Part shown: positions 1 to 64,000 of the stretch, one piece after another
Layout of the letters: every line of letters begins with the position of its first letter
How positions within the stretch are numbered: the stretch's first letter is position 1
Assembly (NCBI GenBank): GCA_017440805.1
Contig: JAFSGN010000018.1
Location: forward strand, 1 to 64,000
Direction of reading: 5' to 3'
Length of the DNA: 64,000 nt
Source: Clostridia bacterium
GTDB taxonomy: Bacteria; Bacillota; Clostridia; Oscillospirales; SIG627
Translations under genes and position numbers: made by a program
The notes under the pieces: generated by a model
What the model was told of the DNA's origin: nothing
The model's database searches: none
The model's input: the letters and a program-made list of their open reading frames with translations, nothing else

Positions 1-31
1 CATCCTGAGCCAGGATCAAACTCTCTAAAAA
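1..31 (-). rRNA. rrs: 16S ribosomal RNA, 5' end only (runs off the window)
   Basis: The reverse complement of bases 13-24 reads AGAGTTTGATCC and continues into CTGGCTCAGGATG, the universally conserved 5' end of bacterial 16S rRNA. Aligning AGAGTTTG with E. coli position 8 puts the mature 5' end near base 31. Only about 31 bases are inside the window; the gene is transcribed leftwards, away from oriC and codirectional with replication. The rest of the rrn operon lies outside. Confidence 0.95.
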
Positions 32-274
32 ATTGTATCTTAACTACCCTTCCTTTCGGTCGGGCACTTAAAACCTTTTTCAGAGTGCTTAATTGCTCTC
101 TTTTACTTGTTTCTGGTTTGTATTTCTTAGGAATCGATTAAGACCGTTCAAGAAGTGTTTCTTTCGAAATCTTCTCTTACTCTTTGTACATTTTCCTGTA
201 TTTCTACAGGTTTGTGCTGTCTTTATCGTTGTTCAATTTTCAAGGTCCGAAGCCCCGCCTTTTCGTGCGGCGAC
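32..274 (-). other. rRNA operon leader (pre-16S 5' region)
   Basis: This is the transcribed leader between the proximal rrn promoter and the 16S gene. On the minus strand it holds a boxA-like antitermination stretch, CTTGAAAATTGAAC (bases 231-244), and a hairpin CCTGTA-GAAA-TACAGG with a GNRA tetraloop at 195-210. A GC-rich stretch lies at 251-272. Leader antitermination and RNase III processing signals are expected here (family knowledge). No protein gene is supported. Confidence 0.75.
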
Positions 275-280
275 TTTATT

Positions 281-309
281 ATTATATCACACCTTTTTCT
301 TTTTGTCAA
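281..309 (-). promoter_or_regulatory. rrn promoter, proximal
   Basis: On the minus strand TTGACA (304-309) and TATAAT (281-286) are separated by exactly 17 bases, both hexamers matching sigma-A consensus. The -10 sits in the context GTGATATAATAAT. It drives the 16S gene with a start near base 274. Confidence 0.93.
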
Positions 310-377
310 GAGGTTTTCCAAAACTTTTTTATTTTTTCTTCCCTCTCCGGTGTGTCCGCTCTCTTGAGCGCCTGATT

Positions 378-406
378 ATTATATCACATCTTCTCCCCTT
401 TGTCAA
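378..406 (-). promoter_or_regulatory. rrn promoter, distal
   Basis: A second perfect sigma-A promoter lies 97 bp upstream of the first: TTGACA (401-406), 17-bp spacer, TATAAT (378-383), again in the context GTGATATAATAAT. The A/T-tract DNA just upstream (about 415-450) looks like an UP element. Confidence 0.93.
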
Positions 407-538
407 GGGGTTTTTGGCATTTTTTTCAAAAATTTTTTAAAAATATGTGCAACATCTACATATATTGACATAATTCCCCAGCCCTACAATATGTGGGCAC
501 AATTATTTATTTTTTTAGTATACTATTCATAGTTATTC

Positions 539-567
539 TTTACTTTTTTGTTTTTTTGTGATATAAT
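539..567 (+). promoter_or_regulatory. promoter for pgeF and downstream genes
   Basis: TTTACT (539-544), a 17-base spacer and TATAAT (562-567) preceded by TGA give an extended -10 promoter. Transcription would start near base 574, 26 bases before the pgeF ATG. Confidence 0.75.
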
Positions 568-599
568 TATAATGAAAGAAAATCGGAAAGGACAATTTT

Positions 600-1430
600 A
601 TGAATTTTTCTGTTCCATCCTGTGACGGTTTTTCGGTCACAGTCAAAAAAGGCGTTCCGTTTATCACGGACAACCGCATTCCTGTTCCTCACGGTTTTTC
701 AACACGGCACGGCGGTGTAAGCAGAGATGATTTTGAAAGTTTTAATCTTGCCTACTCCGACCTGCGCTATGACTCACTTTCAAATGTACAAAAAAATTAC
801 GATATATTGCTGGACGCCTTTGATGTCACAAGAGCAAACGCAGTCCGTACCAACCAACTTCATACCCACACAACCCTGGCGGCAGACAATTCCCACGGAG
901 GTACGGGGTTTACAAAGCCCGACTTTGAGCAGGGTGTTGACGGACTTATAACCAACACTCCCGGACTGCTTCTTTCCATTCGTATGGCAGATTGTCTTCC
1001 TATATTATTATACGACACAAAAAACCGCGCCGTAGGTGCCGTTCATTCCGGCTGGAAAGGTACAATAGATTGTATTGCACCCCGGGCAACAGACAAAATG
1101 TGTGCCCTCTATGGTACACAAAAGAAAGACCTTCTGGTTTCCTTCGGCCCATCGGTAGCACCCTGTTGCTATCAGGTGGGAGAAGAATTCAGAGAAAACT
1201 TTATTCTTCGCCACGGCAAAGAACTGTCCTGTGCCTTTGAGGAAAAGAAAGACGGCATTTATGCCGATATGAGATTTATCAACCGATACCTGCTTGTAAA
1301 AAGCGGTGTTCCGGAAGAAAATATAGCAATTTATACCCCCTGTACCTGTTGCAATCCCTCCTCTTTTTTCTCCTACAGACGACAAAAAGAGCAGAGAGGA
1401 ACCATGAGCGCGGTTATCAAACTCATCTGA
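600..1430 (+). CDS. pgeF: peptidoglycan editing factor PgeF / multicopper polyphenol oxidase-family (YfiH, LACC1-like) protein
   Basis: This 276-residue protein belongs to the YfiH/YlmD/LACC1 family. Family members have purine-nucleoside phosphorylase/deaminase activity, and one role is correcting wrong residues in peptidoglycan precursors. Metal-site and core motifs are visible: ADCLPILLYD near residue 127, VHSGWKGT near 147, CCYQVGEEF near 190 and CTCCNPSSFFSYRR near the C-terminus. The length is usual for the family. The ATG is preceded by GGAAAGGA at a good distance, with a clear promoter at 539-567. In many Firmicutes the gene sits near cell-division genes; here it instead starts a run of DNA-repair genes. 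Confidence 0.93.
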   Translation: MNFSVPSCDGFSVTVKKGVPFITDNRIPVPHGFSTRHGGVSRDDFESFNLAYSDLRYDSLSNVQKNYDILLDAFDVTRANAVRTNQLHTHTTLAADNSHGGTGFTKPDFEQGVDGLITNTPGLLLSIRMADCLPILLYDTKNRAVGAVHSGWKGTIDCIAPRATDKMCALYGTQKKDLLVSFGPSVAPCCYQVGEEFRENFILRHGKELSCAFEEKKDGIYADMRFINRYLLVKSGVPEENIAIYTPCTCCNPSSFFSYRRQKEQRGTMSAVIKLI

Positions 1431-1471
1431 GGAACAAAATCAACCACATTCCAAAAAAAGAGGTTGCCAAA

Positions 1472-2578
1472 ATGATAAAACTGATACATTTTTCAGACAC
1501 CCATTTCTGTCGCCCCTTCGATCTTATTTCGCAGGAGGATTTTTCGGTGCGTTGCGCCGAATTGAAAAACTCCTTCTCCCATATGATGTCATATATAAAC
1601 GAAAACGAAATAAATATTGCGCTGGTTGCAGGAGATTTGTTTGATGCAAAAACCATTTCATCCGACACGCTTTCATTTATAAAAAACAGTCTGGCTTCCT
1701 GTCCCCACTGCCGGTTCTTTATTTCTCCCGGCGATGCCGACCCATACGGTGAAACATCACCGTATGCCTGTGTGTCCTGGCCCCCAAATGTGCATATATT
1801 CAAGAGTGCCGTTCCCGAGCAGGTGCATATAGACGAGTTAAATTGCGACATATACGGCGTGGCAGTCACCTCTTCCACCTCTTTTTCGGAGCCCACAGAT
1901 ACTCCCGAACCCTTTTCGGTTAACCGTACCAACATTCTTGTAATACACGGAGAAACGGAAAAGAAGAGAGACCCTGTTTACTGTTTTTCCGAAAAAGACC
2001 TGAGAGAAAGCGATTTTGACTATATTGCCATGGGACATCACCACAATATTTCAAGTTCGGACTTCGGGCATAAATACAACTACTGCGGTTGTTTTTCAGG
2101 CCACGGATTTGAGGAATGCGGTGAAAAGGGCGCGTTGCTGGTCCTTATTGATAACGGAAATGTGTCGGTTAAGAAACTCAAGTTTTCCTCACATTCCTAC
2201 CTGAATATTTCGGTGGATATAAGCGAAGTTTCCACCTATGGAAATACGGACACGGCAATTGCCCGTCTGATTGACGAAAAACTGGGAGAAGCACTGGAAA
2301 AACGCAGCAAAATAGAAAGTGTTTCGGTTTGTGCCTCTCTTACGGGGAATATATCCGAACGACTCTGCTATGACATACACGCAATTAACAAACTGGTGGA
2401 AAACTCCGATAAAATAATTATAAAAGACAATACCGTCATAACTCCCGTCTCACCGCTTCTGTCCGCCATGAAAGCAGGAATAACCGAAGAAGCACGGGTA
2501 AGAGGCTGCGAAGACCTTGCAGAGAGAGCAATGAGAATTATAACCTCCCAACTCCACGCCATCAGAAAGGAACGGTGA
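1472..2578 (+). CDS. SbcD/YhaO-like metallophosphoesterase (DNA-repair exonuclease subunit family) with an altered GNHD motif
   Basis: This 368-residue calcineurin-like phosphoesterase resembles the SbcD/Mre11/YhaO nuclease family. Motif I is SDTHF (near residue 9), motif II is VAGDLFD (near 55), an HGE motif lies near 154 and the last metal motif is GHHH near 189. The usual GNHD motif reads GDAD (SPGDADPY near residue 88), so the family's metal-binding Asn and catalytic His are absent. The reading frame is open further upstream, to 1349, but overlaps pgeF; the ATG at 1472 starts MIKLIHFSDTH, matches family N-termini and follows AAGAGG. It overlaps or abuts the SbcC-like partner, supporting a complex. 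Confidence 0.85.
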   Translation: MIKLIHFSDTHFCRPFDLISQEDFSVRCAELKNSFSHMMSYINENEINIALVAGDLFDAKTISSDTLSFIKNSLASCPHCRFFISPGDADPYGETSPYACVSWPPNVHIFKSAVPEQVHIDELNCDIYGVAVTSSTSFSEPTDTPEPFSVNRTNILVIHGETEKKRDPVYCFSEKDLRESDFDYIAMGHHHNISSSDFGHKYNYCGCFSGHGFEECGEKGALLVLIDNGNVSVKKLKFSSHSYLNISVDISEVSTYGNTDTAIARLIDEKLGEALEKRSKIESVSVCASLTGNISERLCYDIHAINKLVENSDKIIIKDNTVITPVSPLLSAMKAGITEEARVRGCEDLAERAMRIITSQLHAIRKER

Positions 2579-2580
2579 TT

Positions 2581-4797
2581 ATGGACAAAGAATTTTCTGT
2601 AACAAAAGTACATATTATCCGTTTCGGCGGTCTTTCTCAGAAAATATACACTTTTAAAGACGGAATAAATATAATTCAGGGCGACAACCGCAGCGGAAAA
2701 ACCACTCTCTGCGAATTTATCCGTTTTATGCTTTACGGATTTGAAGGCAGAGAGACGGATTTTTACTATCCCTACAACAGTGAAAACCGTTCGGTCTGCG
2801 GAAGTATGAATATTAAATGCGGTGTTAAACAGTACGAAATTTCTCGGGAATACAGCGCTTCGCAAAACACTCTTACCATAACCGATACCGACCGTGCCCA
2901 GCCCTTTGTCTTACCCGAAGGTGTCTGTCCGGGAGAGTATTTTCTGGGTATTTCCTCTTTCCTGTTTGACCGTTCCCTGTACTGTCCCCAGGACTTGTCG
3001 GGTATTGTTTCCGACGGAACACTTGCCCGGTGTGAAAACGAAATTTTATCGGCATATTCGGGAGAAGAAAATCTTCTTGAAGTTTCCAAGCGTCTTGAGC
3101 AGATAAAGGAAAGTCTTACAAATCCCGAAAGAAGCGGGGAAATAGACCTTGCTCTTTCAAAGCGGGAGGAACTGGAAGAGTCTCTTGCCAATGCCATTAT
3201 AAAACAAAACGACAGAATTGAACTTGAAGTGCGTATAGACAAGGCTGCCCGCAGACTTCTTGACATTGAAAAGCAGATTGTCCTGGCAAAAGCCGACATT
3301 GAAGGATTCCACAATATGCAGGTGGAGGAAAACAGCCGGAAGATTGAATCCGCCCGCAAAGAACTTGAAAAATCAAAAGCCGAATATGAGTATCTTCTTA
3401 ACGCCGATGTTTCCGAAGCGGAATCACCGGATTCGGAAAGCATTTCCTCAAAATACAATGCTCTGACTCAGTTAAAAGAGGAACTTGCGGAAATCGAATC
3501 CAGAATGGAGGTTGCCAAATCCAATCTGGATACCCACGATGAAATGATTGCCTCGGAACTGTTCACCGAACAGGATTTTGAAGAAGTAACCGAAAAAATT
3601 GAGCATCGCGAAAAACTTTACAATTCTCTTCTTATTTGCGCCATAACTCTTTTTTCGTTGAGTGCCATTTTCTTTGCCGCAGTTTTTATGTTCCGCGAAA
3701 AAGTGTCAACCCTTAATCTTTTCTTCTGGATTTGCGGAGGTTTTTCGGGTGTTTCCGTTTTGATTTTCGCAATTGCACTCATACTTATTTTTACAAAAAA
3801 TATTATATACCGCAAAGTAAATGCATCAAACGAAGAAGAATTTACAGTTTCTTACGACCTGTGCCGTTCTCACTCCCAGGCTCGTGCAATATACCGCTCT
3901 GCGTACCATCAGGAAAAAAACCTTTATGAGCAAAAAGAAAGCCATTACCTGAAAACCATGAAAAGTCTGTCCGAGGAACTGGAACTTGACCAGAATAATC
4001 CCGACCCGGAAAAACTCCGGACTGCCGTAGCCGAAAAGTGCATTGCGGAAGCAAAAATCGAATCTGCACGCAACCGCTATGAACAGGCTGTACGGAATTT
4101 TGAAAATCTGGGGACTCCCGACTTTATTTCCGCAACCGAAAAGGACATGGAACAACTCAGAATCCGGGAAAAAGAACTCAACTGGCTCAACGCTCAGCAC
4201 GAGGAACTTTTCGACACAAAACGCTCACTGGAGGCTGCTTTTTCAACTGCAGTTGCCCATACCGAGCGTCCCTCTTACATCAAAACCCGTCTTAATAGCA
4301 TTTCAGACCGTATCACAGAGGGCTACAAGGACCTTACCGCGCTCTCCATGGCTCAGCACATAACCGAAGACACCCTGAAAGTTATGCGGTTCCGCATACA
4401 GCAACACCTTGCCGACGGTGTAAAAAACACTGTAAAATTTGCTCTTGAAGAAAACGAAACTTTTCTTATTGACGACAACTATTCTCTGCATTACAAAAAC
4501 GCATCTCACATATTCCCTATTTACTCTGACAGTCTGTCAAGGAGTTCAAAAACTGCAAAGGGAATAAGCAGAAGCCTTGCACAATCCGCCACACTTGCTT
4601 TGCGGTTTTCTCTTACGGAAATGCTGGAAACCGACTGTGCCTGTGCCGTTCTTGACGAGCCGTTTGCCTTTATTGACAACAAAGGGGAACAGACGCTCAT
4701 TTCAAAACTTTCGGATTTAAAGGCAATGCAAGTTCTCATTTTCACCTCAAAAACCATACCCGACCCTGAACACAATTATAACCTGATAAATATTTAA
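2581..4797 (+). CDS. SbcC/YhaN-like SMC-type ATPase with two central transmembrane segments
   Basis: This 738-residue protein has the layout of Rad50/SbcC-like ATPases of the YhaN type. The N-terminal Walker A is GDNRSGKTT (near residue 33). Long charged coiled-coil regions run through about residues 180-320 and 400-560. The Walker B is CAVLDEPFAFID near the C-terminus, preceded by a weak signature region. Two hydrophobic segments near residues 350-415 suggest membrane anchoring, as in YhaN. ATG at 2581 follows AAAGGA by 9 bases; an in-frame GTG at 2575 overlaps the upstream stop but has poor spacing. It forms an operon with the SbcD-like gene and recG, so it likely works with the phosphoesterase in DNA end processing or repair (inference). 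Confidence 0.85.
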   Translation: MDKEFSVTKVHIIRFGGLSQKIYTFKDGINIIQGDNRSGKTTLCEFIRFMLYGFEGRETDFYYPYNSENRSVCGSMNIKCGVKQYEISREYSASQNTLTITDTDRAQPFVLPEGVCPGEYFLGISSFLFDRSLYCPQDLSGIVSDGTLARCENEILSAYSGEENLLEVSKRLEQIKESLTNPERSGEIDLALSKREELEESLANAIIKQNDRIELEVRIDKAARRLLDIEKQIVLAKADIEGFHNMQVEENSRKIESARKELEKSKAEYEYLLNADVSEAESPDSESISSKYNALTQLKEELAEIESRMEVAKSNLDTHDEMIASELFTEQDFEEVTEKIEHREKLYNSLLICAITLFSLSAIFFAAVFMFREKVSTLNLFFWICGGFSGVSVLIFAIALILIFTKNIIYRKVNASNEEEFTVSYDLCRSHSQARAIYRSAYHQEKNLYEQKESHYLKTMKSLSEELELDQNNPDPEKLRTAVAEKCIAEAKIESARNRYEQAVRNFENLGTPDFISATEKDMEQLRIREKELNWLNAQHEELFDTKRSLEAAFSTAVAHTERPSYIKTRLNSISDRITEGYKDLTALSMAQHITEDTLKVMRFRIQQHLADGVKNTVKFALEENETFLIDDNYSLHYKNASHIFPIYSDSLSRSSKTAKGISRSLAQSATLALRFSLTEMLETDCACAVLDEPFAFIDNKGEQTLISKLSDLKAMQVLIFTSKTIPDPEHNYNLINI

Positions 4798-4800
4798 ATT

Positions 4801-6867
4801 ATGGATTTAACTCTATCTTCCCCTGTTAAGTATGTAAAAGGTATAGGCGAAAAACGGGCCCTGCTTCTCAGCCGCATGAATGTGGAAACTGTGTCGGGGC
4901 TTTTGTCACTTTACCCCCGCACATACGAAAACAGGGGAATAATAACAAATATAAGAGATATTAATATGTCGGGAGGAACTTATAACCTTATCCTGACTGT
5001 AGGCGAGTCCCCTCGTTCCGCACGGATAAGCGGAGGACGGCAGATGATAAGTTTCCGTGCTTTTGACAGTACGGGAGTTATAAAAGTAGTGTTTTTCAAT
5101 CAGGTACATCTTAAAGATACCTTTTCCACAGGAGAGGTTTTTCGTTTCTGCGGAAAAGTAACCGTATCCGGCAGAAACCTCACTCTCACCTCTCCGTCTT
5201 ACGAAAAAGCGGACTGTTCCCTGCCGGATATAGTTCCTGTCTATCCCCTTACCGCAGGTCTTAACAACAAAGTTCTTGTCAGTGCCGTAAAAAACGCTCT
5301 TGACAAGGTAGACTTCAAAGAATATCTGCCCCGCAAAATAATCGAAAAAAACAATTTATGCTCCCTTGATTTTGCAATGCGTAAAATTCACTCTCCCGAA
5401 AACGGGGAGCAACTTGATAAAGCAATAAAAAGGCTGTGTTTCGACGAGTTTTTTCTGTTCAGTCTGTCACTTATGACCATACGCAACAAAAACACTCACC
5501 ACACAACCCCCAAAATGAACCCTGTCAATCTGACATCTCTCCTGTCAAAACTGCCCTATACCCTTACCGATGCACAAAAAGAGGCGGTAAATGACATAAC
5601 GGGCGACCTTACAGGTCAGAAATATCCCCACTCCGCCCTTATTCCCAATATGCGTCGTCTTTTGCAGGGAGATGTGGGAAGCGGAAAAACAATTGTAGCG
5701 GCTTGTGCCGTCTTTATTACGGTCAGAAACGGATACAGGGCGGCAATGATGGTACCCACGGAAATTCTTGCCCGACAGCATTATAACGATATGCAGCCTC
5801 TTTTTGAGTCGCTGGGCATTCCGGTTGCACTTATTACAGGTTCTACTTCCCCCTCCGAAAAAAAGCGGATTGCCTCACTTGTCAAAACCGAGTCCCGTCA
5901 CAGTCCCATGTTTATTATCGGGACACACGCGCTTTTAGAGGATTATCTTGAAATTCCCCGTCTCGGTCTTGTAATAACCGACGAACAACACCGTTTCGGC
6001 GTAAACCAGCGTGAAAAACTGGCAGGGAAGAATGATTATGCCCACACACTCATAATGTCGGCAACCCCCATTCCCAGAACACTTGCCATTTTTCTTTTCG
6101 GAGACCTTGACATTTCGGTCATAAATCAACTGCCTCCCTCACGGCAGAAAGTCGATACATTTCTTGTGGACAACTCATATCGCCAGAGAGTCAATGCCTT
6201 TATCAGAAAGCAGACAGACCTGGGACATCAGGTTTATATAATCTGTCCGCTGATACAAGACGAAAACGGTGACAGCAATCTGAAAAGTGCGGTGGATTAC
6301 CACAAAACCCTGAGCGAAAAAGTTTTCCCCTCGCTTAACATTGCCCTGTTGCACGGAAAAATGAAACCCGCCGAGAAAGACGCGGTTATGGCAGACTTTG
6401 CGTCGGGGAAGACTCATGTTCTTGTCTCTACAACCGTAATCGAAGTAGGTGTAAATGTACCCAATGCCACTCTTATGATTGTGGAAAACGCCGAGAGATT
6501 CGGACTTTCCCAACTCCACCAACTACGAGGCCGTGTAGGCAGAGGACAGGACAAGTCATACTGTATTCTTATTTCGGAACACAAGGCAGACCGCCTTAAA
6601 ATGATGACCAGAACATCCGACGGTTTTGAAATTGCAAAATTTGACCTGGAAAACAGAGGTCCGGGTGACTTTTTCGGTCAGAGACAGCACGGAGATTTAA
6701 AATTCCGTTTTGCCTCCTCAAGCGACCTTGAAACCCTGACTTTGATAAAAAATCAGGCAGAAAGGCTTCTTTCGGAAGACCCCGCCCTTGAACTTGAAGA
6801 AAATTTACCTTTAAAAGAAAAACTGGGGCAAATAAACAAAAACGCACAAAAATTTGCGGGCAGTTAG
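4801..6867 (+). CDS. recG: ATP-dependent DNA helicase RecG
   Basis: This 688-residue superfamily 2 helicase reverses stalled forks and migrates Holliday junctions. An N-terminal wedge/OB domain covers about residues 1-220. The helicase core follows, with Walker A GDVGSGKT (near 290), the DEQH box DEQHRFGV (near 395) and MSATPIPRTLAIF (near 418). The conserved RecG C-terminal region includes RLKMMTRTSDGFEIAKFDL and RGPGDFFGQRQHG. Length and all motifs are typical. It starts 3 bases after the SbcC-like stop, so three repair genes are clearly cotranscribed. Confidence 0.98.
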   Translation: MDLTLSSPVKYVKGIGEKRALLLSRMNVETVSGLLSLYPRTYENRGIITNIRDINMSGGTYNLILTVGESPRSARISGGRQMISFRAFDSTGVIKVVFFNQVHLKDTFSTGEVFRFCGKVTVSGRNLTLTSPSYEKADCSLPDIVPVYPLTAGLNNKVLVSAVKNALDKVDFKEYLPRKIIEKNNLCSLDFAMRKIHSPENGEQLDKAIKRLCFDEFFLFSLSLMTIRNKNTHHTTPKMNPVNLTSLLSKLPYTLTDAQKEAVNDITGDLTGQKYPHSALIPNMRRLLQGDVGSGKTIVAACAVFITVRNGYRAAMMVPTEILARQHYNDMQPLFESLGIPVALITGSTSPSEKKRIASLVKTESRHSPMFIIGTHALLEDYLEIPRLGLVITDEQHRFGVNQREKLAGKNDYAHTLIMSATPIPRTLAIFLFGDLDISVINQLPPSRQKVDTFLVDNSYRQRVNAFIRKQTDLGHQVYIICPLIQDENGDSNLKSAVDYHKTLSEKVFPSLNIALLHGKMKPAEKDAVMADFASGKTHVLVSTTVIEVGVNVPNATLMIVENAERFGLSQLHQLRGRVGRGQDKSYCILISEHKADRLKMMTRTSDGFEIAKFDLENRGPGDFFGQRQHGDLKFRFASSSDLETLTLIKNQAERLLSEDPALELEENLPLKEKLGQINKNAQKFAGS

Positions 6868-6935
6868 GGTTTTCAGGCAAAAACATTTATCCCGATTGTC
6901 TTTGGCGTGTTCAAAACCTTGTAATAATATTATTG

Positions 6936-6941
6936 TATAAT
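6936..6941 (+). promoter_or_regulatory. candidate -10 element just upstream of dusB
   Basis: A consensus TATAAT ends 7 bases before the dusB ATG. No good -35 is found at 16-18 bases. If used, transcription would begin at or next to the ATG, giving a leaderless mRNA. There is only a weak ribosome-binding sequence here (GTGAG). Readthrough from recG is the alternative. Confidence 0.35.
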
Positions 6942-6948
6942 GTGAGCC

Positions 6949-7908
6949 ATGAATATATTTAAAGATTTTACAAATCCCCCTCTCATTCTTGCACCAATGG
7001 CAGGTATGGCGGACAACGCTTTTCGTATTTTGTGCAAAAATCACGGTGCAGACATAGTTTACAGCGAGATGATTTCCGCAAAAGCGGTTTACTACAACGA
7101 CGCCAAGACTTTTCAACTTGCAAGTTTTGACAGTAAGGAAACACCCCTTATTTTACAGATTTTCGGCAGTGAGCCTGAAATTCTTGCCTATGCCGCAAAA
7201 AAACTCTTTTCTCTTTCACATCCTTGCGGTATAGATATAAATATGGGTTGCCCGGTGCATAAAATCGTATCCAACGGCGAGGGCTGTGCCCTTATGAAAA
7301 ATCCTGCACTTGTGTATGAGATTGTCTCCCGTGTAAGGGAGGTTTTGCCCCCGGACATTCCCGTAAGCGTTAAAATAAGAAAAGGAATAGACAGCCGGAC
7401 CGAGAACTTTGTTCAGGTGGCACTCTCCGCCCAGAAAGGCGGTGCGGATTTTATTGCTCTCCACGGAAGAACCAGGGAACAGATGTATTCGGGGAAAGCA
7501 GACTATGATGCCATAAAACAACTTAAAGACACCCTTAAAATAAAAGTTATCGGCAACGGAGATGTAGTATGTACCGAAAGTTACGACAACCTTGTAAAAA
7601 CAGGCTGTGACGGTGTTATGATAGGCAGAGGAAGTTTCGGTAACCCCTTTATTTTTGAAAACATAAAGCGTCACCGTCAAAACCTGCCCCCTCTCACCCC
7701 GTCGGTACAGGAGATTAAGGAAACAATTTTCAACCATATCGAACTTGCCCTGAAGTATAAAAGCGAAACAGTGGCTCTCCGTGAGACAAGAAAGCATATT
7801 TCCTGTTATCTGAAAGGATTTCACGGCAGTGCCTCACTGCGTAACCTGGTAAACCGCGCAGAAACAAAAAAGGAACTTTACGAAATTATCAACTCCGTAA
7901 AAGATTAA
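6949..7908 (+). CDS. dusB: tRNA-dihydrouridine synthase (DusB type)
   Basis: This 319-residue FMN-dependent enzyme reduces uridine to dihydrouridine in the tRNA D-loop. The N-terminus has PLILAPMAGMADNAFR, the FMN TIM-barrel signature. The catalytic Cys lies in NMGCPVHKIVSNGEGCALM (near residue 100). KIRKGID, LHGRTREQMYSGKADYD and GNGDV follow, and GRGSFGNPF holds the phosphate-binding region. Length is normal. It lies 81 bases after recG and 16 bases before the sigma-factor gene. Confidence 0.97.
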   Translation: MNIFKDFTNPPLILAPMAGMADNAFRILCKNHGADIVYSEMISAKAVYYNDAKTFQLASFDSKETPLILQIFGSEPEILAYAAKKLFSLSHPCGIDINMGCPVHKIVSNGEGCALMKNPALVYEIVSRVREVLPPDIPVSVKIRKGIDSRTENFVQVALSAQKGGADFIALHGRTREQMYSGKADYDAIKQLKDTLKIKVIGNGDVVCTESYDNLVKTGCDGVMIGRGSFGNPFIFENIKRHRQNLPPLTPSVQEIKETIFNHIELALKYKSETVALRETRKHISCYLKGFHGSASLRNLVNRAETKKELYEIINSVKD

Positions 7909-7924
7909 CCGGAAAGGAGAGAAT

Positions 7925-8506
7925 ATGACCGACACCGGATTGAATGAACAGAAACTTATAAAAGAAGCCGCCGAAAACAGCCAGGCCTTCGGTGAACTGG
8001 TTATGTTATACCAGAAAAAGATATATTCTTTTGCCCTGGGTATGCTCTCCAATCCCGAAGATGCCTTTGATGTCTCCCAGGAAACCTTTCTCAAGGCATA
8101 CCGTTCGTTTTCAACTTTTAAAGGACAGAGTTCCTTTTACACCTGGTTGTATGCTATTTGCAGAAATTGCTGTTATGACTTTTTAAAATCAAAAAACATA
8201 CATAACAAAAAAACAGTCTCTCTTTCGGAATATGAGAGTCAGGAAGACGGAAGTGTTATTGAATTGCCCGACAATTCCTCCCGCCCGGATGTTCTGTATC
8301 AAAAAAAGTATGAGCATGAAATGATTCTTGACGCCATAAATTCACTGCCGCTGAAATACCGGGAAATAATTATTATGCGTGATATAAACGACCTTTCCTA
8401 TGAGGAAATTGCCGCTTTGGAGGGTACTCCGGTGGGAACGGTCAAAAGCCGTCTTAACCGTGCAAGAGCAAAGCTTCAGCAGTTGATTGCGGATAAAATT
8501 TATTAA
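7925..8506 (+). CDS. RNA polymerase sigma factor, ECF family (SigW/RpoE-like)
   Basis: This 193-residue two-domain sigma factor has region 2 at about residues 20-90 (YQKKIYSFALGML, DAFDVSQETFLKAYRSF, WLYAICRNCCYDFLKSK). Region 4 is at about 137-190 (LPLKYREIIIMRDINDLSY, EEIAALEGTPVGTVKSRLNR), with the helix-turn-helix. It starts with a strong GGAAAGGAG site. The next gene, 129 bases downstream, encodes a single-pass membrane protein shaped like an anti-sigma factor, so this is probably a signal-responsive sigma/anti-sigma pair. The target stress is not visible from the sequence. Confidence 0.94.
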   Translation: MTDTGLNEQKLIKEAAENSQAFGELVMLYQKKIYSFALGMLSNPEDAFDVSQETFLKAYRSFSTFKGQSSFYTWLYAICRNCCYDFLKSKNIHNKKTVSLSEYESQEDGSVIELPDNSSRPDVLYQKKYEHEMILDAINSLPLKYREIIIMRDINDLSYEEIAALEGTPVGTVKSRLNRARAKLQQLIADKIY

Positions 8507-8635
8507 TTATGTTTAATTTTGGAACAATTTTAAATTTTATCAGTCAAACAACCCGGATGAACCTGTGTCCGAAAAACTTTTACATGGGATATTTATTTGA
8601 AAATTATTTTATTATTATAAAAAGGAGGTGTTCTG

Positions 8636-9535
8636 ATGTCAGGTCATAAAATTTACGGTCATTTGATTCACGAATATGTTTTGGGCAATTTAGATGAAAA
8701 AACTGCCACACAATTGGAAATAGAAATACAGCAGAATGATGAATTGAAAAAACTGCTGGATGCCGAAAAATTGTACTGTGACAATATAAAATCGGTAGCA
8801 GAACACCTTGAAAACTGTCCCGGAGATTTAAAAAATTCCGTTCTTTCCCGGATTGAAGCGGAGAAAAGACAGCCTGTTATTCATATCCCCGAAAAAAGAC
8901 CTTTCCGTTTTCCCGTTGCAACCGCCGCATCCCTTGTGCTTGTATTTGCCCTTTTATTTGTGTCGAAAAATATAAAACCCGAAACTGCAGATGATATGGC
9001 AGTGCAGGAGTTTTATACCGCCGATTCCGTACTTTTCTACAGTAAAAGTTCCTCTTCCCCCGCAGAAAAAGAAATGATGCTGACTTCAGGCACTGCACCG
9101 GATGCAGCCACACAAGACGAAGAACAACCTGTAAATTATTATATGGACATGGTAACCGATGACTGTGAAGCGGTTGCGGAAAAGAATTTGTCAGCCGAAA
9201 ATCCCGGTAATATGCTGTTTTCGGTACAACCTGATGCTTTACCGGAAAATTCTCTGACTTACGAGTTTCTCATTTTTCTTGTTGAAGAAAAGGGAGAGTC
9301 AATAAACCGTAACGACTTTTCGGGATTTGAAGGTGAAATTGTGGGAAATAACCCCCTTGAATACCGTTACCATATCACCAAAAACTGTTATCTTGTTCTT
9401 TGGGGCGGTACTTCTGACACACCGCCTGAAACCATAAAACTTGTTTCTTCCGCAGATGAGGGCGATTTTATTACTTTTCCCTATGGCGATATAAAAGAAT
9501 TTATTTCCCGTATTGACAGTGATTACAATATATAA
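8636..9535 (+). CDS. putative anti-sigma factor, single-pass membrane protein
   Basis: This 299-residue protein follows the ECF sigma gene. Its N-terminal ~85 residues are cytoplasmic and helical (YGHLIHEYVLGNLDEKTA resembles anti-sigma N-domains) but lack the HxxxCxxC zinc motif of ZAS-type anti-sigma factors. One transmembrane helix lies near residues 97-113 (TAASLVLVFALLFV). About 185 extracytoplasmic residues follow, with an acidic linker and a C-terminal domain of unrecognised fold (KNCYLVLWGGTSDTPPE). The start follows an excellent AAAGGAGGTG. Role as anti-sigma factor is inferred from position and topology, not from a diagnostic motif. Confidence 0.65.
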   Translation: MSGHKIYGHLIHEYVLGNLDEKTATQLEIEIQQNDELKKLLDAEKLYCDNIKSVAEHLENCPGDLKNSVLSRIEAEKRQPVIHIPEKRPFRFPVATAASLVLVFALLFVSKNIKPETADDMAVQEFYTADSVLFYSKSSSSPAEKEMMLTSGTAPDAATQDEEQPVNYYMDMVTDDCEAVAEKNLSAENPGNMLFSVQPDALPENSLTYEFLIFLVEEKGESINRNDFSGFEGEIVGNNPLEYRYHITKNCYLVLWGGTSDTPPETIKLVSSADEGDFITFPYGDIKEFISRIDSDYNI

Positions 9536-9558
9536 TTCTTTTCATTGCTCTTCTCCTT

Positions 9559-9606
9559 AAAACAGAGAGATGCTTTATATTAAAGTGTCTTTCTGTTTTT
9601 ATTTTT
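9559..9606 (+). terminator. intrinsic terminator after the anti-sigma gene
   Basis: A hairpin with a stem of about 19 pairs (some G-T), starting AAAACAGAGAGATGCTTTA and closing at 9599, is followed by a T-rich tract (9594-9606). Confidence 0.8.
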
Positions 9607-9612
9607 GCAGGC

Positions 9613-9690
9613 TTTACTTATTTTAGTAAAACTATTGACAAAATCACTTAATAGTGTTATAATATGCCATAGATTACTAAATATAGTAAT
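9613..9690. promoter_or_regulatory. operator-like palindromes around the 9635-9663 promoter
   Basis: Two perfect inverted repeats share the form TTACT-N6-AGTAA: TTTACT-TATTTT-AGTAAA (9613-9630), just upstream of the -35, and ATTACT-AAATAT-AGTAAT (9673-9690), at the expected start of transcription. A shorter CACT-TAAT-AGTG (9645-9656) sits between -35 and -10. Centres are about 29 and 31 bp apart, near three helical turns. This arrangement suggests cooperative repression; the regulator is unknown. Confidence 0.6.
9635..9663 (+). promoter_or_regulatory. consensus sigma-A promoter for the HTH gene
   Basis: TTGACA (9635-9640), a 17-base spacer and TATAAT (9658-9663) preceded by TGT give a perfect extended -10 promoter. 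It lies 87 bases upstream of the TTG start at 9750 and is embedded in operator-like repeats. Confidence 0.92.
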
Positions 9691-9749
9691 TATTGGTACA
9701 TTATTACATTCGTTCAAACTTGTTTTATATTTCTGCAAAGGAGGAGCAA

Positions 9750-10145
9750 TTGAAACAAAAACAATACCTTGCCGAGCAAATCTCCGAAAAATACGGAAAA
9801 TACTGCACCGAATACAGCATGATAAAAGCGGATTTAAAAAAATCCGCCATGCAGGGAAATATGTGGAGTGCAAGAGAAATTATACTTGAAAAAAGGCTGA
9901 TTGACTGTGAGAATATGATGAGAAAAACAGAGTCGGAAATACACTCTGTACTTGAGCATATCTCCGACTATAAACTTTATAATCTGCTTGAGTCTCGCAT
10001 ATTTATGAGACTCACCTGGGAGGAAATCGCCGTTCTTCTGGAACGGGAACCCCGCACGGTCTACCGCCTTAAGAAAAAGGCATTTGAGGAATTTGAAAAG
10101 ATAGCAACCGAGAAAAATCTGACCGCCTTTTTATTCCCCGGTTAA
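9750..10145 (+). CDS. small helix-turn-helix protein, sigma region 4-like (DUF1492/ArpU-like)
   Basis: This 131-residue protein starts at TTG 9750, with AAAGGAGGAG at ideal distance. An upstream in-frame ATG at 9693 has no ribosome site and would put the operator palindromes next to the start. Residues about 1-80 are charged and helical, probably coiled coil. Residues about 88-118 form a helix-turn-helix (LTWEEIAVLLEREPRTVYRL) like sigma region 4 or phage DUF1492 regulators. It stands alone between a terminator and the convergent cdaR gene. Function is unknown; autoregulation through the flanking palindromes is a reasonable guess. DUF1492-like genes are common on mobile elements, but no other mobile gene is seen nearby. 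Confidence 0.7.
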   Translation: MKQKQYLAEQISEKYGKYCTEYSMIKADLKKSAMQGNMWSAREIILEKRLIDCENMMRKTESEIHSVLEHISDYKLYNLLESRIFMRLTWEEIAVLLEREPRTVYRLKKKAFEEFEKIATEKNLTAFLFPG

Positions 10146-10151
10146 TTTTTA

Positions 10152-11435
10152 TTACTCAAACTCCACTCCCACAGTAAGACTGTACTTTCCCGAAGCAAAT
10201 ATTTTGGGGTTATTTGTACTTACCGTAACATCTCTCTTATATTCTCCCGGCTCACCCACGGTAGACAGGTCTATGCTGAGAGAAATATCCTGTGCGGAAA
10301 TCTGCTCCAGTTCCTGTTTTTCGGCTGAACGCAGTTCGATATACAAAATTCCCTTGCTCTTTATATCGTAGGTTGCACCCTCTTTTCCGCCTACAATCTT
10401 GACATCGGTCTCGGAAAGATACACAGGTATTGTCTTCTTTATTCCCCGTATTTCAGGGTCCAGGGTAACCTCCACTCTGATGGTGTCATAATCTGCAAAC
10501 TCAACATCGTCATTAACGCTTGAAAGAAGAATTTCAAAAGTTGACACATCGGTTATTTCCCTGGGGTCTACCGTGCCTACCACAAGTTTATCGCTCATTG
10601 CATCAATATATGATGCCTCGCCGTATACCGACAGTATATCAGGTTCAAAGTTTACCGTAAAATACTCTGCGGGAATACTCTGGTCGCTGAAGCGGACACT
10701 GGGTGTAAGAAATTTCTGCTTATACACAGGAAGAGAAACCTTAACCGAATTTGTATTGGTTTTAAGGTATGGGTTTGTAATTTCGTTCCCCGCCTCGTCT
10801 ACCAGTTTTATACTGCCCACCGCTTCCATGGATTTGGAAACCTTGCCGAAATCCACCTCGGTAACCGCACGGTGTACTTTTTCAACAATTGTGGCAGGGC
10901 CTGAAATCTTTACTGTTCCGGGGCTTACAACCGCTTCACCCAGAACAAAATTTTCTTCCTTGCTGTAACTTATCTGGGGAATACACTCCACATTTCTCTG
11001 CAGAGTGGTGTCCACATATACCTCAAGAGTTGTAGGCTCGTATGCAAGAACCTTGTATCCGCCCTTGGTGGTAATGCTTACAGGCAGAATGTGTTCTCCC
11101 GGAATGGACACTGCCGAAACATCCACAGTTGCTATAACATCGGAATTTTTCATACGGTTTATATCGCTTTGCTTACCTGCAAGAGTGACACTCACCACTC
11201 CGTCATATCCCGAGATTACCGAAAATCCGTTGACGGTAAGCATTTCTTCAACCCCCGAAATATTTATGGGGATGTAATCAAACACTCTCTCAAATGTGGG
11301 ATTTTCAACTCTTATAACATAAAACCAGAGAATTATTGCCAGAAGAAGAGCGCACAGACGGGCAACAAAGTTTCCCGGTTGTTTTTTATTTTCGTTTTTT
11401 TCGCCCGCCGGCGTTTTATTTTCTGTGTAAGCCAT
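10152..11435 (-). CDS. cdaR: CdaR (YbbR-domain) regulator of diadenylate cyclase
   Basis: This 427-residue protein has one N-terminal transmembrane helix (ARLCALLLAIILWFYVIRVE, residues about 30-48), then several YbbR-type repeats outside the membrane. The FERVFDYIPINISG stretch starts the first repeat. CdaR binds and modulates the membrane cyclase CdaA. ATG at 11435 follows GTGAGGA; an in-frame GTG at 11447 lies inside that site. It follows cdaA by a few bases. glmM, the usual third gene of the operon, is absent. It converges on the HTH gene with only 6 bases between stops and no clear terminator. Confidence 0.93.
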   Translation of the reverse strand: MAYTENKTPAGEKNENKKQPGNFVARLCALLLAIILWFYVIRVENPTFERVFDYIPINISGVEEMLTVNGFSVISGYDGVVSVTLAGKQSDINRMKNSDVIATVDVSAVSIPGEHILPVSITTKGGYKVLAYEPTTLEVYVDTTLQRNVECIPQISYSKEENFVLGEAVVSPGTVKISGPATIVEKVHRAVTEVDFGKVSKSMEAVGSIKLVDEAGNEITNPYLKTNTNSVKVSLPVYKQKFLTPSVRFSDQSIPAEYFTVNFEPDILSVYGEASYIDAMSDKLVVGTVDPREITDVSTFEILLSSVNDDVEFADYDTIRVEVTLDPEIRGIKKTIPVYLSETDVKIVGGKEGATYDIKSKGILYIELRSAEKQELEQISAQDISLSIDLSTVGEPGEYKRDVTVSTNNPKIFASGKYSLTVGVEFE

Positions 11436-11450
11436 GTTTTTCCTCACAAA

Positions 11451-12356
11451 TCACTTCTTAATGAATCCCTTGATTTTATTTATAATTTCAGCAATCTTTT
11501 CATTTTCCGTGCCTGTTGCTTCCTTGTCCTTGTGCCCGTTTTTCTTTAAAAGCGACGCGTCAACCATCCGCTTCACAAGTTCTGCACGAAGAGAATAACG
11601 GTTAAATCCCCTCTCGAGTTTTCCGTTCTGTGCAACAGATATATTTCCTGTTTCCTCCGAAACCACAATTACCAGAGCATCACTGTTTTCGCTTATACCG
11701 ATGGCTGCTCTGTGTCTTGTTCCCAAATCCTTTACTATTCCGCTGTTGGTTGACAGAGGAAGAAAGCATCCGCAGGCAAGAATACGGTTGTCTCTTACTA
11801 TCATTGCGCCGTCGTGAAGAGGCGCTTTATTGAAAAAGATGTTTTTAATAAGAAATGTTGAAATTTCGCCGTCTACAACAACACCGCTTTTTACCTCGTC
11901 GCCAAGGCGGGTACTGCGTTCCAGTACCATCAAAGCACCTGTTTTTTCGTTGGAAAGTTCCTGGGCTGCCTTTGCAATTTCGTCAAGAACCTCAAGTGTA
12001 TTCTGAAGTTCCTTCTGCTCACCCAGACGGTTGAGGCGGTTGAGGGAATCTCCCCCCATTTTTTCCAGCATACTTCTGAGTTCAGGCTGGAAAACAATAA
12101 AAATGGCAAGCATACCCACCTGAACAACATTCTGCACAAGAAAACTCAGGGTTTTCATGTTGAGAAAACTGCTTACAACCAGAATAAGAAGTATAAATAC
12201 AACTCCCGACGCAAGTTTTCCTGCCCTGCGGTCACGGATAAATATGTAGATGTAGTAGAAAATTACCGCCACAATCAATATATCAATCACATCGTTAATT
12301 CCCATTCCCGAGAACTGATTAACGATATACATAAAAGCGTCTTTTAAATACCCCAT
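11451..12356 (-). CDS. cdaA: diadenylate cyclase CdaA (c-di-AMP synthase)
   Basis: This 301-residue membrane enzyme makes c-di-AMP from two ATP, controlling potassium and osmolyte transport and cell-wall homeostasis. Three N-terminal membrane helices occupy about residues 10-90. The DAC (DisA_N) domain follows with catalytic motifs DGAMIV (near 182) and LGTRHRAAIG (near 211). A charged C-terminal tail of about 30 residues resembles other CdaA proteins. Start ATG is preceded by AAAGGTGGCGGAG, and a promoter lies at 12395-12423. cdaR follows directly. Confidence 0.97.
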   Translation of the reverse strand: MGYLKDAFMYIVNQFSGMGINDVIDILIVAVIFYYIYIFIRDRRAGKLASGVVFILLILVVSSFLNMKTLSFLVQNVVQVGMLAIFIVFQPELRSMLEKMGGDSLNRLNRLGEQKELQNTLEVLDEIAKAAQELSNEKTGALMVLERSTRLGDEVKSGVVVDGEISTFLIKNIFFNKAPLHDGAMIVRDNRILACGCFLPLSTNSGIVKDLGTRHRAAIGISENSDALVIVVSEETGNISVAQNGKLERGFNRYSLRAELVKRMVDASLLKKNGHKDKEATGTENEKIAEIINKIKGFIKK

Positions 12357-12394
12357 ATTTCTCCGCCACCTTTCCGTTTTTCCGTTATATATAT

Positions 12395-12423
12395 ATTATA
12401 CACATAACTTTCGCAAAAATCAA
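12395..12423 (-). promoter_or_regulatory. promoter for cdaA-cdaR
   Basis: On the minus strand TTGATT (12418-12423), 17-base spacer, then TATAAT (12395-12400) with TGTG just upstream. Transcription would start near 12388, about 32 bases before the cdaA ATG. Confidence 0.8.
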
Positions 12424-12489
12424 GAGTAAACAGGGGTAAAATATACAAATTTTCCTCCCTTGTTTTAAACTTTTACAATCTTTTTTTCT

Positions 12490-13626
12490 TTACAAATAAT
12501 TTCTGATGCATTTCCACAGATATTCGCTGTCTGACGGAGTATTGAACCATCCGAAAGAGGCCCTTACACCGCCGTCTTTTCCGGTACCCAGAGCCTTATG
12601 GCAAAGAGGGGCACAGTGCAGACCGCTTCTCACCGAAATTCCGCATCTGTCAAGCATTTCCGCCGTTTTAAAACTCTCTTTCCCCTCAATATTGAACAGT
12701 ACAATATTTCCGTGGCAACTATACAGAGTTACCCCCTTTGTGTTGCCTAAAAGTTCCCTTAATCTCTGTGCCGCGCGGGTGCTGCGGAAATTTAACTCCT
12801 CTATCCCCGCTTTTTTCAGAAAATCTATACCCGCACCCATGGAGAGTATGGGGGCAAAAGGCAAAGTTCCCGCCTCCAGTCTTTCGGGAAGACTGTCGGG
12901 CATCTGTTTTTTTACGGAATATATTCCGCTTCCTCCCATCAGGACAGGATTGATTTTCTCCGTGAAGTTGTCACCTACAATCAATGCACCTCCGCCACAG
13001 ATACCCAGAAGCCCCTTATGAGAGGGAACACATAGCATATCTATGCAGTTTTCCGTCATATTTATTCCGTAATGCCCCGCTGCCTGTGCTCCGTCGACTA
13101 TAAAGATAATCCCTTTTTCACGGCAAACCCTGCCTATTTTCTTAAGTGGCAAAAGCGAACCCGTCACATTTGAACAGGCGGTCAGAACAACTGCTCCGCA
13201 ATCCCGGTCTATTTTCCTTATAACCTCTTCTCCGAACTTGTCGGTATTGTTAAAATCGGGAGTCAGAAAAACCGTTTTTACCCCGTATTTTTCTTCAAGA
13301 GCATACAGCGGTCTTAAAACCGAATTATGCTCCATAACCGAGGAAATAACCGTCTTTTTTCTTTGCCCGGCAGTGTTTACGGCAATATTGAGAGCATGGG
13401 TGGTGTTTTGGGTAAAAATAACATTTTCCGCTTTGGAAATACCAAACATTCCGGCTGTTTTTTCCCTTACCTCATACACCGCTTTCTGTGCAGAAACCGA
13501 CAGAAAATGTCCGCTTCTGCCGGGGTTTGCACAATAGTTTTCCATTGTTTTCATAACCGCCTTTTTTACATTATCGGGCTTTTTTCCGCTGGTTGCCGCG
13601 TTGTCCAGATAAACAATTTTTTTCAT
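12490..13626 (-). CDS. cysteine desulfurase family protein (class V aminotransferase, NifS/SufS-like)
   Basis: This 378-residue PLP enzyme would mobilise sulfur (or selenium) from cysteine (or selenocysteine). Visible motifs: YLDNAATSGKKP at the N-terminus, FTQNTTHALN (near 72), VDGAQAAGHYGI (PLP Asp and His region, near 178), PSHKGLLG with the Schiff-base Lys (near 208), and RSGLHCAPLCHKALG with the active-site Cys near 338. It overlaps the upstream DUF3343 gene by 4 bases (ATGA), which implies coupled translation. A DUF3343 plus desulfurase pair suggests sulfur or selenium transfer rather than bulk Fe-S assembly (inference); no scaffold gene is nearby. Confidence 0.93.
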   Translation of the reverse strand: MKKIVYLDNAATSGKKPDNVKKAVMKTMENYCANPGRSGHFLSVSAQKAVYEVREKTAGMFGISKAENVIFTQNTTHALNIAVNTAGQRKKTVISSVMEHNSVLRPLYALEEKYGVKTVFLTPDFNNTDKFGEEVIRKIDRDCGAVVLTACSNVTGSLLPLKKIGRVCREKGIIFIVDGAQAAGHYGINMTENCIDMLCVPSHKGLLGICGGGALIVGDNFTEKINPVLMGGSGIYSVKKQMPDSLPERLEAGTLPFAPILSMGAGIDFLKKAGIEELNFRSTRAAQRLRELLGNTKGVTLYSCHGNIVLFNIEGKESFKTAEMLDRCGISVRSGLHCAPLCHKALGTGKDGGVRASFGWFNTPSDSEYLWKCIRNYL

Positions 13627-13835
13627 TGTTTCAAAAGGTTTATTTTTATTCCCGAATTTGCAAGAATATCCATAACTCTCGTTTTGTCGCTCTCATTTAT
13701 CTCAACGCCCCATCCGCACCCCATATCTTCCGATACGGTTCGGCGGACTATTCTGTTTTTTATGCCCATACTGTCTAAAATTTTGCCCGACTTTGACGCG
13801 TATGTTGCAGAGCCGGTACCAATAAATAAACTCAA
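13623..13835 (-). CDS. DUF3343-like putative sulfur/selenium carrier
   Basis: This 70-residue protein starts at TTG 13835 with AGAGGTGAT three bases upstream. A longer open frame to 13907 lacks a ribosome site. It begins SLFIGTGSATYASKSGKIL and has DMGCGWGVEI near the middle, where DUF3343 proteins carry a conserved Cys-Gly. Family members are proposed Se/S carriers, often beside desulfurases. The 4-base overlap with the desulfurase gene supports that role. Assignment to DUF3343 is by recognition of size, Cys-Gly motif and neighbour, not a database search. Confidence 0.75.
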   Translation of the reverse strand: MSLFIGTGSATYASKSGKILDSMGIKNRIVRRTVSEDMGCGWGVEINESDKTRVMDILANSGIKINLLKQ

Positions 13836-13915
13836 AAAATCACCTCTTGGTACAGTATATTCCCCACACCTGTCAAGTGAAACAAAAAAATTTACAACTC
13901 CATCCATATTTATTA

Positions 13916-13944
13916 TTGAATTTTAATATATTTTCTGATATAAT
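13916..13944 (+). promoter_or_regulatory. promoter for dnaA
   Basis: TTGAAT (13916-13921), 17-base spacer, TATAAT (13939-13944) preceded by TGA: an extended -10 sigma-A promoter. It lies about 98 bases upstream of the dnaA ATG. No consensus DnaA box is seen in the 200 bases between DUF3343 and dnaA. Confidence 0.82.
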
Positions 13945-14041
13945 ATATTTAACTATATTTATATATATAATAATTAATAAAGAATTTTCGGATTTTCCGT
14001 TTAATTTTGTCTTTTCAAAGAAAGGAATTGCAATAAAATTT

Positions 14042-15529
14042 ATGAACTCGCTGAAAGATTTATGGAACAGAATACTGGACTGTATTATAAGCAAAAATAA
14101 ATACACCGAGGCAACCTATAACCTTTGGTTCAAGGAACTCATTCTTTACAAACTCAACAGTACCACTGCCTATATCGCGGTAGAACATAAGTTCCGTTCG
14201 GACATCATAAAAGGCAGATACATTGGTGATATAAAAGAGGGTATGGAAGAAATTCTGGGCTTCCCGGTTGAAATTGAACTTTTTATTGCCGAGGATATGT
14301 TCAAGCCGGATATCGACCTTGACAAAATGCTGGAAGAGGCATTTTCAAATTACATAACCCAGAAAGTAAACGGAGCAACCGACCTTTCTCCCGAAATCCA
14401 CACCGAATCTTCTGCGGCAAAACAGGAAGAGCCGGCATATGACGAGTTTGCGGAGCAGGAAGAAGAAACAACCACGCACTCCATCGAAAGCCTGGGAGTA
14501 AGAATAAATCCCGAATATACATTTGACAAATTCGTTGTGGGTTCAACAAACAAATTTGCCTACAATGCTTGTCTGAATGTTGCAGATTTTCCGTCACAGA
14601 ACTACAACCCCCTTTACATATACGGTGCATCGGGACTGGGAAAAACCCACCTTCTGTACGCCATAGCAAACCATGTGGCAAAAAAACATCCAGGTTTCAA
14701 CGCCCTTTATGTACGGGGAGAAGATTTTGCAAACGAACTTATAGACAACATCTCCACAAAACGCCCCATGAGTTATTTCCGTGACAAATACCGCACGGTA
14801 GATATGATTCTTATTGACGATATCCACTTTATTGCGGGTAAAGTCAGCAGTCAGGAAGAATTTTTTCACACCTTCAATGCTCTTCACGAACAGCAGAAAC
14901 AGATAGTACTTTCCAGCGACCTTCCCCCAAAAGAACTGAAAACCCTTGAAGAACGCCTGAAAACCAGGTTTGAATGGGGACTTATGGTAGACATTCAGCC
15001 GCCGGATATGGAACTGCGAATGGCAATACTCAAAAACAAAGCCCGTTCCTACGGCACGGAACTTTCGGATGACATACTTATGTTCCTTGCGGAAAATGTA
15101 AAAAATAATATCCGTCAACTTGAAGGTGCCGTAAGAAAGATAAATGCCTACTGTCTGTTAAGCGGTTCAAAAATAACTCTTGACAAGGTAAAAGAACTGG
15201 TTGACGACCTGTTTGTAAACGAACTTCCCCCAAACTATGCCTTTGACAAGGTTATGGAAATGGTATGTTCAAGATACGGCGTTACAACCGACGATATATT
15301 GAGTTCAAAAAGAAACCAGGAAATTGTTCATGCCCGCCATGTCTGCATATACTATATGCGTACAACCCTTGATATGACCTTCCCGGCCATAGGAAAGAAA
15401 CTCAATATGCATCATTCCACCGTAATGACAGGAAACCAGAAAATCGAAGGCAGAATTAAATCCAACTCCGCTTTTGAGGCTGAAATAAAGGAACTTGAAA
15501 AGGAAATTCAGAGAGCAATTTCAAATTAA
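14042..15529 (+). CDS. dnaA: chromosomal replication initiator DnaA
   Basis: This 495-residue AAA+ initiator binds DnaA boxes and melts oriC. Domain I is at about residues 1-90 (LKDLWNRILDC, YNLWFKEL). A long acidic domain II linker covers about 100-160. The AAA+ domain III has GASGLGKTHLLYAIANH (Walker A) and MILIDDIHFIAGK (Walker B). Domain IV carries the DNA-binding helix-turn-helix (SSKRNQEIVHARHVCIYYMR, MHHSTVMTGNQKIEG). It is somewhat longer than the usual ~450 residues because of domain II. ATG 14042 starts the conserved N-terminus; AAAGGA lies rather far upstream (about 15 bases). An open extension to 13847 is not supported. Confidence 0.98.
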   Translation: MNSLKDLWNRILDCIISKNKYTEATYNLWFKELILYKLNSTTAYIAVEHKFRSDIIKGRYIGDIKEGMEEILGFPVEIELFIAEDMFKPDIDLDKMLEEAFSNYITQKVNGATDLSPEIHTESSAAKQEEPAYDEFAEQEEETTTHSIESLGVRINPEYTFDKFVVGSTNKFAYNACLNVADFPSQNYNPLYIYGASGLGKTHLLYAIANHVAKKHPGFNALYVRGEDFANELIDNISTKRPMSYFRDKYRTVDMILIDDIHFIAGKVSSQEEFFHTFNALHEQQKQIVLSSDLPPKELKTLEERLKTRFEWGLMVDIQPPDMELRMAILKNKARSYGTELSDDILMFLAENVKNNIRQLEGAVRKINAYCLLSGSKITLDKVKELVDDLFVNELPPNYAFDKVMEMVCSRYGVTTDDILSSKRNQEIVHARHVCIYYMRTTLDMTFPAIGKKLNMHHSTVMTGNQKIEGRIKSNSAFEAEIKELEKEIQRAISN

Positions 15530-15647
15530 TCCGCAAACTTTTCCGAAAATTTTCCTCATCTGTCCGAAAAAAATCCGAATAAATTCCATATTTTAAACAT
15601 TTTTTCCTCCCGGATTTTCAAAAATTTTCCGAACAATTATCAAAATT

Positions 15648-15656
15648 TTATCCACA
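15648..15656 (+). other. DnaA box, perfect consensus
   Basis: TTATCCACA matches the DnaA box consensus in all nine positions and lies in the dnaA-dnaN gap, 126 bases before the trinucleotide array. Confidence 0.9.
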
Positions 15657-15730
15657 CAGCCAGAAGGAAAACAATCCGAAAAGTACACTACACTTTCTCA
15701 TATATATTTCCAACACACATAACACCGCAT

Positions 15731-15768
15731 TTATACGCAAAAAATCTCTGTTTTTCGACTTTTCCGCA
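15731..15768 (+). other. pair of weaker DnaA boxes next to the unwinding element
   Basis: TTATACGCA (15731-15739) and TTTTCCGCA (15760-15768) each match the consensus in seven of nine positions and lie in the same orientation, 29 bp apart. The second ends 13 bases before the first trinucleotide. They would be the boxes that load DnaA onto the single strand (inference by analogy with B. subtilis). Confidence 0.6.
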
Positions 15769-15781
15769 CATTCAGCACACA

Positions 15782-15828
15782 CTACTACTATTACTGCTAC
15801 TATATTTTATTATTATTTTATTATATAA
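15782..15828 (+). other. DnaA-trio array and AT-rich DNA unwinding element
   Basis: Seven consecutive triplets, CTA CTA CTA TTA CTG CTA CTA (15782-15802), have the complement 3'-GAT-type repeats of the DnaA-trio. They are followed by about 25 bases of pure A/T. This order equals the basal origin unwinding system of B. subtilis. Confidence 0.85.
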
Positions 15829-15868
15829 GGGATAAAACACTCTCTTAGACTGAAAGAAAGGATTTGCC

Positions 15869-17002
15869 ATGAAAATAACTGCACAAAAGTCCACACTGAT
15901 TTCTGCAATAATGCCGGCTCTCAGAGCAGTCGCAAAAACAACCACCAATCCCGTACTTGAAACCTTTATGCTCAAAGCAGTCCGCGAAGAAGCGGAAAGT
16001 TCTCTTATAATCACGGGATACGACCTTGAAAAAGGTATCAAATGCGTAATTCCCGCAATTGTAAAAGAAGAAGGCAGTATCCTTATAAGTTCTTCAAAAC
16101 TCAGTGCAATTATAAATAACCTTCCCGAAGGTGATGTAAACATTTCCTGTGACCAGAAACTCAAAGTTAAAATTACTGCGGGAGAAAGTATTTTTGAAAT
16201 AGCAGGTATCGGTACCGAGGTTTTCCCTTCTCTTCCCGAACTTTCAGGTGACAGAGGATTCGGAATTTCCCAGGGACTTCTTAAAAGAATGACAAAACAG
16301 ACTGCATTCGCCGCATCCCAGATTGAAAATGCGGGAAAACCATTTATGAAGGGCTGTTATTTTTCAATCCGCAACGGAAAGATAAAAATTGTGGGTTGTG
16401 ACGGTTACCGTCTTGCTTTAAGAGAAGAACACCTTGATTTTGAAAAGGCGGATAAAGAACTTGACTTTATTGTTCCCGCAAAAACAATGATAAATCTTGC
16501 GGACATTCTTTCAGACAGTGAAAGTCCGGTAAATATACAACTTTCCCACAAACACATCATATTCGCCACAGAGGACTTTATTTTCTTTTCAAGACTTATC
16601 GAGGGTGAATATATGGACTATGAGCGAGCAATGCCAAAATCGCCCTCTATATTCGTTAAATTGGCACTTGATGATGTAATTGAAAGTATCAACCGCGTTG
16701 CGCTGATTGTTGACCAGAGAGCAAAGAGTCCTGTTTGCTGCTATATTGAAGAAAATGTTCTCAAACTCACCTGCACAAGTGTCAACGGTACAATAGATGA
16801 AAAAATCAAAGCCGAAACAAGCGGCGGTGACCTTGAAATAGGCTTTAACCATGTATTTCTTAAAGAAGCATTTGAAAGAGCAAGAGACTGCGGAGAAGAA
16901 TATGTAAATATTGAGTTTACCTCTGCACAGACCGGAATTCTTATAAAACCTGTGGGTGACAGCGGATTTTTGTACTTTATTCTTCCTGTCAGACTTCACT
17001 GA
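15869..17002 (+). CDS. dnaN: DNA polymerase III beta subunit (sliding clamp)
   Basis: This 377-residue three-domain clamp tethers polymerase to DNA. The N-terminus MKITAQKSTLISAIMPALRA, the loop ITGYDLEKGI, the middle domain (GCDGYRLALREEHL) and the C-terminus, which ends FLYFILPVRL, match the family. Length is typical. A GAAAGAAAGGA ribosome site precedes the ATG. It follows oriC and precedes recF by 5 bases. Confidence 0.98.
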   Translation: MKITAQKSTLISAIMPALRAVAKTTTNPVLETFMLKAVREEAESSLIITGYDLEKGIKCVIPAIVKEEGSILISSSKLSAIINNLPEGDVNISCDQKLKVKITAGESIFEIAGIGTEVFPSLPELSGDRGFGISQGLLKRMTKQTAFAASQIENAGKPFMKGCYFSIRNGKIKIVGCDGYRLALREEHLDFEKADKELDFIVPAKTMINLADILSDSESPVNIQLSHKHIIFATEDFIFFSRLIEGEYMDYERAMPKSPSIFVKLALDDVIESINRVALIVDQRAKSPVCCYIEENVLKLTCTSVNGTIDEKIKAETSGGDLEIGFNHVFLKEAFERARDCGEEYVNIEFTSAQTGILIKPVGDSGFLYFILPVRLH

Positions 17003-18100
17003 CAAATATGCAGATAAAAAGTATCCGGCTTGAGAACTTCCGGAATATTAAAAGTCAGTCGGCAGAGTTCTGCGACGGTATAAATATACTTTACGGAAAT
17101 AACGCCCAGGGAAAGACAAATCTTGTTGAGGCGGTGTATTATCTTGCCTGCGGAAAAAGTTTCCGCGGTGCAAGGGATAAAGAACTTATAATGTTCTCTG
17201 AAAAAGAAGGAAGTATTTCTTCCTGTATTTCTTCGCAAAAAGGAGAAAATGACCTTCAGGTAAAAATAAGTACGCAAAATCCCAAAGAAATATATATAAA
17301 TCGTGTCAAAATAAGCAAAATGCGTGAATTTATGGGAACTTTCAGAGCAGTTCTGTTTACTCCCGAGCATCTGAGTCTTATTAAAGGTTCGCCGTTTGAA
17401 AGAAGAAGTTTTACCGACAGTGCAATCTGTCAGTTAAAACCTAAATTTATAAGTCTGCTTTTTGAATACTCAAAAATTCTCGAACAAAGAAACGCACTTC
17501 TCAGGGCATACAGGCAAAATGACAGCCAAAACGGAGACCAGATGATAGAATACTGGAATTATATGCTTTCAAAAGACGCAGCGCTTATTATTAATCAACG
17601 CAGAGAGTATATAAAAAGGCTTGACAGTAAGGCAAAAGAATTTTACAACTCATTTTGCAACGGAAAAGAAACACTGAAAATAAGTTATTCGGGAATCCCA
17701 GATGAAATAGAAGGTCCCGGAAAAATAGAAAAATATATAACGCAGAAACTTGAAGAAAATCTTCAGTCTGATATAAAAAACGGCTCAACTTCAACCGGTC
17801 CACACAGAGATGATTTGACGGTGGAGATAGGCGGAAAACTTTCAAAACTGTACTCCTCCCAGGGACAGCAGAGATCCTGCATTCTGTCAATGAAACTTGC
17901 CGAGGGAGAGATTTCCCACGAGGAAAGCGGAGAATATCCGGTTTTTCTGTTTGATGATATACTAAGCGAACTTGACCTTGAGAGACAGGATTATATTTTA
18001 CATCAGATACACTCAAAACAGGTGTTTATCACAGGATGTATAGATTACCTTTTTGACAGTGTGAAGGGTGCAAAGAAAATTTATGTTGAAAAAGGGGTGT

Positions 18101-20468
<2,368 letters not shown>

Positions 20469-20477
20469 AGAGAAAAA

Positions 20478-21422
20478 ATGAGAATTTGTACTTTAACACT
20501 CAATCCCGCCCTTGACAGAAGTATGATTTTTGACACATTTACTGCAGGGGAACTTAACAGGGCAATATCAAGTGTAACAACGGTAGGCGGAAAAGGAATA
20601 AATGTCTCCAGAGCGTTAAAAGTGTTGGGAACAGATGCCACAGCATACGGATTTTCAGGCGGAGATAACGGCGAGGCCATGAAAAGAATGCTGAAACAGG
20701 AGGGAGTAAGTTTTAATTTTACACAAACCGACGCTCCCACAAGAATGAATATAAAAATAACTGACCGTGACGGAAACGCAACCGAGGCAAGTGAAAGCGG
20801 AGGCCCGGTAACAAAAGAAGAAACCGAAAAACTGTTTGAAAACCTTGATACACTGTTTTGCTCAGACAAAAAACCCGACTACTTCGTAATAAGCGGAAGT
20901 ATTCCCAAAGGACAGGACAGGGACATATACAAAAAAATAATAGAAAAAGCGGCAGAAAAAGACATAAAATGTGTGCTTGACTGTGACGGCGATGCCCTGA
21001 AATACGGTGTGGAGGCAATGCCTTTTCTGATAAAACCCAATAAAAAGGAACTGGAACAGTATTCGGGACACTATTTTGCAAACGATAACGAAATGATTTC
21101 CTTTGCCTGTAACCTGAGTGAAAAGTTCCGTATGAAAATAATCATTACTCTGGGAGCAGACGGAGCATATTTTGTGGATAAAGACACGGTTTACAAGACC
21201 GATGCACCAAAAGTAACTATGAAAGGTTTTACAGGGGCAGGAGATTCTTTTCTGGCATCGTTTCTTGATACATATCTTAAAACCGGAGATACAGAAACAG
21301 CACTCCGTACCGCCACAAGTTTTTCTGCAGCAAAGGTTGAACTTGAGGGAACACTTCTTCCCGATTACCAAATGGGAATAAAATATAAAGACAGCATAAA
21401 CTGCGTGAAAATCAGAGGATAA
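20478..21422 (+). CDS. 1-phosphofructokinase-family hexose kinase (PfkB; FruK/LacC-like)
   Basis: This 314-residue PfkB-fold kinase has the N-terminal LNPALDRSMIFDTFTAGELN and GGKGINVSRALKVLG. The catalytic anion-hole motif is GFTGAGDSFLASFLDTY near the C-terminus. These fit 1-phosphofructokinase (fructose-1-phosphate to fructose-1,6-bisphosphate) or tagatose-6-phosphate kinase. It starts 9 bases after gyrB, so it is probably cotranscribed. No PTS transporter or DeoR regulator is nearby, so substrate is uncertain. Its stop directly abuts the first 121-bp repeat. Confidence 0.9.
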   Translation: MRICTLTLNPALDRSMIFDTFTAGELNRAISSVTTVGGKGINVSRALKVLGTDATAYGFSGGDNGEAMKRMLKQEGVSFNFTQTDAPTRMNIKITDRDGNATEASESGGPVTKEETEKLFENLDTLFCSDKKPDYFVISGSIPKGQDRDIYKKIIEKAAEKDIKCVLDCDGDALKYGVEAMPFLIKPNKKELEQYSGHYFANDNEMISFACNLSEKFRMKIIITLGADGAYFVDKDTVYKTDAPKVTMKGFTGAGDSFLASFLDTYLKTGDTETALRTATSFSAAKVELEGTLLPDYQMGIKYKDSINCVKIRG

Positions 21423-21909
21423 AACATAGAACAAAGTAAAAACAGAGTCACAAAACAATAATAAAAATCCCCCAAAACCGAAAGTTTTTGAGGAGGGGTA
21501 TGGGAGGAAACTTTTTTCAAAAAGTTCCGCCCAAAGAAAGAAAAACATAGAACAAAGTAAAAACAGAGTCACAAAACAAAAATAAAATCCCCCAAAACCG
21601 AAAGTTTTTGAGGAGGTGTACGGGAGGAAACCTTTTTTCAAAAAGTTCCGCCCAAAGAAAGAAAAACACAGAACAAAGTAAAAACAGAGTCACAAAACAA
21701 AAATAAAATCCCCCAAGACTGAAAGTTTTTGAGGAGGGGTACGGGGAGGAAACTTTTTTCCAAAAAGTTCCGCCCAAAGAAAGAAAAACACAGAGCAAAG
21801 TAAAAACAGAGTCACAAAACAATAATAAAAATTCCCCAAGACTGAAAGTTTTTGAGGAGGGGTACGGGGAGGAAACTTTTTTCCAAAAAGTTCCGCCCCG
21901 AAAAGAAAG
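21423..21909. repeat. four tandem ~121-bp repeats between the kinase gene and gyrA
   Basis: Four near-identical units begin at 21423, 21544, 21665 and 21787 (periods 121, 121, 122). Each has AACAYAGARCAAAGTAAAAA, then a C-rich/G-rich inverted pair around CAAAACCGAAAGTTTTTGAG, and a second inverted repeat whose core is AACTTTTT-TC-AAAAAGTT flanked by GGGAGG and CCGCCC. Copies 1-2 and 3-4 differ at a few positions (for example aaaccg versus agactg before GAAAGTTT). The fourth ends at the gyrA ribosome site. The reverse strand stays open across units by chance of periodicity but has no start signal. Function unknown; the hairpins could act as transcription or processing signals between gyrB-kinase and gyrA. 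Confidence 0.95.
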
Positions 21910-21922
21910 GGAAGGCAAAGAA

Positions 21923-24514
21923 ATGATAGTAAATACAGAAGGGCAAACAATACAGGATATAGAAATTGATAAAGAGGTCAGAACTTCGTTTATTGATTAT
22001 TCAATGTCGGTAATTGTAGACAGAGCATTGCCGGATGTACGCGACGGACTTAAACCGGTACACCGCAGAATTCTGTATGCAATGTATGACGACAACCTTA
22101 CCTATGAAAAACCGTTCCGTAAATCAGCAACAACGGTAGGTAATGTGCTGGGTAAATACCATCCTCACGGAGACGCTGCGGTATATGACACAATGGTGCG
22201 TATGGCACAGCCGTTCTCGCTCAGATACCCTCTTGTAGAAGGCCACGGAAACTTTGGTAATGTAGACGGCGACGGTGCGGCAGCATACCGTTACACCGAG
22301 GCAAGAATGGCAAAAATATCCAACGAAATGCTGGTGGATATAGAAAAAGATGTAGTTGACTTTATGCCCAACTTCGACTCCAGCCAGACCGAGCCTACCG
22401 TATTGCCTGCAAGATTCCCGAATTTGCTTGTAAACGGTTCTGTAGGTATTGCCGTAGGTATGGCAACCAATATTCCATCACATAATATGAGAGAGGTAAT
22501 AGACGGAACAATCTACCTTATGGAGAACCCCGACGCCGAAGTAGCCGACATAATGCAGTATATAAAAGGACCGGATTTCCCCACCGCGGGTACAATTTAC
22601 GGCACTGCAGGTATCGCCCAGGCGTATATGACAGGAAAAGGACATATAATTATAAGGGCAAAAACCCACTTTGAAGAAAATAAAAATAAAACCTCCATTA
22701 TTGTAACCGAAATTCCTTACCAGGTTAATAAGTCAATGCTGGTATCCTCTATCGCAGACCTTGTAAAAGAAAAAAGAATAGAGGGCATTTCAGACCTTCG
22801 CGACGAATCCTCCCTTAAAACAGGAATGCGTATAGTAATCGACCTCAAACGAGACGCAAACCCGCAGATTACCCTCAATCTTCTGTATAAATATACAAGA
22901 ATGCAGGATACTTTTGCAATAAATATGCTTGCTCTTGTTGATAACGAGCCTAAAACTCTCAATCTTAAACAGATATTGTCACATTATATAAATCATCAGA
23001 TTTCGGTAGTCCGCAGAAGAACCGAATACGAACTGAAAAAGACCAAGGCAAGAAAGCATATTTATGAAGGCTATAAAATTGCCGTTGATAACATAGAGGA
23101 AGTAATAAAGACAATCCGTTCATCACGGGATATACCTGAGTCAAAGCAAAACCTGACAGAAAAATTCGGATTCAGCGAAGCACAGTCCCAGGCGATTGTG
23201 GAAATGCCTTTGGGAAGACTTTCCGGCATGGAAATCGAGAATATAATAGCAGAACTGGAACGCCTTATGGCACTTATTGAAAAACTCGAAGGAATTCTGG
23301 CAGATGAATATAAAATCCACGAAATAATCAAGCAGGACCTTCTGGAGATAGCAAGAAAGTACGGAGACGACCGCCGAACAGACATAGAAGTCAACGCAGA
23401 TGATATATTGATAGAAGACCTTATAGAAAAGCATAAATGCGTTGTAACAGTTTCCAATACAGGATATATCAAGCGTCAGCCGGTAGATACCTACCAGAGC
23501 CAGAACAGAGGCGGAAAAGGAATAACGGCAATGGGAACAAAGGAAGAGGACTATGTTACAAATCTTATTGTATCCCATAGCCATAATTATCTGTTTATGT
23601 TCTCAAACTACGGAAAACTGTATGTCAAGAAATGTTATGAAATTCCCGAAGCCTCCCGCACGGCAAAGGGAACAAACCTTGTCAATATATTGCAGATAGA
23701 AAGCGGAGAGAAGATTACTGCATTTGTATCGGGCGATAAATTGCATAACCAGGAAGCATATCTTACAATGGTAACCAAAAAAGGTGTAATCAAGAGAACT
23801 TCACTTTCCCGTTTCCGTAATATACGCCGCGGAGGAATTATAGCCATAACTCTTGACGAGGGTGATGAACTGCTGTATGTATCCAAGACAGACGGAAATA
23901 ATGATATTATGATAGCAACCTCGGGCGGAAACTGTGTAAGATTTAAAGAAAGTGCAATAAGGGAAACAGGCAGAAGTTCACGAGGAGTAAGGGCAATTAA
24001 CCTTCCCGAAGACGGAGAGGTAGTGGGAACTGCAGTATTTAACCGCGAAGAAATAGAAAACGGTACAAAGAAACTTCTCACCATTACCGAAAACGGATTT
24101 GGAAAGCAAACCGACATTGAGGAATATGCAGTTCATAACCGTGGCGGAAAGGGAATGATATGCCACAAAATCACTGAAAAGACAGGAAAACTGGCGGGAA
24201 TAGCAGGAGTAGAACAAACTGACGACATAATGCTTATTACCGACAGCGGAATAATAATAAGAACATCTGTGGAACAGATTTCCACAATAGGAAGAAACGC
24301 GTCGGGTGTTATAGTTATGAGAACCGGAAGCGATGCAAAAATAGTAAGTTTCTCCAGAATAGTAAATGACGGAGAGATTGAAAAAGAAGCGGAAAACTCC
24401 GACGAAGTGCCGGAAGATGCTAATAATATTGCACAAGACGAAGAATTGGCAGAAACCGGAAGCGAAGCAGAGGAACTGCAAGAGCAGACACAACAGGAAC
24501 AAGAACAAGAGTAA
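21923..24514 (+). CDS. gyrA: DNA gyrase subunit A
   Basis: This 863-residue subunit cuts and rejoins DNA. The catalytic Tyr region ([14 protein letters not shown]) and the quinolone region ([20 protein letters not shown]) are intact. Six-bladed C-terminal repeats carry the GyrA box QNRGGKG (near residue 530). The C-terminus has an acidic Glu/Gln-rich tail of about 50 residues. The start ATG follows AAAGGGAAGG directly downstream of the tandem repeats. gyrB and gyrA are not adjacent but separated by a kinase gene and the repeats. Confidence 0.98.
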
Positions 24515-24516
24515 AA

Positions 24517-24532
24517 TGTTTCACGTGAAACA
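24517..24532. other. parS: parS partition site, perfect
   Basis: TGTTTCACGTGAAACA is the exact 16-bp ParB-binding consensus palindrome. It starts 3 bases after the gyrA stop and lies about 9 kb from oriC, as expected for origin-proximal parS sites. The parA/parB genes are not in the window. Confidence 0.97.
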
Positions 24533-24544
24533 TTGAGGTAAAGA

Positions 24545-25195
24545 ATGTTTACAATGTATTTATCGGTGTTCAACGACAAAAAGTCGTTGAACACCAACAA
24601 AAACAATATACGAAGTGTGGCACTGTCCCATTACAGAGCAAAACTTGAAAACAGTATAAATAACTCACAATACAGTGATATGAGCGACATTTCGGTTATA
24701 AATATTTCTCCTTACGCGGGGATTGACATCTCTTCTGACGGCAGAAGACTTGCAAATGACATTAATAACCGTATACAAAATGGAAAATACGGCAAACCCT
24801 TTCTTGCAGACGGAAGGTTCTGCTTTTCTGTTTCTCATTCCGAAAATGTACTTGCGGTTGTGACAAGCAGTGTTAATATAGGTGTTGATTTGCAGATTGT
24901 TGAACAAAACCGTGATTTTGAAAAAATTGCGTCACGGTGGTTTAATAAGCAGGAACAGGAATTTCTTTTAAGTTCTCAGGACAAAAAGGACACATTCTAT
25001 GAAATATGGACAAGGAAAGAGGCGTATGCAAAGTTTACCGGCAAAGGTCTTTCCAGTATAACGGCAATTCCTACCGTGAAAAACGGAGAATTGTGCGACA
25101 GATTTCCGTCAGGCGTGTTTGTGTCAATGGAAAAGATTATTTCCCCCATACTTAAAGATAAAAGTTTTAAAGCAAAAGTGTTTGTTGAAGCATAA
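24545..25195 (+). CDS. 4'-phosphopantetheinyl transferase (Sfp superfamily)
   Basis: This 216-residue enzyme transfers phosphopantetheine from CoA to carrier proteins. Family motifs are FSVSHSENVLAVV (near 98), IGVDLQ (Mg-binding Asp, near 113), RWFNKQEQEFL (near 130) and YEIWTRKEAYAKFTGKGL (near 154). Start ATG follows GAGGT. Codons about 7-17 contain a perfect 13-bp inverted repeat (24565-24595). The gene lies between two parS sites and begins only 12 bases after the first. No polyketide or nonribosomal peptide genes are near, so the target is probably primary ACP or an unlinked pathway. Confidence 0.92.
   Translation: MFTMYLSVFNDKKSLNTNKNNIRSVALSHYRAKLENSINNSQYSDMSDISVINISPYAGIDISSDGRRLANDINNRIQNGKYGKPFLADGRFCFSVSHSENVLAVVTSSVNIGVDLQIVEQNRDFEKIASRWFNKQEQEFLLSSQDKKDTFYEIWTRKEAYAKFTGKGLSSITAIPTVKNGELCDRFPSGVFVSMEKIISPILKDKSFKAKVFVEA
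24565..24595. repeat. perfect 13-bp inverted repeat inside the transferase start region
   Basis: GGTGTTCAACGAC (24565-24577), loop AAAAA, then GTCGTTGAACACC (24583-24595). In RNA it would fold into a strong hairpin 20 bases after the start codon. Confidence 0.95.
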
Positions 25196-25196
25196 A

Positions 25197-25212
25197 TGTT
25201 TCATGTGAAACA
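25197..25212. other. parS: parS-like site, one mismatch
   Basis: TGTTTCATGTGAAACA differs from the parS consensus at one central base. It sits 1 base after the stop of the transferase gene, 680 bp from the perfect site. ParB commonly tolerates this central change. Confidence 0.88.
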
Positions 25213-25246
25213 TCACCGTACATAATTTATTGCCGGGGTGATAGTT

Positions 25247-25675
25247 TTGCTTAAAATCTGTATTTCTTCACATAATAATCCTCTTTTTGCTGCGGTTTGC
25301 TCTAAACTCGCAGGAAAAGCACTCATAATTGATAACTTTTCAGCCGATTGTAATATTCTTGTGCCGTCTTTGGTTACAATATTTGACGGATATGGAGATG
25401 TTTGTGTTTTGGATAGTTCCCGTCTTCAGGAACTTTCCGGAAAGGGAAAAATAGGATACGCAGTTTCCTGCGGAATGGGTGAACGGGATACCGTGAACTT
25501 TTCAAGTATAGACTTGGATAAAGCGGTTTTGTGTGTTCAGCGGGATATTAATTTCAGAAACTTTACTTTGGAACGGGGAGAGTTTCCTACATTTTACGAC
25601 CAAAATCTGACTATATGGCAAAATCTTGCGGTGTCTTTTTGCTGTATTTGTGCAGAAATTAATAAAAAGGAATGA
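25247..25675 (+). CDS. uncharacterised protein upstream of cmk
   Basis: This 142-residue protein starts at TTG 25247 with GGGGTGAT four bases upstream (an in-frame GTG at 25238 lies inside that site). I do not recognise the family. It has an alpha/beta pattern beginning LKICISSHNNPLFAAVCSKL, a motif GYAVSCGMGERDTVNFSSID near residue 72, several Cys residues and no membrane segment or signal peptide. The stop overlaps cmk's alternative start (ATGA), so it is translated in line with cmk. The SCGMGxxDTV region and the strand pattern suggest a ligand- or nucleotide-binding fold, but no function can be assigned. Confidence 0.75.
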   Translation: MLKICISSHNNPLFAAVCSKLAGKALIIDNFSADCNILVPSLVTIFDGYGDVCVLDSSRLQELSGKGKIGYAVSCGMGERDTVNFSSIDLDKAVLCVQRDINFRNFTLERGEFPTFYDQNLTIWQNLAVSFCCICAEINKKE

Positions 25676-25680
25676 AAAAT

Positions 25681-26349
25681 ATGATTAATATTGCAATAGA
25701 CGGCCCCTCCGGTGCCGGAAAAAGTTCTCTGGCAAAGGCACTTGCAAAAAAACTTGACTATATTTATGTAGATACCGGGGCGTTATACCGTGCAGTAGGT
25801 CTTTTTGTGCGTTCCAAAGAAGTGGAACCTACAAATATGGCGGAGGTTGAGAAACTTCTTCCTCTTATCAGTCTGGAGTTGGATTATGAAAACGGTGTTC
25901 AGACGGTGTACCTTAACGGCGAAAATGTAAATGAAAAAATCCGTACTCCCGAAATGTCCATGTACGCTTCGGCAGTGTCGGCACACCCTCCCGTACGGAC
26001 ATTTTTGCTGGATTTACAAAAAAACATTGCAAAAAAACATAATGTAATAATGGACGGAAGAGACATCGGAACGGTTATTCTGCCCGACGCACAGGTGAAA
26101 ATATACCTTTTTGCAGACAATGAGAGCCGTGCAAAACGAAGATATGAGGAACTTCTGCAAAAGGGCGAAAAGGTCACTCTTGAGTCGGTTCTTGAGGAAA
26201 TGAATCTCCGCGACCATAATGACTCAACCAGAAAAACCGCCCCTGCAGTACAGGCACCCGATGCCATACCTCTTAATAACAGCCAACTTGATTTTGAGGG
26301 AACTGTTGACGCGGCACTTGAAATTATTGGGAAAGTGCTGGGAAAATAA
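25681..26349 (+). CDS. cmk: cytidylate kinase
   Basis: This 222-residue enzyme phosphorylates CMP and dCMP. P-loop GPSGAGKSSLAKALAKKL starts near residue 8, YVDTGALYRAVG binds the nucleotide, and MDGRDIGTVILPDA (near 123) is the family signature. ATG 25681 is 9 bases after AAAGGA; another ATG at 25672 touches that site. It opens the cmk-plsC-ispH-rpsA cluster seen in many Clostridia. Confidence 0.97.
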   Translation: MINIAIDGPSGAGKSSLAKALAKKLDYIYVDTGALYRAVGLFVRSKEVEPTNMAEVEKLLPLISLELDYENGVQTVYLNGENVNEKIRTPEMSMYASAVSAHPPVRTFLLDLQKNIAKKHNVIMDGRDIGTVILPDAQVKIYLFADNESRAKRRYEELLQKGEKVTLESVLEEMNLRDHNDSTRKTAPAVQAPDAIPLNNSQLDFEGTVDAALEIIGKVLGK

Positions 26350-26366
26350 ATTTTTAAGGAGTTTTT

Positions 26367-26993
26367 ATGAGTCTTCTTGTGACTTTGTCATACATAGTCA
26401 AACCGCTTGTGCAGGTTATGCTCAGACCAAAAATAAAGGGAAAAGAGAATTTTCCGGAAATTGACGGAAAACCGATAATCCTCTGTGCAAATCATATTTC
26501 AAACTGGGACCCATTTATAGTTAGCACTACATTTCCTTTGGACTGGCGATATATTTCTAAAAGTTCACTGTTCAAAGTGCCTGTTGTAGGTTGGTTTATG
26601 CGAAAAATCAAGGCAATCCCCGTGGACAGAAATTCGGCGGATGTTGTACCACTACGCACCGCTATAAGTGCCGCAAAACAGGGACAGCCGGTTATGATTT
26701 TCCCCCAGGGAAAAAGAATAACAGAAATACCCCCTTCTCCGGAGCAGGCCATAAAGGGAGTGGCACTTATTATTGCCTCCACCAATGCTACGGTTGTTCC
26801 CATGGGTATATACACAAAGGGTTATAAAGCAGGATTGTTCAAGCGGTTTTATGTGAATATCGGTCAGCCTGTTACCCCCGAAATGTATCGTAAAATTCTT
26901 GATGAAGGTGAAAAAGAAACCCGTTTTGAACGGCTTACCGACTATGTGTTCGGAAAGGTTTGCGAACTTGCAAAAAAAGATGCGGAAAATTAG
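26367..26993 (+). CDS. plsC: 1-acyl-glycerol-3-phosphate acyltransferase (PlsC family)
   Basis: This 208-residue phospholipid acyltransferase has the catalytic NHxxxxD motif as NHISNWDPF (near 44) and the glycerophosphate region as FPQGKR (near 113), where most relatives have FPEGTR. N-terminal hydrophobic residues (SLLVTLSYIVKPLVQVML) would anchor it at the membrane. A clear AAGGAG precedes the ATG. It makes phosphatidic acid from lysophosphatidic acid. The change of Glu to Gln in the second motif is worth noting but the catalytic His and Asp are present. Confidence 0.92.
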   Translation: MSLLVTLSYIVKPLVQVMLRPKIKGKENFPEIDGKPIILCANHISNWDPFIVSTTFPLDWRYISKSSLFKVPVVGWFMRKIKAIPVDRNSADVVPLRTAISAAKQGQPVMIFPQGKRITEIPPSPEQAIKGVALIIASTNATVVPMGIYTKGYKAGLFKRFYVNIGQPVTPEMYRKILDEGEKETRFERLTDYVFGKVCELAKKDAEN

Positions 26994-27033
26994 ACTTTTT
27001 TGAAATTTTCCATACAGACCGGGAGAGAACAAA

Positions 27034-27915
27034 ATGAAAATAATACAGTCCGAACTTGCGGGATTTTGCTTCGGAGTCCGTCGTGCTGTCGAGATGATAT
27101 ACAACGAAATCGAAAAAAAACCGGGCAAAATTTACACATTGGGCAAGATTATACATAACGACGACTTTAATCAGGAATTGTGCCGGAAAGGCGTCGAAAT
27201 TATAAGCGAGGATATGCTGGACACCATTGACCCTTCGGATTCGGTGGTTATACTCAGAGCACACGGCTCTCTTGCCGAAATATACGAAAAACTGAAAAAA
27301 AGGGGCATAAGGTATGTGGATACCACCTGTCCCTATGTAGAAAAAATACAGAAAATTGCCAATTCCGAGAAGGATGAAAAAACCAATATTTTTATTATCG
27401 GAGACAAAGACCACCCCGAAATAAAAAGCATCTGCAGTTTCGCCCGCAAAGGCGTAAAATATGACAATGTAAAAGTTTTTAAGGATTCCAAAGAACTGGA
27501 AAGTTATTCACAGTTACATAACGATTTATACAACATTCGGACAATTTTGTTCGCTCAGACGACACAAAAGATTGACGAATGGAAAAATTGTTTGAAAATT
27601 GCAAAAAAACTATATACAAATCTCACGATTTTTGATACAATATGTAAAGTGACTGAAAAAAGGCAACTTGATGCGGAAACCATCTCGAAAGAGGTGGACC
27701 TTATGCTGGTAATCGGCGGAAAGGACAGTTCCAATACCTGTAAACTTGCCCAGGTCACTTCAAAAAACTGCCTGACGCGGCATATAAAAAATGCGTCGGA
27801 AATACCATACGATATTATACAGCCGGAAATGGTTGTTGGTATAACTGCCGGTGCTTCAACACCGGACAGAATTATTCAGGAGGTTATTCAAAATGTCAGA
27901 AGCAAAAAACTTTGA
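27034..27915 (+). CDS. ispH: 4-hydroxy-3-methylbut-2-enyl diphosphate reductase
   Basis: This 293-residue Fe-S enzyme makes IPP and DMAPP in the last MEP-pathway step. The three cluster Cys lie in GFCFGVRRAVEMIY (residue ~13), DTTCPYVEKI (~96) and DTICKVTEKRQ (~206). GGKDSSNTCKLAQV and AGASTPDRIIQEV complete the signature. GGGAG precedes the ATG. In many Clostridia the protein is fused to an S1 protein; here the two genes overlap by 23 bases in different frames. Confidence 0.97.
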   Translation: MKIIQSELAGFCFGVRRAVEMIYNEIEKKPGKIYTLGKIIHNDDFNQELCRKGVEIISEDMLDTIDPSDSVVILRAHGSLAEIYEKLKKRGIRYVDTTCPYVEKIQKIANSEKDEKTNIFIIGDKDHPEIKSICSFARKGVKYDNVKVFKDSKELESYSQLHNDLYNIRTILFAQTTQKIDEWKNCLKIAKKLYTNLTIFDTICKVTEKRQLDAETISKEVDLMLVIGGKDSSNTCKLAQVTSKNCLTRHIKNASEIPYDIIQPEMVVGITAGASTPDRIIQEVIQNVRSKKL

Positions 27916-29059
27916 TGAAAACATGAGTTTTCAGGAAATGCTTGACCAGTCTTTCAAAACTTTACATACAGGAGAAAAGGTAACAGGTACAATCACATCG
28001 GTATTGCCCAATGAAGTGCAAGTTGACTTGGGTATCAAACACACCGGCATACTGCCCGTTTATGAAATTACCGAAGATTCAACTTTTGATGTGGCTGCAA
28101 ACTTTAAAGTTGGCGATGAAATCACTGTTGTGGTTACAAAGTTCAATGACTCCGAAGGTATAGTTCATCTTTCCAAGAAAAAGGCAGATTCTGAAAAATC
28201 ATGGGCACTTATTACCGAGGCACACGAAAATCAGACTGTTCTCTCCGGAAAAGTTGTTGATACACTTGAAAGAGGTATTATCGTTTATATAGGAGCAAGC
28301 CGTGTATTTGTTCCCGGTAAACTTGCAGGTCTTTCCAGAGATGCAGACCTGAAATCTCTCCAGGGCAAAACAGTTGATTTGAGAATTATCGAAATTGACG
28401 AACTCCGCCATCGTGCAAAAGGCTCTATCAGAAGTGTTATTGATGAAGCAAAGAAGAAAGTTGCCGACGAATTCTGGGCAAAAGCAGAAGTTGGCACATT
28501 CTACGACGGTGTTGTAAAATCCACCACCGACTACGGTGCATTTGTTGATATCGGCGGTGTTGAGGGAATGGTACACATTTCCGAACTTGCGTGGAAGAGA
28601 GTTAAACATCCTACAGATGTTGTTAAGGAAGGTCAGCAGATTAAAGTGTTTATCAAGGCACTTGACCCCGAAACACGCAGAATTTCTTTAGGATATAAGA
28701 CAGAGGACACAAATCCCTGGAAGATATTCAACGAAAAATTCAAAATCGGCGATACCGCAAGCGTTAAGGTTGTAGGTCTTACTGCATTTGGTGCTTTTGC
28801 TGAAATCGTTCCCGATGTTGACGGTCTTATCCACATTTCTCAACTTTCCGACCACCGTGTTGCAAAGGTTGACGAAGTTGTTAAGGTAGGGGATGTTGTT
28901 GATGCAAAGATTATAGACATTGACGACGAAAAGAAAAATATCAGCCTTTCCATCCGCGCTCTTATCGAGCCTGCAGAGGTTGAAGAGGCAAGTCCCGTAG
29001 ACGAAGTTGAAGTTTACAACTCGGATAATGCGGAAAATGCCGAAACAGACGCTGAATAA
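27893..29059 (+). CDS. rpsA: 30S ribosomal protein S1-like (four S1 domains)
   Basis: This 388-residue protein has four S1 RNA-binding domains (starts near residues 23, 107, 193 and 280; examples GTITSVLPNEVQVDLGIKHT, STTDYGAFVDIGGVEGMVHI). ATG 27893 follows AGGAGGT and lies inside the ispH 3' end; an in-frame extension to 27851 is not needed. An acidic tail (EEASPVDEVEVYNSDNAENA) closes it. It binds mRNA at the ribosome. A strong hairpin terminator follows at 29075. Confidence 0.95.
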   Translation: MSEAKNFDENMSFQEMLDQSFKTLHTGEKVTGTITSVLPNEVQVDLGIKHTGILPVYEITEDSTFDVAANFKVGDEITVVVTKFNDSEGIVHLSKKKADSEKSWALITEAHENQTVLSGKVVDTLERGIIVYIGASRVFVPGKLAGLSRDADLKSLQGKTVDLRIIEIDELRHRAKGSIRSVIDEAKKKVADEFWAKAEVGTFYDGVVKSTTDYGAFVDIGGVEGMVHISELAWKRVKHPTDVVKEGQQIKVFIKALDPETRRISLGYKTEDTNPWKIFNEKFKIGDTASVKVVGLTAFGAFAEIVPDVDGLIHISQLSDHRVAKVDEVVKVGDVVDAKIIDIDDEKKNISLSIRALIEPAEVEEASPVDEVEVYNSDNAENAETDAE

Positions 29060-29074
29060 GTAAAACAAAAGAAC

Positions 29075-29126
29075 ATGACCTTGCCGTTGTTTGTCAAAAG
29101 AACACGGTAAGGTCATATTTGTGTTC
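29075..29126 (+). terminator. hairpin terminator after rpsA
   Basis: An inverted repeat with arms around ATGACCTTGCCGT and ACGGTAAGGTCAT (29075-29116) forms a long stem. The following ATTTGTGTTC is only moderately T-rich. Confidence 0.7.
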
Positions 29127-29200
29127 ATAGAGGGTGTGGGAAAACATGACGGAAGAAAATTTTTATACGGTATATTGCGGGGGATATTTACACTAATCCG

Positions 29201-29229
29201 TTGACTTATAAAAAATTTTGTTATATAAT
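29201..29229 (+). promoter_or_regulatory. promoter for the membrane protein gene (29303)
   Basis: TTGACT (29201-29206), exactly 17 bases, TATAAT (29224-29229): near-consensus sigma-A promoter about 74 bases before the start. Confidence 0.88.
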
Positions 29230-29302
29230 ATAGTAGGAAAATTGTTTGTATTTGTGAAAAAATATTGTTTTCCCTGAATTTTTCTGTAAGAAAGGCAAGT
29301 AT

Positions 29303-30331
29303 ATGAAAAAATACATAAAAAATTTGTGGGATGACCCCGTAAAGCGTGACTGGTGTCTTTTTGCGGTTATGACTTTTGTGTTTACATTCGCTCTTTATGC
29401 AGGGAGTACCTCCCGCGGATTTATCTCAACATTCCCCATATTCTTTTTTGCGGCGACAGGTGTTTTTCTGTTCTACAGAAATCTTAAAAATTCCCTTCTG
29501 ATGACTGCCCTTTTGTCCCTTTGCGTGAGTCTTGGCGACTCAAGCGGATACAATTCGGTTGCGGAATATACACCATCCATGAGTCAATCGGTTGTCAAGG
29601 TTGTTTTCTTTGTTTTTTCGGCAGTTCTTGCTTATTACTGTGCAGGACTTATCAAAAGAAAAAAATTATGGTGCATTATAGGGGCGGTTGTTGTTTTTGC
29701 AGTATATCTTGCGGTATTCAACAGTGTTTTCGGAAATATATTTGACGCGGTAAAAAATCAGAACAATGTCCGGGCATACCTTTCTGAAAACTATCCTCTG
29801 CAGGAAACAGAAACCATGAGGACAAACTATAACTTTAAAACCCGCACATATGAAACCACAATAACTTTTAAGGAAAAAGACAGAAATTATTACGGCGAGG
29901 AACGGATTGTCCTTGAAAAAAATTATGACGGATATTTTCTGTATGCAAAACAGGCGGTATTTGAAATGGGTTCAAGTGTTATAACCGCCGCCGTGCGTGA
30001 GGGCGGACTTGATTGTGCCTTCGATATAGCCTATCTGCCTTTTGAAGAGATGCCGGAGAAAAAAATGTTTGACTTGGGCGGGGAATATCAGAAATTGTTT
30101 CCGTACTTAAGTTATGAAATAATAATAACCGACGATGTTAAAGATATTGAGGAATTTGAAGAAGTATGCCGTAGTTTTGTGCTTTCTCTTGAGGACAGGG
30201 CAGAGTACAGGTCAATCAGATTTTACGGCGGAGAAAAATACGGGTTGTTGTATCAACTGGATGCATCGGAAAACGGCATCACAGGCGTAAAGCCCTTTGA
30301 TAAAGACCAATATATTGACAGTCACCGATAA
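29303..30331 (+). CDS. uncharacterised multi-pass membrane protein with extracytoplasmic domain
   Basis: This 342-residue protein has four or five membrane helices within residues about 18-155 (FAVMTFVFTFALYAG, FPIFFFAATGVFLFY, LLMTALLSLCVSLG, VVFFVFSAVLAYYCAGL, IIGAVVVFAVYLAVF). A soluble C-terminal half of about 185 residues follows, rich in Tyr and Glu, of unrecognised fold. AAAGGC precedes the ATG and a strong promoter lies upstream. lysA follows at 32 bases and is probably in the same transcript. No function is assigned. Confidence 0.7.
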   Translation: MKKYIKNLWDDPVKRDWCLFAVMTFVFTFALYAGSTSRGFISTFPIFFFAATGVFLFYRNLKNSLLMTALLSLCVSLGDSSGYNSVAEYTPSMSQSVVKVVFFVFSAVLAYYCAGLIKRKKLWCIIGAVVVFAVYLAVFNSVFGNIFDAVKNQNNVRAYLSENYPLQETETMRTNYNFKTRTYETTITFKEKDRNYYGEERIVLEKNYDGYFLYAKQAVFEMGSSVITAAVREGGLDCAFDIAYLPFEEMPEKKMFDLGGEYQKLFPYLSYEIIITDDVKDIEEFEEVCRSFVLSLEDRAEYRSIRFYGGEKYGLLYQLDASENGITGVKPFDKDQYIDSHR

Positions 30332-30363
30332 ATAATACAGCATTGAGAGGAAAAGGAAAAAGC

Positions 30364-31611
30364 ATGAAAAAACCATTTGTAACTCTGGAAAAAGTAAAGG
30401 AAATAGCACAGAAATACCCCACCCCGTTCCATCTTTACCACGAGGAAGGAATTGTGGAAAACGCAAGACGGCTCAATAAGGCGTTTGCCTGGAATAAAGG
30501 TTTCCGCGAGTATTTTGCTGTAAAGGCAACCCCCAACCCCCACCTTCTGAAAATATTGCAGAAAGAGGGATGCGGTGTGGACTGCTCTTCTCTGACCGAA
30601 CTTATGATGGCGGAAAAGTGCGGTTTTCACGGAGAGGACATTATGTTTTCTTCAAATGTCACTCCCGCCGAGGACTTTATTTACGCAAGAAAACTTGACG
30701 CGTTTATTAATTTTGACGATATAACACACATTGATTTTCTCCGGGAAATTTCAACAATACCGCAGACGGTGTGTTGCCGGTACAATCCGGGCGGAGATTT
30801 TGTGTGCGGAAATCAGATTATGGGAAATCCGGCTGACGCAAAATACGGACTTACAAGAGAGCAACTCACTCTTGCTTTCAGAAAATTAAAAGAACTGGGT
30901 GCACAGAAGTTCGGACTTCATGCTTTTCTTGCAAGTAACACCACCACAAACGAGTATTATCCCACTCTTGCGGCGACTCTCTTCAGAACAGCGGTGGAAC
31001 TTGCCGGGGAAACAGGGGTAAAGATAGATTTTATAAACCTCTCGGGCGGTGTGGGTGTTCCGTATAAACCGGAAGATAAACCTGCTGACATCGAAGCAAT
31101 CGGCGAGAGTGTAAGAAAGGTGTTTGAAGAAATTCTTGTTCCTGCAGGTCTTGGTGATGTGAAAATATTTACCGAACTGGGCAGATTTATGATGGCACCG
31201 TACGGAGCGCTTGTGTCACAGGTTATTCACTTTAAGGACACCCATAAATTTTATGTGGGACTTGATGCCTGTGCTGCAAACCTTATGAGACCGGCAATGT
31301 ACGGCTCATATCACCATATAACCGTTCTGGGCAAAGAAAATATGCCCCTTACGGTAAAATGCGATGTTACGGGAGGACTTTGCGAAAACAACGATAAGTT
31401 TGCCATTGACAGAATGCTTCCCGAAACACAAAGGGGAGACTATGTGTTTATTCATGATGCAGGTGCTCACGGACACGCAATGGGATATAACTACAACGGA
31501 AAACTGCGGTCTGCCGAGATCCTTCTCTGCAAAGACGGCTCGTTTAAACTTATCCGCCGTGCCGAAACCCCCCAGGACTATTTTGCAACCCTGGATTTTG
31601 ACCGGTTATAA
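30364..31611 (+). CDS. lysA: diaminopimelate decarboxylase
   Basis: This 415-residue PLP enzyme converts meso-diaminopimelate to lysine. The PLP Lys lies in YFAVKATPNPHLL (near 58). FGLHAFLASNTTTNEYYP, NLSGGVGVPY, LGRFMMAP and the active-site region TGGLCENNDKFAIDRMLPE match the subtype common in Clostridia and Bacteroidetes. ATG 30364 follows GAGAGGAAAAGGA. No other lysine gene and no lysine riboswitch is near; the transcript would begin at 29236. Confidence 0.95.
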   Translation: MKKPFVTLEKVKEIAQKYPTPFHLYHEEGIVENARRLNKAFAWNKGFREYFAVKATPNPHLLKILQKEGCGVDCSSLTELMMAEKCGFHGEDIMFSSNVTPAEDFIYARKLDAFINFDDITHIDFLREISTIPQTVCCRYNPGGDFVCGNQIMGNPADAKYGLTREQLTLAFRKLKELGAQKFGLHAFLASNTTTNEYYPTLAATLFRTAVELAGETGVKIDFINLSGGVGVPYKPEDKPADIEAIGESVRKVFEEILVPAGLGDVKIFTELGRFMMAPYGALVSQVIHFKDTHKFYVGLDACAANLMRPAMYGSYHHITVLGKENMPLTVKCDVTGGLCENNDKFAIDRMLPETQRGDYVFIHDAGAHGHAMGYNYNGKLRSAEILLCKDGSFKLIRRAETPQDYFATLDFDRL

Positions 31612-31661
31612 TAAATAAGACTTTGTTCAAAAGGCAGATATAACAAGAAAAATATTAAAAA

Positions 31662-31687
31662 CCCCTGTATTAAACAGGTTTGAGGGG
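31662..31687 (+). promoter_or_regulatory. competing hairpins over the eutH ribosome site
   Basis: CCCCT (31662-31666) can pair with AGGGG (31683-31687), which is the Shine-Dalgarno. CCTGT (31664-31668) can instead pair with ACAGG (31674-31678). The two pairings exclude each other, so the leader could switch translation. Stems are short. Confidence 0.35.
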
Positions 31688-31695
31688 AGTATACT

Positions 31696-32763
31696 ATGAA
31701 TATTTTAACAACTGTTATTCTGATATTTTCTGTTCTGGGTATTATTGATAAACTCCTGGGAAATAAGTTCGGTCTGGGAGAAGAACTGGAAAAAGGTTTT
31801 TCCATTTTTATTCCCATGATATTCTCTACACTGGGAATACTTGTTGTTGCTCCGGCAATAGGAGTATGGATTACACCGGTTTTTGACTGGTTCTATTCGG
31901 TTTTTAAAATTGACCCGTCTATTATTCCCGCATCCCTTTTTGCCAACGATATGGGAGGCATGACACTTGCAAATGCAATCTGCCGTACCGAAAGTATCGG
32001 AAAATTCAATGCCTTTGTTGTTTCCTCAATGATGGGTTGCGTTGTTTCCTTTACAATTCCCTTTGCTTTGAGCGTTGTAAAAAAAGAACAGCACAGAGAA
32101 CTTTTGTTCGGTTTGCTCTGCGGAATAATTACTATTCCCGTAGGTTGTTTTGTGGCGGGACTTGTTTGCGGAATAGGTGTAGGTGAATTGTTTATGTGCC
32201 TTTTGCCGTTGATGTTGTTCTCGGTTATTTTAGGTGTTTTGCTTATCCTGTTCAGAGATATCTGTATCAAGGCATTTGCCGTATTCGGACACTTTTTCAG
32301 ATGGATTTCCGCTTTTGGTCTTGCTGCGTCAATATTTACTTTTGTAACCAAAATTCAGATATGCGAACATTTTGCAACTTTTGAAGATGCGGCATTTATC
32401 TGCGTAAATGCCTGTGTTACCTTGTCGGGAGCGTTGCCTCTTATATATGTGGTTTCAAAATTGTTGAATAAACCTCTCAGCAAGGTAGGAGACAAGTTCG
32501 GAATTGACTCTTTGTCGGCATTTTCCTTCCTTTCAACCCTTGTTACCAATACAACCACCTTCAGTTCCATGGATAAAATGAACAAAAAGGGAATTGTGCT
32601 TAATTCAGCCTTTGCTGCTGCGGCATCCTTTGTGTTCGGCACACACCTGGCGTTTACAATGGCATTTGACTCCACTTACATATTCCCTCTGATTGTGGGA
32701 AAAATTGTTTCGGGTATTGTAGCGGTAGTTCTGGCACTGGTGATTTACAAAGAAAAAGAATAA
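31696..32763 (+). CDS. eutH: EutH-like ethanolamine transporter
   Basis: This 355-residue protein has about ten membrane segments. Family sequences are visible: IFIPMIFSTLGILVVAPAIG, ASLFANDMGGMTLA (near residue 77), SSMMGCVVSFTIPFAL (near 111) and GTHLAFTMAFD near the C-terminus. EutH imports ethanolamine. No eutABC lyase, microcompartment shell or regulator gene is present, so it is an orphan. Some EutH-like proteins may carry other amines or small alcohols. GAGGGGAG precedes the ATG. Confidence 0.9.
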   Translation: MNILTTVILIFSVLGIIDKLLGNKFGLGEELEKGFSIFIPMIFSTLGILVVAPAIGVWITPVFDWFYSVFKIDPSIIPASLFANDMGGMTLANAICRTESIGKFNAFVVSSMMGCVVSFTIPFALSVVKKEQHRELLFGLLCGIITIPVGCFVAGLVCGIGVGELFMCLLPLMLFSVILGVLLILFRDICIKAFAVFGHFFRWISAFGLAASIFTFVTKIQICEHFATFEDAAFICVNACVTLSGALPLIYVVSKLLNKPLSKVGDKFGIDSLSAFSFLSTLVTNTTTFSSMDKMNKKGIVLNSAFAAAASFVFGTHLAFTMAFDSTYIFPLIVGKIVSGIVAVVLALVIYKEKE

Positions 32764-32803
32764 ACCTTAAAAATAAATTTAAAATTACAGGAGGGAGAAC
32801 AAG

Positions 32804-34780
32804 GTGGACAAGTTTATTTTGCACTCTGACTATAAACCTACAGGCGACCAGCCGCAAGCCATAGAAAAACTTGCCCGCGGTGTTCTTGAAGGGAAAAAAG
32901 AACAGATTTTACTGGGTGTTACCGGTTCTGGAAAAACTTTTACCATGGCAAATGTCATTGAAAAGGTAAATCGCCCCACACTTGTTCTTGCCCACAACAA
33001 AACTCTTGCCGCACAACTTTGTACCGAGTTCCGCGAGTTTTTTCCCGAAAACGCGGTGGAGTTTTTTGTGTCCTACTATGACTATTATCAGCCGGAAGCA
33101 TATATTCCCGGCAAAGATTTGTATATTGAAAAAGACTCTTCCGTAAATGACGAGATAGATAAACTCCGTCACAGTGCAACCTCTGCACTTTTTGAACGCA
33201 GGGATGTTATTGTTGTTTCCAGTGTTTCCTGTATATACACCCTGGGCGACCCGAACGAATATAAAAATATGGTACTGTCGGTGCGTCCGGGGATGGAAAT
33301 AGGCAGAGATAATTTTATATCAAGCCTTGTTTGTCTGCAGTACGAAAGAAATGACATAGATTTTTCCCGCAATAAGTTCCGTGTAAGAGGAGATGTTGTT
33401 GAACTTTTCCCCTCAAATGCCACCGACATAATACTCAGGGTGGAATTTTTCGGTGACGAGGTTGACCGTATATCCGAGGTTCATCATATTACCGGCGAGG
33501 TTAAGAAAAATCTTATTCACGCGGCGATATATCCTGCATCTCATTATGTTACCACCGAGGAAAAAAGAGAAATGGCGATAGGCGAAATATACCGGGAAAT
33601 GCAGGACAGAGTTGCCTTTTTCAAGTCGGAGGGCAAACTTATTGAGGCACAAAGAATAGAAGAACGGGTAAAATACGATATGGAAATGCTCCGGGAGATA
33701 GGTTACTGTTCCGGAGTAGAAAATTATTCCCGCATTTTTTCGGGAAATCCTCCCGGAGCCACACCCTATACTCTTCTGGACTATTTCCCCAAGGATTTTC
33801 TCCTGCTCATAGACGAATCCCACGCCTCCGTACCTCAGATAAGGGGTATGAGCGGAGGGGACCATGCCCGTAAGAAAAACCTTATAGACTACGGATTCCG
33901 TCTGCCAAGTGCTTTTGATAACAGACCTTTGCGGTTTGAGGAATTTAATTCAAAACTCAATCAGATAATATATGTCAGCGCAACTCCCGCGGAATATGAA
34001 AAAAGCCGTGCAACAGAGATTGCGGAACAGATAATACGCCCTACGGGACTCTGCGACCCCGTTGTAGAGGTACGCCCTACCGACGGGCAGATAGAGGACC
34101 TTATTGGAGAGATAAATGCCCGTACCGAAAAAGGACAGCGGACACTTGTTGTAACTCTCACAAAGAAAATGGCAGAAGACCTTACCGATTTTCTTCAGGA
34201 GAGGGAAATTAAAGTACGGTATATGCATCACAGTATCGATACAATGGAGCGAATGGAGATTATACGGGATTTAAGACTTGGTGAATTTGATGTTCTTGTG
34301 GGAATAAATCTTCTCCGTGAAGGTCTTGATTTGCCCGAAGTCTCTCTTGTTGCTGTACTTGATGCCGACAAAGAGGGATTTTTGAGAAGCGAAACCTCTC
34401 TCATACAGACAATAGGCCGTGCCGCGCGAAACGCCGAGGGTACTGTAATAATGTATGCCGACAAAATAACCGAATCAATGGAAAAGGCTATAAGCGAAAC
34501 GGCAAGAAGACGGAAAATACAGACCGAATACAACAAAAAGCATAATATTACGCCTGTAACAATCACAAAATCGGTTAAAGATATAATAGATATTTCCGCC
34601 GACAACCTTATATCTGCCTCAAAGGCGGAAAAGGGCGAAAAGAAACTGAGCAAAAAGGAAAAGGAACTTCTCATACAGCGTCTTTCCGAGGATATGAAAA
34701 ATGCGGCAGCAATGCTGGAATTTGAAAAGGCCGCAATGATAAGAGATAAAATAATAAAGTTGAAAAAACAGGAGAAATAA
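32804..34780 (+). CDS. uvrB: excinuclease ABC subunit B
   Basis: This 658-residue damage-verifying helicase starts at GTG 32804 with CAGGAGGG 8 bases upstream. It has Walker [16 protein letters not shown] (near 39), the beta-hairpin [12 protein letters not shown] (near 94), the DEAD-like [16 protein letters not shown], and a C-terminal UvrC-binding UVR motif ([20 protein letters not shown]). Length is typical. uvrA follows after one base. Confidence 0.98.
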
Positions 34781-34781
34781 A

Positions 34782-37604
34782 GTGGCTCGAGAGTTGATAA
34801 CCGTAAAGGGTGCAAGAGAGAACAATTTAAAAAACATAGATGTGGAAATCCCCCGTGACAAACTGGTTGTTTTTACGGGACTTTCGGGTTCGGGTAAAAG
34901 TTCACTGGCGTTTGATACCCTTTTTGCAGAGGGAAACCGCCGTTTTGTCGAGTCACTTTCCAGTTATGCAAGAATGTTTCTGGGGCAGATAGATAAGCCG
35001 GATGTGGACAGCATAGACGGACTTTCTCCCGCCATATCAATCGACCAGAAAACCACCTCCAAAAATCCCCGCTCCACAGTGGGTACAGTTACCGAAATAT
35101 ACGACTATTTAAGACTTTTGTATGCCCGCTGCGGTGTTCCCCACTGTCCTGTGTGCAACAAGGAGATTAAACAGCAGACCATAGACCAGATAGTTGATAA
35201 AATTCTGGAGTTGCCCGAAAGAACAAAAATTCAGGTGCTTTCCCCTATTGCGAGAGGAAAAAAGGGACAGTTTGAAAAGCAACTTGACGAGGCAATGAAA
35301 AACGGATTTGTCAGGGCACGCATTGACGGATATGTGTATGACATTGCCGACCGCCCCCAACTTGATAAAAATATACGGCATAATATTGAAATAGTGGTTG
35401 ACCGTCTTATAATAAAAAGCGATATATCCCGCCGTCTTTCCGATTCCCTTGAAACTGCGGCAAAACTTTCCGACGGATATATTGTAATTGACCTTACCGA
35501 AAAACCGGGTGAGGAAATAACCTTTTCCTTGAATTATGCCTGTGAGGAACACGGAATAAGCATAGGGGAACTTATGCCCAGAATGTTCTCCTTTAACAAC
35601 CCTTTCGGTGCCTGCAGCGAATGCGGAGGACTGGGAGTTAAAAATTCGGTTTCTTTTGAAAAGATAATTCCCGACACTTCTCTTTCTCTCTCCGACGGTG
35701 CGGTGGTGTGCAACGGATTTAAGTCTGCCGACGAGGGCGGATGGCTTGAGGCTATTATAAATGCGGTAGGCAGAGATTACGGATTTGATATAAACACCCC
35801 TGTCTGTGAATATTCCCCCAAAGCACGGGAGGTTCTTTTGTATGGAACGGGGGATAAAAAACACGCCATTTCCCATTTTTCAATGTTCAGCGGGGGCGTG
35901 AAGGACAGAACGGTTACTTTTGACGGACTTCTGAATATTATTTCAAAAAGATATTCCGAAAGTCGTAATGAATATTACGAGCAGTTTATGAACGAAACAC
36001 CTTGTCATGCCTGCCGGGGAATGAGATTGAAAAAGGAATCTCTTGCGGTGACGGTGGGAGACCTTAATATAAGCAGACTCTGCGACCTTTCGGTCAAGGA
36101 TATGAGCAGTTTTTTTGACAGTCTTGTATTGCCCGAAAAGGAAAAAATAATTTCCAAAGAAATAGTAAAGGAAATAAATTCAAGACTTGATTTTCTGAAA
36201 AATGTCGGACTTGATTATCTTACACTCTCACGCCGTGCAGGAACTCTTTCGGGAGGCGAGAGCCAGAGAATACGGCTGGCAACCCAAATCGGTTCTGCAC
36301 TTATGGGGGTTATGTATATACTTGACGAGCCCAGCATCGGACTTCATCAGAGAGATAATACAAAACTGATAGAAACCCTGAAAAAATTAAGAGATGTGGG
36401 GAATACGGTCATTGTGGTTGAACACGACGAAGAAACTATAGAAAATGCTGACTATGTGGTGGATATAGGTCCGGGTGCAGGTATTCACGGCGGTCAGGTG
36501 GTGTTCAGCGGAACTCCCGAAAAACTCAAAGAGTACGACGGTTCGGTTACCGGCAGATTTCTTTCGGGAAAGGAAAACATTCCCGTACCGAAAAAACGAA
36601 GAAACGGAAACGGTAATTTTATAAAGATTGTGGGTGCAAGAGAAAACAATCTTAAAAACATAGATGTGGAAATTCCTTTAGGTTGTTTTGTGGCGGTAAC
36701 AGGCGTTTCAGGCTCGGGTAAAAGTTCGCTCATCAATGGCATTTTGCATAAACAACTGTCAAAAACCCTTAACCGTGCCGTGACTTTTCCGGGGGCACAT
36801 AAGGAGATTCTGGGTACTGAGCATCTTGACAAGGTTATTGCCATTGACCAGGCGCCCATAGGGCGTACACCCCGTTCAAATCCTGCAACCTATACCGGAC
36901 TTTTCACCGACATCCGCACACTTTTTGCCAAAACTCCCGATGCAAAGGCAAGAGGCTACGGTTCAAACCGTTTTTCCTTTAATCTTAAAGGGGGCAGATG
37001 CGAAGCCTGTGAGGGTGACGGTACGCTGAAAATAGAAATGCATTTTCTTCCCGATGTATATGTAAACTGTGATGTGTGCAAGGGAAAAAGATATAACAGA
37101 GAAACCCTGGAAATAAAGTACAAGGGAAAAAACATTTTTGATGTACTTGACATGACGGTTGAAGAGGGAGTCGGTTTCTTTGACAGTATTCCGTCAATAA
37201 AACGCCGTCTTATGACTTTATACGAGGTGGGGCTGGGGTATATTAAAATAGGTCAGTCCTCCCTGACACTTTCGGGAGGCGAGGCACAGAGAGTAAAACT
37301 TGCCACCGAACTTTCAAAGCGAAGTACCGGCAGAACAGTGTATATACTTGACGAGCCTACCACAGGACTTCATTCTGCAGATGTGAAAAAACTCATAGAG
37401 GTGCTTCAGAAACTGGTTGATTCGGGAAACACCGTAATTGTTATAGAACATAATCTTGATGTTATCAAAACTGCGGATTATGTAATTGACCTGGGACCCG
37501 AGGGCGGTGACGGCGGAGGAAAACTGGTAGCCTGCGGAACGCCCGAGGAGATTGCAAAATGTAAAAAATCCTACACGGGACAATATCTTGAAAGGCTTTT
37601 GTAG
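34782..37604 (+). CDS. uvrA: excinuclease ABC subunit A
   Basis: This 940-residue ABC-type damage sensor starts at GTG 34782 after AGGAGAAATAAA. It carries two ATPase modules: [19 protein letters not shown] (near residue 31) and [15 protein letters not shown] (near 640), with [16 protein letters not shown] and [16 protein letters not shown] signatures. Zinc-finger Cys pairs are in [36 protein letters not shown] and [10 protein letters not shown]. Complete in length. Forms a tight operon with uvrB and the HAD gene. Confidence 0.98.
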
Positions 37605-37606
37605 AA

Positions 37607-38257
37607 ATGGATAACCGTATTTGCAGATATACCACTGTTTTCTGGGACTGGAACGGCACTTTGTTTGATGATGTGTCCTCTTCTCTTGAGGCAGTAAATA
37701 TCATGCTGAAAAAAAGGGGACTTGACGCAATTTCCCTTGTCACATTCAGGTCGGCGGTAGATACACCTATAATTAAGTTTTACCGTGAGTTTTTCGATAT
37801 GGAAAAGGAAGAATTTTCGGCTCTGTCGGCGGAATATCACTCACTTTACGAGCAACTTGCCCTTTCAAGCCCTCTTGCAGAGGGAACACAAACCGTTCTT
37901 GAAACCCTGAAAAAACAGGGTGTCCGCCAGGTGATTGCATCTTCAAGCCATACACAGCAGATTGAAAAACTTATAAAACGGTTTGGTATAAGAAATTATT
38001 TTGACGGTATTCTGGGTGCAGACGATTATTTTGCTTCAGATAAAATTTCGAGAATACGGGAGTATATGGAGAAAAATTCCCTTTGCCCCGAAAAGACGGT
38101 TTTTGTGGGAGATACGCCTCATGATGCACAGGTTGCAGACAGTGTGGGGTCACAGTGCGTTATGGCATTGTGGGGAAGCAAAAACCCCCATGAACTTGAA
38201 GGACTGGGAGACACTGCCGAAAATATGGCACAAGTTCTTGAGAAAATGTTTGAATAG
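37607..38257 (+). CDS. HAD-superfamily hydrolase (phosphoglycolate phosphatase-like)
   Basis: This 216-residue HAD hydrolase has motif I FWDWNGTLFDD (near 13; nucleophile Asp and general acid Asp replaced as DxN), motif II ASSSHTQ (near 103), and motif IV VFVGDTPHDAQVADS (near 165). The cap helices follow motif I, so it is a subfamily I enzyme like PpaX or Gph. The second Asp of DxD is Asn here, as in some relatives. It starts 3 bases after uvrA. Substrate cannot be told from the sequence. Confidence 0.85.
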   Translation: MDNRICRYTTVFWDWNGTLFDDVSSSLEAVNIMLKKRGLDAISLVTFRSAVDTPIIKFYREFFDMEKEEFSALSAEYHSLYEQLALSSPLAEGTQTVLETLKKQGVRQVIASSSHTQQIEKLIKRFGIRNYFDGILGADDYFASDKISRIREYMEKNSLCPEKTVFVGDTPHDAQVADSVGSQCVMALWGSKNPHELEGLGDTAENMAQVLEKMFE

Positions 38258-38265
38258 GAGAGAGT

Positions 38266-39516
38266 ATGTCAATTATCGAACAAAACAACAGAACCCGCTC
38301 ACACTCTTTTGAAAAAATACCTCTGCCGTCTGTTCTGTCAGTTCCGCTGACACTTGACGGATACACCGCAACTCCCGTTGTAAAGGCGGGGGACAAGGTT
38401 AAAAAGTATGAAAAAATTGCCGTGGGAGATTATATCGTTCACTCTCCCGTATCGGGTACCGTTCAGGCGCTAAGCGATGAATATGCGGTTATAAAAAACG
38501 ATTTTCGGGAAACAACGGCTGAATTGATTCCCGAAACAAAAACCATTCAGGAACTTTCGTCGGAAGAGTTGTGTCAGAGGGCATACCAAAGCGGAATCTG
38601 GTGTAAAACCCGCAAAGCCCCCCTTGACAAAGCCATATCCGAGTGTGCCGGAAAAGTGTCCCGGGTTATTATAAATCTTTGCGAGGGACAGCCTTTTGTA
38701 AGTTCCGCGTACCGCTTGTGCCTTGACAACATTGACGCCGTTCTGGGCGGAGCAAAAATTCTTATGAAAGCCTGCGGAGTACGGCGGGCGGTTATAGCGG
38801 TTGATTTGAAGAATTTCCGGCTTATAAAACTGTTGCGTGAAAAATGCGGAAAATCGCCGCTTTTCAGTATTAAAGTAATAACACGGGGATATCCGTCGGA
38901 AAACCCCAGACGGCTTGTATATATTGTTGACGGAGTGGAAAGCGAAAACGGAAAAAATCTTGCCCTGCAGGGCTACGGAGTTTTCGGAGCACGGGAATGT
39001 TATGATTTTTACACTGCCCAGGTCAACCGTACTCCCTCTGTAAACTGTTTTGTTACGGCAGAGGGCGACTGTATTTCAACCCCCAAAAATATAATAGTGC
39101 CCATAGGTACTTCCGCCTCGTATATCGCGGAATGTTGCGGAGGGTACATAAAAGAACCTCACAAAATTATAAGCGGAGGGGCATTTGACGGAGAGGCACT
39201 CTGGGATTCTGACCAGCCTGTAAACAAGGATTCAACAGCGGTTGTATTCCTTTCCGATGCCTATGTGAAAAAAACCGGGACCGCCTGTATAAAATGCTCA
39301 CGGTGTGTAAAATATTGCCCCATGTTCCTTATGCCCTTGAAGATTGCAGAGGCACATTCAAAGGGAAAGACCGAAAAATGCAAAGAACTGGGTGCAGAAA
39401 GTTGTATTCAGTGCGGTATTTGTTCCTATGTCTGCCCTGCCAATATTACCGTGACACAAAAAATGGCACAGGCAAAAGACGCGGTAAAGAACAAAGAAAA
39501 CCCAACGGTTTTTTAA
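38266..39516 (+). CDS. RnfC-like subunit with intact Fe-S clusters but lost flavin/NADH motifs
   Basis: This 416-residue protein aligns with RnfC. It has the N-terminal barrel (VVKAGDKVKKYEKIAVGDYI, HSPVSGTVQAL), the middle domain (GGAKILMKACGVRRAVIAV, GTSASYIAECCGGYI) and the C-terminal 4Fe-4S pair CIKCSRCVKYCP and CIQCGICSYVCP. RnfC normally binds FMN and NADH through a Gly-rich GGAGFPT segment and an ECEP-type motif. At those places this protein reads SGIWCKTRKAPLDK (near 110) and NLCEGQPFVSS (near 140). So Fe-S ligands stay while the nucleotide site looks lost. It lies 8 bases after the HAD gene and 10 before the RnfD-like gene. Confidence 0.85.
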   Translation: MSIIEQNNRTRSHSFEKIPLPSVLSVPLTLDGYTATPVVKAGDKVKKYEKIAVGDYIVHSPVSGTVQALSDEYAVIKNDFRETTAELIPETKTIQELSSEELCQRAYQSGIWCKTRKAPLDKAISECAGKVSRVIINLCEGQPFVSSAYRLCLDNIDAVLGGAKILMKACGVRRAVIAVDLKNFRLIKLLREKCGKSPLFSIKVITRGYPSENPRRLVYIVDGVESENGKNLALQGYGVFGARECYDFYTAQVNRTPSVNCFVTAEGDCISTPKNIIVPIGTSASYIAECCGGYIKEPHKIISGGAFDGEALWDSDQPVNKDSTAVVFLSDAYVKKTGTACIKCSRCVKYCPMFLMPLKIAEAHSKGKTEKCKELGAESCIQCGICSYVCPANITVTQKMAQAKDAVKNKENPTVF

Positions 39517-39526
39517 GGAGATGCTT

Positions 39527-40516
39527 ATGGAAAGAAAACTTTTGAATGTGTCCCATTTTCCTCATATACGGCATCAGGACACCACAAGAAGTATTATGGG
39601 TGATGTAATAATTGCCCTTGTTCCGTCGCTTATATGGGGCGCGTATATTTTCGGTGTCCGTGTTCTTTCGGTTGTGGCGGTATCGGTGTTGAGTTGCGTT
39701 ATAAGCGAGGCGGTATTTTGCCTTGTTTTGCGGAAAAATCAGACTGTCGGCGACCTTTCGGCAGTTGTTACGGGAATTATACTGGCGTGTACTTTCCCTG
39801 CGGCAGTTCCCTTGTGGATACCTGCAGTTTCGGGAGTTTTTGCAATTGTATTTGTAAAACAACTTTTCGGCGGGATAGGAAAAAACATTTTAAATCCTGC
39901 GGCAGCGGCAAGAGTTCTTGCTTGCTTGTTTCCTCAGACCGAAAGATATTCACTGCCGTTTGAAAAACTTCCCGTTTTGGCGGAGGTTTCACCCGAGGGA
40001 CTCGTTTCAGAGGCGATTTACGACCTGAAAGACGGAATTATCCCCCCGATTTCACTGTTTGATATGTTTATCGGAAATTCTGTGGGCGGAATAGGCACGG
40101 TTTCCTGTCTGCTTCTTGTTGCGGGTGGACTTTACCTTGTTGTCAGAAAGATTATTTCTGTGCGTATACCTCTTGCTTTTTTACTGTCTGCAGCGGCAAT
40201 GTTCTATTTGTTCCCCAAAAACATAATGACCGAAGAATATATGATTTATCATCTTTTGTCGGGCGGACTTGTTTTCTGTTCGATTTTTATGGCAACCGAC
40301 TTTTCCACCTCACCCATGACCGGCACATCAAGAATAATTTTCGGTGCGGGATGCGGTGTGATAACGGTGTTTTTGCGGTATATGGGTTTTGAGGGAGTGT
40401 ATACGGCACTTATAATAATGAATTTGTCTGCAGGACTTCTTGACCGTATAACACTGCCCCGACCTTTCGGAAAAGTTTTGTCGAGGAACAAAAAAACCAA
40501 ACAACCCGAGGAGTAG
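39527..40516 (+). CDS. RnfD-like membrane subunit lacking a flavinylation motif
   Basis: This 329-residue membrane protein has RnfD hallmarks: an N-terminal FPHIRHQDTTRSIMGDVIIA, about eight to ten helices, and GGIGKNILNPAAAARVLACL near 125. MATDFSTSPMTGTSRIIFG (near 260) also fits. ATG 39527 is 6 bases after AAGGAG. Canonical RnfD covalently carries FMN on a Thr of an (S/T)(G/A)AT-type motif just before the SLFDMFIGN-like segment. Here that place reads GLVSEAIYDLKDGIIPPIS, with no such motif. Electron flow through flavin is therefore doubtful. Sits between the RnfC-like and RnfB-like genes. Confidence 0.85.
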   Translation: MERKLLNVSHFPHIRHQDTTRSIMGDVIIALVPSLIWGAYIFGVRVLSVVAVSVLSCVISEAVFCLVLRKNQTVGDLSAVVTGIILACTFPAAVPLWIPAVSGVFAIVFVKQLFGGIGKNILNPAAAARVLACLFPQTERYSLPFEKLPVLAEVSPEGLVSEAIYDLKDGIIPPISLFDMFIGNSVGGIGTVSCLLLVAGGLYLVVRKIISVRIPLAFLLSAAAMFYLFPKNIMTEEYMIYHLLSGGLVFCSIFMATDFSTSPMTGTSRIIFGAGCGVITVFLRYMGFEGVYTALIIMNLSAGLLDRITLPRPFGKVLSRNKKTKQPEE

Positions 40517-40519
40517 GCC

Positions 40520-41122
40520 ATGAAACAAACAGCAATAATACTCATATTTGCCGTTGTGGGAATAAGGATTTATTTCATAATTAAAGAGTATTTACAAAAG
40601 AAAAACGATACTCAAAAGAAAAGCGACTTATGTGCCCAGGTTATGTGCGGAGGAAATAACAGCGTTTCCAGAATAAAATATAATTATGATTCAACCCCCG
40701 ACTGCCGTGAGGCGTCAAAACTTCACGGCGGACCGAAACTGTGCAGTTTCGGGTGTGTCGGAATGGGTACCTGTGCTTCGGTATGCCCTATGCACGCAAT
40801 ACATATCATAGACGGAATTGCAGCAGTTGACAGGTCAAAATGTGTCGGATGCGGAGCCTGTTTAAATGTCTGTCCGAAAGGAATTATCCGCCTTGTTCCC
40901 CGCAGTAATACCTGCTGGGTCGGATGCAGTAATACTGCATCCCGGGAATATACCGAGGCGGTATGTAAAATAGGCTGTACGGGATGCGGTGAGTGTGTTT
41001 CGGCTTGTCCGTCGGGTGCGATATCAATAAAAGACGGGGTTGCAGTTACCGACAATAAACTGTGTGAGGGATGTTGTAAGTGCATTGAAGTCTGTCCCAG
41101 GAAAACCATCTGGAAAGCGTAA
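40520..41122 (+). CDS. RnfB-like ferredoxin subunit missing the N-terminal NCGACG Fe-S domain
   Basis: This 200-residue protein has one N-terminal membrane helix (IILIFAVVGIRIYFIIKEYL). The polyferredoxin half of RnfB follows: DCREASKLHGGPKLCSFGC, CVGMGTCASVCP, CVGCGACLNVCP, GCTGCGECVSACP and CEGCCKCIEVCP. The order and spacing match RnfB. Canonical RnfB (about 260-330 residues) has, between helix and ferredoxin part, a domain with a CGACGYPGC cluster; that domain is absent. It starts 3 bases after the RnfD-like stop. A strong terminator follows, and no rnfG, rnfE or rnfA is present. Confidence 0.85.
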   Translation: MKQTAIILIFAVVGIRIYFIIKEYLQKKNDTQKKSDLCAQVMCGGNNSVSRIKYNYDSTPDCREASKLHGGPKLCSFGCVGMGTCASVCPMHAIHIIDGIAAVDRSKCVGCGACLNVCPKGIIRLVPRSNTCWVGCSNTASREYTEAVCKIGCTGCGECVSACPSGAISIKDGVAVTDNKLCEGCCKCIEVCPRKTIWKA

Positions 41123-41160
41123 CATTTTTAAAAATAAGTTAATTTGAAAACAAGACGGAA

Positions 41161-41211
41161 AAAGTCCGCAACTCATAAGATGGTGAGTTGCGGACTTTGT
41201 GCCTTTTTTAG
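41161..41211. terminator. bidirectional terminator between the Rnf-like cluster and 41214
   Basis: A perfect 15-bp stem, AAAGTCCGCAACTCA (41161-41175), 8-base loop, TGAGTTGCGGACTTT (41184-41198), is followed by CTTTTTT on the plus strand (41202-41208). It serves convergent transcripts. Confidence 0.9.
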
Positions 41212-41213
41212 TA

Positions 41214-41774
41214 TTAATGAGTAACTCTGTCGCTTATAACGGTAGCAGATGAATTGTAGAATTTCATAATATCAAGTGTCTTTTTTGTAGCGGAAAAGAA
41301 AAGCAGGGTTTTTCCGTTTTTTTCGTCGTTATAAATACAGAAATATGTATCGGGGGATTTAATGTCCGACGCGGCAAAGATGGTTTTACTGATGTCGGGA
41401 GAAGAAAGAGTGGATTCGTATTTTGCATCGTACGGAGCAATAATTGACATTTCCCTGATTTTCGCCGAGGCGAGTTTTTTGCGTTTACGCTGACCGTAAA
41501 TAATATCCATTTCAATCTCGCCCATAGTTATTGAATATTCAAATTCAATATTTACAAACCGCCACAGATACCAGGTGAGTATTCCTACAAGGACAAGGTA
41601 AAGTATCATTACGGGAACAAAAGGAGAAGAAAGAATAAAAATTGCACCTATAACTGCTAAGGCAAGTGAGAGAAAGATTATCCCCAGTTTTTTCAAGATA
41701 AGAGATGGGGTATTTTTCATGGGAACAAGGTATTCCACATAATTGTTGCTGTACTGTGAATCAAAGTTGCTCAT
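41214..41774 (-). CDS. two-helix membrane protein with PH-like C-terminal domain
   Basis: This 186-residue protein has a short soluble N-terminus (VEYLVPMKNTPSLILKK), two adjacent membrane helices at about 30-70 (LGIIFLSLALAVIGAIFIL, PVMILYLVLVGILTWYLW) and a C-terminal domain. That domain starts FEYSITMGEIEMDIIYGQRK and looks like the bacterial PH-like or DUF6106 type (recognition uncertain). A clear AAGGAG precedes the ATG. Near RNase Z (16 bases). Function unknown. Confidence 0.7.
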   Translation of the reverse strand: MSNFDSQYSNNYVEYLVPMKNTPSLILKKLGIIFLSLALAVIGAIFILSSPFVPVMILYLVLVGILTWYLWRFVNIEFEYSITMGEIEMDIIYGQRKRKKLASAKIREMSIIAPYDAKYESTLSSPDISKTIFAASDIKSPDTYFCIYNDEKNGKTLLFFSATKKTLDIMKFYNSSATVISDRVTH

Positions 41775-41790
41775 TTTTGTTCTCCTTATT

Positions 41791-42696
41791 TTATTTGAAT
41801 TTAATTGTGTCGCTTAATCCGTCAAAGCCGATTTCGGCATGAGGAAACAGACTTTTTGCAAAATCCTCAAATTCTTCGGGATGGGAAAGAGAGGGACTGA
41901 AATGTGTCAGCCACAGTCTTTTCGCGTCGGCAAAAGAGGCGGTTTCACATGCCTCTCTGAAAGTCATGTGCATTGATTTTTGTGCCTTGTCAAGTTTGTC
42001 GTCATCGCCGTACATTCCCTCACAGATTAACAGGTCGCAGAAAGTCGCCTGCTGGGTAAGGTTGGTACAGGGGCGGGTGTCGGTACAGTAGGTAACCGAA
42101 ATTCCTTCCCGTTCGCTGTCAAGCACCATGTCGGCGGTATATATTCTGCCGTCAATCACGGCAGAGGGATTTTTCTGAAGAGTGCTCCATGCCTCAAGGG
42201 GAACACCGTTTTGTTTTGCCTTTTGTGTGTTGAACTTGCCGGGTCGTCTTATGTCAAGACGGTAGCCGTAGCAATTGACATTGTGTTTTACACGGAATGC
42301 GGTTATATGGTATCCGTCAATGTCTATATACTCCACAGACTGCAAAACCGGGATAAACTTAACCTCAAAGGGAAGTTCGGGGGCTATTATGAGCAGGGAA
42401 TTTACAATTTCCTCAACTCCTGCAGGACCTATTACGGTAACCGGCTCTGTTCTGCCCTCGTTACCCATAGAAAGCAGAAATCCGGGAAGTCCGCTTATGT
42501 GGTCGGCGTGAAAATGAGTAAAGCAAATCACACCGCAGGGCTTGAAATTATATCCGCATTCTCTTAATGCTACCTGAGTACCCTCACCGCAGTCCATAAG
42601 AAGACCTTTTCCGTTAAGACGGAAATATGCGGAGGAAAGACGGCGGTGTTTGAGGGGCATTGTACCTGCCGTACCCAGTAAAGATACATCTAACAA
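41791..42696 (-). CDS. rnz: ribonuclease Z
   Basis: This 301-residue metallo-beta-lactamase-fold endonuclease trims tRNA 3' ends. It starts at TTG 42696 after GGAGTGAT. Zinc motifs are THFHADHISGLPGFL (near 61), the distal Asp in YCTDTRPC (near 209) and the final His in LTHFSPSL. The MDCGEGTQ motif near 35 is diagnostic. Length is normal for the short form. Confidence 0.96.
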   Translation of the reverse strand: MLDVSLLGTAGTMPLKHRRLSSAYFRLNGKGLLMDCGEGTQVALRECGYNFKPCGVICFTHFHADHISGLPGFLLSMGNEGRTEPVTVIGPAGVEEIVNSLLIIAPELPFEVKFIPVLQSVEYIDIDGYHITAFRVKHNVNCYGYRLDIRRPGKFNTQKAKQNGVPLEAWSTLQKNPSAVIDGRIYTADMVLDSEREGISVTYCTDTRPCTNLTQQATFCDLLICEGMYGDDDKLDKAQKSMHMTFREACETASFADAKRLWLTHFSPSLSHPEEFEDFAKSLFPHAEIGFDGLSDTIKFK

Positions 42697-42708
42697 GAAA
42701 TCACTCCA

Positions 42709-44124
42709 TTAAAGTTTTATACCGAAATCAAAATAACGGTTGGTATTGTTGAAAGAAATGTCTTTTATAATGGTTTCAAGAGTTTTGTAATCGGCGGGAT
42801 ATTCGCCGTTTTCAACCCATGTTCCCACCAAATCGCAGAGAATCCGTCTGAAATATTCGTGACGGGTGTAGGAAAGAAAACTGCGTGAATCGGTAAGCAT
42901 ACCTACAAAATTGCCCAGAATACCCAGATTTGCAAGAGAGGTCATCTGCTCACGCATACCTGTGTTGTTGTCGTTAAACCACCATGCACTGCCCTGCTGA
43001 ATATATCCCGGAGTTTTGTCGCACTGGAAACAGCCTATAAGTGCACCGATTGCGGCATTTTCTATGGGGTTGATTGAGTATATGATAGTTTTGGGCAGAC
43101 AATCCGAAAGAGCAAAATGATTGAGAAGTCCCGAAAGTTCTTTTATGGAAACAGAGGCATTTATGGCGTCAAACCCGGTGTCCGGTCCTATTTTTTCAAA
43201 CATTCCGGTGTTGTTGTTCCGGGACACTCCGTAGTGGAACTGCATTACCCAGTTTCTGCGGGTATATTCACCTGCAAAGAAAACAAGCAGTGCGGTTTTG
43301 TATTTTTCAACCTCTGCGGGAGAGGGGGAGATACCTTCAAGTGCCTTTTTGAGTGTTTCGTTAAGGGAGTCGGCAGTGTAATCTGTGTCAAAAACTATTC
43401 GTTCAAGACCGTGGTCTGCCGATTTGCAACCGAATTTGTCAAAATGGTCAAGTCTTTTTGTGACTGCACAAAGCAAATCGTCAAATGTGTTTATCGCTAC
43501 ACCGCTTACAGCCGAAAGAGTCTGAATATATCCGGCAAAAGTCGTCTTTTCTATATTAAGCAGATTGTCGGGGCGGAAAGCAGGTAATACCTTGGTTGAA
43601 AAACTGCTGTCGCCTGCAAGAATTTCGTGGTATTCAAGTGAATCCACAGGGTCGTCGGTAGTACAGATAAGTTTTACATTTGAGCGGGTGATAATCTCAC
43701 GGGCACTCATTGAAGGCTGGGAAAGTTTACTGTTACAGAGTTCCCACACCTTGTCGCAGGTGTCCTCATTTAAAATGCCGTCATAGCCGAAGTATCTTTT
43801 AAGTTCCAGATGACTCCAGTGATACATGGGATTTCCGATAAGTTTGGGCATTGTTTTTGCAAATGCTCTGAATTTGTCGTAGGGACTGCCGTTTCCGGTA
43901 ATAACCTCTTCGGGTATGCCGTTGGAACGGATGGCACGCCATTTGTAATGGTCGCCTCCCAGCCATATTTCAGTAATGTCCCGGTATTTTTTGTTTTGTG
44001 CAATTTCTTTTGGACTGATGTGGCAGTGGTAATCTATAATCGGCATATTTTCCGCAAAATCATGATAAAGTTTTCTTGCGGATTTGTTAGAGAGTAAAAA
44101 GTTTTCAGTCATAAATTTTTCCAT
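42709..44124 (-). CDS. uxaC: uronate isomerase
   Basis: This 471-residue amidohydrolase-fold enzyme converts glucuronate to fructuronate and galacturonate to tagaturonate. N-terminal IIDYHCHISPKEIA holds metal-binding His residues. WLGGDHYKWRAIRSNG, CTTDDPVDSLEYH and NVGMLTDSRSFLSYTRHEYFRR-type sequence (GMLTDSRSFLSYTRHEYF) match UxaC. ATG 44124 follows AAAGGA at 12 bases. No other uronate gene (uxaA, uxaB, kdg) is near, so the rest of the pathway would be elsewhere. Confidence 0.96.
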   Translation of the reverse strand: MEKFMTENFLLSNKSARKLYHDFAENMPIIDYHCHISPKEIAQNKKYRDITEIWLGGDHYKWRAIRSNGIPEEVITGNGSPYDKFRAFAKTMPKLIGNPMYHWSHLELKRYFGYDGILNEDTCDKVWELCNSKLSQPSMSAREIITRSNVKLICTTDDPVDSLEYHEILAGDSSFSTKVLPAFRPDNLLNIEKTTFAGYIQTLSAVSGVAINTFDDLLCAVTKRLDHFDKFGCKSADHGLERIVFDTDYTADSLNETLKKALEGISPSPAEVEKYKTALLVFFAGEYTRRNWVMQFHYGVSRNNNTGMFEKIGPDTGFDAINASVSIKELSGLLNHFALSDCLPKTIIYSINPIENAAIGALIGCFQCDKTPGYIQQGSAWWFNDNNTGMREQMTSLANLGILGNFVGMLTDSRSFLSYTRHEYFRRILCDLVGTWVENGEYPADYKTLETIIKDISFNNTNRYFDFGIKL

Positions 44125-44147
44125 GATAAGTCAAAGTCCTTTTAGAA

Positions 44148-44612
44148 TTAAAAGCATATATTCCACACTACAGCGGTAACGGGTATGGCGGCAACGGCAG
44201 CACCCAACGCACCGAAGAAACACCATTTACGCACAAGACGCCTGGGGGGTATGTAGTATAAAAGAGCAAGTATAAGCGCCAGAAGAGCCTGATACATAAA
44301 AAGAGCAAGAGCAAAGTTGCAAAGAGCCGATGCCCCGAATGCAAAGCCGATGAACATAAGTATGAAAACAAGAACACCGAAAGCACTCCACACCAGATTA
44401 TAAAGATAGAGCCAACGGGGGAAAAGATGCTCAAAGCCCGTAAACAGATATTTTTCAAGGGTGTTTTTACGGCAGTTGTTGAAATAATAATCTTTTCCTT
44501 TAAGTCTGAAAATACGGCCTCTCAAAAAACGGCTGAGGGTAAGAGCGCGTAAAAGGATAAGACAAACCGCCAAAGCAAAAAGTTGCAGAATTGAAATAAG
44601 AAAATCCAGCAT
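44148..44612 (-). CDS. uncharacterised membrane protein
   Basis: This 154-residue protein starts at ATG 44612, 6 bases after AAGGAGG; an open extension to 44651 is unsupported. It has about four hydrophobic segments (FLISILQLFALAVCLILL, WSAFGVLVFILMFIGFAFG, FALALFMYQALLALILALLY, FGALGAAVAAIPVTAV). A Lys/Arg-rich loop (FRLKGKDYYFNNCRKN) follows helix one. I do not recognise the family. It has its own promoter (44637-44665) and precedes uxaC by 23 bases. Confidence 0.65.
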   Translation of the reverse strand: MLDFLISILQLFALAVCLILLRALTLSRFLRGRIFRLKGKDYYFNNCRKNTLEKYLFTGFEHLFPRWLYLYNLVWSAFGVLVFILMFIGFAFGASALCNFALALFMYQALLALILALLYYIPPRRLVRKWCFFGALGAAVAAIPVTAVVWNICF

Positions 44613-44636
44613 ATATACCTCCTTGAATACAGTTAT

Positions 44637-44665
44637 ATTATAATACAACAAAAAATTTTTTACAA
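44637..44665 (-). promoter_or_regulatory. promoter for the 44148-44612 membrane protein and uxaC
   Basis: On the minus strand TTGTAA (44660-44665), 17-base spacer, TATAAT (44637-44642). It lies just upstream of the membrane-protein gene; start near 44630. Confidence 0.8.
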
Positions 44666-44689
44666 TACAAAATGTAAAAAAACCAAAGT

Positions 44690-45994
44690 TTATTTCAATA
44701 TATTGTCAATATTCCGTTCTGCAATGATGTATATAACATAGTCGGGATTTGCTTCCGAGATATATTTTTTGTCAAAGTTATATCCCCAGGTGTAGTAATA
44801 CCGTGTGTTGTTGAATCGTTCGGGAAGTATTTCGTAAAGGGCAATGCCGTAAGAGTCGCGGAACACAACACAATCCGGCAAAGACGGATTTCCGGTGGAG
44901 ATTTTTCGCCGTGAACTAGTCGCATTGAAGTCCATTCGCATGGAATCGGGAAGGTATTTTTCCGCAGAAACCGGAAGCGAAAAAGACGGATTGAAAAAGG
45001 GAGCACTTTCCCATTGCAGGTTTTCGTTCATGTTCAGATAATAAATCACATCTCCGCCTTTTACCGTGCGGTTTTCAAATCCGTACTGCTCTTCGGGATG
45101 GATTTTTGCTTCGGGGAATTTTTCGGAAATATAGTCGCACAGAACACCAAGTCCCAGATATGCACCGTATTCCGACCAGTGAGAGTCGGTATGAAGATAG
45201 GGCGAAAACACATTGTCGCGGTTTTCTTTAAGAACACCACGCAGGTCCAGTGCAACCGCGTCGGTAGAGTTTATTGTCTGAATAACCTGGTCAAGACGGG
45301 TTACGCCCTCTGCCTTTTTAAGTGTGTCGGGTGCTCTGTCGTCGTAAATTGTCAGAGGGTTGGGGACTATCATGTATATAAGTTGGCAGTCCTCAAAGTT
45401 CTGGCTGAGAAAATCTGTCTTTTCGGTTATATTTTCCCTGAACGCCTCAAGTTGTGCTTCTGTGAGCAGATTTGTGCCCTCATAGTCGGCAAAGGTTGAC
45501 TTTGCAAAACCCTGGGAAAAGTTATTTACAAGAATATGCCATTCGCCGTCGTTTACATACACACCCTCCCGGTAGGAAGCAGTTTTCACAACAGGCACGG
45601 CTGACGCCTTGTTCTGCACTTTTGAGGTGATTGTAACCTGTGTTTCGGAAGGGGTTTGAGGAATATATACCGAGCCTAAAAAATATTCTCCATAGGCGTT
45701 GACAACCACGGTTTCAATGTCGCTTTCAATTGTTATAACCGCATCTTTTTCGCACTTTCCCCCTATGGAAATAAGGTCGGGTTCGGTGTTGTGAAAATGA
45801 TTTATCACCGGCGGGGCGGTAATTTCCGAATCTGCCAGGATAATGGGAAAGGAGGGGGTACCACAAGCGGACATCTCCATGACAACAGGGTTTTCCGCCG
45901 GTTTATAAGCCGGTACGGAATCTATGGTTTGCATACGGCAGGCGGAAAACATAAAACAAACGGCAGAAATAAATATCAATAATAATTTTTTCAT
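44690..45994 (-). CDS. AlgX/AlgJ-like (DHHW/SGNH-hydrolase-like) lipoprotein
   Basis: This 434-residue protein has a lipoprotein signal with lipobox FSAC (Cys near 19), so it is anchored outside the membrane. A mid-region DSHWSEYGAYLGLGVL near 270 resembles the DxHW motif. VVFRDSYGIALYEILPERF near 375 resembles the SGNH catalytic Ser block of AlgX/AlgJ-type acetyltransferases. An N-terminal beta domain (about 60-140) may bind glycan. Such proteins usually act with a membrane O-acyltransferase (MBOAT), but none is near. Substrate is unknown. Confidence 0.75.
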   Translation of the reverse strand: MKKLLLIFISAVCFMFSACRMQTIDSVPAYKPAENPVVMEMSACGTPSFPIILADSEITAPPVINHFHNTEPDLISIGGKCEKDAVITIESDIETVVVNAYGEYFLGSVYIPQTPSETQVTITSKVQNKASAVPVVKTASYREGVYVNDGEWHILVNNFSQGFAKSTFADYEGTNLLTEAQLEAFRENITEKTDFLSQNFEDCQLIYMIVPNPLTIYDDRAPDTLKKAEGVTRLDQVIQTINSTDAVALDLRGVLKENRDNVFSPYLHTDSHWSEYGAYLGLGVLCDYISEKFPEAKIHPEEQYGFENRTVKGGDVIYYLNMNENLQWESAPFFNPSFSLPVSAEKYLPDSMRMDFNATSSRRKISTGNPSLPDCVVFRDSYGIALYEILPERFNNTRYYYTWGYNFDKKYISEANPDYVIYIIAERNIDNILK

Positions 45995-46078
45995 ATAAAA
46001 CTCCTGATTTACAGATATATTTTACCACTCCAAAAAACCGAAATAAAGTTAATAATGTAAAATGATTGTGTCCGCCTC

Positions 46079-46107
46079 TTGAAATATTAACACTTTTGTA
46101 TTATAAT
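46079..46107 (+). promoter_or_regulatory. promoter for the 46150 exported protein
   Basis: TTGAAA (46079-46084), 17-base spacer, TATAAT (46102-46107). A second TATAAT lies at 46112-46117. Transcription toward 46150. Confidence 0.82.
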
Positions 46108-46149
46108 TACGGTATAATTGCAACAGTAATTAAAAGAGAGGATTACTCT

Positions 46150-47337
46150 ATGTCAAAAATACAAAAGATTATATTATTGGTTCTGGCGGTTGTTGTGGCA
46201 GTGCTTACAACAGTGTTTGCCGTAGTTTTTACAAAGGTCAATTCCGTAAAATATAATATTACCGCCGTACTTGACGGTCAGTACCGTTACAGTAACGGCG
46301 TACTTATAAACGGCAGTACGGTAAAACGGTTTAATCAGTCAATGGGAACTTTCAGTGATTTGGAAGTGGGAGTTTTTGACATTTCGGATTATGAGGGAGC
46401 GGAAAACCTTGAAACAAAGACTGTCACCGCATACATTGACTCGGATAATCTTATCCCGGTGACAAAAGACGCAATGCCCTATTATAACCTTGACTCCTGT
46501 TTTATTTACGGCGGAGAGGGAGAAGAAAAATACATTGCAGACACTGACAAAAGAATAGTTTATCCCCTTATGGAGAAAAGCAGTGCCAATGTAAAGGGTG
46601 TAAGTATAAGCGGGGAATTTCTGCTGGAGATAAACGGCAAGGATATTATAATCCACCAGAGAAAAGACCGCACAACAAATCAGATTATAAGCGAAAAAAA
46701 GGTGAATGTAACACAGTCATACGCATCCTGTGAGTTTGTGAACTGGTATAATCAGAGATTTGCCCTTGTGAAACTCTCAAGCGGACTTTCAACAAGTTAT
46801 ATCGTAATTGACGGACAGACGGCGGAATATATTGTTGTCGCCACAACAAATGACGCACCCCTTCTTACCTATTCGCCTGAAGAAGACGGCGACAGCGGTC
46901 TGCCCGAAGGTATGGTGAATTGCTACTTTGAACTCATAAGCGACAGATATCTGCAGTTTTATGAAATTGAAAACGAGTCTGTAAACAATACAAATCAGGT
47001 TAAATATTCGGGAAATTATATGGATATTTTCAGTTCCGCTGTTTATAATGTGCGGATAGATTCCGAAATTTTTGACGGAGAAAACAAACTTCTCTCGGTA
47101 TCACGGGATGCAGGCTACGCACTTTACAAAACCCGTTTTGCCGATAACTCAAACCACGACATTCAATATGCGGTGTTCAACAGCAAAAACGGAAAGCATT
47201 ATACCGTAAATGAAATGCTGGGGGATTTTGCATTTATAGACGACGCATATTTTATTTACGATAACATTCTCCTGGTAAATTATGCCGATATAAGAACAGG
47301 AAATGAAAAATCCTGTGCCATAAAACTGAATTTCTGA
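46150..47337 (+). CDS. uncharacterised exported protein, N-terminally anchored
   Basis: This 395-residue protein starts at ATG 46150 after AGAGGAT; an open extension to 46066 would span the promoter. One N-terminal helix (IILLVLAVVVAVLTTVFAVV) anchors it, and the rest is outside, beta-rich with many Tyr and Asp (SNGVLINGSTVKRFN, SGLSTSYIVIDGQTAEYIVV). Repeating short strands suggest a beta-propeller or sandwich, but no family is recognised. The lipoprotein gene 47418 and alr follow. Confidence 0.65.
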   Translation: MSKIQKIILLVLAVVVAVLTTVFAVVFTKVNSVKYNITAVLDGQYRYSNGVLINGSTVKRFNQSMGTFSDLEVGVFDISDYEGAENLETKTVTAYIDSDNLIPVTKDAMPYYNLDSCFIYGGEGEEKYIADTDKRIVYPLMEKSSANVKGVSISGEFLLEINGKDIIIHQRKDRTTNQIISEKKVNVTQSYASCEFVNWYNQRFALVKLSSGLSTSYIVIDGQTAEYIVVATTNDAPLLTYSPEEDGDSGLPEGMVNCYFELISDRYLQFYEIENESVNNTNQVKYSGNYMDIFSSAVYNVRIDSEIFDGENKLLSVSRDAGYALYKTRFADNSNHDIQYAVFNSKNGKHYTVNEMLGDFAFIDDAYFIYDNILLVNYADIRTGNEKSCAIKLNF

Positions 47338-47417
47338 CAGACACATAAAGGCATAAAAATCCTTACGGAAAAATATAGTGGTATGGAAAAAGAAAAATTT
47401 ATAAGTTGGAGAAGAGT

Positions 47418-47957
47418 ATGAAAAAAACAGGTGTTTTATTTGCTTTGTTTATGGCAGGACTTATGTTGTGCTCCTGTATGTCGCAAGGTATAACCCAAAA
47501 GGTGCAGAGTTGGTTTTCTGTACCTACCAAAAGCAGTATTTCCTACAATCTTGACGGAGTAACAGGTGAGGCAGAGTTTACATACCATACCGAAAATAAC
47601 AACACAATACAATTCACATCGGGCGAAAGCCTTGAGGGCGTGACAATCGCCTTTCACGACGGAAAGGTTACTGCATCCCGCCCGCAAGACGGTCTTTCCT
47701 GGGAAATCGACCCGGACACAACAGAGATTTTATCCATGTTCGGAAAACTTTACAATCTGTCGGCATCTCTTTCCTACACCTTTTCACCCCCCGGTGAAAA
47801 AGGAGAAGATATTATGAAAAACACTTTTGAGTACCTTGACGGAAAATATGATGTTTATTTTTCAAAAAAAGACGGCAGACCCGCACTTTTGAGTTACACT
47901 CAGGGCGGACAGACGATTGAAATTGAAATAAAGGAAATAGAAATAATTGAGGAATAA
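47418..47957 (+). CDS. putative lipoprotein of unknown function
   Basis: This 179-residue protein starts at ATG 47418 after TTGGAG. The signal LFALFMAGLMLCSC ends in a lipobox (LCSC, Cys near 20). The mature part is beta-rich (SISYNLDGVTGEAEFTYHTE, DGKYDVYFSKKDGRPALLSY) and might be a small lipocalin or sandwich. alr follows by 3 bases. I do not recognise it. Confidence 0.7.
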   Translation: MKKTGVLFALFMAGLMLCSCMSQGITQKVQSWFSVPTKSSISYNLDGVTGEAEFTYHTENNNTIQFTSGESLEGVTIAFHDGKVTASRPQDGLSWEIDPDTTEILSMFGKLYNLSASLSYTFSPPGEKGEDIMKNTFEYLDGKYDVYFSKKDGRPALLSYTQGGQTIEIEIKEIEIIEE

Positions 47958-47960
47958 AAA

Positions 47961-49073
47961 ATGGAAAAGTTAAAAATAAGGACGGCGGCATATATCAATC
48001 TGTCAAATCTTCGCCACAACTACAATACAATAAAATCAACTGTCGGCGAAAATGTAAAAATATTTCCTGTTATTAAGGCAGATGCCTACGGACACGGAGC
48101 ATTGAACTTTGCAGCGGAATATGAAAAACTGGGTGCGTCTATGTTCGCGGTTGCCTGTCTTGACGAGGCGGTTTCCCTCAGAAAAGGCGGAACAAAACTG
48201 CCCATTCTCGTACTTGGAGTAACTTTGCCCGGGTATGCCGACACACTTTGCGAATATGACATTGTCCAGACGGTACATTCCCTTGAGTATGCACGGCAGT
48301 TGTCGGCAAATCTTTCTCTCTCAAACCGTCTGAAGGTACATATAAAGGTTGACAGCGGAATGCACAGACTGGGATTTTCCCCCTGTCAGCATGAACAGGC
48401 GCTTGAGGTTGGAAAACTTAAAGGCCTTGAGGTCTGCGGAATATTTACACATTACGCCGAAAGCGACAATCTTAAAACGGAGTTCACAAAGGAACAAACC
48501 GAAAAATTTAATTATATGGCGTCTTTTTTCGGAAAGGATATAATAAAACATTCCTCAAACTCCGCTGCCACTCTCTGTCACGGCGACAAGCATTTCGACG
48601 GAGTGAGGCCGGGTCTGATACTGTACGGCGAGTATCCGTCGGAACAGATTAAATGTGAGTTTGAGAAGACGGGAAAGAGTCTTAAACCCGTAATGACTTT
48701 CTGTGCCGGCATTGTGAATATTTTTGGTGTTAAAAAGGGTGAATCCGTAGGTTATTCCAGAACTTTCTATGCACCGTATGATATGAAAATTGCCACAGTC
48801 AGCGCAGGTTACTGTGACGGAGTGCCAAGATTTCTGTCAAACAAAGGCAAGGTGGGAATAAACGGCAGACTTTATAATATTGCGGGCAGAGTGTGTATGG
48901 ATCAGTTTATGGTGGATATAACCGGCAGTGACGGAATAAATCTTTACGACACCGCCGTAATTTTCGGAGAGGGAGGACAAACTTGCACACAGGTTGCAGA
49001 TATGGGAGACACCATTTCATACGAGGTATTCTGCTCGGTGAACAAGCGTGTGCCAAGAATATATACGGAATAA
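47961..49073 (+). CDS. alr: alanine racemase
   Basis: This 370-residue PLP enzyme makes D-alanine for peptidoglycan. PLP Lys is in FPVIKADAYGHGALNFA (near 38). The catalytic Tyr is in VGYSRTFYA (near 270). RPGLILYGEY, HIKVDSGMHRLGF and IAGRVCMDQFMVDIT also match. Length is typical. It follows the lipoprotein gene, with tadA 10 bases after. Confidence 0.97.
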   Translation: MEKLKIRTAAYINLSNLRHNYNTIKSTVGENVKIFPVIKADAYGHGALNFAAEYEKLGASMFAVACLDEAVSLRKGGTKLPILVLGVTLPGYADTLCEYDIVQTVHSLEYARQLSANLSLSNRLKVHIKVDSGMHRLGFSPCQHEQALEVGKLKGLEVCGIFTHYAESDNLKTEFTKEQTEKFNYMASFFGKDIIKHSSNSAATLCHGDKHFDGVRPGLILYGEYPSEQIKCEFEKTGKSLKPVMTFCAGIVNIFGVKKGESVGYSRTFYAPYDMKIATVSAGYCDGVPRFLSNKGKVGINGRLYNIAGRVCMDQFMVDITGSDGINLYDTAVIFGEGGQTCTQVADMGDTISYEVFCSVNKRVPRIYTE

Positions 49074-49083
49074 AGGAAAAAAC

Positions 49084-49569
49084 ATGAATTACACAAAGGC
49101 TCAACCCGTTTTTCGCCGGGGTGACGAGATTTTTATGAAAGAGGCACTCAGATATGCGGATTTTGCATTCCGCAGAGGAGAAGTGCCGGTAGGTGCGGTG
49201 ATTGTGCGGGGAAACGAGATAATTTCCCGTGGCTACAACCGGCGGGAATTTGGAAAAAACGCCCTGTTTCATGCAGAAATATCTGCCATTGACAAGGCGT
49301 GTAAAAAACTCGGCGGATGGCGTCTTGTAGGGTGCGATATGTATGTGACTCTTGAGCCCTGCCCCATGTGTGCGGGAGCAATTATAAACTCCAGAATCGA
49401 AAATTTATATTTCGGGGCATACGATTTGAAAAACGGATGTTTTGGAAGTCTTATGAATATGGCAGAATATCCTTTCACCTCAAAACCCTTTGTTCACGGT
49501 GGAATAATGGAAAAAGAATGTTCTCAGAAACTCAGCGAATTTTTTGCCATACTCCGAAAAAAACACTGA
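49084..49569 (+). CDS. tadA: tRNA-specific adenosine deaminase
   Basis: This 161-residue zinc deaminase makes inosine at the tRNA-Arg wobble base. Zinc and catalytic residues lie in FHAEISAID (near 61) and LEPCPMCAGAI (near 91). GEVPVGAVIVRGNEII is typical. ATG 49084 follows AAAGGA; a frame open from 49048 overlaps alr and is unlikely. A terminator follows at 49572. Confidence 0.96.
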   Translation: MNYTKAQPVFRRGDEIFMKEALRYADFAFRRGEVPVGAVIVRGNEIISRGYNRREFGKNALFHAEISAIDKACKKLGGWRLVGCDMYVTLEPCPMCAGAIINSRIENLYFGAYDLKNGCFGSLMNMAEYPFTSKPFVHGGIMEKECSQKLSEFFAILRKKH

Positions 49570-49571
49570 CA

Positions 49572-49617
49572 AAAAATACTATACCGTCAAATCGGTATAG
49601 TATTTTTGTTTTTTCTA
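49572..49617. terminator. bidirectional terminator between tadA and pflA
   Basis: A perfect 15-bp stem, AAAAATACTATACCG (49572-49586), loop TCAAAT, CGGTATAGTATTTTT (49593-49607), then TTTTTT on the plus strand and A-rich flanks (T-rich on the minus). Confidence 0.9.
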
Positions 49618-50313
49618 AAGCATATTCTGTAACTTTTCCACCTGTTCGGGAGTTGCTTCGGGAAGATGCCCGAACGGAAAAGGAATTTTAAGTGCTTCGT
49701 ATTTTGTACTGCACATTTTTTTAAAGGGCAGAAGTTCAATTTTTTCCACGCACTTATATGCAGAGGCAATCTCCTTTAACTTTTGTATGTTTTGTGTATT
49801 ATCGTTCAAAGTGGGAATTATCACCTGACGCAGAACTGTTTTAATCTGTTTTTCTTCAAGCAGTTCCAGAAAATCAAGAACTTTGTAAAGGGAACATCCT
49901 GCATTTTCAAGATACAGACTGTCATCTGTGTACTTTATGTCAAGCAAAACAAAGTCGGAAACGGTAAGAAGTTTTTTTACACAAGGGTTTATTATACTGC
50001 CCGAAGTGTCAAGGCAGGTGTGTATATTATGTGTTTTGCAGAGGGAAAACAACTCGTATACAAATTCCGCCTGTAAAAGAGGTTCTCCGCCCGAAAGGGT
50101 TATTCCGCCTTTTTTACCGAAGTATTCGCGGTAATTAAGAGCCTTTTTCAGAACTTCTTCCGGGGAATACTCATATCCGCCGTCAAAGTTGTGGGTGTCG
50201 GGATTGTGACAGCATTTGCACCTGAGATTACACCCCTGTAAGAACACTGTAAAACGAACGCCCGGTCCGTCAACTGCCCCTAAACTCTGAAAAGAATGTA
50301 TTCTGCCGTTCAT
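49615..50313 (-). CDS. pflA: pyruvate formate-lyase activating enzyme
   Basis: This 232-residue radical SAM enzyme puts the glycyl radical on PflB. The cluster motif is [17 protein letters not shown] (CxxxCxxC, near residues 29-36). [13 protein letters not shown] binds SAM. It overlaps the pflB stop by 4 bases (ATGA) and converges on tadA, with a shared terminator. Length is a little short of the E. coli enzyme (246). Confidence 0.96.
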
Positions 50314-52541
50314 ATTCTCTCGTGGAAGGTACGGCTGATAACTTCACGCTGCATCTCGCGGGAGAGTTTGTTGAAATTAACTGCGTAACCCGAAACTCTT
50401 ATGGTAAGGTTGGGGTAGTCTTCGGGAGATTCAAAGGCCTTTATGAGAGTTTCCCTGTTAAGTACATTGACATTTATGTGATGTGCTTTTTTGGCAAAAT
50501 ATCCGTCAAGAATGGAAACAAGGTTTTCTGTGCGGTCCTCTCTGTCATTGCCTAAAGCCTGGGGAGTAATGGAGAAAGTGTTTGAAATACCGTCACGGCA
50601 GTCGTCGTAACTGATTTTTGCAACCGAGTTGAGCGAGGCAAGAGCGCCGTTTTCCTCTCTGCCGTGCATGGGGTTTGCTCCGGGGGCAAAAGGCTCGGAC
50701 GCTTTTCTTCCGTCGGGAGTGGAGCCGGTATTTTTTCCGTACATGACATTGGATGTGATGGTAAGTACCGAAAGGGTGTGAACGGCATTACGGTAAGTGG
50801 GGGTTTTACGGAGTTCTGTTATAAACAGGTGGGTCATCTCTTTTGCAATAAGGTCTACCCTGTCATCATCGTTGCCGAATTTGGGGAACTCGCCCTGTGT
50901 GGTAAAATCTACTATAAATCCGTTAGAGTCTTTTACGGGATACACTTCTGCAAATTTTATTGCGCTCAGAGAATCTGCAACAACAGACAGACCTGCTATG
51001 CCAAACGCCATAAATCGCTCTACATCAGAGTCGTGCAACGCCATCTGAAGTTTTTCATAGGCGTATTTGTCGTGCATAAAGTGAATGATGTTCATGGTGT
51101 TTACATAGAGATGTGCTATCCATGAAAGGTATATCTTATATCTCTCCATAACGGCGTTGTAGTCTAATTTCTTGCCCTCAAGGACAGACATCTGCGGTCC
51201 TATATGAATGTCGGAAGTGGTGTCGTAACCGCCGTTTAACGCAATAAGCAACAGTTTTGCAAGGTTGCATCTCGCTCCGAAAAACTGCATCTGTTTTCCG
51301 ATTGTCATTGCGGAAACGCAGCAGGCAATGGCATAGTCGTCGCCGTGTAAATCACGCATCAGGTCGTCGTTTTCGTACTGTATGGAGTCGGTATCCTGAG
51401 AAACTTCGGCACAGAATTTCTTGAATCCGTCGGGAAGGTTGACTGACCATAAAACAGTAAGGTTGGGTTCGGGGGCAGGGCCGAGAGTGTAAAGGGTGTT
51501 GAGTATACGGAAACTTGTTTTTGAAACCAGTGTTCTGCCGTCGCATCCCATACCTCCTATTGCCTCGGTTATCCACATGGGGTCACCGCCGAAAAGTTGG
51601 TTGTATTCGGGGGTACGCAGATGACGGGCAAGACGGAGTTTTATAACAAAATCGTCTATAATTTCCTGAGCATCCTGCTCGGTAAGAATACCGTTTTTAA
51701 TATCTCGTTCAATGTAAATGTCAAAGAATGTGGAAACTCTTCCCAGAGACATTGCAGCGCCGTTTTGCTCCTTGATTGCACCCAGATATGCAAAATATGT
51801 CCACTGAACAGCCTCTTTTGTGTCTTTTGCGGGTTGTGAAATGTCATACCCATACATTTGAGCCATTTCTTTAAGGTAGCCGAGGAACAAAATCTGTCGG
51901 TAAAGTTCCTCGCTCAACTGTATTTTTTCGGCGGTAAAATCCTTTTTGTCAAGTTGAGCCTTGTCTTTTTTCTTCTGCTCGATAAGGGCGTCTACACCGT
52001 AAAGGGCAACCCGGCGGTAGTCTCCGATAATTCGTCCTCTGCCGTATGCGTCGGGCAGACCTGTAATAACATGGCATCTGCGTGCAAGACGCATTTCGTC
52101 GGTGTATGCGCGGAAAACGCCGTCATTGTGGGTGGTACGGTAGCGGAATTCTTCTTCGATTTTTTCGCCCAGTGTATATCCGTATGACGAACACGCCTGA
52201 CGCGCCATTCTTATTCCGCCGAAAGGATTTACTCCTCTTTTGAGGGGGGCATCGGTTTGCAGACCTACTATAAGTTCGTTGTCTTTGTCTATATATCCGG
52301 GCATGTAACTTGTAAGCGAAGTAACGGTTTTAGTGTCAATATCAAGAACTCCGTCACGCTGGCGTTCAAGTTTAAAAAGAGCCTGTACCTTTTCCATAAG
52401 GTCGGAGGTTCTTTTTGTGGCAGAGGCAAGAAAAGAACTGTCGCCCGTATATTCGGTATAGTTTGTCTGTATAAAATCTCTTACATTAATTTGGTCCTGC
52501 CATATACCCGGCTTAAAATCTATCCAGTTCTGATGTGTCAT
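50310..52541 (-). CDS. pflB: formate acetyltransferase (pyruvate formate-lyase)
   Basis: This 743-residue glycyl-radical enzyme splits pyruvate with CoA into acetyl-CoA and formate. The catalytic Cys pair is in [11 protein letters not shown] (near 405). The radical Gly is in [12 protein letters not shown] near the C-terminus. ATG 52541 follows GTGAGGT; GTG 52553 overlaps that site. In anaerobes the formate feeds one-carbon metabolism and purines. A ZTP-riboswitch leader precedes it, with pflA behind. Promoters lie at 52717-52745 and 52860-52888. Confidence 0.98.
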
Positions 52542-52592
52542 AATATACCTCACAAAAAAATAAATGTCAGAAAACGGTTTGAAAAATCAAAC

Positions 52593-52631
52593 AAAAAAGG
52601 GCAAACAGTCTTTACAGGAACTGTTTTGCCC
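52593..52631 (-). terminator. riboswitch-controlled intrinsic terminator in the pflB leader
   Basis: On the minus strand GGGCAAAACAGT pairs with ACTGTTTGCCC around a 10-base loop and is followed by TTTTTT (52593-52598). The 5' arm starts in the CTGGGCA end of the aptamer, so folding of aptamer and terminator compete. Confidence 0.9.
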
Positions 52632-52697
52632 AGACGGTCGGCACCAGGACTTTGCATTCCCTTGCGGTGCTCCGCAATTTCCGTCAGTCATGCAAAG
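52627..52697 (-). ncRNA. ZTP (pfl-motif) riboswitch upstream of pflBA
   Basis: The minus-strand RNA has P1 CTTTGCA/TGCAAAG (52691-52697 with 52650-52656), then GACTGACGG, a hairpin TTGCGG-AGCA-CCGCAA, GGGAA, a linker and P3 GCCGACCGTCTGGGCA. This matches the ZTP consensus (GACTGGCG ... CCGCCTGGGCA) block by block. The pseudoknot partners GACG and CGTC change together relative to the usual GGCG and CGCC. A terminator overlaps its 3' end, so ZTP/ZMP binding (a sign of low 10-formyl-THF) would switch pflBA on. The RNA starts about 13 bases into the transcript of the 52717-52745 promoter. Confidence 0.93.
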
Positions 52698-52703
52698 ACA
52701 TCT

Positions 52704-52811
52704 TTATTGTATACACATTATACTACATTTTTCCCATTTTGTCAAGAGAAAAAACAGTGAGTTCTTACTTACATATTTTTTGACTGATATTATAAGTTTC
52801 TTTTCAGCCAC
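52704..52811 (-). CDS. possible 35-residue ORF in the pflB upstream region
   Basis: A GTG start at 52811 lies 8 bases after AAAGAGGT, and the frame runs 35 codons (MAEKKLIISVKKYVSKNS at the start) to a stop at 52704. A perfect promoter sits upstream at 52860-52888. The last third overlaps the proximal pflB promoter, so its C-terminal sequence is unlikely to be selected. It might be a leader peptide, a small protein or the remnant of a truncated gene. Support is a ribosome site plus a promoter only. Confidence 0.35.
   Translation of the reverse strand: MAEKKLIISVKKYVSKNSLFFLLTKWEKCSIMCIQ
52717..52745 (-). promoter_or_regulatory. proximal promoter of pflB
   Basis: TTGACA (52740-52745), 17-base spacer, TATAAT (52717-52722), both perfect. 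Transcription starts near 52710, 13 bases before the riboswitch. Confidence 0.93.
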
Positions 52812-52859
52812 TTTTATTACCTCTTTTTTCACAATAAGGAAATTTTAATACTTTTTTAT

Positions 52860-52888
52860 ATTATACTACAAATGTTTACAAAAGTCAA
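52860..52888 (-). promoter_or_regulatory. distal promoter upstream of pflB
   Basis: TTGACT (52883-52888), 17-base spacer, TATAAT (52860-52865). It reads toward pflB, with start near 52853, and could give a longer leader or serve the short ORF at 52704-52811. The bases between this and 52944 hold a TTGTG-N8-CACA element (52893-52909). Confidence 0.88.
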
Positions 52889-52936
52889 CAACTTGTGCCG
52901 ATTTGCACACTTATGACAAGCAGTTACAAAGGCAAA

Positions 52937-52975
52937 GAAAAAAGGCATCCCCCGTTTATCAGAACGGAGGATGCC
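52937..52975 (-). terminator. terminator of the glnA/ECF-S transcript
   Basis: On the minus strand GGCATCCTCCGTT pairs with AACGGGGGATGCC (52944-52975, one mismatch) and is followed by TTTTTTC (52937-52943). Confidence 0.9.
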
Positions 52976-52988
52976 GCAATGTTTTTTA

Positions 52989-53591
52989 TCAGTGTAATTT
53001 TTTGGAGAGTGCAGTGACAATGGTGTTTACTGCGGGGGCAAGAATAAGATTGAGAATAAGTTCTGCAATAAAGTTTATTCCTGCACAGCCTATAACAAGG
53101 AAATAAGTAACACTTACGCCCTCTGCACCAAAGGTTGCCAGGTTTGCCTCAAGAGTTCCGCTTACAAGAGTAAGTCCTCCCAGAATGAAAAGACCTGTGT
53201 TGATAACGGGTGCTGCTGCAGCGGCGGCAAAAGAGGCAAGAAGATTGTTTTTATTGCGGAAAAGTTTGTAGACATACCCTGCCCCCACACCTGCCAGAAC
53301 GGCTTTTGCAAGGCAGATGAGCGCTGTCGCAAAGGGTTGACTTACAAACAGAACATTGGTAAAAAAGTCGCTTCCCGAAACTCCTGCCCAGAGGGTTATC
53401 ACACCGAAAACCAGACCCAGAAATCCGCCGCAGGCGGGGCCCAGCAGAATACCACCCAGGACTATGGGGACAAGAACAAGGCTTACGCTGGTAGGTCCGA
53501 TGTGTATGAATGAGCCCATCATCTGAAAAAGAATAACAACAGCGGTAAGAAGGGCAAGTTGGACAAGTTTTATTACTCTGTTATCTCTCAT
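52989..53591 (-). CDS. ECF transporter S component, substrate unknown
   Basis: This 200-residue protein has about six membrane helices with the S-component pattern (LVQLALLTAVVILFQM, SVSLVLVPIVLGGILLGP, GGFLGLVFGVITLW). S components give the vitamin or metal specificity of energy-coupling factor importers. No EcfA or EcfT gene is in the window, so it would use a shared module. It starts 17 bases after the glnA stop and is likely cotranscribed. Substrate cannot be named. Confidence 0.82.
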   Translation of the reverse strand: MRDNRVIKLVQLALLTAVVILFQMMGSFIHIGPTSVSLVLVPIVLGGILLGPACGGFLGLVFGVITLWAGVSGSDFFTNVLFVSQPFATALICLAKAVLAGVGAGYVYKLFRNKNNLLASFAAAAAAPVINTGLFILGGLTLVSGTLEANLATFGAEGVSVTYFLVIGCAGINFIAELILNLILAPAVNTIVTALSKKLH

Positions 53592-53608
53592 AATAAACCT
53601 CGGAAATA

Positions 53609-55033
53609 TTAAAGATTATAATACTTTTCAAATTCACAGGGATGAGGAATAGCGGCGAGTTTACGGCATTCCTCACGCTTTGTCGCAATGAATTTGTCAA
53701 TAAGTTCCTTGGGGAATACTCCGCCTTGTGTGAGGTATTCGTAGTCCTGTTCAAGTGCATCAAGAGCAGCCTCAAGAGAGGTGGGAAGACCTTTGAGTTT
53801 TGCTTTTTCCTCGTCGGAAAGGTTGAAAAGATTGAAGTCGTAGGGACCCCAGCCGTTTTCGTGGGGGTCGATTTTATTTTTAATACCGTCTATACCTGCC
53901 ATGAGGAGAGCCGCGTAGCAGAAATAGGGGTTGCAGGTAGCATCTGGGTTGCGTATTTCAAAACGGCGTTCCTCGGGGCGTTTTGCGTAAGCGGGGATAC
54001 GGATAACGGCACTGCGGTTTGAGGTAGCATAACCTACGGTAACAGGTGCTTCAAATCCGGGAACAAGACGCTTGAAAGAGTTTGTACTGGGGTTTGTTAT
54101 AGCGCAGAGTGAACCGATATGCTTGAGAAGACCGCCGATAAACCAGAGGGCTTCTTTGCTGAGATGGGAATATCCGTTGTCATCTGCAAACACGGGTTTG
54201 CCGTCTTTCATAAGAAGCATGTGAACATGCATTCCGTTTCCTGCTTCGCCGTAAACGGGTTTGGGCATAAGAGTTGCGCTTTTGCCGTATTTTGCGGCGG
54301 TGTTGTGAATGATGTATTTTATCATCATTGTGCCGTCAGCCATCTTGGACATAACGCCCAGTTTGGGTTCAATTTCAAACTGACCTGCCGCACCTACCTC
54401 GGGGTGATGGTATTTTACGGGTATACCCGCTTGTTCAATCAGCATACACATTTCACTGCGGCATTCATAAGAGTTGTCATAGGGTTTTGCAATGTGGTAG
54501 TTTTTCTGTTTGGGAACAACATTTCCCATACCCTCAACATCGCTGTTCCAGTATGCCTGGTTTGCGTCAAGAGACATGGCGATATTGTTGGGCTGAACCT
54601 GCCAGGTTACATTGTCGAAAAGATAAAACTCAAATTCGGGCAGGATATACATTGTATCTGCAATACCGCTGTCTTTAAGGTATTTTTCAGCGGCAATGGT
54701 AATGTTTCTGGGGTACTGTGCAAGAGGACGGTTTTCGGGGTAGTCTATAATCATGGCATTACCGCTCATTGAAAGAGTGGGTACATCACAGAAAGGGTCA
54801 ATCATTGCAGTATCGGGGTCGGGGATAAATACCATGTCACTCTTTTCAACAACGGCGTAACCGTAGTTGGAGGCGTCAAAGCCTATACCGTCTTTCATCA
54901 TTTCTTCGGAAAAACTCTGTGCCGGAACTGTTACATGGCGGAACTGACCGTTGATGTCAACCATTTTGAAGTCAACCATTTTGATGTCGTTTTCTTTGAT
55001 AAAGTCCATCACTTTTTTAATTTTATTTTCCAT
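53609..55033 (-). CDS. glnA: glutamine synthetase, type I
   Basis: This 474-residue enzyme condenses glutamate and ammonia with ATP. FKMVDINGQFRHVTVP (N-terminal beta-grasp), EFEFYLFD, NGMHVHMLLMKDGK, NPSTNSFKRLVPGFEAPV and the Arg motif NRSAVIRIP are typical of GSI. The C-terminus ends IPHPCEFEKYYNL. AAGGAGC precedes the ATG. The ECF-S gene follows. No GlnR or P-II gene is near. Confidence 0.98.
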   Translation of the reverse strand: MENKIKKVMDFIKENDIKMVDFKMVDINGQFRHVTVPAQSFSEEMMKDGIGFDASNYGYAVVEKSDMVFIPDPDTAMIDPFCDVPTLSMSGNAMIIDYPENRPLAQYPRNITIAAEKYLKDSGIADTMYILPEFEFYLFDNVTWQVQPNNIAMSLDANQAYWNSDVEGMGNVVPKQKNYHIAKPYDNSYECRSEMCMLIEQAGIPVKYHHPEVGAAGQFEIEPKLGVMSKMADGTMMIKYIIHNTAAKYGKSATLMPKPVYGEAGNGMHVHMLLMKDGKPVFADDNGYSHLSKEALWFIGGLLKHIGSLCAITNPSTNSFKRLVPGFEAPVTVGYATSNRSAVIRIPAYAKRPEERRFEIRNPDATCNPYFCYAALLMAGIDGIKNKIDPHENGWGPYDFNLFNLSDEEKAKLKGLPTSLEAALDALEQDYEYLTQGGVFPKELIDKFIATKREECRKLAAIPHPCEFEKYYNL

Positions 55034-55072
55034 AACTGCTCCTTATATGTAAAAAATAATTTATATATGACC

Positions 55073-55102
55073 ATTATATCACGGATATATTACATAAATC
55101 AA
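55073..55102 (-). promoter_or_regulatory. promoter for glnA
   Basis: On the minus strand TTGATT (55097-55102), 18-base spacer, TATAAT (55073-55078) preceded by TGA. Start lies near 55066. Confidence 0.78.
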
Positions 55103-55160
55103 CAAAAATTAAAAAAATTAAAAATTTGTTATTTTTTTAAAACATTAATTGTAAACATTT

Positions 55161-56336
55161 TTACACAGCCGAGTCGTTGAGGTATATTTCTTTCCGGCTG
55201 AACACATTCAGAAGAGAGTCAATGTTTCCGCAAACCTCTGCCGAGGGGCAATAGGACAGAAGGTTTTTTGTGAAGGTGTCGCTTCCCAGGAAAATACGGG
55301 TTGCAAGGGGAATGTCGCACATAAGGTCGTATTTTCCGCTGTCCCTTGTTGTGACAAGGCACTTTTTGTCACCGTACTCAACATCGAATATTTTGTTGTT
55401 GTGAGCAAGAAAGTCGTTTATCCTGATTGAAAAATGTCCGCTTTGCACGGGATACTGTGCGTTTTCCAGTGCGGATTTTACATCGGTAACCCGCGCCATA
55501 AACCAGGAACTCAATTTGCCCGAGGAGGCGGAATATTCCTTGAGTATGTACCGCAGAGGGCAGTCCCTGGAGATGTTTTTGAAGGTCACTTTGTCAACTC
55601 TGCCTGCAAATCCCTTTATAAAGCCGATAATACCGCAAAGTCCCTCGCAGTCTGTGTATGCCATATCGTAAACCGTCATAATTCTGTTTTCCAGAATAAA
55701 GGTGAAATATCCTTTTGCCTCTCCCTGTGAGTTATACCACAAATATGTATGGAGGTTTGTGTTGTACGGCTCAAGGGTGAGTTTCTTTTCCCACATGGCA
55801 TCGGTTCTGTCAAAGGCACACTGCACCGAAAGGGCATATTTTGTGTAAACCGATTTCAGAACTTCAAAATCTGCCCTGTTGTCAAGGAGTTTTCCCCCTG
55901 TGTTTGAAGGGAGCGGGTCAAAGGCGGAGATGGGAAAAGTAAGTATGTATTTTTCTGCAATCTGCTCATAACCGAACTTTCGGTAATAACTGTACGAAAA
56001 CGGGTAGATAAAACTGAAAATCTCGCCGTTTTTCTGCATTTTCTCGTATACCGTATCAAAAATTGACTTTACACATCCCTGCCGGCGGTACATGGGCAAG
56101 GTTGCCACCATACCTGCCCCTGCGCTTTTAACAAATTTTCCGTAATAGGAGGATTTGAGGGACACCGAATACAACACCGACATAAGTGTTGAGTTGTCGT
56201 CGCAAAAAGCACCGTAACAGTATTCGGGAACAAAAATTTTCTTTTCATCCTGTTCGGTCCATTTAAAAGAATATGCAGAGGAAATAACCTTTGAACTTTT
56301 GGTGTATTCATCTGGTAAGAGGTTTCTGATAATCAT
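55161..56336 (-). CDS. Eis-family GNAT N-acetyltransferase
   Basis: This 391-residue protein has the Eis layout: an N-terminal GNAT domain (MIIRNLLPDEYTKSSKVIS, GAGMVATLPMYRRQGCVKSI near 98 with the acetyl-CoA loop, SYYRKFGYE), a second GNAT-like domain and a C-terminal SCP2-like domain (ending after NDSAV). ATG 56336 follows CCGGAG; an open extension to 56414 lies upstream of the promoter. Eis enzymes acetylate amines such as aminoglycosides or protein lysines; the substrate here is unknown. Own promoter with palindrome upstream. Confidence 0.88.
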   Translation of the reverse strand: MIIRNLLPDEYTKSSKVISSAYSFKWTEQDEKKIFVPEYCYGAFCDDNSTLMSVLYSVSLKSSYYGKFVKSAGAGMVATLPMYRRQGCVKSIFDTVYEKMQKNGEIFSFIYPFSYSYYRKFGYEQIAEKYILTFPISAFDPLPSNTGGKLLDNRADFEVLKSVYTKYALSVQCAFDRTDAMWEKKLTLEPYNTNLHTYLWYNSQGEAKGYFTFILENRIMTVYDMAYTDCEGLCGIIGFIKGFAGRVDKVTFKNISRDCPLRYILKEYSASSGKLSSWFMARVTDVKSALENAQYPVQSGHFSIRINDFLAHNNKIFDVEYGDKKCLVTTRDSGKYDLMCDIPLATRIFLGSDTFTKNLLSYCPSAEVCGNIDSLLNVFSRKEIYLNDSAV

Positions 56337-56364
56337 ATTTTTCTCCGGATAAGTATTTGGTAAT

Positions 56365-56393
56365 ATTTTAATATAAAAAAGCGGTATTGTCAA
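56365..56393 (-). promoter_or_regulatory. promoter for the Eis-family gene
   Basis: TTGACA (56388-56393), 17-base spacer, TAAAAT (56365-56370) on the minus strand. The -35 lies in a perfect inverted repeat. Confidence 0.78.
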
Positions 56394-56412
56394 TATCCCG
56401 CCTGACAATACC
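56383..56412. repeat. 10-bp inverted repeat over the Eis promoter -35
   Basis: GGTATTGTCA (56383-56392), 10-base gap, TGACAATACC (56403-56412): perfect arms. It includes the -35 of the leftward promoter and lies in the divergent gap with the ABC operon, so it may be an operator. Confidence 0.8.
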
Positions 56413-56502
56413 ATATAATATAAATTTTCCTATTGTTAAAAGTGCGTTTATAATTAAGTGCTAAACTGTAGAGTGGATAATTGAAAGGAGGCCGTATCAA
56501 TA

Positions 56503-57480
56503 ATGGTTGAACTCAGTAATGTAACCAAAACGTATGGCACAAAGGCCGCCGTAAAGGATGTGTCCTTCCGCATAAAGAAAGGGGAAATAGTAGGTTTTCT
56601 GGGGCCAAACGGAGCAGGAAAAACCACTACCATGAATATTCTGACCGGATATCTTTCCGCCACAAGCGGTACTGCTAAAATAGACGGTGAGGATATACTT
56701 GAAAGCCCTATTGCAGCAAAAAAGAAAATAGGATTTCTGCCCGAAACTCCCCCGCTTTATCTTGATATGACGGTGAGGGAATATCTGAATTTTGTATACG
56801 AACTCAAAGAATGCACTCTGCCCAGAGAAAAACACCTTGAAGATATATGCAGTGTTGTAGGCATAAAAGATGTGTATAACCGTGTTATAAAAAACTTGTC
56901 AAAGGGCTATAAACAGCGTGTGGGAATTGCTCAGGCACTGGTTGGAAACCCTCCCGTACTCATTTTTGACGAGCCTACGGTGGGACTTGACCCAAAACAG
57001 ATAATCGACATACGCAATCTTATAAAAAGCCTGGGAAAAGAGCATACGGTTATTTTGTCAACCCATATTCTCCCCGAAGTTCAGGCGGTATGCGACCATA
57101 TTATAATCATCAATAAAGGACAGATTGTTGCAGACCAGAGGGCAGAGAATATTGCCGATATAATATCGGGAAGTTCAAAAATTCTGGCAAAAATCTGCGG
57201 ACCTGCCGAGGCGGTACTTCGGACATTGCGGAATATGCCGGAGGTTACTTTTGCGGACTTTGCCCCTCAGACTTTGTCCGACGACAGTGTGGCATACATT
57301 ATTCAGTCCTCTCCCAATGTGGACATAAGAAAACCCCTTTTCCATCTTCTGTGCGAAAAGAACTGGCCTCTTGTGGGACTTGAAAGTGCAGGCGTGGGAC
57401 TTGAGGATATATTTATAAATCTTGTTGACGGTCGTTATCAGTCAAAGAAAGAGGTGAATGCAAATGAAAGCAATATATAA
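56503..57480 (+). CDS. ABC transporter ATP-binding protein (GldA-like)
   Basis: This 325-residue ATPase has Walker A GPNGAGKTTTMNILTG (near 35), the signature LSKGYKQRVGIAQAL (near 134), and Walker B PVLIFDEPTVGLDP (near 154). A C-terminal extension of about 90 residues follows, as in the GldA/NosF type. ATG 56503 follows AAAGGAGG. It overlaps the permease gene. With the next three genes it forms an ABC-2 export set. Confidence 0.94.
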   Translation: MVELSNVTKTYGTKAAVKDVSFRIKKGEIVGFLGPNGAGKTTTMNILTGYLSATSGTAKIDGEDILESPIAAKKKIGFLPETPPLYLDMTVREYLNFVYELKECTLPREKHLEDICSVVGIKDVYNRVIKNLSKGYKQRVGIAQALVGNPPVLIFDEPTVGLDPKQIIDIRNLIKSLGKEHTVILSTHILPEVQAVCDHIIIINKGQIVADQRAENIADIISGSSKILAKICGPAEAVLRTLRNMPEVTFADFAPQTLSDDSVAYIIQSSPNVDIRKPLFHLLCEKNWPLVGLESAGVGLEDIFINLVDGRYQSKKEVNANESNI

Positions 57481-58171
57481 AAGAGAACTTGCGGCATACT
57501 TCACTTCTCCCATAGGATACATTTTTATGGCGGTTTACCTTGCACTTTCGGGTGCGGTGTTTGTGTTTACCACTCTCTATTCCGCCTCAAGCAATACGGG
57601 AATGTATTTCATGTTAATGATTTTTCTCTATATCATTCTGATACCGTTGCTTACAATGAAACTCTTGAGTGAGGAAAGAAAACTCAAAACAGAGCAGATT
57701 CTTCTGACTTCCCCCATAAGCCTTTTTGAAATGGTTTTTGCCAAATTTCTTGCGGCATTTACTCTTTTCTCGGGAACTTTTGTTATAGGCTGTCTCGAAT
57801 TCGGGGTACTTTACCTTTACAGCGATTCCGTGAATACCGCAAGTATGGTTTCAGGGGCACTGGGTGTTCTGTTTCTGGGCGGTGCGTTTATTGCAATCGG
57901 ACTTTTTGTTTCGTCTCTTACCGAAAACCAACTTGTATCCGCCATCCTTTCCATTTTCAGCATTTTTGTAATGCTTGCAATGGGACTGGTGTCACAGAGT
58001 ATAGAGTTTGCCCCCCTGAGAATACTGGTAAAATGGTTATCGGTTTTTGACCGATACAGTGATTTTTCCTACGGATTGTTCAGTCTGGGTGCTATTTTTT
58101 ACTATGTTTCCATTATTGTTGCGTTTCTTTTCCTGACTGTAAGAATTTACGAAAAGAGAAGATGGGAATAA
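57464..58171 (+). CDS. ABC-2 type permease (GldF-like)
   Basis: This 235-residue permease has six membrane helices (for example GYIFMAVYLALSGAVFVFTT, FMLMIFLYIILIPLLTMKLL, GALGVLFLGGAFIAIGLFV). It starts inside the ATPase gene at ATG 57464, 6 bases after GAGGTGA (another ATG at 57458 is also possible). MKLLSEERKLKTEQILLTSP is a typical ABC-2 loop. It is the membrane subunit for the GldA-like ATPase. Confidence 0.92.
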   Translation: MKAIYKRELAAYFTSPIGYIFMAVYLALSGAVFVFTTLYSASSNTGMYFMLMIFLYIILIPLLTMKLLSEERKLKTEQILLTSPISLFEMVFAKFLAAFTLFSGTFVIGCLEFGVLYLYSDSVNTASMVSGALGVLFLGGAFIAIGLFVSSLTENQLVSAILSIFSIFVMLAMGLVSQSIEFAPLRILVKWLSVFDRYSDFSYGLFSLGAIFYYVSIIVAFLFLTVRIYEKRRWE

Positions 58172-58252
58172 CCTTTTTCAAACAGCAGACCAAACGAGAA
58201 AAAATAAACAAAACCGTAAGGTTTGACTTATTGTTTACAAGTGGTGATTGAA

Positions 58253-59728
58253 ATGAAAATAAAACAGTTATTAAATTCCCGTAAATTCAAATACGGAAGT
58301 GTGGCGGTAGTTTTTTCGGCACTGTTCATTCTTGTGGTAATTGTGGCGAATCTTATTTTTACTGCCCTTGACGAAAAATTCAACCTCAAATACGATATGA
58401 CCGACCAGGGCGTTTTTACATTGACAGATGCTACCAGAGATGCCCTTGAAGGAACAGAGGGAGAGGTAATCATAAAGTTTCTTCAGCCCATTGACAAGGT
58501 GGGCTCTGACGACCTGGGAAAATATATCAAAGAATGTGCCGAAAGTTATGCAAGGGAATTTGACAATGTCCGCATAGAGTACATTGATATGGGGCGTTAC
58601 CCGGCACAGATAAACAAATACCGTGAAAGCGGAGCAATTCTGTCAACATCGGTAATTGTTGAAAGTTCGCTCAGATACAAGGTCATTCCCATTGAAAACT
58701 TTTTTGTGGCAAGTCAGAACATGATAGTAGGATTTAACGGTGAAATGCGGTTTACATCTGCCATACTTCAGGTGACAAATCCTGTTCAGCCGGTGGTTAC
58801 CTTTACAAAGAACCACGGTGAAACCGTTGCTCCCACAATGGTGGAGGTGTTCACCAATGCGGGATATATAGTAGAGCAAAAGGATATTTCCAGAGAGCCT
58901 CTGAATCCCGAAACAAAAATTATAGTCATAAGCAATCCTACCACCGACTTTTTCGGTCTTAACGCCGCAAAAGAGGGAAATGTATCGGAAATAGAGATTT
59001 TAAACGAGTTCATGAACAATTTCGGTCATGTAATGGTGTTTATGTCCCCCGACAATATTTCTTCTCTTACCGAACTTGACGAATTTCTTGCCTTATACGG
59101 CATAAAAGTAAACAGAGGCAGTAAAATCAAAGATATGGGTGCTGCGGTAAGCAGTGACGGATATGCGGCTGTTTCGGAATATACAGGTCAGATGTTCGGA
59201 AAATCGTTGCATAAAGACATAAAGGGCAGAACGGTTATGTATAACGCCGCCCCCATTGATATTCTGTTTACCGACAGGGAAACCGACGAGGAAACAGGTG
59301 CTTTTGTGTATAAGTATGACAATATCTATGTCGACCCTGTACTTGCCACAACAGGTCAGGCGGTTTCGGCAGACCAGAACGGAAATGAAATAAAAGGGCC
59401 TTTTTACACAATGGCAATATCGTCAAAATTCCGTTATGAAGACAATATAAAGAAATATTCTCATCTCCTGGTTGCCTCTACCGACTATTTTTCCAATTTT
59501 ATCGGCTCCAACAGTTACGGAAATGAGAAATTGCTTTATAATGCAATGAATATCATGGGACAGGAAAAAACACCTGACGGTATTGAGTATAAACTTTTTG
59601 ACAATACAACTCTTGAAAAAATAAGTCAGAGTGCCGTTAGCGCATGGTCGTGGGTACTTATCTGCATAATTCCCCTTCTGGTGTCTTTTGCGGGTGTTGC
59701 GGTATGGCTTGTACGGAGGCACAGATAA
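58253..59728 (+). CDS. GldG-like ABC transport auxiliary protein
   Basis: This 491-residue protein has N- and C-terminal membrane helices (VVFSALFILVVIVANLIF, WSWVLICIIPLLVSFAGV) with a large outside domain between, of the ABC_transp_aux (GldG) type (FTLTDATRDALEGTEGEVII, VVTFTKNHGETVAPTMVEVF). ATG 58253 follows TGGTGATT; an extension to 58223 lacks a site. Family members work with GldA/GldF-like pairs. In Firmicutes the substrate is unknown. Confidence 0.9.
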   Translation: MKIKQLLNSRKFKYGSVAVVFSALFILVVIVANLIFTALDEKFNLKYDMTDQGVFTLTDATRDALEGTEGEVIIKFLQPIDKVGSDDLGKYIKECAESYAREFDNVRIEYIDMGRYPAQINKYRESGAILSTSVIVESSLRYKVIPIENFFVASQNMIVGFNGEMRFTSAILQVTNPVQPVVTFTKNHGETVAPTMVEVFTNAGYIVEQKDISREPLNPETKIIVISNPTTDFFGLNAAKEGNVSEIEILNEFMNNFGHVMVFMSPDNISSLTELDEFLALYGIKVNRGSKIKDMGAAVSSDGYAAVSEYTGQMFGKSLHKDIKGRTVMYNAAPIDILFTDRETDEETGAFVYKYDNIYVDPVLATTGQAVSADQNGNEIKGPFYTMAISSKFRYEDNIKKYSHLLVASTDYFSNFIGSNSYGNEKLLYNAMNIMGQEKTPDGIEYKLFDNTTLEKISQSAVSAWSWVLICIIPLLVSFAGVAVWLVRRHR

Positions 59729-61165
59729 ATGAAAAAGAAACTTTTACCTGTTGTAATACTTCTGGCGGTTGCCGTTGTTCTTATTCCCTTATATATGATT
59801 TTTCTTGCCCCCGGAGAAACCAACGGACAAAATGTCAACTATGAGGGGCAAAAGGGAACTCACGGCGAAAAACTCACCTCCAACGGCAGACCGTATATAA
59901 TAGACATTGACCAGTCCGGTATAAACTCGCTCAAGGTTACAAATCAGAACGGCAGTTTTGAATTTTACAGAGGGTCCGACGGGGAAATGTATCTGCGGGG
60001 TGCGGAAAAGTATCTGTATGATATGAATAAGCAAAAACAACTTTTCATCAATGCCGCAACCCAACTTATTGCAATAGAGAAGTACGAGGAATACGACAGT
60101 CTTGAAACATACGGACTGACTGCCGACACCTGTCTTGCAACGGCGGAGATAACCGCGCAGGACGGCGGATATTATAAAATTATTTTTGGCGACAAACTGG
60201 CGACAAACGGTGCGTATTACGCAATGCTTGAAGGCAGAGAGGCAGTGTATGCACTTGACACAATGCTGGAGAGCACTCTGTTTTGCACGGCGGGTGATTT
60301 TATTATGCCTCTTTTGGCTCCTACCGTTGAGAACGGGGATTATTCTCTTATTTCTGCTTTGTCAATCAAGAAAAACGGAGAGCCTTTTGTGGAGGTTGTG
60401 AAAATGACCCCCGAGGAAGAGGAGGAAAGTCTGATTTTCGGTCAGTATAAAATGACTTATCCCGCAGATTTTTCACCTTCAGCCGATAACCTTTCGGGTG
60501 TGCTTTACGCTGTTGCGGAGTTCTCGGCGGACCGCATTGCAGATTATAATATTGACGGTGAGAAACTGGATTTTTACGGCTTTAAAACAGGCACAAAGTA
60601 CGAAATAACCTATACCTGTAAAGATGTTGACTATTCTCTCTATTTCAGCGGTAAAACACCACGGAATACCTATTATGTCTACTCTCCCGCCTATGACCTT
60701 ATAGGCGAGATTTCCGCCGACAGAGTTGATTTTCTCGAGTGGGATATCATAAGATATGTCGAGCGTAATATATTCATGGTGAATATTGACAGTATAGCGT
60801 CGGTAGAGATTACCCATTCGGGAACCACAGACACTTTTACTCTGACCTCGGAGGGAGACAGCCTGGAGGTAAAACATAATAAAAGGATTACAGACACCAC
60901 AAACTTCCGTTATTTCTATAAATCACTTCTGTCTATCTGCATTGACGGTTACGATACAATGCCGGAGGGGGCGGAAAGTGACATTACACTTACAATTACA
61001 AGCCGCAGCGGAAAAGTGCTTGAATACAAATTCTACTACACAAGCAGTCTCAGGGCATTTTTCACCCTTAACGGAAAAGGTGAATTCTATGTGAACAGGG
61101 ATTACCTCAGAACAGTAATTTCAAATCTTACAAAACTCAAAAACGGAGAAAAAATAGAAGAATAA
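59729..61165 (+). CDS. DUF4340-domain protein
   Basis: This 478-residue protein has an N-terminal membrane helix (LLPVVILLAVAVVLIPLYMI) and an outside region with DUF4340-like repeats (LKVTNQNGSFEFYRGSDGEM, YGLTADTCLATAEITAQDGG). It directly abuts the GldG-like stop; this four-gene set (ATPase, permease, GldG, DUF4340) recurs in Firmicutes. A hairpin with a short T-run ends the operon. Confidence 0.88.
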   Translation: MKKKLLPVVILLAVAVVLIPLYMIFLAPGETNGQNVNYEGQKGTHGEKLTSNGRPYIIDIDQSGINSLKVTNQNGSFEFYRGSDGEMYLRGAEKYLYDMNKQKQLFINAATQLIAIEKYEEYDSLETYGLTADTCLATAEITAQDGGYYKIIFGDKLATNGAYYAMLEGREAVYALDTMLESTLFCTAGDFIMPLLAPTVENGDYSLISALSIKKNGEPFVEVVKMTPEEEEESLIFGQYKMTYPADFSPSADNLSGVLYAVAEFSADRIADYNIDGEKLDFYGFKTGTKYEITYTCKDVDYSLYFSGKTPRNTYYVYSPAYDLIGEISADRVDFLEWDIIRYVERNIFMVNIDSIASVEITHSGTTDTFTLTSEGDSLEVKHNKRITDTTNFRYFYKSLLSICIDGYDTMPEGAESDITLTITSRSGKVLEYKFYYTSSLRAFFTLNGKGEFYVNRDYLRTVISNLTKLKNGEKIEE

Positions 61166-61167
61166 AA

Positions 61168-61192
61168 CCGACTTTTCAGAAGTCGGCTTTAT
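61168..61192 (+). terminator. terminator after the DUF4340 gene
   Basis: CCGACTT-TTCAG-AAGTCGG (61168-61186) followed by CTTTATT. Modest strength; the convergent ATPase gene ends at 61201. Confidence 0.7.
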
Positions 61193-61200
61193 TGGGCAGG

Positions 61201-62283
61201 TTATTTTGCAGAGCAGAATATTTCGGATATAAGATTTTGTGCTGCAATATCATTTGCGGAATAATCGGTACTGCCCGAATATATTTTCTCAAGTGCACTG
61301 TGGCAGTCATAGGCATTTTTAAGACTTTGCACCGCACCGTCGGTCAGTCCCGAAAAGCACTTTTTCATAAATCTTATTTTCTGTATCGATTCCCTGATAC
61401 TGTTTTTGTCCTCAAACCGTGCCATATTGAATATGCGGAACGGTGTGCGGGATGTGTCTTTGGGGTCACACACAGTAAAGGACATTGATATTTCGGGAAG
61501 ATATATTTCGGTTATTGTCTTAAAGTCCAGGGGGGAGAGAGACACTGTTACGGGTTGTGACTTTCTGACAGCCTCCTGTACCATTGCTTCCATAAAGATT
61601 CGCGATGTACCGTATTTGTCGGTTACAATGCAGTTTTTCTCTGCATTCTTTATGAAAGCCCGGCTTTCATAAAGACCGTCTTTGCAATAAACACGGGTAA
61701 GACGGCGTTTTGTTATACAGCCGTGTCCTGCGGGAATGGTTGCTTTTGAAAACCGTCGGATTGCAGACATCATTTTACCGTGGTTGAAGTGTTCCGAGGA
61801 TAATTCGCATATTCCCTTGTCCATTTCGTAAGCGGCACGGAGAAAAGAGTATGCCCTGGAGAAACCGGCACTGCTTTTTTTGCAAAGGTCTATAATTGTG
61901 TCACGGTGGTCTTTTATGCTTTTTTCGTCAAGCCCGGTGCTTGTGTCTATAACCACCTCTGCCGCACCGGGATACAGCGGGTCGGTGATATGTGGAGAGG
62001 TTCCGTCAACTATGTATATTTTTTTGTCGGGGATTATTATTCCGTCGTATGAAGACGGGTCAGAAGAACAGGCAAAAAGTTCACAGGGCAGATTTTCCGA
62101 ACAGCATATTTGTGCGACTTTGCTTATCAGGGATGACTTCCCGCTTCCGCAGGAGCCTTTGAGAATATATGCTCTGTTGTACTGCTCGGGTCTGAATATT
62201 TCTGAAAAAAGACTTTTAAACCCGAACGCCGTGGCGGCACACGCAAAAACGGGATTTTGATTTTCAGGAGAAATTATATTCAT
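61201..62283 (-). CDS. P-loop ATPase of the PRK06851 type
   Basis: This 360-residue ATPase has Walker [16 protein letters not shown] (near 43) and the family stretch IVDGTSPHITDPLYPGAAEV (near 92). A second part (TIPAGHGCITKRRLTRVYC) resembles the second half of this two-domain family. ATG 62283 follows GGGAG; an in-frame ATG 62298 lies upstream. The family is common in Firmicutes but of unknown function. It converges on the DUF4340 operon. Confidence 0.8.
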   Translation of the reverse strand: MNIISPENQNPVFACAATAFGFKSLFSEIFRPEQYNRAYILKGSCGSGKSSLISKVAQICCSENLPCELFACSSDPSSYDGIIIPDKKIYIVDGTSPHITDPLYPGAAEVVIDTSTGLDEKSIKDHRDTIIDLCKKSSAGFSRAYSFLRAAYEMDKGICELSSEHFNHGKMMSAIRRFSKATIPAGHGCITKRRLTRVYCKDGLYESRAFIKNAEKNCIVTDKYGTSRIFMEAMVQEAVRKSQPVTVSLSPLDFKTITEIYLPEISMSFTVCDPKDTSRTPFRIFNMARFEDKNSIRESIQKIRFMKKCFSGLTDGAVQSLKNAYDCHSALEKIYSGSTDYSANDIAAQNLISEIFCSAK

Positions 62284-62376
62284 ATTACCAACTCCCATAA
62301 AAAGTTTTAGTGGTTTTACACTTTGATTATATATTATGCTTTTTTTGAAAAAATGTTATTTGAAAGGAATTAAGGT

Positions 62377-63114
62377 ATGAAAGCGATTATTCTTGCGGCA
62401 GGAAAAGGAAAAAGACTTCTTTCGGAGGAATGCCATATCCCCAAGGGCATGCGTCTTGTCTGTGGAAAACCTCTTTTGGGATATGTAACCGAAGCACTGA
62501 ACTTTATTGAGAAAAAGGACATACATATTGTTGTCGGTTTTGAAAAAGAAAAAATTATAGAGGCATTCAGCAACGGATATAATTTTTCCGTTCAGGAAAA
62601 AATGCTGGGAACGGGACACGCCGTGGAATCGGCATATCCTGCTCTTAAGGACTATGACGGCGACCTTATAGTTATTTGTGGAGATACTCCCCTTATTCAG
62701 CAGTCAACAATACTCAATATGATAGAACAGCACAAAAAGAATAAAAACTCCTGTACTGTTCTTTCCTGTATGGGCGAAAAAGGACTGGCTTTAGGCAGAA
62801 TGATACACGATAAAGACGGAAAACTTACAGGCATTGTGGAGGACAAGGACTGTACTCCCGAACAGAAAGAAATATGCGAATACAACGCGGCAACTTATGT
62901 GTTTGATGCAAAGGCTATGTTCAAAGCACTTGAAAAAGTGGGATATAACAATAAACAGGGCGAAAAATATCTTACAGATGTGCCAATGATTATGATTAGC
63001 GAAGGACTTAATGTAGAATCCTATGCGTCTCAGAACAGTTACGAAATTCTGGGCGTAAACACTCCCGAAGACCTTGCGGAAGCGGAAAGACTTGTTAAGC
63101 AGTTGGGCAAATAA
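62377..63114 (+). CDS. single-domain nucleotidyltransferase like the GlmU N-terminal half
   Basis: This 245-residue protein matches the pyrophosphorylase domain of GlmU. ILAAGKGKRLLSEECHIPKG binds NTP, EKMLGTGHAVESAYPAL matches the sugar-phosphate region, CGDTPLI gives the Mg Asp and YNNKQGEKYLTDV the acceptor region. The left-handed beta-helix acetyltransferase half of GlmU is absent (it would normally add over 200 residues). It may act on UTP and a hexosamine phosphate. AAAGGAATTAAGGT precedes the start. Confidence 0.88.
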   Translation: MKAIILAAGKGKRLLSEECHIPKGMRLVCGKPLLGYVTEALNFIEKKDIHIVVGFEKEKIIEAFSNGYNFSVQEKMLGTGHAVESAYPALKDYDGDLIVICGDTPLIQQSTILNMIEQHKKNKNSCTVLSCMGEKGLALGRMIHDKDGKLTGIVEDKDCTPEQKEICEYNAATYVFDAKAMFKALEKVGYNNKQGEKYLTDVPMIMISEGLNVESYASQNSYEILGVNTPEDLAEAERLVKQLGK

Positions 63115-63147
63115 ATCAGAACAATATCATCATTGGGAGGAATCATC

Positions 63148-64000
63148 ATGTGGTCAAAGACTCAGGACCTGACAAAAGGACCGGTTCTTCCGGGGATAAT
63201 AAAATATACAATCCCCATAATAATTACATCGGTTCTGCAACTTTTATTCAACGCCTGCGACCTTGTTGTAGTTGGAAACTACTGCGGAGAGGTGTCTGTT
63301 GCGGCAGTAGGCGCAACCGGATCTCTTACCAATCTTTTTGTAAATTTTTTTATTGGATTTTCCGTAGGTGCGGGTGTTACGGTTGCACACGGACTGGGCA
63401 GTCAGGACGACGAAGAGGTTCATCAGGCGGTTCATACCTCGGTACTGCTTTCCGTTGTATTCGGTACACTGCTTACGGTTGCGGGATTTCTGTGTTGTGA
63501 AACCTTTTTAAGATGGATGGGCACTCCCGAAAATGTACTTCCTCTTTCAGCGGTGTATATGAAAATATATTTCAGCGGAAGTATTTTTGTTATGCTTTAT
63601 AACTTCGTTGCTTCCATTATCAGAGCGGACGGAGACACGAAAAGCCCTCTCTTTTTCCTTATGATTTCGGGGTGCGTGAATGTTGTTCTGAATGTGATTT
63701 TTGTGACGGTATTCCACATGGATGTGGCGGGTGTTGCCCTTGCTACACTCATATCTCAGGTTTTGTCGGCGGTGCTGGTTGTAATAGCCCTTATCAAACG
63801 AAAAGACAGTTGCAGACTGTATATTTCAAATTTGAAAATATATAAGGAACAGTTATTTGAAATTATCAGGGTAGGTCTTCCTGCTGGAATACAGAGTACC
63901 GTTTTTGCAATGTCAAATGTTATTATTCAGTCATCCGTAAATTCATTCGGAGATATGTTCATGTCAGGTGCGGCAGCCGCAGGAAGTATAGACGGTTTTG
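63148..64000 (+). CDS. MATE-family efflux transporter, cut by the window end
   Basis: At least 284 residues are present; the stop lies past base 64000. The frame from ATG 63148 (after GGGAGGA) begins LTKGPVLPGIIKYTIPIIIT, the typical MATE N-terminus, and shows NACDLVVVGNYCG, GFSVGAGVTVAHGLG, ASIIRADGDTKSPLFFLMIS and VGLPAGIQSTVFAMSNVIIQ. These are the helices of the first half and the linker to the second. Probably a sodium- or proton-driven drug or metabolite exporter. Confidence 0.93.
   Translation, partial: MWSKTQDLTKGPVLPGIIKYTIPIIITSVLQLLFNACDLVVVGNYCGEVSVAAVGATGSLTNLFVNFFIGFSVGAGVTVAHGLGSQDDEEVHQAVHTSVLLSVVFGTLLTVAGFLCCETFLRWMGTPENVLPLSAVYMKIYFSGSIFVMLYNFVASIIRADGDTKSPLFFLMISGCVNVVLNVIFVTVFHMDVAGVALATLISQVLSAVLVVIALIKRKDSCRLYISNLKIYKEQLFEIIRVGLPAGIQSTVFAMSNVIIQSSVNSFGDMFMSGAAAAGSIDGF

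Follow-up and report, generated by a model that had tools for sequence, protein, structure and literature searches.

What does a genome encode when it keeps rnfC and rnfD without the rest of the Rnf complex? Rnf is treated as an all-or-nothing pump of six subunits, and a genome is commonly counted as Rnf-positive when it bears rnfC or rnfD. The window analysed here (the whole 64,000-nucleotide stretch, from the genome G000 of a Clostridia bacterium) contains rnfC-, rnfD- and rnfB-like reading frames at positions 38266–41122, which are open and almost abutting. The first-pass annotation of this DNA had described them as a C-D-B cluster without rnfG, rnfE and rnfA, followed by a strong terminator; both the frames and the terminator were confirmed.

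Gene content of the locus

The features of the locus are listed in Table 1. Upstream of the rnfC-like gene, uvrB, uvrA and a HAD-family hydrolase gene share its orientation at spacings of 1–8 bp, and from this close packing the unit uvrB-uvrA-HAD-C-D-B is probably co-transcribed. In a genome of the same genus (G001) the order is uvrB-uvrA-C-D-B, the HAD gene being missing. The window RnfC matched the TIGR01945 rnfC model (E 8e-69) with a score slightly below the model cut-off, RnfD matched TIGR01946 rnfD (E 1.5e-64) above the cut-off, and the match of RnfB to the RnfB models (E 3e-37) was confined to the C-terminal polyferredoxin. The RnfC and RnfD folds are preserved in the predicted AF2 models, with pLDDT 86 and VIA Z-scores of 38–42 against RnfC structures for the former, and pLDDT 83 and Z-scores of 35–39 against RnfD structures for the latter.

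Table 1. Features of the rnf-like locus (positions in the window)
Feature	Position	Strand	Remarks
HAD-family hydrolase gene	37607..38257	+	8 bp upstream of the rnfC-like gene, directly after uvrB-uvrA
rnfC-like gene	38266..39516	+	416 aa; RnfC fold; profile matches and AF2 model
Site of the FMN/NAD loop (GxGGAxFP in canonical RnfC)	38593..38634	+	here GIWCKTRKAPLDKA; loop lost
RnfC C-terminal region, eight Cys of two [4Fe-4S] clusters	39286..39435	+	C341, C344, C347, C351, C380, C383, C386, C390 all kept
rnfD-like gene	39521..40516	+	331 aa; profile matches and AF2 model
RnfD Asn of the NPA motif (window N125)	39893..39895	+	equals A. woodii RnfD N123, riboflavin contact; kept
RnfD Asp of the FMATD motif (window D260)	40298..40300	+	equals A. 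woodii RnfD D249, riboflavin contact; kept
rnfB-like gene	40520..41122	+	200 aa; N-terminal hydrophobic stretch, then C-terminal polyferredoxin; PF04060 central 4Fe-4S domain missing
RnfB polyferredoxin part	40631..41113	+	all 20 Cys common to canonical RnfB present
Intrinsic-terminator-like hairpin, then T-run	41161..41198	+	16-pair stem

The genome of the window (1.58 Mb, 22 contigs, 94% complete) was searched as a whole for the missing subunits, as the first-pass annotation had suggested. No match was found to PF02508 (RnfA/E), to PF02424 (ApbE) or, even at E up to 1, to PF04205 (FMN_bind, RnfG). The same searches matched in the positive controls E. coli, B. ihuae, T. maritima and M. acetivorans. 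An ordinary Rnf with subunits that are unassembled or too divergent for detection would still be compatible with a genome 94% complete, and strongly diverged A/E do occur in some paralogs within the order. We regard this explanation as having almost negligible probability: no open frame remains between D and B, the terminator closes the operon, RnfB lacks exactly the A/E-docking domain, and among the reduced genomes of the same family RnfA/E are absent from all ten, and RnfG and ApbE from nine.

The sole other PF01512 protein of the genome is a NuoF-type subunit adjoining a group-A6-like NADH-dependent [FeFe] hydrogenase. This NADH-linked hydrogenase may take the place of Rnf in connecting the pools of NADH and ferredoxin.

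Features lost and kept in the three proteins

In the solved Rnf complexes, electrons from ferredoxin enter at the RnfB clusters and leave RnfB through its small central Fe-S domain for the [2Fe-2S] cluster of RnfA/E, then pass via the FMN of RnfG to the FMN and riboflavin of RnfD, the two [4Fe-4S] clusters of RnfC and, finally, FMN and NAD (PMC11889175, PMC12174285). The losses in the window are concerted: what is gone from each surviving subunit is its counterpart to the absent A, E and G. In RnfC the FMN loop GxGGAxFP is replaced by CKTRKAP and the NAxECEP motif by NLCEGQP. In RnfB the four PF04060 cysteines are the only ones missing of the 24 common to canonical RnfB; the same four are missing, with the other 20 kept, in the RnfB of G001, G005, G009 and G010, and the PF04060 model, which matches canonical RnfB, finds none of these five proteins. 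RnfD lacks the SATPL motif with the FMN-threonine, while its ten-helix fold and both riboflavin-contact residues are kept; its only domain is PF03116, with no PF00175 fusion.

The first-pass annotation had noted that each subunit lost a motif while the Fe-S ligands in RnfC and in the ferredoxin half of RnfB stayed intact. This description proved accurate, since 8/8 cysteines in RnfC and 20/20 in the RnfB polyferredoxin, 28/28 together, are present. Its further suggestion that the cluster no longer couples to NADH or flavins stands in part. The FMN/NAD site of RnfC is indeed lost in the window genome, but N125 and D260 persist in RnfD, which probably keeps its non-covalent riboflavin, as judged from these residues.

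RnfD shares its fold with channels for ammonium and urea, which raises the alternative of a redox-gated channel: after FMN loss RnfD would conduct a solute or ion, and the RnfC Fe-S clusters would act as the gate. The RnfD model does match AmtB and urea transporters with Z-scores of about 12–13, and loss of the covalent FMN would be expected to empty the periplasmic half of the pore. However, this fold is common to all RnfD/NqrB proteins, which are constricted (PMC12174285), and no sign of an open pore was seen in the window RnfD. We consider a channel very unlikely.

Reduced clusters in related genomes

In the family of the window (f1), RnfD is encoded in 22/22 genomes and RnfA/E are missing from 10 of them. 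A further 12 genomes from two other families carry RnfC-RnfD(-B) without RnfA/E. Among the ten reduced f1 genomes, FMN_bind is missing from nine, the exception being G009, and ApbE likewise from nine, compared with its presence in 10 of the 12 canonical f1 genomes. In G009 the FMN_bind and ApbE genes occur together on another contig, apart from the reduced cluster. The f1 clusters are of three layouts, namely C-D-B (G000, G001), C followed by a D-B fusion (G005, G009, G010), and C-D with RnfB gone (G002, G006, G014, G020, G021). Thus C-D-B, which the first-pass annotation took for the reduced set, describes the window well, but RnfB is often lost in relatives and the conserved core is C-D.

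The order-wide survey covered 396 genomes, each at least 85% complete. RnfD was found in 359 and RnfA/E in 334. A divergent, reduced-type RnfD without any RnfA/E is present in 20/396 genomes (eight in f1, nine in f19 and three in f20), as tallied from the tables by hand with RnfD at contig ends left out; G366, initially scored as D without A/E, was dropped because its RnfD is truncated at a contig end. The f19 loci are C-D pairs, mostly with DUF4364/nth upstream and an RlmCD-like methyltransferase downstream, in several genera. A scan of named genomes with the alignment of reduced RnfD yielded no reduced clusters: almost all of its 80 loci were canonical operons and the remainder were truncated at contig ends.

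All eight RnfC cysteines are kept in 26/26 reduced clusters, and the FMATD Asp is Asp or Glu in most of the 26; riboflavin contacts are altered in G002, G372, G245 and G293. The FMN loop of RnfC is retained in just five of the 26 (G005, G006, G009, G010 and G020), so the loss of NADH coupling proposed for the window genome is not universal. One more cluster, in G238 (99% complete), reads apbE-C-D-G away from any contig end, with every flavin motif intact and A, E and B missing. By its motifs it looks like an NADH-to-outside version, and its existence without A, E and B supports the view that a C-D arm can stand alone.

The only partner gene shared by reduced clusters encodes a lipoprotein, which is present in canonical operons too. 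A sporulation role was considered since C-D follows spoIIAA-spoIIAB-sigF by 66–68 bp in G006 and G020; it was rejected as a general explanation, as SpoIVA occurs in nearly every compared genome, canonical or reduced, and no other reduced locus lies near sporulation genes.

These data also bear on a cytosolic role, in which RnfB and RnfC would form a soluble-side ferredoxin/Fe-S hub for a cytosolic enzyme, as PrdC does for proline reductase, with RnfD merely an anchor. The Fe-S ligands are the best-kept feature, the riboflavin contacts of RnfD vary in some relatives, and PrdC provides a precedent (the TIGR04481 match is under the cut-off). Nevertheless, RnfD is always kept with a full-length fold and is better conserved between G000 and G001 (54% identity) than RnfC (44%), and no common enzyme gene adjoins the clusters. 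We therefore find such a relay unlikely, if the least so of the alternatives weighed here.

Origin of the reduced clusters and selection

In the reduced clusters of G002, G005, G009 and G014 the lipoprotein gene follows RnfD or the D-B fusion. The canonical clusters of G004 and G012 have a homologue of it after RnfB (E down to 4e-19). Given this shared gene, the f1 ancestor probably had the order C-D-G-E-A-B-lipoprotein, and the reduced clusters would be in-place deletions derived from a canonical rnfCDGEAB operon. The cluster is accordingly better described as an Rnf derivative than as a system distinct from Rnf, the term of the first-pass annotation.

In the RnfC trees, the canonical G018 clusters with its reduced congeners, and f19 forms a separate clade (96/95). 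A single clade of all f1 reduced rows was rejected (p-AU 0.00017 in the RnfC tree, with long branches as a caveat). Taken together, these three observations indicate that reduction occurred several times. The RnfC tree gave no settled position for the genus of the window.

The dN/dS ratios were calculated by the NG86 method, and values with dS above approximately 1 were not relied on. All pairs with unsaturated dS come from f19, none from the genus of the window. They are G116/G146 (C 0.11, D 0.13, compared with 0.09 for the neighbouring housekeeping methyltransferase), G245/G293 (C 0.22, D 0.30) and G335/G181 (C 0.29, D 0.24). Hence these close f19 pairs are under purifying selection, with dN/dS of 0.11–0.30. 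In the genus of the window the ratios are 0.13 for C, 0.23 for D and 0.16 for B, but dS is saturated. Identity between the window and G001 is 44% for C, 54% for D and 50% for B, with 85% for UvrB and 83% for UvrA. As the reduced proteins diverge fast, we read the constraint on reduced clusters as real but looser than that on canonical Rnf.

This divergence on long branches, together with stepwise losses such as that of B in five f1 genomes, could point to a decaying relict, in which rnfGEA were recently deleted and the genes left over, all three no longer in use, have still to gain stops. The ratios in relatives argue against this, as do the full set of Fe-S cysteines in the window, the intact frames in about 26 clusters, the f19 neighbourhood conserved across genera, and the repeated independent losses that all leave the same C-D core. 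A relict is thus quite improbable. The first-pass annotation had argued from the uninterrupted frames and the intact Fe-S ligands that the locus is not simply decaying and had proposed a dN/dS comparison across relatives; the recurrence of the cluster type under purifying selection bears it out.

A possible electron conduit

The reading that we prefer, though at slightly under even confidence, is a "half-Rnf": the RnfC-RnfD output arm plus a trimmed RnfB polyferredoxin, retained by purifying selection after the deletion of rnfG, rnfE and rnfA, most likely as a one-way conduit. The RnfC cluster pair and the RnfD riboflavin site, which are kept, make up the output half of the U-shaped path through Rnf; a ferredoxin-accepting polyferredoxin accompanies them in some clusters. 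In the window, electrons from reduced ferredoxin would enter the RnfB polyferredoxin, move on to the pair of [4Fe-4S] clusters in RnfC and then reach the riboflavin in RnfD; a putative membrane or extracytosolic acceptor would take them up. By its motif content, a half-Rnf should be unable to form NADH or to pump ions via the known A/E mechanism. More tentatively, and with greater doubt, RnfC-RnfD(-RnfB) may constitute a new class of membrane conduit arising repeatedly from dismantled Rnf, which would lead from ferredoxin through the RnfC clusters and the non-covalent riboflavin of RnfD to such an acceptor, with no pump, NADH or flavinylation.

The RnfD-RnfB fusions fit a conduit, because the cytosolic tails of RnfD occupy RnfC cavities in Rnf and a fused polyferredoxin would be tethered beside the RnfC clusters. 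On the other hand, many reduced clusters lack RnfB, which means that its role as the entry point for ferredoxin electrons would not be universal. In the full complex more than 30 Å separate the clusters of RnfB from those of RnfC (PMC11889175), hence the B-to-C step would need a rearrangement. No conserved partner gene at the reduced clusters hints at the acceptor. We also count against the conduit the altered riboflavin contacts in some relatives, the fast evolution of the reduced proteins, and the position of the unsaturated dN/dS pairs outside the genus of the window.

Comparison with described systems

Like Rnf (rnfCDGEAB; C. tetanomorphum 7ZC6, A. woodii 9ERI), the window cluster has the gene order C-D-..-B, an RnfC and an RnfD of the same fold (Z 35–42), both [4Fe-4S] clusters in RnfC, the RnfB polyferredoxin and the RnfD contacts to riboflavin. 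It differs in the absence of the RnfA/E pump with its intramembrane [2Fe-2S], RnfG with covalent FMN, ApbE, the covalent FMN motif of RnfD, the FMN/NAD loop of RnfC and the central 4Fe-4S domain of RnfB. The Nqr/Rnf-like systems (Meheust et al. 2021, PMC8238504; 2024 follow-up, PMC10979944) are likewise reduced sets around RnfD/NqrB without the A/E half, with proposed one-way electron flow and a D subunit without the FMN threonine. In them, however, D carries a fused PF00175 NAD domain and is accompanied by ApbE and an RnfG-like subunit that is flavinylated, whereas the window uses RnfC and RnfB with no flavinylation machinery.

Na+-NQR (NqrA-F) offers a precedent, in that its RnfC homologue NqrA lost FMN/NAD binding and the NqrB riboflavin passes electrons on within the membrane. 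Yet NqrA lost the Fe-S clusters too and the A/E/G core was kept, the reverse of the window, where Fe-S is kept and A/E/G are gone. PrdC, the proline reductase electron transfer protein, is an RnfC homologue acting outside Rnf; to our knowledge, it has no RnfD partner. The window RnfC scores 78 bits on TIGR04481 (cut-off 490), and no proline reductase genes were seen beside the window cluster. None of these published reduced relatives (Nqr/Rnf-like, NQR, PrdC) matches C-D(-B) without flavinylation. We found no earlier description of C-D or C-D-B clusters in searches of an open-access library, although one may exist elsewhere.

Implications

The evolutionary pattern of repeated reduction is well supported; the conduit function is proposed from the motifs kept. 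The retained iron-sulfur arm and membrane anchor suggest an undescribed one-way electron-transfer role. Since rnfC and rnfD persist under selection without the pump, scoring Rnf by these genes can mislead: about 1 in 20 genomes (20/396) in this order of gut Clostridia keeps them in its absence. The repeated loss of A, E, G and ApbE with C-D kept is a natural dissection of Rnf and implies an independent function for the C-D arm. As a minimal system, C-D makes the debated role of RnfD testable, that is, whether it serves electron transfer only or also provides an ion path.

Rnf derivatives and linked genes in the relatives

Canonical and reduced rnf clusters alike are followed in the window's family by an uncharacterised lipoprotein-like family with weak likeness to Lumazine_bd_2, DUF4878 and DUF5105, possibly an extracytosolic partner of Rnf. 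The RnfD-RnfB polyferredoxin fusions span two genera. The hydrophobic protein encoded after RnfD in three reduced clusters (177–179 aa) has no convincing match in Pfam and is perhaps a degenerate RnfA.

Reduced rnfC-rnfD starts 66–68 bp downstream of spoIIAA-spoIIAB-sigF in two genomes. In another family, f19, reduced C-D pairs (L177, L181–L185, L188) have DUF4364/nth genes on one side and the gene of an RlmCD-like (TRAM) RNA methyltransferase on the other, flanks that recur in several genera.

Rnf paralogs with the gene order C-D-E-A were found at L044–L048, L146 and L191, most of these loci having no recognisable rnfG. Their RnfA and RnfE have mostly or wholly lost the [2Fe-2S] cysteines, and the paralogs possibly form a second widespread class of Rnf derivatives, without the membrane cluster. 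Nearby genes include ribulose-phosphate epimerase (L044, L046, L047) and, at several of the loci, a MecA-like gene.

Features at loci of relatives (L, locus with internal positions; G, genome)
Feature	Locus	Positions	Genome
Lipoprotein-like gene 3' of rnf cluster	L034	7215-7862	
Same	L035	6447-7115	
Same	L037	2682-3368	
Same	L039	6617-7261	
Same	L143	4606-5421	
Same	L135	4287-5024	
RnfD and RnfB polyferredoxin as single protein	L035	7112-8671	
Same	L037	1147-2703	
Same	L038	7091-8653	
Hydrophobic protein 3' of RnfD, reduced cluster	L178	7439-7972	
Same	L180	5513-6046	
Same	L173	7589-8128	
spoIIAA-spoIIAB-sigF beside reduced rnfC-rnfD	L036	4519-6028	
Same	L041	944-2396	
apbE-rnfC-rnfD-rnfG	L192	5652-9475	G238
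683-aa protein, two FMN_bind domains	L145	5800-7851	G009

In G009, a reduced-Rnf genome, an ApbE gene lies near the double-FMN_bind protein, on a contig other than that of the reduced Rnf. The apbE-rnfC-rnfD-rnfG cluster of G238 keeps all FMN motifs, is followed by a 142-aa frame, and has no rnfA, rnfE or rnfB with it. It looks like a flavinylated half-Rnf (the output arm without the RnfA/E pump), which could pass electrons from NADH to the cell exterior.
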